Below are positions 1-51,993 of a stretch of DNA of 51,993 nucleotides, one piece after another; within the stretch, counting starts at the first letter, position 1; each line of letters opens with the position of its first letter. The notes beneath the pieces are model-generated. The model searched no databases. It was not told the DNA's origin and worked only from the letters and a program-made list of their open reading frames with translations. The stretch is from an uncultured Ectothiorhodospiraceae bacterium (GTDB lineage Bacteria; Pseudomonadota; Gammaproteobacteria; Nitrococcales; Nitrococcaceae), in assembly GCA_913056385.1 (NCBI GenBank), contig CAJXND010000009.1, forward strand, positions 1 through 51,993. The letters run 5' to 3'. A program made the translations under genes and the position numbers.

Positions 1-1079
1 CGACCGATGTCGAGGTAGGCGAGGATCTTCTCGAGCTGATCGCGCGAGGCCTGGGCGCCCACCATCGTGTCGGTATCCAGCGGGTTGCCGGTCTTGATCC
101 GGCTGACGCGGTCGAGGGCGGCGTCCATGAAGTCGCCGTAGAACGACTTCTGCACCAGCGCCCGTGACGGGCAGGTGCAGACCTCGCCCTGGTTGAGGGC
201 GAACATGGCAAAGCCTTCGAGCGACTTCTCGCGGAAGCCGTCGTCCGCGGCAAAGCAGTCGTCAAAGAAGACGTTGGGCGACTTGCCGCCCAGCTCGAGC
301 GTGACCGGAATGATGTTCTCGGAAGCGTACTGCATGATCAGACGGCCGGTGGTCGTCTCGCCGGTGAACGCCACCTTGGCGATGCGCGGATTCGAGGCGA
401 GGGCCTTGCCGGCTTCGGCACCGAAGCCGTTGACCACGTTGAGGACGCCGGCGGGCAGCAGGTCGGCGATCATCTCCACCAGGAGCAGGATGCTGGCCGG
501 GGTCTGCTCGGCGGGCTTCAGGACGATGCAGTTGCCGGCGGCCAGTGCCGGCGCGATTTTCCAGGTGGCCATCAGGATCGGGAAATTCCAGGGGATGATC
601 TGCCCGACCACGCCCAGCGGCTCGTGAATGTGATAGGCCACCGTGTCGTTGTCCAGTTCGCCGATCGTCCCCTCCTGGGCACGGATCACGCCGGCGAAAT
701 ACCGGAAGTGATCAATGGCGAGCGGGATATCGGCGGCCAGCGTCTCACGCACGGGCTTGCCGTTTTCCCAGGCCTCCGCCACGGCGATCTTCTCGAGATT
801 CTCTTCCATGCGGTCGGCAATGCGGTTGAGAATCACTGCACGCTCGGCGACCGGTGTCTTGCCCCAGGCGTCTTTGGCGGCATGGGCGGCGTCCAGGGCG
901 AGCTCGATGTCGGCGGCCTTGGAGCGGGGGATGCTGCAGAAGGTCTGGCCGGTCACCGGCGTGGGGTTCTCGAAGTACTCCCCATCCACCGGGGCCTTCC
1001 ACTCGCCACCGATGAAGTTTCCGTACTGGCTCTTGAAGCTGACGATCGCATCGCTGCTTCCGGGGTTTGCGTAAATCAT
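1..1079 (-). CDS. NAD-dependent aldehyde dehydrogenase (partial, C-terminus outside window)
   Basis: Reverse-strand reading gives 359 residues of an ALDH of the ExaC/AldB (acetaldehyde/chloroacetaldehyde dehydrogenase) type, which oxidises aldehydes to acids with NAD(P)+ in the cytosol. Visible are the cofactor-fold segment PWNFP (163-167), the general-base Glu262 in ELGGKSPN and the catalytic Cys301 in [11 protein letters not shown], with a second Cys at 303 as in this subgroup. Full members have about 506 residues, so roughly 145 are missing beyond base 1. The start ATG at 1079 follows an AGGAG Shine-Dalgarno (complement of 1081-1092). The divergent neighbour is a sigma-54 activator and a sigma-54 promoter precedes this gene, so aldehyde- or alcohol-induced expression is likely. 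The exact substrate cannot be read from sequence. Confidence 0.93.
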
Positions 1080-1140
1080 GCCTTCTCCTCCGTTATTTCA
1101 ACTTGTCGTATCCCCAGATGGGGCGACCATCGAAAGCATC

Positions 1141-1155
1141 GCAAGATCCGGGCCA
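1141..1155 (-). promoter_or_regulatory. Sigma-54 (-24/-12) promoter for the aldehyde dehydrogenase
   Basis: On the minus strand the sequence reads TGGCCC-GGATC-TTGC, against the RpoN consensus TGGCAC-N5-TTGC. The GG and GC dinucleotides have the obligatory spacing. It lies about 62 bp upstream of the ALDH start, leaving a leader of about 50 nt, and the divergent gene encodes a sigma-54 activator with an intact GAFTGA motif. Confidence 0.72.
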
Positions 1156-1264
1156 GCATGGTGGGCCAGTGCTCAGGCCCTTGTCATGGGCGCTTTTTGA
1201 AGCGATCCTTGTTGTTAAGTGGACCGTCAGATTCCACCGGCCAATGTGCCGAGTTGAGACAACC

Positions 1265-1281
1265 TGTTGCAGAATGCGACA
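1265..1281. promoter_or_regulatory. Candidate activator-binding inverted repeat (UAS)
   Basis: TGTTGCA-GAA-TGCGACA is a near-perfect inverted repeat (6 of 7 positions) with TGT-N11-ACA ends. It sits about 110 bp upstream of the sigma-54 -24 element, the usual enhancer distance, and just upstream of the activator's own ribosome site. It could serve both ALDH activation and autoregulation. Assignment is inferred from symmetry and position only. Confidence 0.4.
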
Positions 1282-1293
1282 GAGGAGGAGGCC

Positions 1294-3177
<1,884 letters not shown>

Positions 3178-3263
3178 CGAGGGCACCCGCCACCGCGGAA
3201 TTTCCCAGTGACCGCCAAAATGGGTATTTTTGACGCTTCAGCGCGGGATGGCCACGAGCGTCA

Positions 3264-6200
3264 ATGCGGCTTAGCAGAATCCGCCTCAACGGCTTCAAAT
3301 CGTTCGTCGACTCCACGCCGGTGCCTCTCCCCGGGGGCATAACGGCCATCGTCGGCCCGAACGGCTGTGGCAAGTCCAACATCATCGATGCCGTGCGCTG
3401 GGTCATGGGGGAGAGTTCGGCGAAGCATCTGCGCGGCGGCTCCATGGCCGACGTGATCTTCAGTGGCTCCGGCAGCCGCAAGCCGGTCGGCCAGGCCAGC
3501 ATCGAGCTGGTCTTCGATAACGCCGACGGCAGCCTTGGAGGCCAGTACGCGGCCTTCGCCGAAATCGCCGTCCGCCGTCAGGTCAATCGCGACGGCCAGT
3601 CGGTGTACTACCTCAACGGCAGCCGCTGCCGACGGCGCGACATTACCGATGTGTTCCTGGGGACCGGACTGGGGCCCCGGAGCTACTCGATCATCGAACA
3701 GGGCACCATCTCCCGCCTGATCGAGGCGAAGCCCGAGGAGCTCCGCGCCTATCTCGAGGAGGCGGCGGGCATCAGCCTGTACAAGGAGCGGCGACGGGAG
3801 ACCGAACGGCGCATGCGTGACACCCGCGAGAACCTCGAGCGTCTGGAGGACGTCCGTGACGAGGTGAGCCGTCAGCTGGACAAGCTCTCGAAACAGGCGG
3901 AAACGGCGGAGCGCTACCGCGAACTCAAGGCCGAGGAGCGCCGGCGCCGTGCCCAACTGTTGATCCTCCGTATCCGCGGACTGGAGGCCGAGCGAGCCGG
4001 GATCCAGGCGGAACTCGTTGAGCGCAACAACGCCCTGGAGGCCCGGCTTGCCGAGCAGCGCCGTTGCGAGCGTGAAATAACCTCCCTGCGGGCCAGCCAG
4101 TCGGAGGCAAGCGATCGGCTGAATGCCATCCAGGGACGGTACTACCAGCTTGGCTCCGATATCGCGCGTCTGGAGCAGCGCATCAGTCATAACCGGCAGA
4201 TCCGTGAGGATAGCCGGCGCGAGCTGACCCGGATCGGCGAGTCCATCGCCGAGAACACGCAGTCGCTCGAGCAGGATCGGGAAAAGCAGCGCGTGCTCGA
4301 TGACCGGCTTGCCACCCTGCAGCCGGCGCTCGCCGAGGCCGATGCGGGACTCGGCGAGGCCGATGCGCGGGTGGCGGAAGCCCGCCGCCGGCTGGACGAG
4401 GCCCGGGAGGCGCGTGATGCACTGACCGAGGTGCGCGTCGATGCCGAACGCCGCGCCCAGGTGGAGCGTACCCGCATCGAGCAGCTTGAGGCGCGACAGG
4501 TCGATCAGCAGCGTCGCAGCGAGCGCCTGGCCAGTGAGCTTGCCTCGCTGACGGAGGCCGATGCCGCACCGCTGGATGCGCTTCGGTCGACCATTGTCGG
4601 GCTGACAGGCGATCGGGCCGATCTGGATGAGCAAATCGAACGCCTGCAGGTCGACATCAGCGACCGACGGATCGACCGCGACGATGCAAGCGAGCGGTTG
4701 GCTTCCCTTCGCACTGAGCTCGGCGAGCAGCAGGCCCGGCTGACCTCGCTGGAGACGCTGCAGGAGGCAGCCCTCGGTGCCAGGGAGGGCGTCGCCGACT
4801 GGCTCGCCCAATTCGCGTTGGATCCCGGTCGTCGGCTGGCCGATCGCCTGGAGGTCGAGCCGGGCTGGGAACTCGCGGTCGAAATGGTCCTCGGCGAGGC
4901 GTTGCAGGCGGTTGAAGCAGGGGATGATCAACTCTTTGCCGGGTCGCTGGCTGCTCCTGCCAGCGGTCGGGTCATGCTGTTTCAGGAAGCGCAATCGGTC
5001 TCCCCGGACGAGACCAGCGCTGGCGGGCAGCCGCTTGCCGGACATGTCCGTGGAGCGGGTGCGCTGTTGGAGCTGCTGGCTGGCGTTCATGCCGCGGCGA
5101 CTGATGGCGAGGCGCGCGCCCTGCTGGCGACCTTGCCCCGGGGGCACTCCGTGGTCACCCGTGACGGACACTGGCACGGCCATCAGTGGCTTCGCCTGAT
5201 GGCCGTGGAGGACAATCCGGAGGCGGGGGTGGTGGCCCGAGGGCGCGAGATCGATGCGGCGGGGGAAGCCATCGCCCGGCTTCAAAAAGCGGTGGCCGAT
5301 GCCGAATCCGGGCTGGCCACGCAGAACGCGGCGCTCGAGGATCTGGATAACCGGCTCGAGGCCGACATCGACAGGCGCCATGCCATTGATCGGGATCTGG
5401 CGGCGCAGCGTGCGCGGCTGGAGTCCGAGCAGGCCCAGATGGATGCCCGCCGGCAACGGGTGGACGCACTGCAGGGCGAGCGCGCCGAACTGCGGGAGGA
5501 CATGGTCGGCGCCGACACGGCGATTCGCGAGGCCCGGGAGCGGCTGCAGGAAGCGCTTGCTGCAGCCGAGACGGCGGAGCAGCGGCAGCCGCCACTGGAC
5601 GCCGCCTGCGAATCGGCCCAGGCGTCGCTCGACGAGGCCCGCGACAACGCCGCTTCGGCCCGCGAACGGCGGCAGGATCTGGCCGTCCGGTTGGAGAGCG
5701 CACAAACCGCCCGTCAGTCGATGGATGAGGCCATTGCGCGGCTCGAGCAGCAGCACTCACGCCATGAGCAGCGCCGCGAGGAACTGCAGGCGGCGCTCGA
5801 CGCGGTGGATGATCCGGAAGGGGGCCTCGAGAACGAGCGTCAGGAACTGCTGGCCCGACGCGTGGCGGTGGAAGGCGAGTTGAGTGAGGCGCGACGTGGC
5901 CTGGAGGAAACCGAGGCGTCGCTGCGCAGACTCGATCAGGAGCGCCTGACGGCCGAACAGGCCGTGACGGAACTGCGCGGGTCGGCCGAGTCGGCGCGCC
6001 ACCGGGACACCGAGATCGGGACGCGGCTGGCCACGCAGCAGGAGCAGCTCCACGCGATCGACGTCAATCAGGCGGAAGCGGCGGCGGCACTGCCGGAGGA
6101 GGCCGCCGAGGCGGACTGGGAGACCGAACTGGAGCGGCTTGACAGCCGCATCCGCCGGCTTGGTCCGATCAATCTGGCGGCGATTGATGAGCACCGGGCG

Positions 6201-6779
6201 CTGGCAGAGCGCAAGGGCTATCTGGATGAGCAGCAATCGGATCTGGCCGAGGCATTGGAGACGCTGCAGGGCGCGATCCAGCGGATCGATCGGGAGACCC
6301 GCACCCGCTTCCGCGAGACCTTCGACAAGGTCAACAGCGGGCTGCAGCGGCTCTTCCCCCGCCTCTTCGGCGGTGGCGAGGCGTTTCTGGAGATGACCGA
6401 GGATGATCTGCTGGAGACGGGTGTCACGATCATGGCGCGCCCGCCGGGCAAGCGGATCACCAATATCCACCTGTTGTCGGGGGGCGAGAAGGCGCTCGCC
6501 GCGGTATCGCTGGTGTTCGCCATCTTCGAGCTCAGTCCCGCTCCGTTCTGCATGCTGGATGAGGTGGATGCACCGCTGGACGAGGCGAATGTGGGGCGCT
6601 TCTGTGACCTGCTCCGGGAGATGTCGGCCCGCGTTCAGTTCATCGTCATCACGCACAACAAGACCACCATGGAGGCGGCCAGCCATCTCGCCGGCGTGAC
6701 CATGGCGGAACCCGGTGTCTCCCGGCTGGTGGCCGTTGATGTGGAGTCCGCCGTGGAGATGGCCACGGCGGATGCTTGA
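3264..6779 (+). CDS. smc: Chromosome partition protein SMC
   Basis: A 1171-residue condensin ATPase that organises and segregates the chromosome together with ScpA and ScpB, both encoded at 13407-14808. Walker A GPNGCGKS lies at 31-38. Two long coiled coils, rich in Glu/Arg/Gln/Ala heptads, flank a hinge around 500-670. The C-terminal head carries the ABC signature LSGGEK from residue 1071 and the Walker B/D-loop LDEVDAPLDE. Length is normal for the family. The start lacks a strong Shine-Dalgarno. An smc rather than mukB system is typical for this branch of the Gammaproteobacteria. It is followed by zipA and ligA, a conserved order. Confidence 0.98.
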   Translation: MRLSRIRLNGFKSFVDSTPVPLPGGITAIVGPNGCGKSNIIDAVRWVMGESSAKHLRGGSMADVIFSGSGSRKPVGQASIELVFDNADGSLGGQYAAFAEIAVRRQVNRDGQSVYYLNGSRCRRRDITDVFLGTGLGPRSYSIIEQGTISRLIEAKPEELRAYLEEAAGISLYKERRRETERRMRDTRENLERLEDVRDEVSRQLDKLSKQAETAERYRELKAEERRRRAQLLILRIRGLEAERAGIQAELVERNNALEARLAEQRRCEREITSLRASQSEASDRLNAIQGRYYQLGSDIARLEQRISHNRQIREDSRRELTRIGESIAENTQSLEQDREKQRVLDDRLATLQPALAEADAGLGEADARVAEARRRLDEAREARDALTEVRVDAERRAQVERTRIEQLEARQVDQQRRSERLASELASLTEADAAPLDALRSTIVGLTGDRADLDEQIERLQVDISDRRIDRDDASERLASLRTELGEQQARLTSLETLQEAALGAREGVADWLAQFALDPGRRLADRLEVEPGWELAVEMVLGEALQAVEAGDDQLFAGSLAAPASGRVMLFQEAQSVSPDETSAGGQPLAGHVRGAGALLELLAGVHAAATDGEARALLATLPRGHSVVTRDGHWHGHQWLRLMAVEDNPEAGVVARGREIDAAGEAIARLQKAVADAESGLATQNAALEDLDNRLEADIDRRHAIDRDLAAQRARLESEQAQMDARRQRVDALQGERAELREDMVGADTAIREARERLQEALAAAETAEQRQPPLDAACESAQASLDEARDNAASARERRQDLAVRLESAQTARQSMDEAIARLEQQHSRHEQRREELQAALDAVDDPEGGLENERQELLARRVAVEGELSEARRGLEETEASLRRLDQERLTAEQAVTELRGSAESARHRDTEIGTRLATQQEQLHAIDVNQAEAAAALPEEAAEADWETELERLDSRIRRLGPINLAAIDEHRALAERKGYLDEQQSDLAEALETLQGAIQRIDRETRTRFRETFDKVNSGLQRLFPRLFGGGEAFLEMTEDDLLETGVTIMARPPGKRITNIHLLSGGEKALAAVSLVFAIFELSPAPFCMLDEVDAPLDEANVGRFCDLLREMSARVQFIVITHNKTTMEAASHLAGVTMAEPGVSRLVAVDVESAVEMATADA

Positions 6780-6790
6780 GTTAAGACAAG

Positions 6791-6811
6791 CGGCGTTGCA
6801 ACCTGACGCCG
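6791..6811 (+). terminator. Small hairpin between smc and zipA
   Basis: CGGCGT and ACGCCG form a 6-bp stem around a 9-nt loop, followed by GTTATTGG. There is no proper U-tract, so it may only attenuate transcription or be chance. Confidence 0.25.
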
Positions 6812-6832
6812 GTTATTGGAGCGGACACTGGC

Positions 6833-9956
<3,124 letters not shown>

Positions 9957-9957
<1 letters not shown>

Positions 9958-9976
9958 GCCGCCCCCGCAGGCGGCC
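9957..9976. terminator. Convergent hairpin between ligA and the foldase gene
   Basis: GGCCGCC-CCCGCA-GGCGGCC is a perfect 7-bp GC stem located exactly between two converging genes. It lacks a U-tract on either strand, so it may act bidirectionally as a pause or processing structure. Confidence 0.45.
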
Positions 9977-9994
9977 CGGGTCCGTCCGGTACGG

Positions 9995-10840
9995 CTACCC
10001 GTTATCGGGTGTGGCCCACGAGGCCTCGTAATCGATGTTTGCATTATCGCGCAGCGTCGCCAGGCGCTCCTGGATGCGCTCGTTGATGATGCGCATGCGC
10101 AGCTGACCGGCAACGTCGCCAAACGCCGGAGCGGCCGTCTCGCGTGTTTCGTCGAGGCGGATGACATGCCAGCCGAACCGGGTCTCCACCGGTTCTGCCG
10201 TCAGCTCGCCGGCCTCCAGGCCCGCCACCGCCTCGGAAAACGGCGCCACCATGTCACCGGCGGCAAACCAGCCGAGGTCACCGCCGCGCTCGGAACTGCC
10301 GTCCTGGGAGTACTGACGGGCAAGGTCGGTGAAGTCCTCGCCGTTTTCGAGTCGACTGATGATCCCCTCGGCCTGATCACGCTCCGAGACCAGGATATGG
10401 CGTGCCTTGTATTCAAGCGGGGCATCGCCGCCGTACTCCGCCTCGTAGCGCTCCCGCAGCACCGACTCGTCCACCGGTTGCTCGGTGGTCAGCTGCCGGA
10501 CGAAGGCCTGCGCGAGGGATGTCCGGCGGTTGTTGTTGAGCTGGGCCTGCAGGTCGGGATTCTCGGCGAGCCCATCGGCGTCCCCGGCCTGGGCGAGCAG
10601 CATCAGGTTAATGTACTCCTGCAGGAACTGTCGCCGCTGGGCGGGCGGGATGTCCGACCGACCCTGGGTCTGCTGTTCGACCAGCAGATCGAGTTCCCGC
10701 TCGGTAATGGGCTCGCCATTGATCTCGGCGAGGATCTCGGCTTCCTGGGCCTGGGCGGTGCTCAGGCCGGCCGCCAGCAGCAGGGCGGGCAACAGGCGTC
10801 GCAGGGGGTTAGTGGCGTTGGCATTCATTGTCTTACTCAT
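9995..10840 (-). CDS. Periplasmic peptidyl-prolyl isomerase, parvulin (PpiC/SurA-like) type
   Basis: A 281-residue exported foldase. An N-terminal signal peptide (LLPALLLAAGL...AQA, cleaved near residue 31) is followed by a SurA-N-like helical chaperone segment (about 35-145) and a parvulin domain (about 150-245) with the typical HILVS, DLGWF and GWHVIRL elements. It is likely to catalyse prolyl isomerisation of unfolded envelope proteins. The ATG at 10840 overlaps the bolA stop in an ATGA, supporting this start over the internal Met5. It is last in the yciI-bolA-foldase operon. Confidence 0.93.
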   Translation of the reverse strand: MSKTMNANATNPLRRLLPALLLAAGLSTAQAQEAEILAEINGEPITERELDLLVEQQTQGRSDIPPAQRRQFLQEYINLMLLAQAGDADGLAENPDLQAQLNNNRRTSLAQAFVRQLTTEQPVDESVLRERYEAEYGGDAPLEYKARHILVSERDQAEGIISRLENGEDFTDLARQYSQDGSSERGGDLGWFAAGDMVAPFSEAVAGLEAGELTAEPVETRFGWHVIRLDETRETAAPAFGDVAGQLRMRIINERIQERLATLRDNANIDYEASWATPDNG

Positions 10841-11148
10841 TGGCGGTTGGTTTGGGGTCGCTCGGCTTCAGCGGGCGTCAGCGCCTCGATGCTGAGCGCA
10901 TGGATGCAGTCGTCGCGAATGGCGTCGCCCATGGCGTCATAGATCAGGCGATGACGCTGGAGGCGGCCCCGGCCGGCGAAGTCATCACTGATCACCTGGA
11001 CGTGGTAGTGCCCGCCGCCGGCCCGGGCGCCGGCATGACCGGCATGCAGGTGGCTGTCGTCGCGGACCTCCACGTGCAGCACGTCGAGGGCGTGGCAGAG
11101 CCTCTCCCGAATCATTCCGGGCCGCTCGCTCCGGGGAATGTCGTTCAT
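10837..11148 (-). CDS. bolA: BolA family protein
   Basis: A 103-residue BolA-type protein; such proteins partner monothiol glutaredoxins in Fe-S handling and can act in stress and morphology control. The class II KH-like fold is recognisable from [20 protein letters not shown] and the C-terminal [10 protein letters not shown] segment. The start at 11148 is chosen because its ATG overlaps the yciI stop (ATGA) and it removes an unrelated N-terminal extension; the stop overlaps the foldase start in the same way. Confidence 0.92.
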
Positions 11149-11444
11149 GGCAGAACCTTCCGAAAGGGCTTCACTGTGACCTGACGATAGACACCGGCGG
11201 CGACATACGGGTCGGCCTCGGCCCATTCCCGTGCCGCCGCCAGTGACGTGAAGTCGGCAATCACCAGACTGCCGCTGAATCCGGCAGGTCCCGGGTCATC
11301 GGCGTCGATGGCGGGATGCGGGCCTGCAACGAGCAGTCGTCCCTCGTCACGCAGCGCCTCCAGGCGCGCGAGGTGATCGGTTCTCGCCCCGGCCCGACGT
11401 TCGAGGCTATCGTCGATGTCTTCGCTGATGATGGCGTAGTACAT
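11145..11444 (-). CDS. YciI family protein
   Basis: A 99-residue small ferredoxin-like alpha+beta protein of the YciI/DUF1330-like superfamily. It begins MYYAIISED and shows the family features [19 protein letters not shown] and a C-terminal VKPF segment. The biochemical role of the family is mostly undefined, though some act as small dehalogenase- or hydrolase-like enzymes. It is the first gene of the yciI-bolA-foldase operon and diverges from yciO. Confidence 0.88.
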
Positions 11445-11515
11445 GCGTATCGTCCTGTAAGGGGGCCAGACGCTACCATACCTGAGCATGGTGAACACCA
11501 AGGAGAAGAGACGGC

Positions 11516-12139
11516 ATGAGCCAGTACTTCGAGATCCATCCGCAGACCCCCCAGCCGCGACTCATCCGCCGAGCCGTCGAGATCATCCGCGACGGAGGCG
11601 TCATCGTCTATCCGAGCGGTACGACCTACGCCCTGGGCTGTGCCATGGGCGAGAAGACGGCACTGGACCGGATCCGGCGCCTTCGCGGACTGGAGGAGCG
11701 TCACCACTTCACCCTGGCCTGCCGTGATCTGTCCGATATCGGCAGCTATACCCGTGTCGACAACACCGCCTTCCGCCTGCTGAAGGCGCACACGCCGGGG
11801 CCTTATACGTTCGTGCTGCGGGCCACCGCCGAGGTGCCGCGGCGTATCCAGCACGCACGCCGCAAGACCATCGGCATCCGGGTGCCGGATCATCCGGTTG
11901 CCATCGCACTGCTGGAGGCGCTGGGCGAGCCGTTGACCACCAGCACCCTGTTGCTGCCCGGTGAGACCGAGCCGATGACTGATCCCGTGGACATGCGCGA
12001 GCGGCTGGGTAACCAGGTGGACGCGGTGCTCGATGCCGGGCCCGGGGGGCTGGAGCCGAGCACGGTCATCGATCTGAGCGGTGACGCCCCGGAGGTCATT
12101 CGCCGTGGTGCCGGCGATGCACACGTTTTCGAGGCGTAA
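11516..12139 (+). CDS. yciO: YciO, Sua5/YrdC-like protein
   Basis: A 207-residue member of the Sua5/YrdC/YciO RNA-binding fold. It matches the YciO branch ([40 protein letters not shown]) rather than TsaC, so it probably does not make the essential threonylcarbamoyl-AMP for t6A tRNA. A role in nucleotide or tRNA binding is inferred only. It lies 47 bp upstream of trpS and diverges from yciI. Confidence 0.9.
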
Positions 12140-12186
12140 TCCGCTATCATGCAGGGCAGTCTGTCCGGCAAGAAGCGGAGGTCAAC

Positions 12187-13410
12187 TTGAGTCAGACCCT
12201 AGCCAGCGGCGATCGCATCCTCTCGGGTATGCGGCCCACCGGTCGCCTGCACCTCGGGCACTATCACGGCGTGCTCCGCAACTGGATCAGGTTGCAGGAG
12301 ACCAACGAGTGCTTTTTCTTCGTGGCCGACTGGCACGCGCTGACCACCGCGTACGAAAAGCGTGAGGTCATCTCGGAGAGTGTCTGGGACATGGTGGTGG
12401 ACTGGCTCGCCTGCGGGGTGAACCCTAACCTGGCGACGCTGTTCATCCAGTCCAGGGTGGTCGAGCATGCCGAGCTGCACCTTCTGCTGTCTATGATTGC
12501 GCCCCTCGGGTGGCTCGAACGGGTGCCGACCTACAAGGATCAGATTGCCGAGCTGCGCGAAAAGGACCTCGCTACCTACGGCTTTCTGGGCTACCCCGTT
12601 CTTCAGAGTGCCGATATCCTCATCTACGGGGCCAGCGGTGTGCCAGTGGGCGAGGATCAGGTCTCGCACGTGGAGCTCACCCGGGAACTGGCGCGACGCT
12701 TCAATTACCTGTTCGGTCGCGAGCCCGGCTTCGAGGACAAGGCCGAGGCCGCGGTGGGCAAGATGGGCAAGAAACAGGCGCGGCTCTACCGCGAGCTGCG
12801 CCGGCGCTACCAGGAGTCAGGGGATACCGAGGCCCTCGGGGAGGCGCAGGCGCTGCTTGAGGCGCAGCAGAACCTGACCATCGCCGACCGGGCCCGCCTC
12901 GCCGGATATCTTGACGGCGGTGGCCGGAGCGTCCTCGCCGAGCCGGAAGCGCTGCTGACTCACGCCCCGAGGATGCCTGGGCTCGATGGTCGCAAGATGT
13001 CCAAGTCCTATGGCAATACGCTGTCGTTGCGCGAGTCCGATGCCGATATCGATCAGAAGATACGCACCATGCCGACGGATCCGGCGCGGGTCCGGCGCAA
13101 CGATCCGGGCGAGCCGGAAAAATGCCCGGTCTTCGACCTGCATAAGGTCTACTCCGATGCGGATACCCGGGAATGGGTCCAGACCGGTTGTCGTTCGGCG
13201 GGCATCGGTTGTCTCGACTGCAAGAAGCCGCTCATCGGCGCCGTCCAGGCAGAGGTGGCCCCGATCCGCGAGCGGGCGGCGGAACTGGCGTCCGATCCGG
13301 AGCATGTCCAGCAGGTCATCGCCGATGGCTGCGACCGGGCCCGGGGCGTGGCGCGCCAGACCATGCAGGAGGTCCGCTCGGCCATCGGACTGGATTATCG
13401 CCAGCGATGA
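12187..13410 (+). CDS. trpS: Tryptophanyl-tRNA synthetase, long form
   Basis: A 407-residue class I synthetase charging tRNA-Trp. The HIGH-type motif is HLGH (22-25) and the KMSKS loop is at 270-274. It is about 70 residues longer than the 334-residue E. coli enzyme; the extra length is a Lys/Arg/Gln-rich helical insert before KMSKS (about 195-260). The start is TTG at 12187 after AGCGGAGG; no upstream ATG exists. The stop overlaps the scpA start (ATGA), coupling it to scpA-scpB. Confidence 0.95.
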   Translation: MSQTLASGDRILSGMRPTGRLHLGHYHGVLRNWIRLQETNECFFFVADWHALTTAYEKREVISESVWDMVVDWLACGVNPNLATLFIQSRVVEHAELHLLLSMIAPLGWLERVPTYKDQIAELREKDLATYGFLGYPVLQSADILIYGASGVPVGEDQVSHVELTRELARRFNYLFGREPGFEDKAEAAVGKMGKKQARLYRELRRRYQESGDTEALGEAQALLEAQQNLTIADRARLAGYLDGGGRSVLAEPEALLTHAPRMPGLDGRKMSKSYGNTLSLRESDADIDQKIRTMPTDPARVRRNDPGEPEKCPVFDLHKVYSDADTREWVQTGCRSAGIGCLDCKKPLIGAVQAEVAPIRERAAELASDPEHVQQVIADGCDRARGVARQTMQEVRSAIGLDYRQR

Positions 13411-14240
13411 CCGATGCCGGCACCGAAGAGCTGCTCGACCCCTCGGTGGTCGCCACCGTTCAGGGCGAGCCGTTTTCCGAGCTGCCACGGGATCTGTACA
13501 TCCCGCCGGACGCCCTGGAGGTCTTTCTGGAGGCTTTTGAGGGGCCGCTGGATCTGCTCCTCTACCTCATCCGGCGCCAGAACCTGGATATCCTGGATAT
13601 CCCCATTGCCGAGATTACCCGGCAGTACATGCAGTACGTGGACATCATGAAGGATCTGCGGCTGGAACTCGCTGCCGAGTACCTGGTCATGGCCGCCATG
13701 CTGGCGGAGATCAAGTCACGGATGCTCCTTCCCCGGCCGCCGGCTGCGGAATCGGACGAGGATCCCGATCCGCGGGCGGAGCTGGTGCGGCGCCTGCGTG
13801 AGTACGAACAGTTCAAGGCGGCCGGCGAACAGCTTGACGCGCTGCCACGGGTGGCGCGGGATGTCTTCCCCGGGCGGGCGGCAACGGCGGGCCTGAGGCC
13901 GGCCCGGCGGCTTCCCGCCGTGGATCTTGATGAGCTGCTGTCGGCCTTCTCCGAGGTGCTGGGGCGCGCCGCGATGTACAGTCATCATCAGATCCGGCGG
14001 GAGGCGCTCTCGGTCCGCGAGCGAATGAGCGAGACGCTGGAGCGACTGGAGGGTGATCGTTTCATGGCACTGGACGAACTGTTGCGTCCCGAGGAAGGGC
14101 GGGCGGGTGTGGTGGTGACTTTTCTCGCCATTCTCGAGCTGCTCAAGGCAGCGCTGGTCGAGCTCGTGCAGGCGGAGCCCTTTGCGCCGCTCTACCTGCG
14201 CAGCGGCGATTTGATGCCGGGGGTGGGCCGCGATGAGTGA
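13407..14240 (+). CDS. scpA: Segregation and condensation protein A (kleisin)
   Basis: A 277-residue kleisin that bridges the heads of the SMC dimer encoded at 3264-6779. It shows the N-terminal SMC-binding helix region (FEGPLDLLLYLIRRQNLDI), the middle YLVMAAMLAEIKSRMLLP helix and the C-terminal winged helix with VVTFLAILELLK. The ATG at 13407 overlaps the trpS stop; its own end overlaps scpB by 8 bp. Confidence 0.96.
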   Translation: MTDAGTEELLDPSVVATVQGEPFSELPRDLYIPPDALEVFLEAFEGPLDLLLYLIRRQNLDILDIPIAEITRQYMQYVDIMKDLRLELAAEYLVMAAMLAEIKSRMLLPRPPAAESDEDPDPRAELVRRLREYEQFKAAGEQLDALPRVARDVFPGRAATAGLRPARRLPAVDLDELLSAFSEVLGRAAMYSHHQIRREALSVRERMSETLERLEGDRFMALDELLRPEEGRAGVVVTFLAILELLKAALVELVQAEPFAPLYLRSGDLMPGVGRDE

Positions 14241-14808
14241 ACCGGTCATGGAAAACATTCTTGAGGCGGTGCTCCTGGCGGCGGGTGAACCGCTATCGGT
14301 TGATCAGTTGCAGGTGGTTTTCGGCGATGACCCGCCACCGCGACGGACGGTCGAGCAGGCCCTGGAGCGGCTCTCCGCACAGCTCACCGGCCGGGGCGTC
14401 GAGTTGCAGCGCGTGGCGAGCGGTTACCGTCTCCAGGTGCCCGGCCGATACGCCGGTTGGGTATCACGGCTGTGGGATGAGAAACCTGCCCGCTATTCCC
14501 GGGCGGTGCTCGAGACACTGGCGATCATTGCCTATCGGCAACCGATCACCCGGGCGGAAATCGAAGAGGTCCGTGGTGTGACCCTCAGCAGCAATATCAT
14601 GCGTACGCTGCAGGAACGCGGGTGGGTGCGTGTCGCCGGCCATCGGGATGCGCCGGGTCGGCCGGCGGTCTTTGCGACCACCCGTGATTTCCTCGATTAC
14701 TTCAATCTCAGCAGCCTCAGTGAGCTGCCGACGTTGATAGAGATTGGCGAGCCGGGCCCTGATCATCCGGAGCTCGATCTGCCGATCCCGAACCAGGGGC
14801 CTGCATGA
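14233..14808 (+). CDS. scpB: Segregation and condensation protein B
   Basis: A 191-residue SMC-ScpAB subunit with two winged-helix domains. It binds ScpA and stimulates the SMC ATPase cycle. The signature segments YSRAVLETLAIIAYRQPITRAEIE and GRPAVFATTRDFLDYFNL are intact. Overlaps with scpA (8 bp) and rluB (ATGA) indicate translational coupling. Confidence 0.96.
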   Translation: MSEPVMENILEAVLLAAGEPLSVDQLQVVFGDDPPPRRTVEQALERLSAQLTGRGVELQRVASGYRLQVPGRYAGWVSRLWDEKPARYSRAVLETLAIIAYRQPITRAEIEEVRGVTLSSNIMRTLQERGWVRVAGHRDAPGRPAVFATTRDFLDYFNLSSLSELPTLIEIGEPGPDHPELDLPIPNQGPA

Positions 14809-15644
14809 GCTCGGAGAAACTGCAGAAGGTGTTGGCGCGGGCCGGGCTGGGGTCGCGCCGGGAGATGGAGCGGCGCATCGAGGCCGGTCGGGTTCAGGTC
14901 AATGGCCATCGGGCGACCCTCGGCGACCGGGTCGAGCCGGGGGCACGCATTCATCTGGATGGCCGTCCGGTGAGTGCGGCGGCGCTGGCGCCGACGGACC
15001 GTCGCGTGATCGTCTACCACAAGCCGACCGGTGAGCTGGTCACCCGCAGCGATCCTGAGGGGCGGCGCACGGTCTTCCGGCGCCTGCCTCCACTCAGGAG
15101 CGGGCGCTGGCTGGCGGTCGGGCGTCTCGACATCAACACCTCGGGGCTTCTGTTGCTGACAACGGATGGCGAGCTCGCCAATCGCCTCGCGCACCCGTCA
15201 TACCGCCTGGTTCGAGATTATGCCGTGCGCATTTTCGGCCAACTCGACGAGGCAACGCTGCGGCGACTTACCGAGGGCGTCACGCTGGAGGACGGACCGG
15301 CTGCCTTCGAGTCCATTCTGCCACTGGATGCGGGCGAGGCCGCGAACAGCTGGTACCGGGTCAGGCTTCGCGAGGGCAAGAATCGCCTCGTCCGCCGGCT
15401 CTGGGAGTCGCAGGGCGTGCAGGTGAGCCGCCTCATGCGTGTCCAGTACGGGCCGATCGAGATGCCGGCCGGCCTGCGCGAGGGGCAGGTCAAGGCACTG
15501 ACGGCGGGCGAGGTCCGTCATCTCGCGGAACTCGTGGATCTCGGCGACGAGGGCGGTGGAGACCGGGCGCACAAGCGCCATCGACCGCCATCGCCCCGGC
15601 ACGGAGGAAGGCGGCCAGGGCATGAGCGAAAACGGCGCGGCTGA
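14805..15644 (+). CDS. rluB: 23S rRNA pseudouridine synthase RluB family
   Basis: A 279-residue enzyme of the RsuA/RluB family. It has an N-terminal S4 RNA-binding domain (2-60) and a catalytic domain with the active Asp109 in GRLDINTSGLLLLT. The C-terminus (about 240-279) is a basic Arg/His/Gly-rich tail, as in RluB, thought to bind rRNA. The scpA-scpB-rluB order is conserved. The tail is overlapped by the next gene's start. Confidence 0.93.
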   Translation: MSSEKLQKVLARAGLGSRREMERRIEAGRVQVNGHRATLGDRVEPGARIHLDGRPVSAAALAPTDRRVIVYHKPTGELVTRSDPEGRRTVFRRLPPLRSGRWLAVGRLDINTSGLLLLTTDGELANRLAHPSYRLVRDYAVRIFGQLDEATLRRLTEGVTLEDGPAAFESILPLDAGEAANSWYRVRLREGKNRLVRRLWESQGVQVSRLMRVQYGPIEMPAGLREGQVKALTAGEVRHLAELVDLGDEGGGDRAHKRHRPPSPRHGGRRPGHERKRRG

Positions 15645-16329
15645 TCCGGTGTCGGCGGCCACCGACCGCACCGCCGTCCCCCGCCTGTTCGACCGGCTGC
15701 TGACGGCGCTGGGGCCCCAGAGCTGGTGGCCGGCGGAGAGCGCATTCGAAGTGCTGGTGGGTGCGGTGCTTACCCAGAATGCCGCATGGCGCAATGTCGA
15801 GCAGGCCATCGACCGTCTTCAGGCCCATGACTGGATGACGCCGGAGGCGATACTCGCCGCGCCCCGGGAAGAGCTGGCCGAGTGCCTGCGCCCGAGTGGG
15901 TACTACAACGTGAAGTCCCGGCGGCTGCGTGCCGCCTGTGAGACCTGGCTGGCGCTGGGTGGCGAGGCGGGGCTGATGGATATGGAGACCGCGGCCATGC
16001 GGTCGGCCCTGCTCGAGGTCAAGGGACTTGGGCCGGAGAGTGTGGACGATGTTCTGTTATACGGCTTCCGCCGCCCGGTTTTCGTGGTCGACGCCTATAC
16101 CCGGCGGATATTCTCGCGCATTGGCCTGGTCTCGCCACGCATCGGCTACGACGGCCTACAGGCGCTGTTTCATGATGCCCTTGCGCCGGATGTCGGGCAA
16201 TTCAACGAGTTTCATGCCCTGATCGTCACCACCGGCAAATCGTACTGCAGGCCGCGCATGCCGCGATGCGAGGCCTGTCCTCTGTGCCGTGACTGTGCTC
16301 ACGGACTGTCCCGGGATCAGCGCTCGTAG
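15622..16329 (+). CDS. Endonuclease III-domain DNA glycosylase, MagIII-like
   Basis: A 235-residue HhH-GPD glycosylase with a C-terminal [4Fe-4S] loop spaced C-X6-C-X2-C-X5-C (CRPRMPRCEACPLC...C). The helix-hairpin-helix is KGLGPESVDDVLLY followed by VDAY, where the Asp is kept but the Lys that makes endonuclease III a bifunctional lyase is replaced. This pattern resembles the MagIII (3-methyladenine glycosylase) branch, so monofunctional base removal is more likely than AP-lyase activity. The start at 15622 lies inside the rluB end and is preferred over an upstream in-frame Met by family length. Its end overlaps the opposing PEBP gene by 13 bp. Confidence 0.88.
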   Translation: MSENGAADPVSAATDRTAVPRLFDRLLTALGPQSWWPAESAFEVLVGAVLTQNAAWRNVEQAIDRLQAHDWMTPEAILAAPREELAECLRPSGYYNVKSRRLRAACETWLALGGEAGLMDMETAAMRSALLEVKGLGPESVDDVLLYGFRRPVFVVDAYTRRIFSRIGLVSPRIGYDGLQALFHDALAPDVGQFNEFHALIVTTGKSYCRPRMPRCEACPLCRDCAHGLSRDQRS

Positions 16330-16790
16330 GTGCCGATCAGCCGGTTCATGCCGATGACATGGGGCTCCACCTGGTCGAGGAACTGCCAGAGGGTCAGTCC
16401 CGGCTCCAGGTGCAGTGACTGATCCAGGGCGAGCACCCAGAAGTAGTAGTGGTGCACGCCGTGGCCCTCCGGCGGCATTGGCCCACCATAGGTCTGCTTG
16501 CCGAAATCCGTGACGCCGTGGGTGTACGCCTCACTGCCCTCGTCCAGGGCGGTGACGTCGCCGGGGATGTTGTAATAGACCCAGTGGACGAAACCGTAGC
16601 TACCCGGGCTGACCAGTGGCGCATCGGGGTCATGGCAGATCACGGCGAAGCCCTGGGTGCCCTCGGGTGCGCCGGTCCAGTGAATGGGCGGTGCGATGTC
16701 TTCACCCTCACCGGTATGGCGGACCGGAATAGGCTGATGGAGTCCGAAGGCGTTACTTCGGACCTGCAGGGCCGATAAGGCGAATCCCAT
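16317..16790 (-). CDS. YbhB/YbcL family PEBP (Raf-kinase-inhibitor-like) protein
   Basis: A 157-residue phosphatidylethanolamine-binding-protein fold. The ligand-pocket motifs are present: CHDPDAP, GFVHWVYYNIPG, and YGGPMPPEGHGVHHYYF. No signal peptide is visible, so it is probably cytosolic, as is E. coli YbhB. The physiological ligand of the bacterial family is unknown. It converges with the glycosylase gene. Confidence 0.93.
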   Translation of the reverse strand: MGFALSALQVRSNAFGLHQPIPVRHTGEGEDIAPPIHWTGAPEGTQGFAVICHDPDAPLVSPGSYGFVHWVYYNIPGDVTALDEGSEAYTHGVTDFGKQTYGGPMPPEGHGVHHYYFWVLALDQSLHLEPGLTLWQFLDQVEPHVIGMNRLIGTYER

Positions 16791-16822
16791 GGCGTGTTCT
16801 CCACTCCCGTTTCAAGTGTTGC

Positions 16823-16860
16823 GCATGCTTGCACTTCCACTGGCCTTGTCACAAGCATGC
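16823..16860. repeat. Perfect 9-bp inverted repeat, 20-bp spacer
   Basis: GCATGCTTG (16823-16831) and CAAGCATGC (16852-16860) are exact inverted arms. They lie downstream of the SDR gene and upstream of the PEBP gene, both on the minus strand. It could be a terminator stem without U-tract or an operator for the PEBP gene. Confidence 0.55.
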
Positions 16861-16868
16861 CATATCTG

Positions 16869-17630
16869 TCAGGCCACTACCCGGTACATGCCACCGTTGA
16901 CCGGCGTGCTGGTCGGGTCGAGTAACCCGTTGATAACCGCGGCGGCACCGGCGGGCGAGGGGGCCTCGTCGGCCGCCTCGCCGGTAAAGAGTTGCCGCCT
17001 CAGGCGCGTCTGCATTGCTCCCGGGTCAACGCTGCAGCTGATCACTGGATGAATCGGCGAGTGCTCGGCGGCAAGCGTCGCCATGATGCCCTCGACGGCC
17101 CATTTGCTGACGGCGTAGGCGCCCATGGCAGCCCGGCCCTCACGACCTGCCTCGTCACTCACGAATATGACACGCCCACCGCTCGCCTTCAGCAATACCA
17201 GAAGGGCCTGGGTCAACAGGAAGCTTGCGTTGATGTTCACATGCAGGCACTTGAGCCAGGCTTGAGGGTCATAGAGCGTCAATGGTGCCGGTTCGCCGAA
17301 GTCGGCGGCCGCATGCACCGCCGCATCAAGGCCACCGAGCTCCTGTTCGATTCGATTGGCAAGCTCGGCGTAATCATCCGGCGACGCACCCATCATGTCG
17401 AGAGGGTAGAGCGCCGGCTGCCGGTGACCGGCCGCCTCGATGCGGTCATGCAGCGACTCCAGTGCCTTGAGGTCCTTGTCGAGAAGGACGAGTTCCGCGC
17501 CTTCGGCCGCTGCATGTTCCGCGAGCGCACTGCCAAGGCCGCCGGCAGCGCCGGTAATCAGCACGCGCTGTCCATCAAGCCGGTCGGGTTGGGCCGGGCC
17601 TTGTGCGCCGGAGCTGATCTCGATGGTCAT
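16869..17630 (-). CDS. Short-chain dehydrogenase/reductase, YciK-like
   Basis: A 253-residue SDR with the dinucleotide site TGAAGGLG, the catalytic Ser in VSDEAG and the YxxxK pair in GAYAVSKWA. The overall pattern (LDKDLKALESL, SVDPGAMQTRLR) resembles YciK. The substrate is unknown. It is last in the ubiG-gph-synthase-like-SDR operon, its ATG overlapping the previous stop by 4 bp; YciK-like genes commonly sit next to ubiG and gph in this class. Confidence 0.9.
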   Translation of the reverse strand: MTIEISSGAQGPAQPDRLDGQRVLITGAAGGLGSALAEHAAAEGAELVLLDKDLKALESLHDRIEAAGHRQPALYPLDMMGASPDDYAELANRIEQELGGLDAAVHAAADFGEPAPLTLYDPQAWLKCLHVNINASFLLTQALLVLLKASGGRVIFVSDEAGREGRAAMGAYAVSKWAVEGIMATLAAEHSPIHPVISCSVDPGAMQTRLRRQLFTGEAADEAPSPAGAAAVINGLLDPTSTPVNGGMYRVVA

Positions 17631-18496
17631 TGCACGGGCTCCTCGGGTCGGGGGCGGACGTTGTGCGGTCGTCGGGCGGTGCGCCAGGCGAGCCAGAGCT
17701 TTCGAAGCGGAGTCAGGTGGACCTGGCGCTCGGTCACCGCGTGGCCGTCGCCGGCAATGCTGTCCAGAAGCTGCCGATAGACCACTGCCAGGATCAGTCC
17801 GTAGGTCTGGGATTTCCGGGCATGGCCGGGCAGGCGGCTGATCGCGCTGTCGAGAAAGCGCCGGGCCCGGTCACCCTGGCGGGAGAGGAGATCTCTGGCC
17901 GCCGGCGGTTGCTCGCTCTGCAACAGAGTATCCGGGTCGAGTCCGGTCACCGCGAGTTCGTCCTCGGGGATATAGACTCGGCCGGCCCGCAGGTCGCGCC
18001 GCAGATGACGCAGCATGCGGGTGAGCTCGAGACCCATCGACAGATCGTGCGCGAAAGGCGCGGCGTCGGCTCCGTTGGCACCGGTAATCCGCCAGGCCAG
18101 GTCGGCGACGGCACCACCGGCGCGATGGCAGTACAGCGTAAGCTCGCGCAGGGTCGGGTAGCGGCCGTATTCAAGGTCCATACGGCTCGCCTCGACGACT
18201 TCGGCAAGTCCGCTGGTATCGAGCTCGTCGCGGCGGATGACCGGCAACAGCGCCTGGGTAATCGGATGGCGGGGCTCGCCTGCATCGAGGCGCTCGAGCT
18301 CTTCCTGCCACCAGGACAGCTTCACTGCGCCGATGCCGGCATCGCTCACCTCCCGAGGGACCTCCAGCACCTCCGCGCGGTAGGCGGCCAGCGCGGTCAG
18401 GCCGTCCCGTGCGACAGGTGGCGCAAAGAGCAGGGCGTAGTAGAGGCTGGAGCCCTCCGGGGCAACCTTGCGCCGGCAGTAGTCGAGTGGATCCAT
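17627..18496 (-). CDS. Squalene/phytoene synthase-family protein with degenerate active site
   Basis: A 289-residue all-helical protein of the squalene/phytoene synthase superfamily, recognisable by LSWWQEELERLDAG, AYRAEV at the first helix and GRVYIPEDEL near 180. Both Asp-rich DxxxD motifs that bind Mg-diphosphate are replaced (AYRAEVLEVPRE and TRMLRHLRRDLRAG). The pattern is like the NDUFAF6 group, a complex I assembly factor without prenyl synthase chemistry. It is therefore probably not a terpenoid enzyme; a respiratory assembly role is inferred. It sits between gph and the SDR in an overlapping operon headed by ubiG. Confidence 0.8.
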   Translation of the reverse strand: MDPLDYCRRKVAPEGSSLYYALLFAPPVARDGLTALAAYRAEVLEVPREVSDAGIGAVKLSWWQEELERLDAGEPRHPITQALLPVIRRDELDTSGLAEVVEASRMDLEYGRYPTLRELTLYCHRAGGAVADLAWRITGANGADAAPFAHDLSMGLELTRMLRHLRRDLRAGRVYIPEDELAVTGLDPDTLLQSEQPPAARDLLSRQGDRARRFLDSAISRLPGHARKSQTYGLILAVVYRQLLDSIAGDGHAVTERQVHLTPLRKLWLAWRTARRPHNVRPRPEEPVQ

Positions 18497-18499
18497 GGC

Positions 18500-19201
18500 T
18501 CAGACCGCAAGCGGTTCGTGGACAGGCACCGGTGCGCGCGCGACCCAGCGGAGCAGCTCGAGGGGGTGTCCGACGAGTCCGTCCGCACCCCAGCGCTCGG
18601 CGCGATCATCACCGCTGAGATAGCCATAGAGGGCGGCCAGGGTCAGGGTTCCCGCGCGGCGCCCCGCGCGGATATCGCGCTCCGCGTCGCCGACGGTCAC
18701 GCAGGCCGCCGGAGGCAGGCCAAGCCGGCGGGCACCTTCCAATACCTGGTGGGGATGCGGCTTGCGCCGGGCGATGTCGTCACCGGTCACCACGCAGACA
18801 GGACGGTTGTCATAGCCGAGTGCGCTGATCAGCGGCCGGGTCAGCCAGCCGGGCTTGTTTGTCACGATGCCCCAGGGGATCCCGGCCGCCTCCAGTTCCG
18901 ACAGCGCTTCCTCCATGCCGTCATAGGGGCAGGTCTCGTCGCTCAGGCGCTCATGGTAGAGCTCGAGAAAGCGCTGGCGCAGGGGCTCGAAATGCCGGTC
19001 GGTTTGTTCGAGGTTGAATCCGCGCGCGATCATCGGAACGCTGCCGTGACCCACCGAGTTCGCCAGATCCGCGGCCGGCAGCGGCGGGAGTCCATGTTCC
19101 TCGCGTAGCGTGTTCAGGCTGCCGACAAGATCGGGCGCCGTATCGAAAAGCGTGCCGTCCAGGTCGAGCAGAACGCCCTGGGCTCCATCCGACAGGCCCA
19201 T
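18500..19201 (-). CDS. gph: Phosphoglycolate phosphatase-like HAD hydrolase
   Basis: A 233-residue HAD phosphatase. Motif I is DLDGTLFDT (nucleophile Asp13, acid Asp15), motif II is IVTNKP, and motif III/IV is KPHP...VGDAERD. This is the Gph arrangement, which dephosphorylates 2-phosphoglycolate arising from oxidative DNA damage. Related MupP (MurNAc-6-P phosphatase) genes share the ubiG-gph neighbourhood, so that alternative should be kept. Its start overlaps the ubiG stop by 1 bp. Confidence 0.88.
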   Translation of the reverse strand: MGLSDGAQGVLLDLDGTLFDTAPDLVGSLNTLREEHGLPPLPAADLANSVGHGSVPMIARGFNLEQTDRHFEPLRQRFLELYHERLSDETCPYDGMEEALSELEAAGIPWGIVTNKPGWLTRPLISALGYDNRPVCVVTGDDIARRKPHPHQVLEGARRLGLPPAACVTVGDAERDIRAGRRAGTLTLAALYGYLSGDDRAERWGADGLVGHPLELLRWVARAPVPVHEPLAV

Positions 19202-19911
19202 CAGGTATTGGTCCGCATGCAGTGCGCGAGGTAGTTCACGCGTGTGTCATCCGCCAGGAAATATTGCCTCGTCACCGGATTGTAATGCAGGCCGGTGAGG
19301 TTGCTCATCTCCAGCCCGCTGCGTCGTGCCCATCGCGCCAGCTCGGCGGGGCGGATGAACGCCTTGGCGTCATGCGTCCCCGCAGGCAGCAGACGCAGCA
19401 CGCGCTCGGCACCCACGATGGCAAAAAGCCATGCGCGCGCGTTTCGGTTGATCGTGGAGAAAATGACTGCGCCGCCCGGGCGCACCAGTAATCCGCAGGC
19501 CTCGACCACGGCCGCCGGATCGGGGACATGCTCCAGCATCTCCATGCAGGTCACCACATCGAACTGCCCTGCCGCCTCGGCGGCCAGTGCCTCCGCGGCG
19601 ATCCCCCGGTAGTCGATGGACAGGCCAGAGGCGCGTGCATGCAGCCGGGCCGTTTCCAGTGTCTCGGGCGCCAGATCGATGCCGGTTACCCGAGCGCCGC
19701 GGGCAGCCATCGGCTCGCTGAGCAGGCCGCCGCCGCAGCCTACATCCGCCACCCGGAGGCCCGTCAGGGAGCCGACACGAGACGCGACATAGTCGAGCCG
19801 AAGGGGGGTGATGGCATGGAGCGGTGCGAACGGTCCTTCGGGGTCCCACCAGGCACTGGCGTCCCGGTCGAACTTGCCGATTTCTCCCTGATCCGAGTTA
19901 TCGCCTTCCAT
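19201..19911 (-). CDS. ubiG: Ubiquinone biosynthesis O-methyltransferase UbiG
   Basis: A 236-residue class I SAM methyltransferase for both O-methylations of ubiquinone synthesis. SAM motif I is VADVGCGGGLLSEP, with GIDLAPE at motif II and CMEMLEHVPDP downstream; the C-terminal HYNPVTRQYFL segment is typical of UbiG. The start at 19911 (MEGDNSDQ) is chosen by family length; the upstream reading is an unrelated Arg/Pro-rich extension. It heads the ubiG-gph-synthase-like-SDR operon. Confidence 0.95.
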   Translation of the reverse strand: MEGDNSDQGEIGKFDRDASAWWDPEGPFAPLHAITPLRLDYVASRVGSLTGLRVADVGCGGGLLSEPMAARGARVTGIDLAPETLETARLHARASGLSIDYRGIAAEALAAEAAGQFDVVTCMEMLEHVPDPAAVVEACGLLVRPGGAVIFSTINRNARAWLFAIVGAERVLRLLPAGTHDAKAFIRPAELARWARRSGLEMSNLTGLHYNPVTRQYFLADDTRVNYLAHCMRTNT

Positions 19912-19985
19912 CGGCTGAATTCTAGCACGCCCGCCCCGCCCGGGTGTGCGAGAATCCGGGTTGGTCCCAAGACGGAGGAACGACC

Positions 19986-20549
19986 ATGAGACATATGCCG
20001 ATCGCACTCGCCCTCGCTGCGGCGGTGGGCGCGGGAGCAGCCAGCGCACAGAATCCGCAGGTGGTATTCGAGACGACCGCCGGCGATTTTCGCATCGAGC
20101 TTCTTGCCGAGGATGCACCCGTGACGGTGGAGAATTTCCTGACCTACGTGGATGACGGCTTCTACGCCGGGACGGTATTCCACCGGGTCATTCCGGGGTT
20201 CGTGATCCAGGGCGGCGGGTTCGGCGAGGCGCTGACGCGCAAGCCGACACGGGATCCGATTGTCAATGAAGCCGACAATGGACTGAAGAACGAGCGCGGC
20301 ACGCTGTCCATGGCCCGCACCCAGGTGCGTGACAGCGCGACGTCGCAGTTTTTCGTCAACCTCGCCGACAACGCCTTCCTCGATCACGGCGAGCGGGACT
20401 TCGGCTATGCCGTATTCGCCCGGGTCATTGAGGGCATGGGTGTGATCGACCGCATCGCCGCGGGCGAGACGGAGCGTCGCAACGGCATGGCGGATGTGCC
20501 GGTCGAGCTGGTCGTGGTTGAACAGGCGCGGCGTGTCGACGCCGAGTAG
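19986..20549 (+). CDS. ppiA: Periplasmic cyclophilin-type peptidyl-prolyl isomerase
   Basis: A 187-residue PPIase. A signal peptide ([22 protein letters not shown]) precedes the cyclophilin domain, whose catalytic segments [21 protein letters not shown] and [13 protein letters not shown] are intact. It is expected to act in the periplasm. The ATG at 19986 follows GGAGGAACGACC. It diverges from ubiG across a 74-bp gap and stands alone upstream of gyrA. Confidence 0.94.
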
Positions 20550-20588
20550 GCCTCGCCGCGGCCGGTGCCGGGCCGTATGGGCACATGT

Positions 20589-20594
20589 TATGAT
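20589..20594 (+). promoter_or_regulatory. Possible -10 element upstream of gyrA
   Basis: TATGAT matches 5 of 6 positions of the sigma-70 -10 box and lies 46 bp upstream of the gyrA start. No good -35 box is seen at 16-18 bp, so this is tentative. Confidence 0.3.
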
Positions 20595-20639
20595 GGCCGT
20601 TTAATGTCCGAGTGGCTCCCTACAGTCGAGATCCGCTAG

Positions 20640-23210
20640 ATGTCCAGCGTCGCCAAGGAAATCCTCCCGGTCAACCTAGAAGACGAGATGCGGCAGTCCT
20701 ATCTGGACTACGCCATGAGCGTCATTGTCGGCCGCGCCCTGCCCGATGTGCGAGACGGGCTCAAGCCCGTTCATCGGCGTGTGCTCTACGCCATGCGAGA
20801 GCTGGGGAATGACTGGAATCGGCCGTACAAGAAGTCGGCGCGGGTGGTTGGCGATGTCATCGGTAAATATCATCCGCACGGTGACACGGCCGTGTACGAC
20901 ACCATCGTGCGGATGGCGCAGGACTTCTCCATGCGTTACCTGCTGGTGGATGGCCAGGGCAACTTCGGTTCCATCGACGGAGACAACGCCGCTGCGATGC
21001 GCTACACCGAAGTGCGTATGGCGCGCATGGCGCATGAGCTCCTTGCCGATATCGACAAGGAAACCGTCGATTTCGCGGACAACTATGATGGCTCCGAGCA
21101 GGAGCCGCAGGTACTGCCCACCCGTGTTCCCAACTTCCTCGTCAACGGGGGCGCGGGTATTGCCGTGGGTATGGCCACCAACGTGCCGCCGCACAACCTG
21201 CGCGAGGTGGTGGATGCCTGTATTGCGCTGATTGATGACGACAGCCTCGACGTCGAGGCGCTGATGGCCTATGTGCCGGGGCCGGATCTGCCAACCCGCG
21301 CCATCATCAATGGCGTCGAGGGGATCCGCGAGGCGTATCGCACGGGGCGCGGGCGGATGGTCATGCGGGCACGCTGCCGATTCGAGCATGACGACGCCAG
21401 CGGCAAGGCGAGTATCATCGTCGAGGAGCTGCCCTACCAGGTGAACAAGGCCCGGCTCCTCGAGAAGATTGCCGAGCTGGTCAAGGAAAAGCGCATCGAG
21501 GGCATCACCGAACTGCGCGACGAGTCCGACAAGGACGGCATCCGCATGGTCATCGAGCTGCGCCGCGGAGAGGTCCCCGAGGTGGTGCTCAACAATCTCT
21601 ACCAGCAAACCCAGCTGGAGACGGTCTTCGGCATCAACATGGTGGCCCTGCACGAGGGGCAGCCGCGGCAGCACAACCTCAAGGACGTGCTCGAAGCCTT
21701 CATCCGCCACCGTCGGGAGGTCGTGACACGGCGCACGGTCTACGAGCTGCGCAAGGCACGTGATCGGGCGCATGTGCTCGAGGGCCTCGCGGTGGCGCTC
21801 GCCAACATCGACGAGGTGATCGCCCTGATCAAGGCGTCACCCACGTCCGCGGATGCAAAGGCGGCGCTGGTGGCCCGTGACTGGGCGCCCGGCGTCGTCA
21901 GTGAAATGCTCTCGCGCGCTGGCGCGGAAGCCTCCCGGCCGGAGTCGCTGGGCAGCGATGTCGGTCTGATCGGTCATGCCTATCGCCTCACGGAGGCACA
22001 GGCCCAGGCCATTCTTGATCTGCGGCTGCATCGCCTGACCGGGCTGGAACAGGACAAGATCGTCGACGAATATCGGCAGATCCTGGACACCATCGCCGAC
22101 CTGCTCGAGATTCTCGGCAGCAGTGACCGTCTCATGCAGGTCATTCGCGACGAGCTCGAGGAGGTCCGTGAACGCTACGGGGATGACCGGCGGACCGAGA
22201 TCCTCGAGACGCGCCTCGATCTGTCCATGGAAGACCTGATTCCGCCGCAGGATGTGGTGGTCACGCTCTCCCACAGCGGCTATGCCAAATCCCAGCCGGT
22301 GGATGCTTATCAGGCGCAGCGCCGGGGCGGCAAGGGCAAGGCGGCGACGCGCATGCGCGACGAGGACTTCGTCGACAAGCTCTGGGTGGCCAACACCCAC
22401 GACACGCTGCTGTGTTTCTCCAGTCGGGGCAAGTGCTACTGGCTCAAGGTGTACGAACTGCCGCATGGCAGTCGGGGTGCCCGGGGCAAACCCATCGTCA
22501 ATCTCCTGCCGCTGGAGGAGGACGAGCGAATCAATGCCGTGCTGCCCGTGAGCGAGTTCGACGGGGATCACTTCGTGTTCATGGCGACCCGCCAGGGCAC
22601 GGTCAAGAAAACCCCGCTGTCCCATTTTTCGCGGCCACGCTCGACGGGGATCATCGCGGTCAACCTCGGTGAAGACGACACACTGGTCAATATCGGGGTC
22701 ACCGACGGCAACTGCGACATCATGCTGCTGACCGACGCCGGTAAGGCGATCCGCTTCAGAGAGGACGATGTGCGTCCCATGGGCCGCACGGCTGCCGGTG
22801 TCCGAGGTGTCCGCCTCGCCCCCGGCCAGACGGTGATCCAGTGCCTGATCCTCGGTGACGGTGATGTCCTGACGGTCACGGAAAACGGCTTCGGCAAGCT
22901 CACCCCGGTGGATGACTATCCCCTCAGGGGCCGAGGCGGCATGGGTGTCATCGGTATTCAGACCTCGAAGCGCAACGGTGCGGTCGTGGGGGCGGTCCAG
23001 GTCACCGCCGAGGATGAGGTCATGCTCATCACCAACGGCGGAACGCTGGTCCGCACTCGGGCGTCCGAGATATCCGTGCTCGGGCGCAACACCCAGGGCG
23101 TGAAACTGATTACGCTCTCCGAATCGGAATCGCTTGTGGGGATGGCCCGGGTCGAGGCCCTCGGTGAGGAGGACGAGGATCCGGCCGAACCGGATGCCGA
23201 CACGGACTGA
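20640..23210 (+). CDS. gyrA: DNA gyrase subunit A
   Basis: An 856-residue type II topoisomerase subunit that introduces negative supercoils with GyrB. The cleavage Tyr is Tyr122 (RYTE) in exact E. coli numbering. The quinolone region reads [10 protein letters not shown] with Thr83 and Asp87. The GyrA box QRRGGKGK begins the C-terminal DNA-wrapping beta-pinwheel, and the protein ends in a short acidic tail. It is followed after 39 bp by serC. Confidence 0.98.
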
Positions 23211-23249
23211 ACCCTCTCTAGCCATCAACTGAAAACTCTGGAGCGCACA

Positions 23250-24332
23250 ATGTCGCGTGTTTACAACTTCAGCGCGGGTCCGGCGACGTTGCCGGAACCG
23301 GTTCTGCAGCAGGCGGCCGAGGAAATGCTGGACTGGCGCGGGACCGGCATGTCCGTGATGGAGATGAGCCATCGTGGCAAGGCTTTCGTGTCGATCGCCG
23401 AGCAGGCCGAGGTGGATCTCCGCGAGCTTCTGGAAGTGCCCGATCATTACCGCGTGCTGTTCCTGCAGGGCGGGGCGACCGCACAGTTCTCCGCGGTTCC
23501 GCTCAATCTGCTGGGTAGCGCGGGAAGCGTTGACTACGTCAACACGGGCAGCTGGTCGAAGAAGGCCATTGCCGAGGCGCGCAAGTATACATCGGTCAAC
23601 GTGGTGGCCGAGGGGGGCGGTGGCGATCCGATGTCCATTCCGCCCCAGTCGGAGTGGCAGCGGGACCCCGATGCCGCTTACCTGCACTACTGTGCCAACG
23701 AGACGATCACGGGCGTCGAGTTCCCGGAGATTCCGGAGAGTGGCGACGTGCCGCTGGTCAGCGACATGTCGTCCACCTTTCTCTCGAGGCCCCTCGACGT
23801 CTCGCGCTTCGGCGTGATCTATGCCGGGGCGCAGAAGAATTTTGGCCCGGCCGGTCTGACCGTGGTCATCGTCCGGGATGACCTGCTTGATCGCGCCAGC
23901 GACAAGGTCCCGGCGATCTGGGACTACCGCCGGCAGGCCGAGGCGGATTCCATGCTCAACACGCCGGCCACCTACAGCTGGTATATCGCCGGGCTGGTCT
24001 TCCAGTGGCTCAAGCGCGAGGGCGGGCTCAAGGCGATGGCCGAGCGCAACAAGCGCAAGGCGGACATGCTCTATGCGGCCATCGACGGTTCCTCCCTGTA
24101 CCGCAATCCGGTTGACCCGGCAGCGCGCTCGTGGATGAACGTGCCCTTCGTTCTCGCCGATGATCAGCTGGACGGGGCTTTCCTGAGCGAGGCGGTCGAC
24201 GCCGGGCTGCACACGCTGAAGGGGCACCGCTCTGTTGGCGGTATGCGGGCGAGCATCTACAACGCCATGCCAGAGTCCGGGGTGAATGCCCTGATCGACT
24301 TCATGGCCGATTTTGAGCGACGTCACGGTTAA
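23250..24332 (+). CDS. serC: Phosphoserine aminotransferase
   Basis: A 360-residue PLP enzyme converting 3-phosphohydroxypyruvate and glutamate to phosphoserine, also used in pyridoxal phosphate synthesis. The PLP Lys is Lys196 in GAQKNFGPAG; the N-terminal NFSAGPATLP motif and the C-terminal GGMRASIYNAMP are intact. It opens the serine/aromatic operon and is 10 bp upstream of the serA-like gene. Confidence 0.97.
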   Translation: MSRVYNFSAGPATLPEPVLQQAAEEMLDWRGTGMSVMEMSHRGKAFVSIAEQAEVDLRELLEVPDHYRVLFLQGGATAQFSAVPLNLLGSAGSVDYVNTGSWSKKAIAEARKYTSVNVVAEGGGGDPMSIPPQSEWQRDPDAAYLHYCANETITGVEFPEIPESGDVPLVSDMSSTFLSRPLDVSRFGVIYAGAQKNFGPAGLTVVIVRDDLLDRASDKVPAIWDYRRQAEADSMLNTPATYSWYIAGLVFQWLKREGGLKAMAERNKRKADMLYAAIDGSSLYRNPVDPAARSWMNVPFVLADDQLDGAFLSEAVDAGLHTLKGHRSVGGMRASIYNAMPESGVNALIDFMADFERRHG

Positions 24333-24342
24333 TCGAGGAAAA

Positions 24343-25512
24343 ATGTACAAGGTACTGACTTTCAACAATATATCGGCCCGAGGGCTGGATCGTCTACCGC
24401 GTGAGCGGTTCGAGGTTTCCTCGGAGATACAGCAGCCGGACGCGGTGTTGCTGCGATCCGCCAAGCTGCATGACTGGTCTGTCCCCGAGACGCTCAAGGC
24501 CGTTGGTCGTGCCGGTGCCGGCGTGAACAACATCCCCGTCGACGCCATGAGTCGGCGGGGCATCCCGGTGTTCAACGCCCCCGGGGCCAACGCCAATGCG
24601 GTCAAGGAGCTGGTCATCGCCGGCATGTTCCTGGCGGCACGCAACATCTGCCCGGCCTGGGCGTTCGCCGAGTCGCTGAGCGGTACCGATGAGGAGATGA
24701 ACAAGACCGCGGAGGCGGAGAAGAAGCGTTTTACCGGCTTCGAGCTCCCGGGCCGAACCCTGGGCGTGATCGGGCTTGGCGCCATTGGCGTCAACGTGGC
24801 CAATGCCGCTTCCTCGCTGGGCATGAAGGTCATCGGCTATGACCCCAAGATCACCGTGCGCAGCGCCTGGAACCTCGAGGCCGGTGTGCGGCGGGCTCAC
24901 AGCGTGGACGAGGTGATGGCCGCTGCCGATATCGTCACCCTCCACGTGCCGGAGACCGACGAGACGCGTGGCATGATCAACGGTGCCCGCCTGGCCGGCG
25001 CGCGGGAGGGGCAGGTGCTGCTCAACTTCGCCCGGGCCGGCATCGTCGATGACGAGGCCATCGTCAAAGGACTCCAGCAGGGGCGGCTGCGGACCTATGT
25101 CTGCGACTTCCCCTCGGCAACGCTCAAGGGCCAGGACGGTGTCGTGGCCTTGCCGCATATCGGCGCCTCCACGGCCGAGGCGCAGGAGAACTGCGCCATC
25201 ATGGCCGCCGACGAGGTCCGGGATTTCCTCGAGACCGGCAACATCAGCAACTCGGTGAATTTCCCGGAGTTGATCCTGCCGCGTAACGGCAGTGGCGACC
25301 GGCTGACGGTGGTCAACGCCAACGTGCCCAACATGCTGGGGCAGATTTCCTCGGCGGTCGCGCATGCCGGCTTGAATATCGCCGACATGTACAACAAATC
25401 GCGTGGTGAGCTGGCCTACAGCGTCGTCGATATCGATGGCAAGCTGACGGCGGAGGTTGCCGATCGTCTGAGGGAAACCGAGGGCGTTCTTGCCGTTCGC
25501 GTGATTGAGTGA
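24343..25512 (+). CDS. serA: D-3-phosphoglycerate dehydrogenase, short ACT-domain form
   Basis: A 389-residue D-2-hydroxyacid dehydrogenase for the first step of serine synthesis. The Rossmann motif GLGAIG, the substrate Arg in NFARAGIVDDEA and the His in LPHIGAST are present, followed by a C-terminal ACT domain (about 315-389) that usually binds serine. The usual catalytic Glu of the VFPxEP element is absent; the segment is CDFPSATLKG. ATG at 24343 follows GAGGAAAA. Its position between serC and pheA links steps one and two of serine synthesis in one transcript. Confidence 0.9.
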   Translation: MYKVLTFNNISARGLDRLPRERFEVSSEIQQPDAVLLRSAKLHDWSVPETLKAVGRAGAGVNNIPVDAMSRRGIPVFNAPGANANAVKELVIAGMFLAARNICPAWAFAESLSGTDEEMNKTAEAEKKRFTGFELPGRTLGVIGLGAIGVNVANAASSLGMKVIGYDPKITVRSAWNLEAGVRRAHSVDEVMAAADIVTLHVPETDETRGMINGARLAGAREGQVLLNFARAGIVDDEAIVKGLQQGRLRTYVCDFPSATLKGQDGVVALPHIGASTAEAQENCAIMAADEVRDFLETGNISNSVNFPELILPRNGSGDRLTVVNANVPNMLGQISSAVAHAGLNIADMYNKSRGELAYSVVDIDGKLTAEVADRLRETEGVLAVRVIE

Positions 25513-25528
25513 AACAACGGGGGCAGGC

Positions 25529-26611
25529 GTGACGGGTGAATCGCTGGAATCCATCCGGGCCCGTATCGACGGGATTGATGATGAGCTGTTGAGGCTGGTC
25601 AATGAGCGGGCAAGGGCGGCGGCCGAAGTGGCCGCGGCCAAGCAGGCGGCGGGGGAGTCCGGTGACTATTACCGCCCCGCCCGCGAGGCGGAGGTACTCC
25701 GGCGGGTACGGGATGCCAACCGGGGACCGCTGTCCGACGAGGACGTCACCCGGCTTTTCCGCGAGATCATGTCGGCCTGCCTCGCGCTCCAGCGGCCGTT
25801 GCGGGTCGCCTTCCTGGGGCCGGAGGGAACATTCACGCAGGAGGCTGCACTCAAGCACTTCGGGCATTCGATCCGGAGCCTGCCTCTGGAGGGCATCGAT
25901 GCGGTCTTCCGGGAGGTCGAGGCCGGCGGCGCCGAGTATGGTGTCGTGCCGGTTGAGAACTCCACCGAGGGAATGGTGACGCACACGCTCGATCGGCTCC
26001 TTTCCTCGCCGTTGCAGATCGTTGGCGAGGTCGAGATGCCGATCGTGCAGAATCTCGCCACCCGCGCTGCCGCGCTCGGAGAGATCCGCCGGGTGTATTC
26101 CCATAGCCAGGGCCTTGCGCAGTGTCGCTCTTGGCTGGAGACGCATCTTCCGGCGGCAGAGCGCATCGCCGTGTCCAGTACGGCCGAGGCGGCACGCCTG
26201 GCAGCCGAGGACAGCAGCGCCGCTGCAATCGCCTCGGATGCGGCGGCGGAGCGGTATGAGCTACCCGTGCCGCAACCCTCGATTCAGGATGGCGCGGCGA
26301 ACAGTACCCGGTTCCTTGTTCTCGGCAAGGAGAGTCCGGAGCCCACGGGCGAGGACAAGACCTCGCTCGTCATCGCCCGCGAGAACCGGCCGGGCGGACT
26401 GGCTGGTCTGCTTGCGCCGCTGGCGCGCTATGGACTGAACATGACCCGGCTGGAGTCGCGGCCGTCGCCGGAGGGCATGTGGGAGTATGTCTTCTTCATC
26501 GACCTGGTGGGACATGCCGAGGATCCCGATCTCAAGCGCGCGCTCGGGGAAATGCAGCAGCTGGCGAGCCTGCTGAAGATCCTGGGTTCCTACCCGCGCT
26601 CGGTGGCATAG
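25529..26611 (+). CDS. pheA: Bifunctional chorismate mutase/prephenate dehydratase (P-protein)
   Basis: A 360-residue fusion. The N-terminal AroQ chorismate mutase (1-85, IRARIDGIDDELLRLVNERA) is followed by prephenate dehydratase (about 90-270, with VPVENSTEGMV and the NSTRFLVL signature) and an ACT domain (about 280-355, ENRPGGLAGLL, ESRPSP) for phenylalanine feedback. A GTG at 25529 is preferred over an in-frame TTG at 25505, which would overlap serA by 8 bp; the choice is uncertain. tyrA follows 9 bp later. Confidence 0.95.
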   Translation: MTGESLESIRARIDGIDDELLRLVNERARAAAEVAAAKQAAGESGDYYRPAREAEVLRRVRDANRGPLSDEDVTRLFREIMSACLALQRPLRVAFLGPEGTFTQEAALKHFGHSIRSLPLEGIDAVFREVEAGGAEYGVVPVENSTEGMVTHTLDRLLSSPLQIVGEVEMPIVQNLATRAAALGEIRRVYSHSQGLAQCRSWLETHLPAAERIAVSSTAEAARLAAEDSSAAAIASDAAAERYELPVPQPSIQDGAANSTRFLVLGKESPEPTGEDKTSLVIARENRPGGLAGLLAPLARYGLNMTRLESRPSPEGMWEYVFFIDLVGHAEDPDLKRALGEMQQLASLLKILGSYPRSVA

Positions 26612-26620
26612 GGCGAGCCG

Positions 26621-27499
26621 GTGAATGCTCAGCCGCGGCGTATCTGCCTGGTGGGTGTCGGACTCATTGCGGGCTCCCTCGGACTTGCGCTTAAACGCGT
26701 TGACGCCGTCACCGAAGTGGTGGGGCTGGGGCGCCGGGCCGAGCCGCTGATGCGGGCCCGGGAACTGGGCGTAATCGACCGCTACAGCCTTGATCCCGCC
26801 GACGCACTGGCCGGCTGTGACCTGGTGGTGCTCGGCGTCCCTCTGGGCGCCACTCGAGGGGTCATGGAGCAGCTTCGGCCGTGGCTTGCCGCCGACACCG
26901 TGTTGACCGACGTGGGCAGCGCGAAGGGTTGTGTTGTCGGCGACGTGGAAGCCGCGCTCGGCCATTTTCCCGCGATGTTCGTCCCTGGCCATCCGATTGC
27001 CGGTACCGAGCACAGCGGGGTGGAGGCGGCTTTTGCCACGCTTTTCGAGGGGCGTCGAGTGATCCTCACGCCAACGGCCGGTACAAGCGGCGATGCCACG
27101 ACCACAGTGCAGTGGATGTGGGAGTGCGTCGGGGCGGAAGTGATCACCATGTCCGTCGAGCACCACGATCGCATGCTGGCGATCACCTCGCACCTTCCCC
27201 ATCTGCTCGCCTTCGGGCTCGTGGATATGCTCTCCCGGGCCCCGGATCATGAGGAAATCCTTCGGTACGCGGCCGGCGGGTTCCGCGATTTCACTCGCAT
27301 TGCCTCCAGCGATCCGGTGATGTGGCGGGATATCTGCCTTGGCAACCGCGAGGCGGTGCTGGATGCGCTTGCCGTTTACCGGCGCGATCTGGAGACGCTG
27401 GCCGGGCTGGTGGAGGCCGCTGACGCCGATGGCCTCGAGGCGGTTTTCCGAAGCGCCAAGAAGACTCGGGATGCCCATTTGCACTGGTTCGAGCGCTGA
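26621..27499 (+). CDS. tyrA: Prephenate/arogenate dehydrogenase
   Basis: A 292-residue NAD(P)-dependent enzyme of tyrosine synthesis. It has the nucleotide motif GVGLIAGSLG, the catalytic His in PGHPIAGTEHSG and the conserved SHLPHLLAF helix. GTG start. Unlike the enteric TyrA it lacks a fused chorismate mutase and a C-terminal ACT domain. It lies between pheA and aroA. Confidence 0.95.
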   Translation: MNAQPRRICLVGVGLIAGSLGLALKRVDAVTEVVGLGRRAEPLMRARELGVIDRYSLDPADALAGCDLVVLGVPLGATRGVMEQLRPWLAADTVLTDVGSAKGCVVGDVEAALGHFPAMFVPGHPIAGTEHSGVEAAFATLFEGRRVILTPTAGTSGDATTTVQWMWECVGAEVITMSVEHHDRMLAITSHLPHLLAFGLVDMLSRAPDHEEILRYAAGGFRDFTRIASSDPVMWRDICLGNREAVLDALAVYRRDLETLAGLVEAADADGLEAVFRSAKKTRDAHLHWFER

Positions 27500-27518
27500 T
27501 CACAACGGAGACAACGTG

Positions 27519-28847
27519 ATGGCTTTGAAGGTTGGCCGACGGTTCATCGTGGCCCCCGGTGGGGCGCTGCACGGCGAATTCCGGGTGCCCGGAGACAAAT
27601 CCATTTCCCACCGCTCGGTCATGCTGGGCTCGATTGCCGAAGGCGAAACGCGGGTAGAGGGCTTTCTCGAAGGCGACGATGCCATGGCCACGCTGGCCGC
27701 CATGCGGGCGCTGGGTGTGGAGATTGAAGGACCGGAAGACGGCCGCTTGAGGATTCGGGGTGTGGGTCTGCATGGGCTGCAGGCCGCGGATGCGCCCCTC
27801 GATCTGGGTAATTCGGGCACATCAATGCGCCTGTTCAGCGGCCTTCTGGCCGGACAGCCGTTCGTGAGCGAACTGGTTGGCGATGCGTCCCTGATGCGGC
27901 GGCCGATGCGCCGGGTCACCGATCCGCTGACCCGCATGGGTGCGCGTATCGGCACCGCGCCGAACGGCACCGCACCGCTGCGGATTGAACCCGCACCGGG
28001 TCTGCGGGGTATTGACTACGAGATGCCCATGGCCAGTGCCCAGGTCAAATCGGCGTTGTTGCTTGCCGGCCTCTATGCCGAGGGCGAGACCTGCGTGACC
28101 GAGCCGGCGGTCACCCGGGATCACACCGAGCGCATGCTTGAGGCCTTTGGCGTGCCCGTCACCGTGGAGGGCCCGCGCGTGCGGGTGACGGGCGAGGCAT
28201 CCCTGACGGGGGGCGAGATCGCCGTGCCCGGTGATATCTCCTCGGCGGCGTTTTTCCTGGTCGGTGCTTCCATTGCCTCGCAGGCCTCCCTGACGCTGAC
28301 CAACGTCGGACTCAACCCGACCCGGACCGGCGTGATCGACATCCTCCAGCGCATGGGGGCGTCGATTCATATCGATGCCCGGCATACCGGTGCCGGTGAG
28401 CCGGTGGGGCGCATCACCGTGGAGCCCGCGCCGTTGCAGGGCATTGATATTCCGCCGGAGCTGGTGCCGCTTGCCATCGATGAATTCCCGGCCATTTTCG
28501 TGGCAGCGGCCTGTGCGCGGGGTGAGACCGTGCTGCGCGGTGCCGAGGAGTTGCGCGTCAAGGAAAGCGATCGGATCGCTGTCATGGCCGAGGGGCTGGC
28601 CAGCCTGGGCATCGAGGTCCATCCGCAGCCCGACGGCATCCGCATCGTCGGGGGACAACTGCAGGGTGGTCATGTGCGGGCCTGCGGCGACCACCGGATT
28701 GCCATGTCATTCGCCATGGCGGCCCTGGCGGCGGACGGGCCCGTGACCATCGATGACTGTGCCGAGGTGGATACGTCGTTTCCCGGTTTTGTCGAGCTGG
28801 CGCACGATGCCGGTCTGGCCATTCGTGCCGAGGAGATGTCGGCATGA
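27519..28847 (+). CDS. aroA: EPSP synthase (class II-like motifs)
   Basis: A 442-residue 3-phosphoshikimate 1-carboxyvinyltransferase of the shikimate pathway. The motifs GDKS (25-28), SAQVK (173-177), RDHTE (200-204) and NPTR (266-269) are those reported for class II (glyphosate-tolerant) enzymes, while the PEP-loop reads GNSGTSMR. The ATG at 27519 follows ACGGAGACAACGTG. Its stop overlaps the cmk start by 4 bp (ATGA), as in many relatives. Confidence 0.96.
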
Positions 28848-29521
28848 ATGGGCCCATCGGTGTGGTCACGATCGACGGGCCGGGTGGCGCGGGGAAGGGC
28901 ACCATCGCCCGGGTGCTGGCGGAGCGGTTGGGGTGGCATCTGCTCGACAGCGGGGCGATCTATCGCCTTCTGGCGCTGGCCTCTCTTCGGGCCGACATGG
29001 GGCCCGGCGAGGTCGATCGGCTGGCGGCGCTCGCCGAGGCGCTGGATATTCGTTTCCCTACGGCTGGTCCCGAGGCCGGTGAAGTCATCCTTGACGGCGC
29101 GGTCGTCAGTGACTTGATCCGTCAAGAGGCCTGCGGTGAGCGGGCCTCCGTCCTGGCCGCCGTCCCGGTGGTGCGTCAGGCGCTGCTTGATCGCCAGCGG
29201 GCCTTTCGCCAGCCGCCCGGACTGGTGGCCGACGGCCGCGATATGGGGACAGTGGTTTTTCCGGATGCCCCGGTGAAGATCTTTCTGACCGCGAGCGCCG
29301 GGGAACGCGCGCGCCGGCGCCATAAGCAGTTGATGGAACAGGGTGTTGCTGCTAATCTCGCAGATCTTTTGCAGGAACTGAGAGCGCGGGACCAGCGCGA
29401 TACCCAGCGCAGTGTGGCGCCACTCAAGCCGGCAGAGGATGCGGTGACCATCGACACCACGGACTTGTCCGTCGAGGCGGTGGTCAATGCAGTCATGGAG
29501 CGGGTCGAGGCCCGGCTCTGA
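28844..29521 (+). CDS. cmk: Cytidylate kinase
   Basis: A 225-residue NMP kinase phosphorylating CMP/dCMP. The P-loop is GPGGAGKGT, and the CMP-binding features DSGAIYR and [13 protein letters not shown] are intact. The aroA-cmk-rpsA order is conserved. A strong hairpin follows the stop, so much transcription from aroA may end before rpsA. Confidence 0.97.
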
Positions 29522-29529
29522 AGTAGGTG

Positions 29530-29550
29530 GATGCTGCCGGTGGCAGCGTC
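29530..29550 (+). terminator. Hairpin with U-rich tail after cmk, in the rpsA leader
   Basis: GATGCTGCC-GGT-GGCAGCGTC makes a 9-bp stem (one G-U pair) followed by TTGTGTT. It starts 8 bp after the cmk stop. It can be a terminator or attenuator, or the first stem of the rpsA leader. Confidence 0.55.
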
Positions 29551-29570
29551 TTGTGTTCAAGCAACCAACT

Positions 29571-29590
29571 GGATCGTTCTCCCGATCCCG
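29571..29590 (+). promoter_or_regulatory. rpsA: Leader hairpin just upstream of rpsA
   Basis: GGATCG-TTCTCC-CGATCC is a 6-bp stem; its right arm can alternatively pair with the following CGGATC. The structure ends 16 nt before the rpsA ATG, which has no purine-rich Shine-Dalgarno. E. coli rpsA is also SD-poor and autoregulated through leader hairpins, so a similar S1-binding role is inferred. Confidence 0.4.
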
Positions 29591-29604
29591 GATCAAATCA
29601 TCCC

Positions 29605-31287
29605 ATGAGCGAAAGCTTTGCAGAACTTTTTGAACAGAGCCTTGTGCAGACTGACATGCGGCCGGGCTCCATTGTCACCGCCCAGGTCGTGGCGATCGAT
29701 GGTGAGGATGTCATCGTCAATGCCGGACTGAAGTCCGAGGCGGTCATCCCTTTGCGCCAGTTCACCGACGAGGAAGGTACCGTCGAGGTGAACGTCGGCG
29801 ACGACGTGGAAGTGGCCCTGGACGCCGTCGAGGACGGCAGCGGTGAGACCCGGCTGTCCCGCGAGAAGGCCAAGCGGGCGCGCGCCTGGCGAGTGCTCGA
29901 GGCAGCCTACGAGGGCAGCGAGACGGTCACCGGTCAGATCAGCGGCAAGGTCAAGGGCGGATTCACGGTGGACCTCGGTCACATCCGTGCCTTCCTGCCG
30001 GGCTCGCTCGTGGATATCCGTCCCGTGCGTGACACAACCTACCTCGAGGGCAAGGACCTCGAGTTCAAGGTGATCAAGCTCGACGCGCGTCGCAACAATG
30101 TTGTGGTGTCTCGCCGCGCGGTGGTGGAAGAGGAATACAGCGCAGAGCGTGAGGCACTGCTGGAGAAGCTCCAGGAGGGTCAGACGCTCAAGGGTATCGT
30201 CAAGAACCTCACCGATTACGGCGCATTCGTCGACCTCGGCGGCATCGACGGCCTGCTGCACATCACCGATATGGCCTGGCGGCGTGTCAAGCATCCGTCC
30301 GAAGTGGTGGATGTCGGCCAGGAAATCGACGTCAAGGTGCTTAAGTTCGATCGTGAGCGCAACCGCGTCTCCCTGGGGCTGAAGCAGCTCGGAGAGGATC
30401 CGTGGGAGGCCATTGCCGCGCGCTACCCCGAGGGCAGCCGTGTGGTCGGCAAGGTTACCAACATCACCGACTATGGCTCTTTCGTGGAGATCGAGGAAGG
30501 CGTCGAGGGTCTTGTCCACGTCTCCGAAATGGACTGGACCAACAAGAACGTCAATCCGGCCAAGATGGTCTCGATCGGCGACGAGGTCGAGGTGATGATC
30601 CTCGACATCGACGAGGAGCGTCGCCGGATCTCGCTTGGCATGAAGCAGTGCCAGCCGAACCCCTGGGACGAGTTCGCCGCCACCCATAACAAGGGGGATC
30701 GCGTGACTGGTGCCATTAAGTCGATCACCGACTTCGGCATCTTCGTCGGCCTCGATGGGGGCATCGACGGGCTCGTGCATCTCTCGGATCTCTCCTGGAG
30801 TGATGGGGGTGAAGAGGCCATCCGCGACTTCCAGAAGGGTGAGGAAGTCGAAGCCGTCGTGCTGTCCGTCGATCCCGAGCGTGAGCGCATCAGTCTTGGT
30901 ATCAAGCAGCTGGCGCAGGACCCGGTCTCCCAGTGGGTGGCCAATCATCCCAAGGGAACGGTCGTCACCGGAACCGCCGCCGAGGTGGACGCCAAGGGGA
31001 TCGTGGTCGACCTCGGCGACGAGGTTCAGGGCTATATCCGTGCCGCCGACCTGGCCCGCGAGCGGGTTGATGACGCGCGCAACGTGGTCAACGAGGGCGA
31101 CGAAGTCGAGGCCAAGTTCATGGCCGTCGACCGCCGCAACCGCATGATCAGCCTGTCGGTTCGTGCCAAGGACCAGCAGGACGAGCGCGAGGCCGTCGAG
31201 GGCTATGGCAGCACTGGCACGGCCGGTACCACCACCCTGGGTGATCTGCTCAAGGAGCAGATGGCCGATCGGGGTGACGAGGACTAA
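29605..31287 (+). CDS. rpsA: 30S ribosomal protein S1
   Basis: A 560-residue ribosomal protein with six S1/OB repeats, each showing the F-V-(D/E)-(L/I) and G-L-(V/L)-H pattern (for example [18 protein letters not shown] and [19 protein letters not shown]). It binds mRNA and helps initiation on structured or SD-poor messages. The start at 29605 ([13 protein letters not shown]) matches E. coli S1; an upstream in-frame Met at 29527 lies in the leader hairpin and is rejected. ihfB follows after a hairpin. Confidence 0.98.
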
Positions 31288-31300
31288 GACGTCCGCAACA

Positions 31301-31335
31301 GACCACGGCCGGGCAGGTGATGCTCGGTCGTGGTC
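31301..31335 (+). terminator. Long stem-loop between rpsA and ihfB
   Basis: Bases 31301-31315 pair with 31321-31335 over 15 positions (two G-U pairs) around the loop GGTGA. The stem is followed by GTTCTT, a short U-rich stretch. It is probably a terminator or attenuator that separates abundant rpsA mRNA from ihfB-lapA-lapB-pyrF. Confidence 0.65.
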
Positions 31336-31361
31336 GTTCTTGAGGTGATGGATTGCCGTCC

Positions 31362-31667
31362 ATGACGAAGTCGGAACTGATTGAATTGATCTCGGCGAAT
31401 CAGCAGCATCTGGCCCAGCGCGATGTTGAACTGGCCGTCAAGACGCTGCTCGAGCAGATGAGCGAATCGCTGGCCAGCGGCGAGCGGATCGAGATCCGCG
31501 GTTTCGGCAGCTTCTCCCTGCATCATCGGCCACCTCGTATCGGTCGTAACCCCAAGACCGGCGAACCGGTCTCGCTCCCCGGCAAGCACGTACCCCACTT
31601 CAAACCGGGCAAGCAGATGCGGGAGCGGGTGGACGAGGGTCGGTGCAACAATGCGGGGGACGCATGA
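31362..31667 (+). CDS. ihfB: Integration host factor subunit beta
   Basis: A 101-residue HU/IHF-family DNA-bending protein. [21 protein letters not shown] and the DNA-intercalating arm [12 protein letters not shown] are characteristic of the beta subunit, which pairs with IhfA made elsewhere. IHF bends DNA at sigma-54 promoters and phage att sites, both found in this window. Its stop overlaps the lapA start (ATGA). Confidence 0.96.
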
Positions 31668-31957
31668 AGCGGCTGATCGGCCTGTTGCTTGCGCTGATCG
31701 TCGTGGCGGCGGGGCTGAGTTTTGCCATGCTCAACCCGACGCCCGTATCGCTGGATTTCTACCTTGGCCAGCTCAACCTGCCTGTTTCCCTCTGGCTGGT
31801 GATCGCCTTTGCCATCGGCGTGATCATCGGGCTCGCGGCCGCCACAGGCATACTCATGCGTCAGCGCTGGCAGCTGACACGTCTGCGGCGTGAGGTCGCG
31901 GCTTCCCGCGAGGAACTCTCCGAATTGCGCAAATTGCCGATTCGGAACACGCCCTGA
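31664..31957 (+). CDS. lapA: LapA family membrane protein
   Basis: A 97-residue inner-membrane protein with two transmembrane helices (about 3-22 and 38-62) and a cytosolic basic, coiled-coil-like C-terminus. LapA works with LapB in regulating lipopolysaccharide assembly and LpxC turnover in E. coli. The ihfB-lapA-lapB-pyrF order is typical. The start overlaps ihfB; lapB begins 2 bp after its stop. Confidence 0.93.
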
Positions 31958-31959
31958 CC

Positions 31960-33132
31960 ATGTGGTACCTCCTCTGGCTGCTGCTTCCGTTGGCAGCCCT
32001 GTCCGGCTGGTGGGTCGGACATCGCTCGGCGAAAGGCGTCGCCCGCCGCCAGCGAACCCTCCCTCGCGATTATTTCCAGGGGCTCAATTACCTCCTCAAC
32101 GAGCAGCCCGACCGCGCGATTGAGGTCTTTACACGCATGGTCGAGCTGGACGAGGACACCGTTGAGACGCATCTCACCCTCGGGAACCTTTTCCGTCGTC
32201 GGGGCGAGGCGGATCGCGCGGTCCGCATCCATCAGAATCTCATCGCGAGACCCTCTCTGGCGCAGGAGCAGCGTGCCGCAGCGCTGCTGGAACTCGCCCG
32301 TGACTATCTGGCAGCAGGGTTGCTTGACCGTGCCGAGACGCTGTTTCTCGAGGCGCTGGAGTTCAGTGAATACCGCACGACGGCGCTACAGTCGCTGCTG
32401 GATATCTATCAACAGGAGCGCGAATGGGAGTCGGCGATTGAGATCGCACAACGCCTGCAGCGCATCAGCGCGGGGGACTATGGGCCCCAAATGGCGCAGT
32501 TTGCCTGTGAGCAGGCCGAGCAGATGATCCGGGACCATGGCGATTCCGGCGAGATCCGTCAGACCATCCGGCGCGCCCTTGGATATGACCGGGGCTGCGT
32601 TCGCGCATCGCTGATGAAATGCGACGTGGAGCAGCAGGAGAACCGCTGGCGCGCTGCCATCAAGGCCTGCCAACGAGTCGAGAGCCAGGATGTCGACTAC
32701 ATCCCGGAGGTGCTGCCTCGGCTTGAGGCATGCTACCAGGCGACCGGCGATCAGGGCCGGTTCATGGCGGAACTCTATCGGTTGCTCAATCGCTACGCGG
32801 GTGTGTCGGTGATCATGAAGCTCAGCGAGTGCATCGAGTCGCGTGACGGGCGCAAGGCGGCGGTGGAATTCCTCGCCACGCAGCTCAGGGAGCGTCCGTC
32901 GGTGCGGGGCCTTGATCGACTCATCGAGCTCAATATCAGCGGGGATGATGAGGACCGCCGTCGCCAGCGGGATCTCAAGGTGCTCCGGGAGCTTTTCCAG
33001 GCCCTGCTCGGCGACCGGCTGCCGTATCGGTGTGTCAAATGCGGGTTCGAGGCTCGCCAGCTCCACTGGCAGTGCCCGGGGTGCCGGTCCTGGTCAAGTA
33101 TCAAGCCGCGTCGCGGTCTGGAGGGGGAATGA
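31960..33132 (+). CDS. lapB: Lipopolysaccharide assembly protein LapB (YciM)
   Basis: A 390-residue protein anchored by an N-terminal helix (about 3-22). The body is a series of TPR repeats (about 35-340), and the C-terminus is a rubredoxin-type metal site with two CxxC pairs (CVKCGF and CPGCRSW). LapB targets LpxC to FtsH and coordinates LPS and phospholipid synthesis. All domains are complete. The stop overlaps pyrF. Confidence 0.96.
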
Positions 33133-33854
33133 ACCCGTCGCCGAGCCTGATCGTTGCGCTCGACTTTGATAACGCCACGGCGGCCCGGGAAATGGTGAAC
33201 CGTCTGGCGCCGGGGCGCTGCCGCCTGAAAGTGGGCAAGGAGCTATTCGTCCGCGCTGGCCCCTCGCTGGTCCGCGAATGGGTGGATGCCGGCTGGGATG
33301 TGTTTCTCGATCTCAAATTCCACGATATACCCAATACCGTGGCGGCGGCCTGCCGGGCCGCCGCGGAGCTCGGTGTCTGGATGATCAACGTCCATGCACT
33401 TGGCGGTCCCGCTATGCTGGCGGCCGCCCGCGAGGCGGTGGATGAGGCGCCGGTACGGCAGCCGCTGCTGACCGCGGTGACGGTGCTGACCAGTCATGAC
33501 GAGACGACCTTGCAGGCGATCGGTCTGCAGGGGACACCGGCCGAGGCGGTCCGCCGGTTGGCGGCACTGGCCGCGAACGCCGGGCTGGATGGCGTGGTCT
33601 GCTCGGCACAGGAGGCCTCCGCAGTCCGCCAGGAGGGCGGCGCAGCATTCCGGCGGGTGACGCCGGGGGTGCGGCCCGCCGGTGCGGCAGTGGATGATCA
33701 GCGACGGATACACACGCCGGCCTCCGCCATTGCCGAGGGCGCGACGGATCTCGTGGTGGGGCGGCCCATTACGCGATCGCCGGATCCGGCTGGTGCGGTG
33801 GAGATGATCCTGGATGAGATCCGGGTCACAACAGGGGATGAGCTGCGGCACTAG
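33129..33854 (+). CDS. pyrF: Orotidine 5'-phosphate decarboxylase
   Basis: A 241-residue TIM-barrel enzyme making UMP from OMP. The catalytic DxKxxD tetrad segment is [10 protein letters not shown]; the phosphate-binding GRPITRS is near the C-terminus. The start ATG at 33129 overlaps the lapB stop and follows GAGGGGG. The family length is normal. Confidence 0.97.
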
Positions 33855-33892
33855 GCTTTGACATGCCATTTCAAGCAATGAGGGAGCATGTC

Positions 33893-34159
33893 ATGAAGTC
33901 ACTCACTCCACTGGGCGGTCTGCTGGGTCTGGGTCTCTCCGCCGGCGTGGCGCTGGCAACCGTAGAACCGGTGAACGTCAACGAGGCGGATATCGATCAG
34001 CTCCAGCGCATCAACGGTATCGGGCCGGCGACGGCAGAGGCGATCGTCGAGGATCGCGAGCTCAACGGGCCATTCGAGACGATCGAGACCATGACCCGCG
34101 TCAATGGCATCGGCGAGGCAACACTCGAGGCCATGCGGGAGCAGGTCATCCTCGACTAG
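33893..34159 (+). CDS. Small secreted helix-hairpin-helix (ComEA-like) protein
   Basis: An 88-residue protein: a signal peptide (GGLLGLGLSAGVALA) and a double HhH domain, with VNVNEADIDQLQRINGIGPATAEAI and TRVNGIGEATLEAM. ComEA-type HhH proteins bind DNA in the periplasm during transformation. Stand-alone short forms like this are common and not always tied to competence; no other competence genes are nearby. The start at 33893 follows GAGGGAGC, preferred to an upstream Met at 33863. A good terminator follows. Confidence 0.88.
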   Translation: MKSLTPLGGLLGLGLSAGVALATVEPVNVNEADIDQLQRINGIGPATAEAIVEDRELNGPFETIETMTRVNGIGEATLEAMREQVILD

Positions 34160-34167
34160 GCGGTGTG

Positions 34168-34201
34168 GGTGGGGCGCCTGACATGGCCCCCACCTTGCTT
34201 T
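34168..34201 (+). terminator. Intrinsic terminator after the HhH gene
   Basis: GGTGGGG (34168-34174) pairs with CCCCACC (34188-34194) and is followed by TTGCTTT. The GC-rich stem plus T-rich tail directly after a stop codon is typical of a Rho-independent terminator. Confidence 0.62.
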
Positions 34202-34248
34202 ACGCTTGAAGGTCAGGGAAGAGGCGTTCGCAGGGAGTATCACGGCAG

Positions 34249-35127
34249 ATGGCAAAACGAATCCGAAAGGCCGTCTTTCCGGTCGCTGGACTGGGCACCC
34301 GGTTTCTGCCGGCGACAAAGGCCAATCCCAAGGAAATGTTGCCGGTGGTGGACAAGCCGCTCATTCAGTACGCGGCCGAGGAGGCCGTCAAGGCCGGGAT
34401 CGAGACACTGATCTTCGTGAATGGGCGCAACAAGCGGAGCATCCCGGATCACTTCGACAAGGCCTATGAGCTGGAGACCGAACTCGAGGAGTCGGGCAAG
34501 CTCGAGCGGCTGGAAACGGTCCGCAATATCATCCCGTCCCACGTCGCCTGCATCTACATTCGCCAGTCCGAGGCGCTGGGACTGGGGCATGCGGTGCTCT
34601 GTGCCGAACCCGTCGTCGGTGACGAACCCTTCGCCGTGATTCTTGCCGACGACCTCATCGATGACGGCGAGGGGGATGGCTGTCTTGCCCAGATGGTGCG
34701 GCGCTATGACGAGCAGGTAGCGAGCATCCTCGGCGTGCAGCGTGTCCCGGAGGCCCATACGGACCGCTATGGCGTCGTCGACCTGGAGCCGGTGAGCGAG
34801 CGTCTCGGTCGCCTGAACGCCATCGTCGAGAAACCCAGCCCGGCGGATGCCCCGTCCAACCTCGGTGTCGTCGGACGCTATATCCTCAACGGCAGTATCT
34901 TCAACAAGCTCCGTCAGACCCGTCCCGGTGCCGGGGGCGAGATACAGCTCACCGATGCGATCGCGGCGCTCATGCGTGACGAACCCGTGTTCGCCTACGA
35001 GTTCGAGGGCACGCGCTATGACTGTGGCGACAAACTGGGCTATCTCCAGGCCACGGTGGAGTACGGCGTCAAGCACCCGGATTTCGGCGATGCGTTCGCC
35101 GAGTACCTGCGACAGCGCCAGGGGTAG
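34249..35127 (+). CDS. galU: UTP-glucose-1-phosphate uridylyltransferase
   Basis: A 292-residue nucleotidyltransferase making UDP-glucose for envelope glycans and osmoprotectant sugars. The N-terminal signature [28 protein letters not shown] is intact in shape, as are the sugar-phosphate segment EKPSP and [10 protein letters not shown]. It has its own transcription unit between two hairpins and converges with a DUF2892 gene. Confidence 0.97.
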
Positions 35128-35148
35128 GGTAGCCGGGGCCGGCCACCC
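35127..35148. terminator. Convergent hairpin after galU
   Basis: GGGTAGCC and GGCCACCC pair with one mismatch around GGGGCC, between the converging galU and DUF2892 genes. No U-tract follows. Confidence 0.35.
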
Positions 35149-35174
35149 TGTGCGTGCGGGTTCCCGCCGTTACC

Positions 35175-35390
35175 TCAGGCGGAGGCCTTCTCCCGGGGCG
35201 ATTCCTCCCGGAAGCCGATGCGCTTGAGAATGGCCATGGCGGGGCACCAGCGAGTGAAGGCCGACTGAAGCAGGTTGGCGCCGACGAACGCGGTGAACAG
35301 ATACCATCCCGGATGGACCCAGGTGCCCAGCGCCAGGCTCAGGAGCACGAAGAATCCCGCCATTGCCCGAAGTCCTTCATTCACGGTCAT
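35175..35390 (-). CDS. DUF2892 (YgaP transmembrane-like) membrane protein
   Basis: A 71-residue protein with two hydrophobic helices (about 8-24 and 29-47). MTVNEGLRAMAGFFVLLSL and FTAFVGANLLQSAFTRWCPAM match DUF2892, the membrane domain found alone or fused to rhodanese in YgaP. A single Cys in WCPAM is typical. Function of the stand-alone form is unknown. It is 11 bp downstream of the beta-barrel gene and may be the last gene of the export operon. Confidence 0.87.
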   Translation of the reverse strand: MTVNEGLRAMAGFFVLLSLALGTWVHPGWYLFTAFVGANLLQSAFTRWCPAMAILKRIGFREESPREKASA

Positions 35391-35401
35391 GATCAGCCCT
35401 C

Positions 35402-36757
35402 CTAGAAGCTGTAACGGAGTCGCAGGTAGACATTGCTGTTGTCCTCAAGCTGGGTGTGAAACGTCCAGTCATCCTTGCCGCCGAACAGATTCCCGCCCGC
35501 GGTCCCTGTCAGCTGGTCGCTGAAGCGGTAGATCGCCCTCGGGCGGAGGTAGTAGTCGGCATCCGAAGGCGAATAGAAGGTAAACAGGGACAGGGTCAGG
35601 TCCTGGCGCAGCAGCTGCCAGGTGATCCGGTTGGTGAGCAGGTGGCGGTACTCGTCCGGTGCATAGCGACGCTGAGAGGCCGGCAGGTTATTCACCAGCG
35701 CATCGTGATCCCGCGTCCACTCGAGCAGGTACTGCCAGCCGAGCGTAAAATCCGGGGCCGGTTCGTTCTCGTAACCGGCGAGGAAGCGCCACTGATCGTT
35801 GGGCAGATTGGGGTCCTTGCCGCCATGGTCCTCGCCGGCGTAGTAGGCGGTTTCCAGATTGCCAATCCCGCCGAGGATCGGCCGACGCAGGCTTGCACCC
35901 AGTGAGGACAGACGCGGGAAGTACGCCTCGCCGGTGGATGGGTCGACGGCGCTCGGCTGGTTGTCGTAGCCGTGGTAGGCGTACCCGGCGTATTCCACTC
36001 CGTCGATTGTCTGGTAGACGCGCAGGGCAAACTCGCTGTCCCGGCCCACGCTGTCACGTTCGCGGGGGTCGATTGTCGGCGGAGCGGCTACCCGACGTCC
36101 TTCCACCACGCTGAAGTAGGACAGTCTCTCGCCGGTGATGTACCGGTTGGGGGCGGCGCGGGGCATCCAGACGACGTCGACATTCACGTCACCGAACCAG
36201 GAGAGCTTGAGGGCATCGGCGGGCGCCTTCAGGTACTCATCGTCACGGCCGCTGAAGAACGAGACATAGTCCTTGGGGAAGAGGTCGTTGAGGAATACCA
36301 GGTCCCCGGTTCCCCAGGTCAGGATCTGGCGGCCGACGTTGATATCAATCCGGTCGGTGAGGCGACCCGCCAGCGCCGCCTCGCGAAGGTCGCCACGAAC
36401 ACCATCCTCGACGCCATCAATCCAGACATCGCCTTTGATGGTCGCGGTGTAGTCACCGAGCGCCCGCTCTGCCTCGAGCTGCAAGCGGGCTTCATTGAGC
36501 GTGTAGTCATCGCCCACGGCCGGATCGTCATGGATTCGGGTGGCCGTTGCGCCCTCGATGAAGCCGTACCACTGCCACCCTGTCTGCTCCTCTGCCCAGG
36601 GGTCTTCCCCCCACGCTTCATCACCCCACGGGTCGTCTGCTTCCGCGTTGTCCTGGGCGATCAGGGGCGTGGCAGTGGCCATGAGGAGCAGTCCGAGCAA
36701 CACCCCGCGGCGGTGCCATCCGGGCCAGCGCCTAGTCATGCGGCTGACGGGTCCCAC
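35402..36757 (-). CDS. Outer-membrane beta-barrel protein, DUF1302-like
   Basis: A 451-residue exported protein: signal peptide (GVLLGLLLMATATPLIAQ), a short Asp/Glu/Trp-rich linker (about 36-60), then alternating amphipathic strands and a C-terminal aromatic signature ending RYSF, as needed for BAM insertion. It resembles DUF1302-type barrels encoded with MMPL permeases. It probably forms the outer-membrane part of an export route with the two upstream genes. The start may be GTG at 36757, 3 bp after the LolA-like stop, or ATG at 36739. Confidence 0.82.
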   Translation of the reverse strand: MGPVSRMTRRWPGWHRRGVLLGLLLMATATPLIAQDNAEADDPWGDEAWGEDPWAEEQTGWQWYGFIEGATATRIHDDPAVGDDYTLNEARLQLEAERALGDYTATIKGDVWIDGVEDGVRGDLREAALAGRLTDRIDINVGRQILTWGTGDLVFLNDLFPKDYVSFFSGRDDEYLKAPADALKLSWFGDVNVDVVWMPRAAPNRYITGERLSYFSVVEGRRVAAPPTIDPRERDSVGRDSEFALRVYQTIDGVEYAGYAYHGYDNQPSAVDPSTGEAYFPRLSSLGASLRRPILGGIGNLETAYYAGEDHGGKDPNLPNDQWRFLAGYENEPAPDFTLGWQYLLEWTRDHDALVNNLPASQRRYAPDEYRHLLTNRITWQLLRQDLTLSLFTFYSPSDADYYLRPRAIYRFSDQLTGTAGGNLFGGKDDWTFHTQLEDNSNVYLRLRYSF

Positions 36758-36760
36758 AGC

Positions 36761-37558
36761 TCAGTCCCGGCGTAGCCAGTCCCGCGGCGGGTTCCGCAGC
36801 GAGCGCTCACTGAAGATACGATCGGGCAATCCCACATCGTATTCCGAGAAGCGGAACTGCGTGACGGTGTAACCGCCGGAATCCAGGTCTTCCATGCGGG
36901 CCTCGGTCCCTGTCGGGTAGCCATCAATGGTTTCCACCTCGGTGACCTCCATCCGGCGATAGACCTCGCCCGACGCCCGCTGGTACTCGGTGCGCATGGG
37001 GAGCATCGTCTCCCGGTCGATCCACGTCCGGTAGCGGGCGAATTCCACCTGATCCGGATCCTTCGGCGTGCTCTCGATCACGTAGTACTCGTCGGTCGTG
37101 TCGATCAGGCTGTGTTCGTCCTCCTCGGTCCCCCGGCCGGATATATCCTCGTAGAAGAAATGCGAGCCGACGAAGCTCGTGCGCTTGTCGCCGGCGGCAA
37201 TGCGCTTGACCAGATCGAGCGCGGGCAGGTAGAGCCAGCGATCATCGGCCTCACCGACATGCTTTTCCACCCGGAAGACCGTCCCCCGGATATCCGCGGG
37301 CCGGCTGAAGACCACCAGATAGCGCTGATCTCCGCCATCGGCGACATCCTTGCGCAGCAGCGTGAATTGCCGGCGCTGCCGGTTGTCGTTGCCATCGACG
37401 ATCAGCATGCGGGCCGCTGAACGACCATCCTCGCCGGCATAGTAGGAGGCGATATTCGCCTCCTCGACGATCTGCACCGGATTGGTCATCTGGGCAGCCG
37501 CCGTGCTTGCCGCGAGGCCGGCGACGATCAGGCATGTCAGGGTCAGAAGATGTTTCAT
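36761..37558 (-). CDS. Periplasmic LolA-like (outer membrane lipoprotein-sorting) protein
   Basis: A 265-residue exported protein with a signal peptide (LLTLTCLIVAGLAASTAAAQ) and the half-barrel pattern of LolA-like proteins: FSRPADIRGTVFRVEK, WLYLPALDLVKRIAAGDKRTSFVGSHF, and YRTWIDRETMLPMRTEY. These proteins, distinct from true LolA, accompany MMPL/RND permeases and probably shuttle a lipid or other hydrophobe across the periplasm. Its ATG overlaps the permease stop by 4 bp. Confidence 0.87.
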   Translation of the reverse strand: MKHLLTLTCLIVAGLAASTAAAQMTNPVQIVEEANIASYYAGEDGRSAARMLIVDGNDNRQRRQFTLLRKDVADGGDQRYLVVFSRPADIRGTVFRVEKHVGEADDRWLYLPALDLVKRIAAGDKRTSFVGSHFFYEDISGRGTEEDEHSLIDTTDEYYVIESTPKDPDQVEFARYRTWIDRETMLPMRTEYQRASGEVYRRMEVTEVETIDGYPTGTEARMEDLDSGGYTVTQFRFSEYDVGLPDRIFSERSLRNPPRDWLRRD

Positions 37559-40155
37559 GTCGCCTCTCCCGTGGATTGCGTGGACGCGTTGGGCCGGTCG
37601 GGCATGATCCGGCGTTGGCCGAGTTTCATGATGGCCGGCAGGAGAACCACCGACGCGACAGCCGACGCCGCCATGATGCTGGCCAGGAAAATGCCCACGG
37701 TGTTGTAGGGCACCAGCGGTGCGGCGAGCAGCGGCAGAAAGCCGACCGCAATGACGATGGCATTCCGGCTGATGGCCCGCGCCGGCTCCTTGAACATCTG
37801 ACGCATGCTCTCGGCGAAGTTCCCCGTGCGCCGATAGTTCTCGCGGCTGCGCTCGATGAAATGAATGGCAAAGTCCACCGACAGACCGAGGGTGAGCGAG
37901 GACAGCACCGCGATGGGCATGTCGTAGTACTTGCCGATCAAGCCGACCATGCCGTAGATCAGGGCGACGCTCACGGTGAGCGGGACCATCGCCAGGAGCC
38001 CGAAGATGAGCGAGCGGAACAGCAGCAGCATCATCAGTGCCACCATGACCCAGGCGATCGCCAGGCTCTGCGCCATGCCCTTGACCATGGCGTCCTGCCA
38101 GACGACGTTGATGTAGTTGAGTCCGCCCCAGCTCATCGTCACGCCCTCGGGTAGCGGATTGCGCTCGATATACGCATTGGCCCGGCCGATCACCGCCTGC
38201 ATGTCCTGGTTGTCACCGCTGGAGAGCTGCAGCCAGAGGTTGGCCGCCCGATAATCCGGGGTGACCATCCGCCAGAGATCATGCGGGCGATGCGAGCCCT
38301 GGAAGCTGAGGATGGTCTGCGCCACGGCCTGACGGGAATCCGGAATGCGATAGTCCTCCGCCTCGCCGCTGCGGAGCTCACGGTAGACCGTGCGGACAAG
38401 ATCCGAGACGGTATTGACCTTGCCAACCGCCGGACTCTCCGCCAGAGCGGCCTGGAAATCCGCGATGTAGCGGAGCATCCCGGGGCGCTGGAAGGTGTTG
38501 AGCTCGCCCCGGGTCTCGTCGATCAGCGCGAGCAGCTCATCCCACCATGGATAGGCGGCATCGTCCGCGGTGAACAGCTGGTCCTCGACCTCCAGACTCA
38601 GCGTCTCGAGCAGCGCGCGGAAGCCGTCGGCATCGCGGGCCGCCTGTTCCCGAAGCTGCGTCCAGGTATCACCTATCGGCACGCCGTCGGCGCGGGCCTG
38701 CTCGATGATCTGCCGGGATTGCGTCCGAAAGCGCTGCGGAGCGGCTTCTGCCTGCTCGGATTCCAGGCGGAGGTAGGCACTGTACGTCCCGGCAAAATGC
38801 TCATTCAGGACCCGGTCGGCGACCCGGATTCGGTGGTCCGACTGGAACCAGCGCACGGGGTTGTCGTTGACCGTGATCTGGCTGATGCCATACCCGGCGA
38901 TGACCAGCGCGATGGCGAAGATGCCGACCACCAGCTTCGCCCGGCCGACGGCAAAGGCACCCAGATGCACCAGGCCACGGGCGAGGGGCGTGTCATCCGG
39001 TGGCCGCCGACTGCCCGCGGCGCGCAGCGCCTCCAGCCGCTCCGGCTTGAGCCGTACCGCATAGGCCGGGATGAAGAGTACGGTCAGGATGAACGCGAGC
39101 ACGATGCCGGCGCCGACAAACAGCCCGAATACCTGCACCGGCGGAATCGGCGTGAAGGCGAGGGAGGCGAAGCCGATGCCGGAGGTAATGGAGGTGTAGA
39201 GCATGGGGGTGAACAGGTGGTCCATGACTTCCGCCATGGTTTCCCGGGCGCCGCGATCCGGGCGATAGCGGTCGGCGAACTCCGAGATGATGTGGACCGA
39301 GTCCACCACGGCGATGGGCATCAGGAAGATGGGGATCATCGAGCTCATGATGTGCACGGTGAAGCCCATGCCGATGAGCGCACCCATCGTCGTCAGCACC
39401 ACGGCGAAGGCCATCAGCATCGGGGCAACCACCAGGGTCACCGACCGGAAGAACCACCACATCAGCGCAAAGATGACCAACGCCGCGAGGGGTGCGGAAA
39501 TCGCCATCTGGATGAACATCTCGACGCCGAAGGTGTCCTCCGCCACTGGCAGACCCGTGATATGAAACGCGTCATCGGTGTCGAGTCCGGCGATCAGGCC
39601 CTCAATCTCGCCGGCGATGCGGTGACTCTGGTCCTTGGCCTCGATGGGGACGTAGATGGCCGTCGCCTCCCCGTCTCCGGAGATCAGGGTGTCGCGGAAC
39701 AGTGGCAGATCCAGTGTCGCCTGCCGGATTGCCGCCGCCTCGGCCGGTGTCTCCGGCGGGGTGTTCATCATCCATTCGAAGCGGATCGTGCCCGGGCCGG
39801 CCTGCTCAATGTTGTCCACCGTCGCCAGGGACAGGAGGTCGCGCCGGATCACGCCATCGATTTCGGCAATCCCTTCGCTCAGCGAGTGGATCGCGCCGAG
39901 TGAGCGCGGATTGAAGACCCCCTCATCCCGGCTCTCGTTGACCACACCGACAACGATCATGTCGTGCAGGTTGAACTGTTCCTTGATGAGGTTGTGCCGC
40001 ACCCGGTCTTCCTGGTCCGCGGGCAGCATGTTCTCCGGGTCGGTATCGATCTGGATGAGCGGGATGAGCGCCGTCCCCAGCAGGGTGAGCAGCAATGTCC
40101 CCAGGAAAACCATCCGGGGGTGGTCCATGGCAAGGCTGGCAATTCGGCGACCCAT
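37555..40155 (-). CDS. MMPL-family RND permease
   Basis: An 866-residue inner-membrane exporter with the duplicated RND plan: a first helix (about 13-35), a large periplasmic loop, five clustered helices with DSVHIISEFADRY, then a second helix, loop and helix bundle with LGLSVDFAIHFIERS, where the Asp residues probably carry the proton relay. MMPL/HpnN-like proteins move lipids and other hydrophobic molecules. The ATG at 40155 follows AGGAGACGAC; the GTG at 40185 lies upstream of the predicted transcription start. It heads the permease-LolA-like-barrel operon and diverges from an ArsR regulator. Confidence 0.9.
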   Translation of the reverse strand: MGRRIASLAMDHPRMVFLGTLLLTLLGTALIPLIQIDTDPENMLPADQEDRVRHNLIKEQFNLHDMIVVGVVNESRDEGVFNPRSLGAIHSLSEGIAEIDGVIRRDLLSLATVDNIEQAGPGTIRFEWMMNTPPETPAEAAAIRQATLDLPLFRDTLISGDGEATAIYVPIEAKDQSHRIAGEIEGLIAGLDTDDAFHITGLPVAEDTFGVEMFIQMAISAPLAALVIFALMWWFFRSVTLVVAPMLMAFAVVLTTMGALIGMGFTVHIMSSMIPIFLMPIAVVDSVHIISEFADRYRPDRGARETMAEVMDHLFTPMLYTSITSGIGFASLAFTPIPPVQVFGLFVGAGIVLAFILTVLFIPAYAVRLKPERLEALRAAGSRRPPDDTPLARGLVHLGAFAVGRAKLVVGIFAIALVIAGYGISQITVNDNPVRWFQSDHRIRVADRVLNEHFAGTYSAYLRLESEQAEAAPQRFRTQSRQIIEQARADGVPIGDTWTQLREQAARDADGFRALLETLSLEVEDQLFTADDAAYPWWDELLALIDETRGELNTFQRPGMLRYIADFQAALAESPAVGKVNTVSDLVRTVYRELRSGEAEDYRIPDSRQAVAQTILSFQGSHRPHDLWRMVTPDYRAANLWLQLSSGDNQDMQAVIGRANAYIERNPLPEGVTMSWGGLNYINVVWQDAMVKGMAQSLAIAWVMVALMMLLLFRSLIFGLLAMVPLTVSVALIYGMVGLIGKYYDMPIAVLSSLTLGLSVDFAIHFIERSRENYRRTGNFAESMRQMFKEPARAISRNAIVIAVGFLPLLAAPLVPYNTVGIFLASIMAASAVASVVLLPAIMKLGQRRIMPDRPNASTQSTGEAT

Positions 40156-40180
40156 GTCGTCTCCTGACCCGAGTGAAAGT

Positions 40181-40212
40181 TTCACTATATTCCTACATAG
40201 TCATATAGTAAA
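40181..40212. promoter_or_regulatory. Overlapping divergent promoters and palindromic operator
   Basis: Plus strand: -35 TTCACT (40181-40186), 17 bp, -10 TATAGT (40204-40209) for the ArsR gene. Minus strand: -35 TTTACT (complement of 40207-40212), 17 bp, -10 TATAGT (complement of 40184-40189) for the permease operon. The two -10 boxes are the arms of the inverted repeat ACTATAT-N12-ATATAGT (40184-40209). An ArsR dimer bound here would block both promoters. Confidence 0.68.
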
Positions 40213-40223
40213 CAATAGTGTTT
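40210..40223. repeat. Second small inverted repeat next to the operator
   Basis: AAACA-ATAG-TGTTT has perfect 5-bp arms and abuts the main operator, covering the predicted transcription start of the ArsR gene. It may be an accessory half of the operator or chance in AT-rich DNA. Confidence 0.35.
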
Positions 40224-40277
40224 TCGTTTATGCTTGCCAATGTGACGTGGGCGTTATTCAGGCGCAGGAGGGCGGTC

Positions 40278-40613
40278 ATGGCCGGCAGCGAGCATCAAAC
40301 ACCGGAATCGATGGAGCTCATCGCGCAATATTTCCGTGTGCTGAGCGATGCCCAGCGGCTGCGGATACTGCATTGTCTGCAGGCCGGTGAACATACCGTC
40401 GGCGAAATCGCGGAACTGACCGGTGCGAGCCCCTCCAACGTCTCCAAGCATCTCGCCCTCCTGCGCGCCAATGGCCTGGTCGGGCGGCGGCAGGAAGGCA
40501 ATCGTGCCTATTTCGGCATCACCGCCCCCTTTATCTTCGAGCTCTGCGACATCGTCTGCTCCGGGGCCCGCAAACGGCTGCAGCACGAGCAGTCCCTTCT
40601 TCCGCAGACATAA
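40278..40613 (+). CDS. ArsR-family winged-helix regulator with three cysteines
   Basis: A 111-residue repressor-type protein. The winged HTH is VGEIAELTGASPSNVSKHLALLRANGLV (41-68) with the wing GRRQEGNRAYFGI. Cysteines are Cys33 in helix 2 and Cys90/Cys94 in the last helix, near the positions of the BigR/SqrR thiol pair that senses persulfide and oxidants; the classical ArsR metal motif ELCVCDL is absent. It is divergent from the permease operon and shares its promoter region, so it very likely controls that operon and itself. The ATG at 40278 follows CAGGAGGGCGG. Confidence 0.9.
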   Translation: MAGSEHQTPESMELIAQYFRVLSDAQRLRILHCLQAGEHTVGEIAELTGASPSNVSKHLALLRANGLVGRRQEGNRAYFGITAPFIFELCDIVCSGARKRLQHEQSLLPQT

Positions 40614-40676
40614 CCGCGATCTTCCGATTCCAGTGGCGGATAAGTCCCGCGAGCGCCAATGCGCGCCGTCTTTCGG

Positions 40677-40682
40677 TATACT
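40677..40682 (+). promoter_or_regulatory. Possible -10 box for the polyamine transporter operon
   Basis: TATACT matches 5 of 6 positions of a sigma-70 -10 box, 41 bp upstream of the ATPase start. A matching -35 box is not evident. Confidence 0.3.
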
Positions 40683-40722
40683 GGCCGGCTAATACATGCA
40701 CCACCGCCCGGAGGCGATGCGC

Positions 40723-41787
40723 ATGAGCGGTCATGCATTGGCGCGGACGGCTTCATCCATTCGGGTCGAGGCGGTTACCAAAAGCTTTGAGCGCGGTGTG
40801 CCGGCGCTGGATGCCGTCACCCTCGATGTCGAGGCGGGGGAGTTCTTCACGCTGCTCGGTCCATCCGGCTGCGGGAAGACGACGCTGTTGCGGGTGCTCG
40901 CCGGCCTGGAGGAGCCGGATACCGGCCGGGTCGAGATCGGTGGCCGGTCGATGGCCGGTGTCCCGCCCCATCGTCGAAGCGTCAACACCGTGTTCCAGTC
41001 CTATGCGCTGTTTCCCCATCGGAACGTTCGCCAGAACATCGGGTTCGGGCTGGAGATGCAGGGTGTGCCGGGCGCAGAGATCGCCGAGCGTTCGCAGGCG
41101 ATCGCCGGACTGACCGGCATCGGAACGCTCCTGGAGCGCGATGTCGCCCAGCTCTCCGGTGGTCAGCGCCAGCGCGTCGCCCTGGCGCGGGCCCTGGTCA
41201 ACGAACCCGATGTGCTGCTGCTTGATGAGCCGCTGTCAGCGCTCGACGCAGGCCTTCGCGCCCATCTGCAGCTCGAGCTCAAGCGTCTCCAGCGGCGACT
41301 TGGAATGACGTTCGTCTTTGTGACCCATGACCAGGAGGAGGCCATGGTCATGAGCGATCGCATTGCCGTGCTCAACGCCGGGCGCATCGCCCAGGTGGAC
41401 ACGCCGCAGGGCGTCTACGAGGCCCCGGCGGACCTGTTCGTGGCCCGGTTCATGGGCCATGAGAACTTTGTCCCCATCCGTCAGCGCGACGCCACGGGTG
41501 TCGATACGGCCATCGGGCGGCTGGATGGTGATTTTGCTGCCGGCAGCCATCTGCTCCTGCGTCCCGAGGCCATCCGCCTCGACAGCGACGCGCGGCAGGT
41601 TCCCAACCGCTTCATGGCACGGGTCAGTGAGCGTCTCTATCGGGGTGGCACGACCGAGTACCGTCTGGACTGCGGCGATATCCAGTTGATGGCGAGTTGT
41701 GCCAACCGCGGACAACCGGGCCACGAGGTGGGGGAGACCGTCGAGGTCGGCGTGTCCGATCGCGGTACGGCAACCCTCTCGGACTGA
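40723..41787 (+). CDS. potA: Spermidine/putrescine-type ABC transporter ATPase
   Basis: A 354-residue ABC ATPase of the PotA/CysA/MalK group. Walker A is GPSGCGKT (46-53), with the Q-loop FQSYALFPH, signature LSGGQRQR, Walker B LLLDEPLSALD and switch VTHDQEEA. A C-terminal TOBE-like regulatory domain follows (about 245-354). It energises uptake through the two permeases downstream. The ATG at 40723 has GGAGG at 8 bp; Mets at 40696 and 40717 are less well placed. Substrate assignment rests on the operon (potABCD order) and on the binding protein. Confidence 0.9.
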   Translation: MSGHALARTASSIRVEAVTKSFERGVPALDAVTLDVEAGEFFTLLGPSGCGKTTLLRVLAGLEEPDTGRVEIGGRSMAGVPPHRRSVNTVFQSYALFPHRNVRQNIGFGLEMQGVPGAEIAERSQAIAGLTGIGTLLERDVAQLSGGQRQRVALARALVNEPDVLLLDEPLSALDAGLRAHLQLELKRLQRRLGMTFVFVTHDQEEAMVMSDRIAVLNAGRIAQVDTPQGVYEAPADLFVARFMGHENFVPIRQRDATGVDTAIGRLDGDFAAGSHLLLRPEAIRLDSDARQVPNRFMARVSERLYRGGTTEYRLDCGDIQLMASCANRGQPGHEVGETVEVGVSDRGTATLSD

Positions 41788-41798
41788 GGTCAATCGGA

Positions 41799-42689
41799 TT
41801 GTCCGTTCTGCGCCGCGAAACCCGGCATATGCTGTTCACGGTTGCGCCCGGGGCACTCTTCATCCTGGTATTCCTGGTGCTGCCGAGCGTCTATCTGGTG
41901 GGAATGGCCTTCCTCAGCAGCGGACCCTACGGGCTGCCGACGCTGCCCCTCAGCCTGCAGTCGTTCCGGGAGCTCGCCGGCTTCGGTTTTCTGGGCTGGA
42001 GTCCCGGTAATCTCTACACCCTCATCCGGTCCGTCTGGCAGACGCTGCTCGCCACGGCGCTGGTCATTCTGCTGGCCTATCCGGCGGCCTATTACATCAG
42101 CACGCGGCCGGCCCGGTGGCGGCCATTGATGTTGCTGGCCATTGTCGTGCCGTCCTGGACCAACCAGGTGATTCGCTCTGTGGGCTGGATGAACATCTTT
42201 GCGCCCGGTACGCCGGTTTCCGACCTCGCCGCACTGCTTGGCCTGACGGCACCGCAGATGGGGCTTTTCCCCTCCCAGTTCGCGGTCATCGTCGGGCTGG
42301 TCTACAACTTTCTCCCGTTCATGGTGCTGCCCCTCTATGCCGCCTTCGAGCGCCTGGATACCGAGCAGGTGGAGGCGGCGAGAGACCTGTTTGCCAGTCC
42401 CGTGGCGGTGTTCCGGCATGCGGTCTTCCCGCAGACGCTGCCCGGATTGATGGCCGGCATCGTGCTGGTGGCGATCCCGGCATTCGGGATGTACGTGGTC
42501 ACCGAACTCCTGGGTGGTGGCAAGGCGACCATGATCGGCAACCTGGTGGCGCGGCAGTTTGCCCAGGCAAGTAACTGGCCGCTGGGCGCCGCCGGCGCCA
42601 TGATCATGATCGCGGTAACCCTCATCGGGCTGAAGGTCCTGCGGGATCTCGGGCGGCGCCTGAGCGGCGACCGCGAGGTCGTGCTGTGA
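41799..42689 (+). CDS. potB: Spermidine/putrescine-type ABC permease (first)
   Basis: A 296-residue membrane protein with six predicted helices and the EAA cytosolic loop EAARDLFASPVAVFRHAVFPQTLPG that docks the ATPase. It resembles PotB/PotH. The TTG at 41799 follows GAGGT at good spacing and is 11 bp after the ATPase stop; the alternative ATG at 41829 has no ribosome site. The stop overlaps the next permease start. Confidence 0.88.
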   Translation: MSVLRRETRHMLFTVAPGALFILVFLVLPSVYLVGMAFLSSGPYGLPTLPLSLQSFRELAGFGFLGWSPGNLYTLIRSVWQTLLATALVILLAYPAAYYISTRPARWRPLMLLAIVVPSWTNQVIRSVGWMNIFAPGTPVSDLAALLGLTAPQMGLFPSQFAVIVGLVYNFLPFMVLPLYAAFERLDTEQVEAARDLFASPVAVFRHAVFPQTLPGLMAGIVLVAIPAFGMYVVTELLGGGKATMIGNLVARQFAQASNWPLGAAGAMIMIAVTLIGLKVLRDLGRRLSGDREVVL

Positions 42690-43513
42690 GCGCGGGTCGC
42701 CTCGAGAATGGGCTGCGCGCCTTCTGGATCGTGCTGCTGGTATTCCTCTACGCGCCCCTTGCGGTGGTGGTCTTCTTCTCGTTCAACAGCATCAATTCCT
42801 CGGCACGTTTCGCCGGCTTCTCGCTGCAGTGGTACGAGCAGCTTTTCCGCAACGAGGCCATTGTCGCGGCACTCACGAACACGGTGGTACTGGCAATGGT
42901 CTCGACGATCATCGCCGTGATCATCGGCGGTCTGCTCGGGTACGGGTTCTATCGCTACCGGCTCGGTCGATTGAGCTGGCTGGTATGGCTCATCTACCTG
43001 CCGGTGATCATGCCGGATATCGTCTTCGGAATCGCCGAGATGACCTTTTTCGTGGCGATCAATGAACGGCTCGGCATTCTCTCGCCGGGTCTGGGCACCA
43101 TGGTGATCGCCCATGTCACTTTCCAGGTGCCGTTCGTGGCATTGCTGGTCAATGCGCGTCTTCTGTCGCTGGATCCGCAGCTGTTCGAGGCCTGCCACGA
43201 TCTCTACGCGGGACCCTGGCAGCGGGCCCGGTTTTTTCTTCTGCCGGTATTGCGACCGGCGATCCTGTCGAGCTTTCTGCTGGCGCTGACGCTGTCCATC
43301 GATGATTTCGTCATCAGCTTCTTTACCGCGGGCCCGCAGAGCACCACACTGCCCATCTACATCTGGAGTGCCATCAAGAAGGGCGTCACCCCCGAGGTGA
43401 ACGCCATCGCGACGCTGATGATCGGCAGCGTGTTCCTGGTGGCGTTCTTCAGTCTGCTGGTCCAGCACGGGCCGTCCGGGGGAAGACCATCCAAAGGGGG
43501 AAGACGAGCATGA
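42686..43513 (+). CDS. potC: Spermidine/putrescine-type ABC permease (second)
   Basis: A 275-residue permease with six predicted helices and the EAA-type loop EACHDLYAGPWQRARFFLLPVLRPAI. It resembles PotC/PotI and pairs with the first permease. The GTG start overlaps the upstream stop (GTGA), and its own stop overlaps the binding-protein start (ATGA). Confidence 0.91.
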   Translation: MSAGRLENGLRAFWIVLLVFLYAPLAVVVFFSFNSINSSARFAGFSLQWYEQLFRNEAIVAALTNTVVLAMVSTIIAVIIGGLLGYGFYRYRLGRLSWLVWLIYLPVIMPDIVFGIAEMTFFVAINERLGILSPGLGTMVIAHVTFQVPFVALLVNARLLSLDPQLFEACHDLYAGPWQRARFFLLPVLRPAILSSFLLALTLSIDDFVISFFTAGPQSTTLPIYIWSAIKKGVTPEVNAIATLMIGSVFLVAFFSLLVQHGPSGGRPSKGGRRA

Positions 43514-44583
43514 CGCATCGCACGATCGGGGCCACCGCAATGGCCGTCGCGCTGGCTGCCGGGGCCGGGCAGGCCATGGCCCAGTATGAGGGGGAGACAC
43601 TGTCCCTGTTCAACTGGTCGCAGTACATGGACCCCGCGATCATCGAGGGTTTCGAGGACGAATACGGCGTCGAGGTGGTTGAGAACTACTTCAACTCCAA
43701 CGGCGAGATGTTTGCCAAGCTGCAGGCGGGTGGCGTCAGTCAGTATGACATCGTCGTCCCCTCCAATTACTACGTGCCACGCCTCGTCGAGAGCGGATTG
43801 GTACAGCCCCTGGATCACGAGCGCCTGCCCAATCTGGATAATCTGATGGAGACCTTCATCGATCCGGTGTTCGATCCGGGTAACGAATACTCGGCGGCCT
43901 ATCAGTGGGGAACGACGGGCCTGGTCTACGACCGCGAGGTGCTCGGGGATGTTCCGGCCAGCTGGTCGGTCCTGTTTGATCCGGCGGTCAATCCCGATGC
44001 GCCCTTCGCCCTGCCCGAGGACGCCCAGGTGACCCTCGGTGCCGCCTGTGCATGGCTGGGCCATGGCTACGACTGCACCGGTCGTAACGCCCTGGAGGAG
44101 GCGGCGCGCCTTGTCCTCGAGACCAAGCAGCGGGACAACTTCGCCGGCTTCATTCAGGGCACACCGGTGCTCCAGCAGCTGGTCCGCGGCTCCGTCGCCG
44201 CCGGAATGACCTTCAACGGCGACTATCTGTTCTTCAAGTCCGAGGATCCTGAAGGCTTTGCGAACATCGAGTACGTCATCCCGGAGGAGGGCGCCGAGGT
44301 CTGGGTCGACAACATGATGATCCCCGCCGAGGCGCCCAACCCCGGGCTGGCGCATGCCTTCATTGACTACATCCTGCGGGCGGAGGTAGGCGCTCAGCTG
44401 TCGAACTGGAACTACTACTCGAGCCCCAATGCGGCCGCCCTGCCCATGCTCGACGAGGTCCTGCAGCAGCCGCCGATCACCCCGACCGATGCCGAGATGG
44501 AAACGCTGACCTTCATCCCCAGCCTGAAGGGTGATGATCTGCAGTTCCTGCAGCAGGTCTGGCGTGAGGTGGAGTCGCGGTAG
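43510..44583 (+). CDS. potD: Polyamine-type periplasmic binding protein
   Basis: A 357-residue exported solute-binding protein of the PotD/PotF family. The signal peptide ends near AMAQ (residues 22-25). LSLFNWSQYMDP, YDIVVPSNYYVPRLVESG and AAYQWGTTGLVYDRE are the family's ligand-cleft landmarks. Several acidic and aromatic residues in these segments fit a polyamine-like cation, though the exact ligand is not provable by eye. It supplies substrate to the permease/ATPase encoded upstream. Confidence 0.92.
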   Translation: MTHRTIGATAMAVALAAGAGQAMAQYEGETLSLFNWSQYMDPAIIEGFEDEYGVEVVENYFNSNGEMFAKLQAGGVSQYDIVVPSNYYVPRLVESGLVQPLDHERLPNLDNLMETFIDPVFDPGNEYSAAYQWGTTGLVYDREVLGDVPASWSVLFDPAVNPDAPFALPEDAQVTLGAACAWLGHGYDCTGRNALEEAARLVLETKQRDNFAGFIQGTPVLQQLVRGSVAAGMTFNGDYLFFKSEDPEGFANIEYVIPEEGAEVWVDNMMIPAEAPNPGLAHAFIDYILRAEVGAQLSNWNYYSSPNAAALPMLDEVLQQPPITPTDAEMETLTFIPSLKGDDLQFLQQVWREVESR

Positions 44584-45155
44584 TGACGAACCCCGAGGGC
44601 CACGACTGGGCGACATCGCTTCCGGCGCTCCATGGCCAGGCCTGGAAGCGTCTTGAGCGCGGGGTGGCGGACCGCCGTGCCCCGGGTCGGCATCCGACAC
44701 TGGCCACGGTCGATGACCGGGGCCGTCCGCAGGCGCGCACGGTCGTGCTGCGCGCCGCGGACCGCACGGACGCATGCCTTAAGGTGTATACCGATCGGCG
44801 CTCGGACAAGGTGGAAGAGCTGCGGGCCAACCCGGTTGCCGGTCTCCACTTCTGGGACCCCGGCGCGCACTTGCAGATCCGCCTGCAGGGGGATGTCCGG
44901 GTATTCGCCGGAGAATCGGTCCGGTCGGTCTGGGAAGGTCTCAGTGATTACGCCAGGGATTGCTATGGTCGCGATCCGGCGCCGGGCAATGCGCTCGATG
45001 ACGCGCTTGCCTACCGGAAATGGCCCGAGCCAGGCGCATTGGCCGTCCTCGAGATCAGGCTCCAGGAGATGGACATTCTCCATCTGGGCCGTCATCACCG
45101 ACGTGCACGGTATGAACGCTCCGATGGATGGGCAGGTCTCTGGCTTGTTCCCTGA
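44583..45155 (+). CDS. Pyridoxamine 5'-phosphate oxidase-family flavoprotein
   Basis: A 190-residue split-barrel FMN-binding protein of the Alr4036/PNPOx-like family. PTLATVDDRGRPQARTVVLR, DRRSDKVEELRANP and LQIRLQGDVRV form the FMN/phosphate-site pattern. It lacks the complete PdxH C-terminal domain, so true PNP oxidase activity is uncertain. The GTG at 44583 overlaps the binding-protein TAG by one base, placing it in the transporter operon. A PLP link to polyamine metabolism is plausible but inferred. Confidence 0.85.
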   Translation: MTNPEGHDWATSLPALHGQAWKRLERGVADRRAPGRHPTLATVDDRGRPQARTVVLRAADRTDACLKVYTDRRSDKVEELRANPVAGLHFWDPGAHLQIRLQGDVRVFAGESVRSVWEGLSDYARDCYGRDPAPGNALDDALAYRKWPEPGALAVLEIRLQEMDILHLGRHHRRARYERSDGWAGLWLVP

Positions 45156-45381
45156 GAGGAAGGCACAGACTAGTCGCCTGGCCGGGCCTCGCCGGTGCAC
45201 CAGAATGCCGCGATGTGATGGCCACGACGCGCGCAGCGCGCCAGATATCGCAGGATGAAGCTGCAATCGCGGCAACCGCGGAGGCGAACCAGGCCGACCG
45301 GCGTCAAATGAAGACTGAATCGACCGCGGCCTGACATGGACCGCTTTCCTTCCACAATCACTCAGCCAGGAATCCCAGCAG

Positions 45382-45837
45382 ATGACCTCCCACCGGATCC
45401 TTTCGCGCCTCGCGGTTGCTGCATCCATCGCCATCGCAGGCGCGGTGCACGCTGAGACGGCTTATCCGCCCGTTGACGTTTTGCTGCAATCGGAAACGAC
45501 GATCATCGGACAACCGATCGTCTACCCCGATGGCCCTGCTCAAATCACGGCCGCCATCGTTACCATGGAATCCGGTCAAGCCACAGGTTGGCATAGGCAT
45601 GAGGCACCGCTTACGGCCCATATGCTGGAGGGTGAGCTGACCGTTGACTACGGGCCTGATGGCACTCGGGTCTATCGCGAAGGCGACACCCTGGTTGAAG
45701 CACTTGACTCAAGCCACAACGGCAAAAATACCGGCGAGGGGATCGCCCGCATCTTTGTTGTGTTTTCAGGAGCAGTTGGAACACCGAACACGGTGATGAT
45801 GGCTCCCCGGGACGGATTCGAACCGCCGACCCAGTGA
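45382..45837 (+). CDS. Exported cupin-domain protein, C-terminus reading into a tRNA fragment
   Basis: A 151-residue protein: signal peptide (VAASIAIAGAVHAE) and one cupin beta-barrel with the metal-ligand pattern GWHRHEAPLTAHMLEGEL and a second half-motif around EALDSSHNGKN. Family members bind a divalent metal; the reaction is unknown. The last 12-13 codons (MAPRDGFEPPTQ) are antisense to the tRNA-Asn 3' fragment at 45800-45848, including the stop codon, so the native C-terminus probably ended near GTPNTV. Base composition looks lower in GC than the operon upstream. The 226 bp before it hold no convincing gene. Confidence 0.82.
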   Translation: MTSHRILSRLAVAASIAIAGAVHAETAYPPVDVLLQSETTIIGQPIVYPDGPAQITAAIVTMESGQATGWHRHEAPLTAHMLEGELTVDYGPDGTRVYREGDTLVEALDSSHNGKNTGEGIARIFVVFSGAVGTPNTVMMAPRDGFEPPTQ

Positions 45838-45848
45838 TTAACAGTCAC
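45800..45848 (-). other. att site: 3' fragment of tRNA-Asn (GTT)
   Basis: Read on the minus strand: GTGA-CTGTTAA-TCACT (anticodon loop with GTT), variable loop, T-arm GGCGG-TTCGAAT-CCGTC, 3' acceptor strand CCGGGGA, discriminator G and encoded CCA at 45800-45802. The D-arm and 5' acceptor strand are absent; sequence diverges right after the anticodon stem. This is the classic att remnant left when a tyrosine integrase recombines in the anticodon stem-loop. Confidence 0.88.
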
Positions 45849-45883
45849 AAACTTGATAGATCAGGAAGTCCCATCTTCTTCCT

Positions 45884-45901
45884 ATAAAAACAATAAAAAC
45901 A
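45884..45901 (+). repeat. Tandem 9-bp repeat in the att region
   Basis: ATAAAAACA occurs twice in direct tandem (45884-45892 and 45893-45901), in an A-rich stretch between the att core and the integrase gene. It may help DNA bending or serve as arm sites. Confidence 0.6.
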
Positions 45902-45965
45902 GACGCCTAGGGATTTTATAGTGGGTCATTTGAAGCCTTTTGCTGCCATTGCATGCTCTTCGGGG

Positions 45966-45984
45966 GTGTGACTATAGTGTGACT
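45966..45984 (+). repeat. Two GTGTGACT repeats one helical turn apart
   Basis: GTGTGACT at 45966-45973 and 45977-45984 are exact copies spaced 11 bp start to start, 34 bp upstream of the integrase ATG. The phasing is that expected for adjacent integrase arm-type or regulator binding sites. A related AGTGGGTCA lies near 45918. Confidence 0.6.
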
Positions 45985-46017
45985 CATCGGGTTTACGTCA
46001 CTCCAGCAAGGGCATAG

Positions 46018-47229
46018 ATGAAACTCAGCGATAAAGCCGTCCAGTCTATAGAGCCTCCGGAGCGCGGACGAAAAACGATAAGCGATGACCATCGTGATGC
46101 TCCACGCGGCTTTGCGCTGCGCGTGTACTCGACAGGTACCCGAGTTTTCGTCCTCCGTTACAAGTCGAGCGGGAAGGACCGGCTCATCAACATCGGCGAG
46201 TACCCGACTTGGACGCTGACGGCGGCTCGGCGGAAAGCAACTGAACATCGAAGGAAAATAGACTCAGGCCACGACATCTTGGCGGAGCGGGCCCAGCGTC
46301 AGGCAGAACCAGTTGTCCGCGATGTCGCCGAGGCCTTCCTCAAATCGAAGGCGGACCTCAAGAGTCATCAGGCCATGGAGAGATCGCTGAATCGCTTCGT
46401 GATCCCAATGGTCGGCGACTGGAAGGGGACCGACGTGCGTCGAGGCCACGCTATATCAATAGTCGAGGACGCGGCTCCAAGTGGTCCCCGGCAAGCTGCT
46501 CTTGTCCTAACTTATATGAAACAGATGTTTGCGTGGGCTGAGGATCGTGAACTTGTTGAGGTGAATCCTATTGCCAGTCTGCAGCCGGCGAAAATCGGCA
46601 AGTCGCTCAGGCCCCGTCGGCGCGGGAGAGTTTTGTCGGAGGAGGAGATCCGGACCTTTTGGGAGCGCATAGAGACCTGTGGAGTGCATCGCCTCACTGC
46701 GTTGGCTCTCAAGTTGGTGCTGGTGACAGGCCAACGGCCCGGCGAGGTTGCAGGGATGCGCATGGACGAGCTGGATGGCGATCTATGGAAAATACCTGCG
46801 GTGCGGCGAGGCAAGACCAATACTGACCAAGTTGTGCCCCTCACGGCGACTGCGCGGGCGCTGCTGGATTGCGCTGCTGCGGAAACCAACCGACTCAATC
46901 AGCGTAATGAGAGGACCGGTGCCTTCGTATTTGAGGCCAGACCCGGAAGCCCGCTTACAGCTCCGGCAATGGCGCTCGCAGTTCGGCGGTATGCCGAGGC
47001 TCTCGGAAATCACAGCGATAAAGTCGACGGGACTTGGACGCCACATGATCTCCGTCGAACGATGCGCACCGGCTTAGCGGCTCTGGGTGTAGACGAGGTG
47101 ACCGCCGAGGCGACCATAGGGCATACGCGCAAAGGCATCGCAGCCGTCTACGATGTCCATGGTTATGGTGAGCAAAAGCGCGCGGCACTTGAGGCTTGGG
47201 AAAAGAAATTGCTGAGCGTCGTCCGGTAA
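46018..47229 (+). CDS. P4-type tyrosine site-specific integrase
   Basis: A 403-residue recombinase. The N-terminal DUF4102-like arm-binding domain (about 1-90, LRVYSTGTRVFVLRYK) is followed by a core-binding SAM-like domain (about 100-190) and the catalytic domain. Active-site residues: Arg in TGQRPGEV, HxxR in TPHDLRR (His343, Arg346), His369 in IGHT and the nucleophile Tyr378 in AVYDVHGY. All are intact, so it should be active. It lies next to the tRNA-Asn att fragment and probably catalyses integration there. Confidence 0.96.
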   Translation: MKLSDKAVQSIEPPERGRKTISDDHRDAPRGFALRVYSTGTRVFVLRYKSSGKDRLINIGEYPTWTLTAARRKATEHRRKIDSGHDILAERAQRQAEPVVRDVAEAFLKSKADLKSHQAMERSLNRFVIPMVGDWKGTDVRRGHAISIVEDAAPSGPRQAALVLTYMKQMFAWAEDRELVEVNPIASLQPAKIGKSLRPRRRGRVLSEEEIRTFWERIETCGVHRLTALALKLVLVTGQRPGEVAGMRMDELDGDLWKIPAVRRGKTNTDQVVPLTATARALLDCAAAETNRLNQRNERTGAFVFEARPGSPLTAPAMALAVRRYAEALGNHSDKVDGTWTPHDLRRTMRTGLAALGVDEVTAEATIGHTRKGIAAVYDVHGYGEQKRAALEAWEKKLLSVVR

Positions 47230-47266
47230 TGCCCTCCAAGAGGTACGCCTACGGGAGAAAATTTCT

Positions 47267-47920
47267 ATGACGCTCTCGCCCGAGGAACCCGATCAGATCT
47301 GCGCCATAGCTCAGAGGATGGAAGCGATCTGGGGTACGCCCGGACTCGCGGAGGCTGTGGAACAGAAGAATCCACCGCTCGTTGCCGAACTCTGCTTCTC
47401 AAACGGCGTGAGAGACGGAGACGAGAATTTATTCAGTGCTGCAGCCTTCTACGTGGATGGAGCGCAGGATCTGCAGAAGCCATCAGAGGGCCTCATCCGA
47501 GGGGAAATGAGAAGGGCCCAGCTCGGGCTGCCTCAGCAGGCTGTGCTGGCGAAGAGCGCGAAGGAGGGAGACTTGTTTGCGTGGGACGTCTGCCTCATCT
47601 TGCTGGTGGCCAACGCATACGGGCTCGACACAAGGCCACTTCACAATGATCTGCACAAGCTTGCCGCTCATGCGGTGCAGGGGACCTATCGGCGTCCGAC
47701 AGCGAAGGGGGCTCCCAAAAAAACGATACGTGATCAGCATATAGCGTACGCGGTTCTATTCGCCGTCTCGGCGGGTTTGACCCCAACGAGAAACGAGACC
47801 AGCCAGCCCAACAGCGCATGCGATTTGGTTGCTCAAGAACTGCTGAATCGTGGAGTTGCCCTTTCCTACAGTGCTGTTGAGTCGATCTGGAAGCGTCACC
47901 GCAGGGCATGGTCGCTGTAG
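47267..47920 (+). CDS. Unknown 217-aa protein of the element
   Basis: I do not recognise a family with a known function. The protein is soluble, mostly helical, with no signal peptide or membrane segment. A central segment (WDVCLILLVANAYGLDTRPLHNDLHKL) is followed by a Lys/Arg-rich linker (about 140-155) and a C-terminal part (LLNRGVALSYSAVESIWKRHRRAW) that could be a small DNA-binding helical unit, with LTPTRNE before it. It lies between the integrase and the AlpA-like gene, where accessory recombination or regulatory proteins are often encoded. A perfect hairpin begins at its stop codon. Confidence 0.7.
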   Translation: MTLSPEEPDQICAIAQRMEAIWGTPGLAEAVEQKNPPLVAELCFSNGVRDGDENLFSAAAFYVDGAQDLQKPSEGLIRGEMRRAQLGLPQQAVLAKSAKEGDLFAWDVCLILLVANAYGLDTRPLHNDLHKLAAHAVQGTYRRPTAKGAPKKTIRDQHIAYAVLFAVSAGLTPTRNETSQPNSACDLVAQELLNRGVALSYSAVESIWKRHRRAWSL

Positions 47921-47943
47921 GGAAAAAAGATTTATTTTTTCCC
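47920..47943. terminator. Perfect A/T-tract hairpin after the 217-aa gene
   Basis: GGGAAAAAA-GATTTA-TTTTTTCCC is an exact 9-bp inverted repeat starting on the last base of the stop codon. The U-run is inside the stem rather than after it. It could terminate, or be an operator upstream of the AlpA-like gene at 48003. Confidence 0.5.
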
Positions 47944-48002
47944 GATGAGTCCTCTCGGCAAGCTCTGCAACCTAGCTCCGTCACCGACAAACGGAGCAGG
48001 AA

Positions 48003-48212
48003 ATGCACACGAACAGCAACCTCACGACGAACGAATCGGCCTCATACCTCCGTCAATCAACCCGCACCCTGATTCGCTGGCGTAACCAGCGCATCGGCCC
48101 GCCTTGGGTTCGAGTAGGCGGCAAGGTGCTCTACAGACAGCGTGATCTCGATGCTTGGCTGGAGGACCAGACGGTTCAGCCAGTGGCGAATGATAGCGGG
48201 GAGGTCGCCTGA
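48003..48212 (+). CDS. AlpA/excisionase-type helix-turn-helix protein
   Basis: A 69-residue MerR-like winged HTH (HTH_17): TNESASYLRQSTRTLIRWRNQRIGPPWVRVGGKVLYRQRDLDAWL, ending with a short flexible tail. AlpA activates integrase/excision in CP4-57-like elements, and excisionases share the fold. It probably controls excision or the replication genes just downstream, which begin 2 bp after its stop. The ATG follows GGAGCAGGAA. Confidence 0.9.
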   Translation: MHTNSNLTTNESASYLRQSTRTLIRWRNQRIGPPWVRVGGKVLYRQRDLDAWLEDQTVQPVANDSGEVA

Positions 48213-48214
48213 CC

Positions 48215-49249
48215 ATGGAGACACTCCACCGCGATTCCACATCAACAGCCGCCTCGCTCGGATCGGGCGCCGCATCTGCTTATCCCGGCGCATCCATCTC
48301 AAGGTCCGGGCTGCCGGATCAAGGACAGCGGCAACAGCGTTATGGGGCCGCGGCCCTGCAGCGAGCGGTCGCCGCCGTGGCCTCGGCTCAGCCGGGTAGC
48401 CGCAACGAGGTGCTAAACCGCGAGGGGTACAGCATTGGACGTCTGGTCGGCACCAACGTCCTCGCCGAAACCGATGCCCGCGAAGAGTTGATCGCTGCCG
48501 GCTTGGCTGCGGGACTACCGGCATTCGAGGTCCGATGCACGGTTACCAGCGCACTGCGGGCCGGCATCAGCAACCCCCGTATCGTGACGGATTTGGGGAT
48601 GTCTCCCGCCGACCTCGAGCAGGAACGTCAGCGTGCCGAGGCTGCACGAAAGAGGGCTGCGGCGGATCGACTTCGCAGGGAGGCTGCGGCCGCGGATCGG
48701 GCCGCTCAGATCTGGGGCGTTTGTTACCCCGCGGCTCCTGAGCACCCTTACCTGCAGGCCAAACACGTGCCGCCGCTTGCTGCCCGGCAGCGGGGGAGCC
48801 AGCTAGTTCTGCCGGTAACCGAACTGGTAACGGGCCGGATGACCAGCCTGCAATTCATCGGGAAGGACGGAAGCAAAAAACTCCTGTCCGGCGGCCGGAA
48901 GCGTGGATGCGTTATCTACGTCGCCGGCGAAATGAAAAAGGCATGCCGCGTGCTAGTTGCCGAGGGCTGGGCGACGAGCGCCAGTCTCTCCAGCATCGAG
49001 CCCGAGTCCCTTGTCCTGTCGGCGATCGATGCCGGCAACCTCCGCCCAGTAGCGTTAGAAGCGCGGCGTCTCTGGCCAGACAAAGAGTTGATCATCTGCC
49101 CGGATGCCGACCCTGAGGGCGAGCGGAAAGGCCGGGCTGCCGCAGTGGCAGCAGGCGCCGCAATCGCAGCACCTCACTTCCCGGAGGGGGTCGCGGGCTC
49201 TGACTGGAACGACTTCGTCAACGCCGGCTTTGGGGAGCGTCAGTCATGA
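48215..49249 (+). CDS. Toprim-domain primase-like protein
   Basis: A 344-residue protein. The N-terminal 130 residues are Ala/Ser/Gly-rich, a charged helical Arg/Ala/Glu stretch (about 135-170, probable coiled coil) follows, and the C-terminus is a Toprim domain with the catalytic Glu in VAEGWAT and the metal-binding DADPEGERKG. It resembles the Toprim part of phage and satellite primases. No N-terminal CHC2 zinc finger is seen here; a zinc-ribbon protein is encoded separately two genes downstream. Its stop overlaps the ATPase start (ATGA). Confidence 0.86.
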   Translation: METLHRDSTSTAASLGSGAASAYPGASISRSGLPDQGQRQQRYGAAALQRAVAAVASAQPGSRNEVLNREGYSIGRLVGTNVLAETDAREELIAAGLAAGLPAFEVRCTVTSALRAGISNPRIVTDLGMSPADLEQERQRAEAARKRAAADRLRREAAAADRAAQIWGVCYPAAPEHPYLQAKHVPPLAARQRGSQLVLPVTELVTGRMTSLQFIGKDGSKKLLSGGRKRGCVIYVAGEMKKACRVLVAEGWATSASLSSIEPESLVLSAIDAGNLRPVALEARRLWPDKELIICPDADPEGERKGRAAAVAAGAAIAAPHFPEGVAGSDWNDFVNAGFGERQS

Positions 49250-51117
49250 AAAACACCAAGGACCAATCGCCTTCGGATTCTCATGTCCCTGCGGTCCCCG
49301 ATGTCATCCCATTGAATGAATGGGAAAAATCTGGTGACAAAAGTCCTCAGCAGGACATGTCCGAGATGTCACCACTCGAGCCGAAATCACCGCTCCACTC
49401 ACCGCCGGCGGAGGTTCCAGAAACGCAGATCAAACGACCGAGCGACCGAACGCATGATGACTGGTTCAGGAGTGACGGCGAGGACTTCAAACCGGGCCTC
49501 TACCACCACATGATCGACAGAAATGGCAACCCGAAGGATATCTGGATCTGCTCGCCCATCCATGCCATCGCGATGAGCCGAAGCGAGCATGGTGATAACT
49601 ATGGGCTCCTGCTGAGGTTCATGACCGCCGAGGGATCATGGCGTGAATGCACGATGCAGATGCAGGCGCTCGCGAGCAGCGCCGATGATCTCCGCGGTGA
49701 ACTTCTTGATCAGGGCGCCCGGATCAATCCCGATGAATATAAACGTCTCAACCGCTGGCTCATGGCGCAGCATCCAGACGAGCGGATAGTCGCGGCTTCG
49801 CGCACCGGCTGGCATAACAACGCATTCGTTCTTCCGAGCCGCACAATTGGCGATGCGCGGGTTCGGTTTCAGTCGGAGTCCGTCGGCCACGACAACTTCA
49901 CTTGCAGCGGCGAGCTCGAGGGTTGGCAGAGCGAGGTCGCGGAGCCCTGCCGAGGAAACCCAGTGCTGATGCTCTCAGTCTCGATCGCATTAGCCGGGCC
50001 ACTGGTTTGGCTCGCGAAGCAACAAACGAGCGGCGGCGCGGGTGTCCATCTGGTCGGGGATAGCAGCCGCGGTAAGACCACAGCACTCCAAGCCGCGGCG
50101 AGCGTATGGGGGCCTCCCGAGTTTGTCGGGACATGGCGAGCCACTGCTAATGGCCTTGAGGCAAAGGCAGCGGCCTTGAACGACACGGTTCTGGTGCTGG
50201 ACGAGATCAGCGAGTGCGATCCCCGCGAGATCGGGAGCATTGTGTACTCGCTCGCGAATGGTCATGGCAAGCAGCGAGCCAGACGGACTGGTGGGAGCCG
50301 GGTGGCCCAACGCTGGCGGTTGATGGCGCTGTCGAGTGGCGAGCGCACCCTCGGCGAACACATGGCCGAGGCGGGTCGAAATAGTAAGGCCGGGCAGGAG
50401 GCCCGTCTGCTCGATGTGCCGGCAACCCGGCAAACCCATGGCGTATTTGACAGCCTGCATAGCTGCCCAGATGGTCGCGCGTTCGCGGACCAGATGAAGC
50501 GGACCTCCGCCACACACTACGGACATGCCGGCCCGGCATTCGTAAAGGCGCTTCTTGCTTCCGACGCTGACTTTCCCGCGCTCCATGCCCGCATGCCTGC
50601 TCGTCCGGAATTCGCCGCAGGCGGCGGACAAGACGCACGTGCGGCTACATGGTTTGCTCTGGCCGCGCTCGCCGGTGAACTTGCTTGCGAACACGGCATC
50701 GTCCCATGGAAATCCGGTGAGGCGATAGAAGCCGCCGCTTGGGCACTTCAGGCGTGGAGAGAGAACCGGGGATCAGGTGAGACAGAAGATCGCCAAATCC
50801 TTCAGGGTATACGGGAGTTCATCGAGCGGCATGGGGAAGCGCGCTTCAGCGCTTTGCAAAGCAACTCAATATCGCCTGTCCGTGATCGCGCAGGATATTG
50901 GCGCGATGAGCCGGGAGGCCGGGTCTTTCTCTTCTTCTCGGGCGCACTCCGAGAGGCGGCAAACGGCTATAACACCCGCCGCATAACAGAGGCTTTGGAC
51001 AACGCCGGGTGGCTGGCGCAACGGGACCCTAAAGCCCGCTCAACGCGGATCGATGGTGAAGGCGATGGCCAGATCCGGGTCTACGCCGTCCGGCCGAGCG
51101 AGGAGGGCCCGGTATGA
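49246..51117 (+). CDS. DUF927-domain ATPase/helicase
   Basis: A 623-residue protein. After a polar, Pro/Ser-rich N-terminus (1-70) comes a DUF927 region (about 75-400) with a P-loop GDSSRGKTT and Walker B VLVLDEISE, and the sensor-like segment RLMALSSGERTL. A C-terminal winged-helix-like part (about 515-610) follows. DUF927 proteins are RecA/AAA-like ATPases next to Toprim primases in mobile elements and are presumed replicative helicases. The pairing with the Toprim gene supports a replication module for the element. Confidence 0.9.
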   Translation: MKNTKDQSPSDSHVPAVPDVIPLNEWEKSGDKSPQQDMSEMSPLEPKSPLHSPPAEVPETQIKRPSDRTHDDWFRSDGEDFKPGLYHHMIDRNGNPKDIWICSPIHAIAMSRSEHGDNYGLLLRFMTAEGSWRECTMQMQALASSADDLRGELLDQGARINPDEYKRLNRWLMAQHPDERIVAASRTGWHNNAFVLPSRTIGDARVRFQSESVGHDNFTCSGELEGWQSEVAEPCRGNPVLMLSVSIALAGPLVWLAKQQTSGGAGVHLVGDSSRGKTTALQAAASVWGPPEFVGTWRATANGLEAKAAALNDTVLVLDEISECDPREIGSIVYSLANGHGKQRARRTGGSRVAQRWRLMALSSGERTLGEHMAEAGRNSKAGQEARLLDVPATRQTHGVFDSLHSCPDGRAFADQMKRTSATHYGHAGPAFVKALLASDADFPALHARMPARPEFAAGGGQDARAATWFALAALAGELACEHGIVPWKSGEAIEAAAWALQAWRENRGSGETEDRQILQGIREFIERHGEARFSALQSNSISPVRDRAGYWRDEPGGRVFLFFSGALREAANGYNTRRITEALDNAGWLAQRDPKARSTRIDGEGDGQIRVYAVRPSEEGPV

Positions 51118-51812
51118 GCCTCGAGGATCTCCTGCCTCCTCTGCCGAGGACATCTATGACATGGCGCATCGAAATTGATGTCCCAGAAAAAGGTGAATTA
51201 AATCATACAGATGACATCAACGACATCGATGACAGCACTCAAAACGCAGAGGTCATCAGTCCCGTTCTGGATTCTGGAGGCTATCCGGCGTCGCCATGCA
51301 GAGTATGCAGAGGGGGCAGCTTCTTTCGCGACAGGGACGAGTGGCGCTGTGTGCGGTGCCACCCTCCCGCCGAGTCACCCTCGCATTGGTGCACCGTTCC
51401 CGGCGGCATTGTTCCTGATGGCGAGCCTCAGGATCTTGAGACGATTCTGGAGCAGGCTGTCGCCGAGACGGATATCCGCGTGGCGGACCTGCATGAAGCG
51501 CTGGATGCGAGAGACAGAGATGACATCCGCCACGGCCGGGTGACTATTCGAAACCTGCGCGCTTTCGCCGCGACGTTGGATTCAAAGCTTACCCGTTCTG
51601 CCGAGCCGGTCCGTTGCGTCAACTGCGTGCATTTCCGGCGCCGGGCGTATCACCCACATCTCGGGAGTTGTGCGGCAGGAGTACCACCGGATGGCGCTGC
51701 CGGTTTGTGGGATACCGATCGTCGACTCTGCGCATCATTCTCAGCAGCCGGCCCGGAACCTTCTCGTCGGGAGGAATCGGGCGCGGTCATGCTGAGCGGA
51801 TTTGCCAAATGA
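51114..51812 (+). CDS. Unknown protein with two Cys-rich (zinc-type) sites
   Basis: A 232-residue protein with an acidic N-terminal stretch (about 20-50, DDINDIDD). A zinc-ribbon-like site follows (CRVC...CVRCHPP, about 62-83), then a helical middle (LETILEQAVAETD...) and a second Cys site (CVNCVHF...C...C, about 168-207). The first site resembles the separate zinc ribbons seen beside Toprim primases, so it may supply the template-binding function missing from the 344-aa protein. Its ATG overlaps the ATPase stop, so it is in the same operon. Function is inferred only. Confidence 0.8.
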   Translation: MSLEDLLPPLPRTSMTWRIEIDVPEKGELNHTDDINDIDDSTQNAEVISPVLDSGGYPASPCRVCRGGSFFRDRDEWRCVRCHPPAESPSHWCTVPGGIVPDGEPQDLETILEQAVAETDIRVADLHEALDARDRDDIRHGRVTIRNLRAFAATLDSKLTRSAEPVRCVNCVHFRRRAYHPHLGSCAAGVPPDGAAGLWDTDRRLCASFSAAGPEPSRREESGAVMLSGFAK

Positions 51813-51831
51813 TTTCGGATGGAGGTGGATC

Positions 51832-51993
51832 ATGCCAAAGCCGTCTCAGTATCGCCTGACCGGGGACATCCCGGAGATCGACGTCCGGCGTTGGCGCAAG
51901 CATGGCCATCTCGAACCGGGGCATCGTTTTGTCTCCCGGTGGTTTGCAGGCGATGAGTGCTACGCCAGCATGAACGTCCACGTCGAGTCCCAC
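51832..51993 (+). CDS. Unknown element protein, cut by the window end
   Basis: The first 54 codons of a gene beginning MPKPSQYRLTGDIPEID, with a strong GGAGGTGG ribosome site 4 bp before the ATG. No family is recognised from this fragment, and the 3' end lies outside the window. It follows the zinc-site gene after 19 bp and is probably in the same transcript. Confidence 0.6.
   Translation, partial: MPKPSQYRLTGDIPEIDVRRWRKHGHLEPGHRFVSRWFAGDECYASMNVHVESH

Follow-up and report, generated by a model that had tools for sequence, protein, structure and literature searches.

Satellite P4 has an integrase, an AlpA-like regulator, primase and helicase functions and a tRNA site, all shared with the element described here; its primase is one 777-aa protein, the fused alpha primase-helicase, whereas the present element uses two genes. 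The cf-PICI have their own capsid, portal and terminase genes. In Gram-negative PICIs the conserved set consists of int, alpA and replication genes (PMC6092414, PMC10111431), and in PICMI115 int, alpA and an int-adjacent gene are required for excision and a primase for copying (PMC10803314). The Pseudomonas phage phiAH14b (KU708005) is a putative satellite, induced together with phiAH14a, whose capsid it shares (Dziewit and Radlinska, 2016, PMC4936722). The element pHS87b is integrated at the 3′ end of tRNA-Thr, and its circular form is about twice as abundant; finding none of the known replication genes, its authors suggested only a TOPRIM protein and unknown proteins (PMC4739549).

The window analyzed here is the entire contig G000:C9 (51993 bp). 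Positions 46018–51993 belong to a small element, inserted site-specifically and equipped with genes for its own excision and DNA copying, of which only the left part is in the assembly. This type is widespread and already known from experimentally studied phage satellites; the present element is a further example, and adds a host genus and the tRNA-Asn site to a common replication module. Its features are:

45800–45848 (no strand): attL, a 49-bp copy of the tRNA-Asn 3′ end, exact 49/49 match to C50:1–49
46018–47229 (+): tyrosine recombinase (integrase), 403 aa; Pfam PF00589, PF13356
47267–47920 (+): ORF between int and alpA, 217 aa; no family match
48003–48212 (+): AlpA/excisionase-like HTH_17 protein, 69 aa; Pfam HTH_17 5.9e-13
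48215–49249 (+): Toprim primase-like protein, 344 aa; Pfam Toprim_3 1.9e-9
49246–51117 (+): DUF927 AAA-type replicative helicase/initiator, 623 aa; Pfam DUF927 1.1e-80
51114–51812 (+): cysteine-rich protein directly after the helicase, 232 aa; weak relative L137
51832–51993 (+): ORF cut by the contig end, first 54 aa; relatives L113, L151

Insertion at tRNA-Asn

The attL repeat corresponds to nucleotides 27–75 of tRNA-Asn, from the anticodon arm to CCA, with the tRNA on the − strand. Contig C50 opens with the identical 49 nt, and the intact tRNA-Asn (C50 positions 1–75, ARAGORN) and the chromosome resume there. The repeat and the intact tRNA therefore mark a site-specifically inserted element. 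We infer that the start of C50 is its right end (attR side); the intervening arm is missing. The sister genome G002 has an empty tRNA-Asn site with both flanks.

No right arm turned up in the assembly. The contig tail has no overlap of 15 to 127 nt with contigs C46–C86 (C81–C86 consist of N and so are not comparable), and the repeat search listed no second copy of it on any other contig. When the assembly was queried with a full-length protein related to the ORF at 51832 (E cut-off 10), only the window's own piece was retrieved. C50 begins exactly at the CCA end, and the 49-bp repeat is shorter than the 77-bp overlaps between other contigs. Such a start fits reads with two different left neighbors, suggesting that some cells lack the element; we treat this empty-site subpopulation as suggestive only, because an assembler at low coverage could give the same C50 start.

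Genes for excision and replication

The gene order, from the integrase through the 217-aa ORF, the AlpA-like gene, Toprim and DUF927 to the cysteine-rich protein, agrees with the preliminary description in coordinates and arrangement. That description also had continuous overlaps from 49246 onward. Two 4-base ATGA overlaps are present (49246–49249 and 51114–51117), but they do not run to the end of the element, because the next ATG ORF, at 51832, lies 19 bases past the previous stop.

The integrase matches Phage_integrase (1.6e-19) and Arm-DNA-bind_3 (8.9e-19) in Pfam and the PHROG_1 integrase (1e-49), and is 48–60% identical to those of genomes G007, G013, G014 and G021. The AlpA-like protein, assigned through HTH_17 with the Phage_AlpA model absent from the Pfam match list, also matches PHROG_66, excisionase and transcriptional regulator (2e-9). 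The 217-aa ORF had no match in Pfam, PHROG, PADLOC or NCBIfam, and its single-sequence fold was poor (pLDDT 47). Going by position only, which is that of iolg/icg in PICMIs, it is a candidate excision partner.

The Toprim protein matches the PHROG_2249 DNA primase (2.4e-41), and its E250, D297 and D299 are invariant across seven aligned sequences. For the DUF927 protein, a profile of seven sequences, its own included, matches the solved structures 8tch_A “Pathogenicity island protein” (1e-40) and 5dgk_A “Active helicase” (1.2e-29). We take both to be solved island helicases of staphylococcal origin, and positions 271 and 316 of the DUF927 protein to be Walker A and Walker B. In the present element this homolog adjoins the Toprim protein.

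The following gene had been called a zinc protein. The cysteines are there (62/65, 79/82, 93 and 168/171/186/206), but neither Pfam nor NCBIfam gave a match; the single-sequence fold failed (pLDDT 40), and a weak relative occupies the equivalent position in L137 (E 9e-4). The truncated last ORF resembles proteins of L113 (E 1.3e-3) and L151 (E 0.023), which are 208–212 aa long, lie downstream of DUF927 and appear zinc-ribbon-like by eye. A defense reading was rejected, as PADLOC gave weak matches only: mad1 for the AlpA-like protein (7e-4), and a hit of the cysteine-rich protein at 0.039.

Searches of 46018–51993 against Pfam and PHROG matched no capsid, portal, terminase or terS gene, no packaging, capsid-redirecting or helper-interference gene and no relaxase; the right arm is missing. 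Because the window ends with its contig, the absence of capsid genes from this part is uninformative for the rest of the element, and the payload that the preliminary description placed to the right would lie in the arm missing from the assembly.

Relatives of the Toprim-DUF927 module

Single-protein DUF927 queries against IMG/VR and genome contigs confirmed no relative. An alignment query was needed to find them, and one scan of genome contigs gave 301 confirmed relatives among 408 candidate stretches. The preliminary description had regarded the division of the replication functions over separate genes as a distinguishing trait. Of the 80 genome loci nearest to it, 40 have separate adjacent Toprim and DUF927 genes, as do 15 of 80 viral contigs and also phiAH14b and pHS87b, which rules out that the split primase is new. 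Since the Toprim profile was made from split-type relatives, divergent or fused forms may be hidden among the 22 of 80 loci that lack a Toprim call.

The element shares with other split Toprim-DUF927 integrative elements an integrase, a tRNA 3′-end repeat at both ends and the adjacent module downstream of int and an AlpA-like gene. Like phiAH14b, it runs from int through an ORF and AlpA to separate Toprim and helicase genes with a short overlap, and the DUF927 proteins are 39.7% identical over 91%. Unlike the present element, phiAH14b has eleven genes between AlpA and Toprim and a known right arm; the integrases are only 24% identical. The P. aeruginosa elements pHS87b and vB_Pae_U10 also have separate Toprim and DUF927 genes with a 4-base overlap (DUF927 39.9% identical). 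Both are annotated with a P2/GpN-type capsid gene, and pHS87b also with an ogr/Delta-like gene. Like our element, pHS87b is integrated at a tRNA 3′ end, at tRNA-Thr rather than tRNA-Asn. Homology of its DUF927 neighbor to solved helicase and pathogenicity-island proteins suggests how pHS87b may replicate, which is directly testable.

These annotated relatives (phiAH14b, vB_Pae_U10 and pHS87b), together with the attachment-site duplication and the gene order, back the earlier view of the element as satellite-like. It is qualified by an equally close relative, pTAO100, a plasmid record of Candidatus Nitrosoglobus terrae with separate adjacent Toprim and DUF927 genes (DUF927 39.7% identical), which, unlike the present element, has its own RepM gene and no annotated integrase. 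The compact order of int, int-adjacent gene, alpA and primase is shared with PICMIs (PMC10803314); those are located at fis and have a DUF3987/DUF5906 primase, whereas here the site is tRNA-Asn and the genes are Toprim_3 and DUF927. As in Gram-negative PICIs, int, alpA and the primase/rep genes all point in one direction. Those PICIs are induced by helper phages and packaged into phage particles, and they have terS (in some) or a helper cos/pac site, and interference genes; in 46018–51993, the right arm being missing, no packaging or interference gene was matched.

Of 94 loci tested, 28 had a repeat of 17 bp or more at their flanks. By eye we retained 18 of these as repeat-bounded islands, in nearly every case because the repeat resembles a tRNA, and dropped seven genome loci (terminator-like or otherwise unclear repeats) and three viral loci. 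L151, whose repeat is not tRNA-like, was kept for its clean map; its 7.7 kb between repeats show just int, one gene in which Toprim and DUF927 are fused, and small ORFs. Because ORF calling was mechanical and took the longest first, some of the 100 and 96 ORFs scanned are not genes; their families were listed as the best 25 of 41, 58, 122 and 94. Among the families listed, terminase and portal genes occur in one of the 18 islands.

Mode of transfer and islands at the same site

We favor, with a probability of about 0.6, an excising, self-replicating, probably helper-packaged satellite-like integrative element in the 3′ half of tRNA-Asn. What the sequence shows is an integrase, a two-gene replication module, a 49-bp target present twice and an intact tRNA beyond the element; induction, excision, replication and packaging are modeled on the relatives named above. 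A signal, most likely a helper phage, would raise AlpA, and AlpA and Int, perhaps also the 217-aa ORF, would excise the element as a circle. The origin would be opened by the DUF927 protein, working as a replicative helicase, with the separate Toprim protein providing its primase. Once packaged by a helper's machinery, the copies would reach a new cell and insert at its tRNA-Asn. Most likely, the remainder of the 51832 ORF and attR lie in the missing right arm, perhaps together with a short segment for cargo or interference.

The satellite reading is favored by attL/attR with the intact tRNA, the empty G002 site, the split-module relatives and the helicase homology, by related integrases at tRNA-Asn in G007 and G013, whose islands have a terminase-large-subunit-like gene, and by the roles of the corresponding PICMI115 genes in excision and copying. 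Against it count the lack of a packaging, capsid-redirecting or interference gene in 46018–51993 and the near absence of detectable relatives of the 217-aa ORF and the cysteine-rich protein, together with the lack of an Rfam match in the window (gathering threshold) and of convincing iteron-like origin repeats in the element. No resident helper is seen in the host assembly, as HK97-type capsid (PF05065) had no match there and terminase a background match only (5.6e-4). Two further counterpoints, the G014 integrase and pTAO100, bear on rival readings.

A rival that we consider unlikely is an integrative mobilizable element, which would integrate and replicate in the same way but be transferred by conjugation, with the missing right arm supplying a relaxase or oriT. 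In G014 a 60%-identical integrase serves an island of about 29 kb at tRNA-Phe with a TrwC relaxase (3.8e-81) and a TrwB-type coupling protein (6.3e-55), so the integrase does not identify a satellite and a mobilizable element stays in consideration. DUF927 genes are also reported from Vibrio islands that IncA/C plasmids mobilize (PMC4958241). However, G014 has no DUF927 match, and no relaxase occurs among the best 25 of 41 Pfam families from 100 right-arm ORFs of the 18 repeat-bounded relatives. With a full-length TrwC profile, 17 of 80 viral loci gave a match. Among the ORFs of 172 loci, however, the helicase part of the G014 protein hit four and its relaxase half none (E 1e-3), and the 17 matches were thus rejected as relaxases.

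It is rather improbable that the element is a self-replicating, plasmid-like integrative island with cargo and no helper-dependent transfer route of its own. The description of pHS87b as an integrative plasmid that is site-specific and exists both as a circle and integrated (PMC4739549) points that way, as do the 6.4-kb pTAO100, the best-scoring plasmid relative, with its split module and RepM, and compact relatives such as L151; yet pHS87b itself has the P2-type capsid and ogr/Delta-like genes, and phiAH14b is packaged. A decayed remnant that has lost mobility would fit the absence of the right arm from the assembly, but is very hard to reconcile with six complete ORFs that are all open, Toprim and Walker motifs that are present and two tRNA copies identical across 49 bp.

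A second copy of the tRNA-Asn end is present in three other members of the genus. Two of these three islands (G007 and G013) share the integrase clade and carry other replication proteins and a terminase-large-subunit-like gene; families were scanned for 5 of 11 (G007) and 7 of 11 (G013) called island ORFs, the rest, integrases aside, being at most 175 aa. Tentatively, and with considerable doubt, the tRNA-Asn site of this genus may host a satellite family with one integrase clade, swapped replication modules, its own large terminase preceded by a conserved small gene, and no recognized capsid or portal, the terminase pair lying also in the missing right arm. If so, tRNA-Asn satellites would bring the packaging motor and borrow the helper's shell. 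The replication proteins are DUF3987 in G007 and a 921-aa primase-like protein in G013. Islands such as these, which occupy one site and have a terminase-like gene but differ in replication module, would make a natural series well suited to asking what a satellite has to provide for itself.

Insertion site and gene content of the island

The host genome comprises 1.95 Mb in 86 contigs, and the window is one complete contig (C9) of 51,993 bp. ARAGORN detected no tRNA in the window. Positions 45800-45848 are identical to bases 1-49 of C50, another contig of the same assembly, which opens with an intact tRNA-Asn (1-75, minus strand), beyond which lie genes for aspartate aminotransferase and UvrB (assigned by eye). 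The 49 repeated bases are tRNA nucleotides 27-75, from the anticodon arm to the CCA. In the 10 kb fetched from the sister genome G002, a single, intact tRNA-Asn is flanked by sequence of both types (86.6% over 2152 bp to the C9 left flank; 88.7% over 4001 bp to the C50 right flank). From the exact 49-base copy, the intact tRNA on C50 and the empty site in G002, we conclude that the element is inserted into the 3′ half of the tRNA, which is restored at the far end. The far arm is absent from the assembly.

C50 (L004 position 1) begins precisely at the CCA end of tRNA-Asn, a start that might reflect a mixture of reads from occupied and empty sites. About 640 bp between the chromosomal flank and attL (45152-45795) do not align to the G002 empty site; they contain most of a cupin gene (45382-45837), whose ORF runs into the tRNA copy.

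The gene order given in the preliminary description was confirmed on the plus strand from 46018.

Genes of the island, in order
From 46018, plus strand: tyrosine recombinase, first gene of the island
Second gene, plus strand: unknown ORF of 217 aa, after the recombinase
Third gene, plus strand: HTH_17 protein (AlpA/excisionase-like), 69 aa
Fourth gene, 48215 onward, plus strand: Toprim protein
Fifth gene, plus strand: DUF927 protein
Sixth gene, plus strand: cysteine-rich protein, 232 aa
Last, plus strand: ORF cut by the contig end, first 54 residues only

ATGA overlaps join the Toprim gene to the DUF927 gene and the latter to the cysteine-rich gene. In 2-kb steps, G+C is 0.58-0.62 beyond 46 kb vs 0.62-0.70 before it.

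The Toprim and DUF927 replication module

Counting the host each time, the DUF927 protein is encoded by one of the 14 genomes in the genus, one of 23 in the family and six of 54 in the order. A seven-sequence DUF927 profile matched the PDB entries 8tch_A (“Pathogenicity island protein,” 1e-40) and 5dgk_A (“Active helicase,” 1.2e-29). A DUF927 protein from an S. aureus genomic island is termed a bona fide helicase (PMC5862659), and DUF927 helicases are compared to SCC Cch and SaPIBov1 Rep (PMC10061031). The Toprim profile gave nothing better than E 0.2 against PDB. Residues E250 and D297/D299 of the Toprim protein are unchanged across seven aligned sequences; its N-terminal ~110 residues (48215-48560) align poorly with the six others, which suggests a swapped domain.

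The split primase had been taken as a distinguishing mark of the element, wrongly, as the split is an ordinary arrangement. Among the best 80 of 301 genome DUF927 loci, Toprim is a separate adjacent ORF in 40 and part of the same ORF in 18, with 22 lacking a Toprim call; 80 viral contigs gave 15 split, 7 fused and 58 without a Toprim call. DUF927 also matched 74 plasmid-collection and 25 phage-collection records, every one below 60% identity. In two order-level relatives with 56-57% DUF927 identity, SSB and methyltransferase genes (L077 8471-17839, genome G031) or a ProQ/FinO-family gene (L079) lie right of the helicase.

Satellite and plasmid-like readings

We consider it likely (probability roughly 0.6) that the element is a phage satellite that excises, replicates and is packaged by a helper, in line with the satellite-like reading first proposed. 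The closest DUF927 relatives include three satellites or satellite-like elements, phiAH14b, vB_Pae_U10 and pHS87b. The first is induced together with phiAH14a, shares its capsid and is a “putative satellite” according to its authors (PMC4936722); pHS87b occupies a tRNA-Thr site at ~98%, with the circle ~twofold above the integrated form (PMC4739549). Also among the closest relatives is pTAO100, a plasmid record with RepM and without an annotated integrase, which counts against the satellite reading and for a self-replicating, integrative plasmid-like island, an alternative we regard as improbable.

As a satellite, the element would be excised by Int plus AlpA and replicated by DUF927 plus Toprim. 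AlpA is required for induction of a Gram-negative PICI (PMC6092414); excision of PICMI115 requires alpA, int and an int-adjacent gene, and its copying requires primase (PMC10803314). By position alone, the 217-aa ORF would correspond to that int-adjacent gene and might serve likewise in excision. Packaging by a helper would follow and is the least certain step, because the two families tried revealed no helper phage in the host assembly and because a 60%-identical integrase lies in a relaxase-bearing island of another genome, G014. That island (~29 kb, tRNA-Phe, L268 3051 to L269 12125) carries the related integrase, a TrwC relaxase and a coupling protein. It also contains several very large genes, possibly a defence cluster; Pfam matched nothing in the single one scanned.

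Eighteen relatives bounded by repeats measure 5.4-14.6 kb, with a median of 10.1 kb. Of their 100 right-arm ORFs, one encodes a terminase and one a portal, and the single island L117 holds both; BstA abortive infection, DarB-like antirestriction and O-antigen acetylase are matched once each, and relaxase is absent among the families listed. A further 96 ORFs of at least 230 aa were drawn from the remaining 62 loci, of which 47 contributed and 11 were too short. Among the families listed for these ORFs, type I restriction-modification genes appear repeatedly and packaging genes are absent. Targeted searches of 80 genome loci found TerL and portal relatives in one and TrwC relatives in none, and none of the ORFs in the 172 loci matched the relaxase half by itself. 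In the compact relative L151, the plus-strand ORF called last ahead of the right repeat is related to the cut-off ORF of the window, so the missing right arm may be short.

Other islands at tRNA-Asn in the genus

The modest interest of the element lies chiefly in the island series at this tRNA. Of the 14 genus genomes, 13 have the tRNA-Asn with its right flank (only short matches in G008), and four, the host included, have an additional partial copy of 48-50 bp. The site is thus occupied repeatedly. The copies are ~8.3 kb apart in G007 and ~9.7 kb apart in G013; both islands encode integrases related to that of the window (52 and 48% identity, respectively) and related AlpA-like proteins. Their replication proteins differ from the window's Toprim and DUF927: G007 has a DUF3987 protein (1.8e-96), and G013 a 921-aa protein with matches to PHROG primase families. 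In G003, ~25 kb between the partial and intact copies (L082 1672 to L083 6595) hold genes judged by eye to be metabolic and transport-related, with no integrase noticed.

Terminase-large-subunit-like gene with conserved preceding gene
L084 8781-10534 and L085 5194-6935: islands of G007 and G013

The terminase-like proteins of G007 and G013 match PHROG_2 (1.1e-21 and 3.6e-22), with Pfam below cut-offs, and each is directly preceded by a protein of 116-120 aa (41% identity between the two). The ORFs scanned in the two islands include no recognised capsid or portal gene; a 149-aa protein of the G013 island is similar to part of head maturation proteases. Across the genus, strong PHROG_2 matches occur only in G005 and these two islands; the remainder (1e-5 to 1e-3) carry little meaning, since the search control matched in 11 of the 14 named genomes. 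A ~13 kb island at tRNA-Lys in the further compared genome G021 (L270 2997-15937) has an integrase 51% identical to the window's, a Nu1-like small terminase (1.4e-14) and a minor-tail-like protein.
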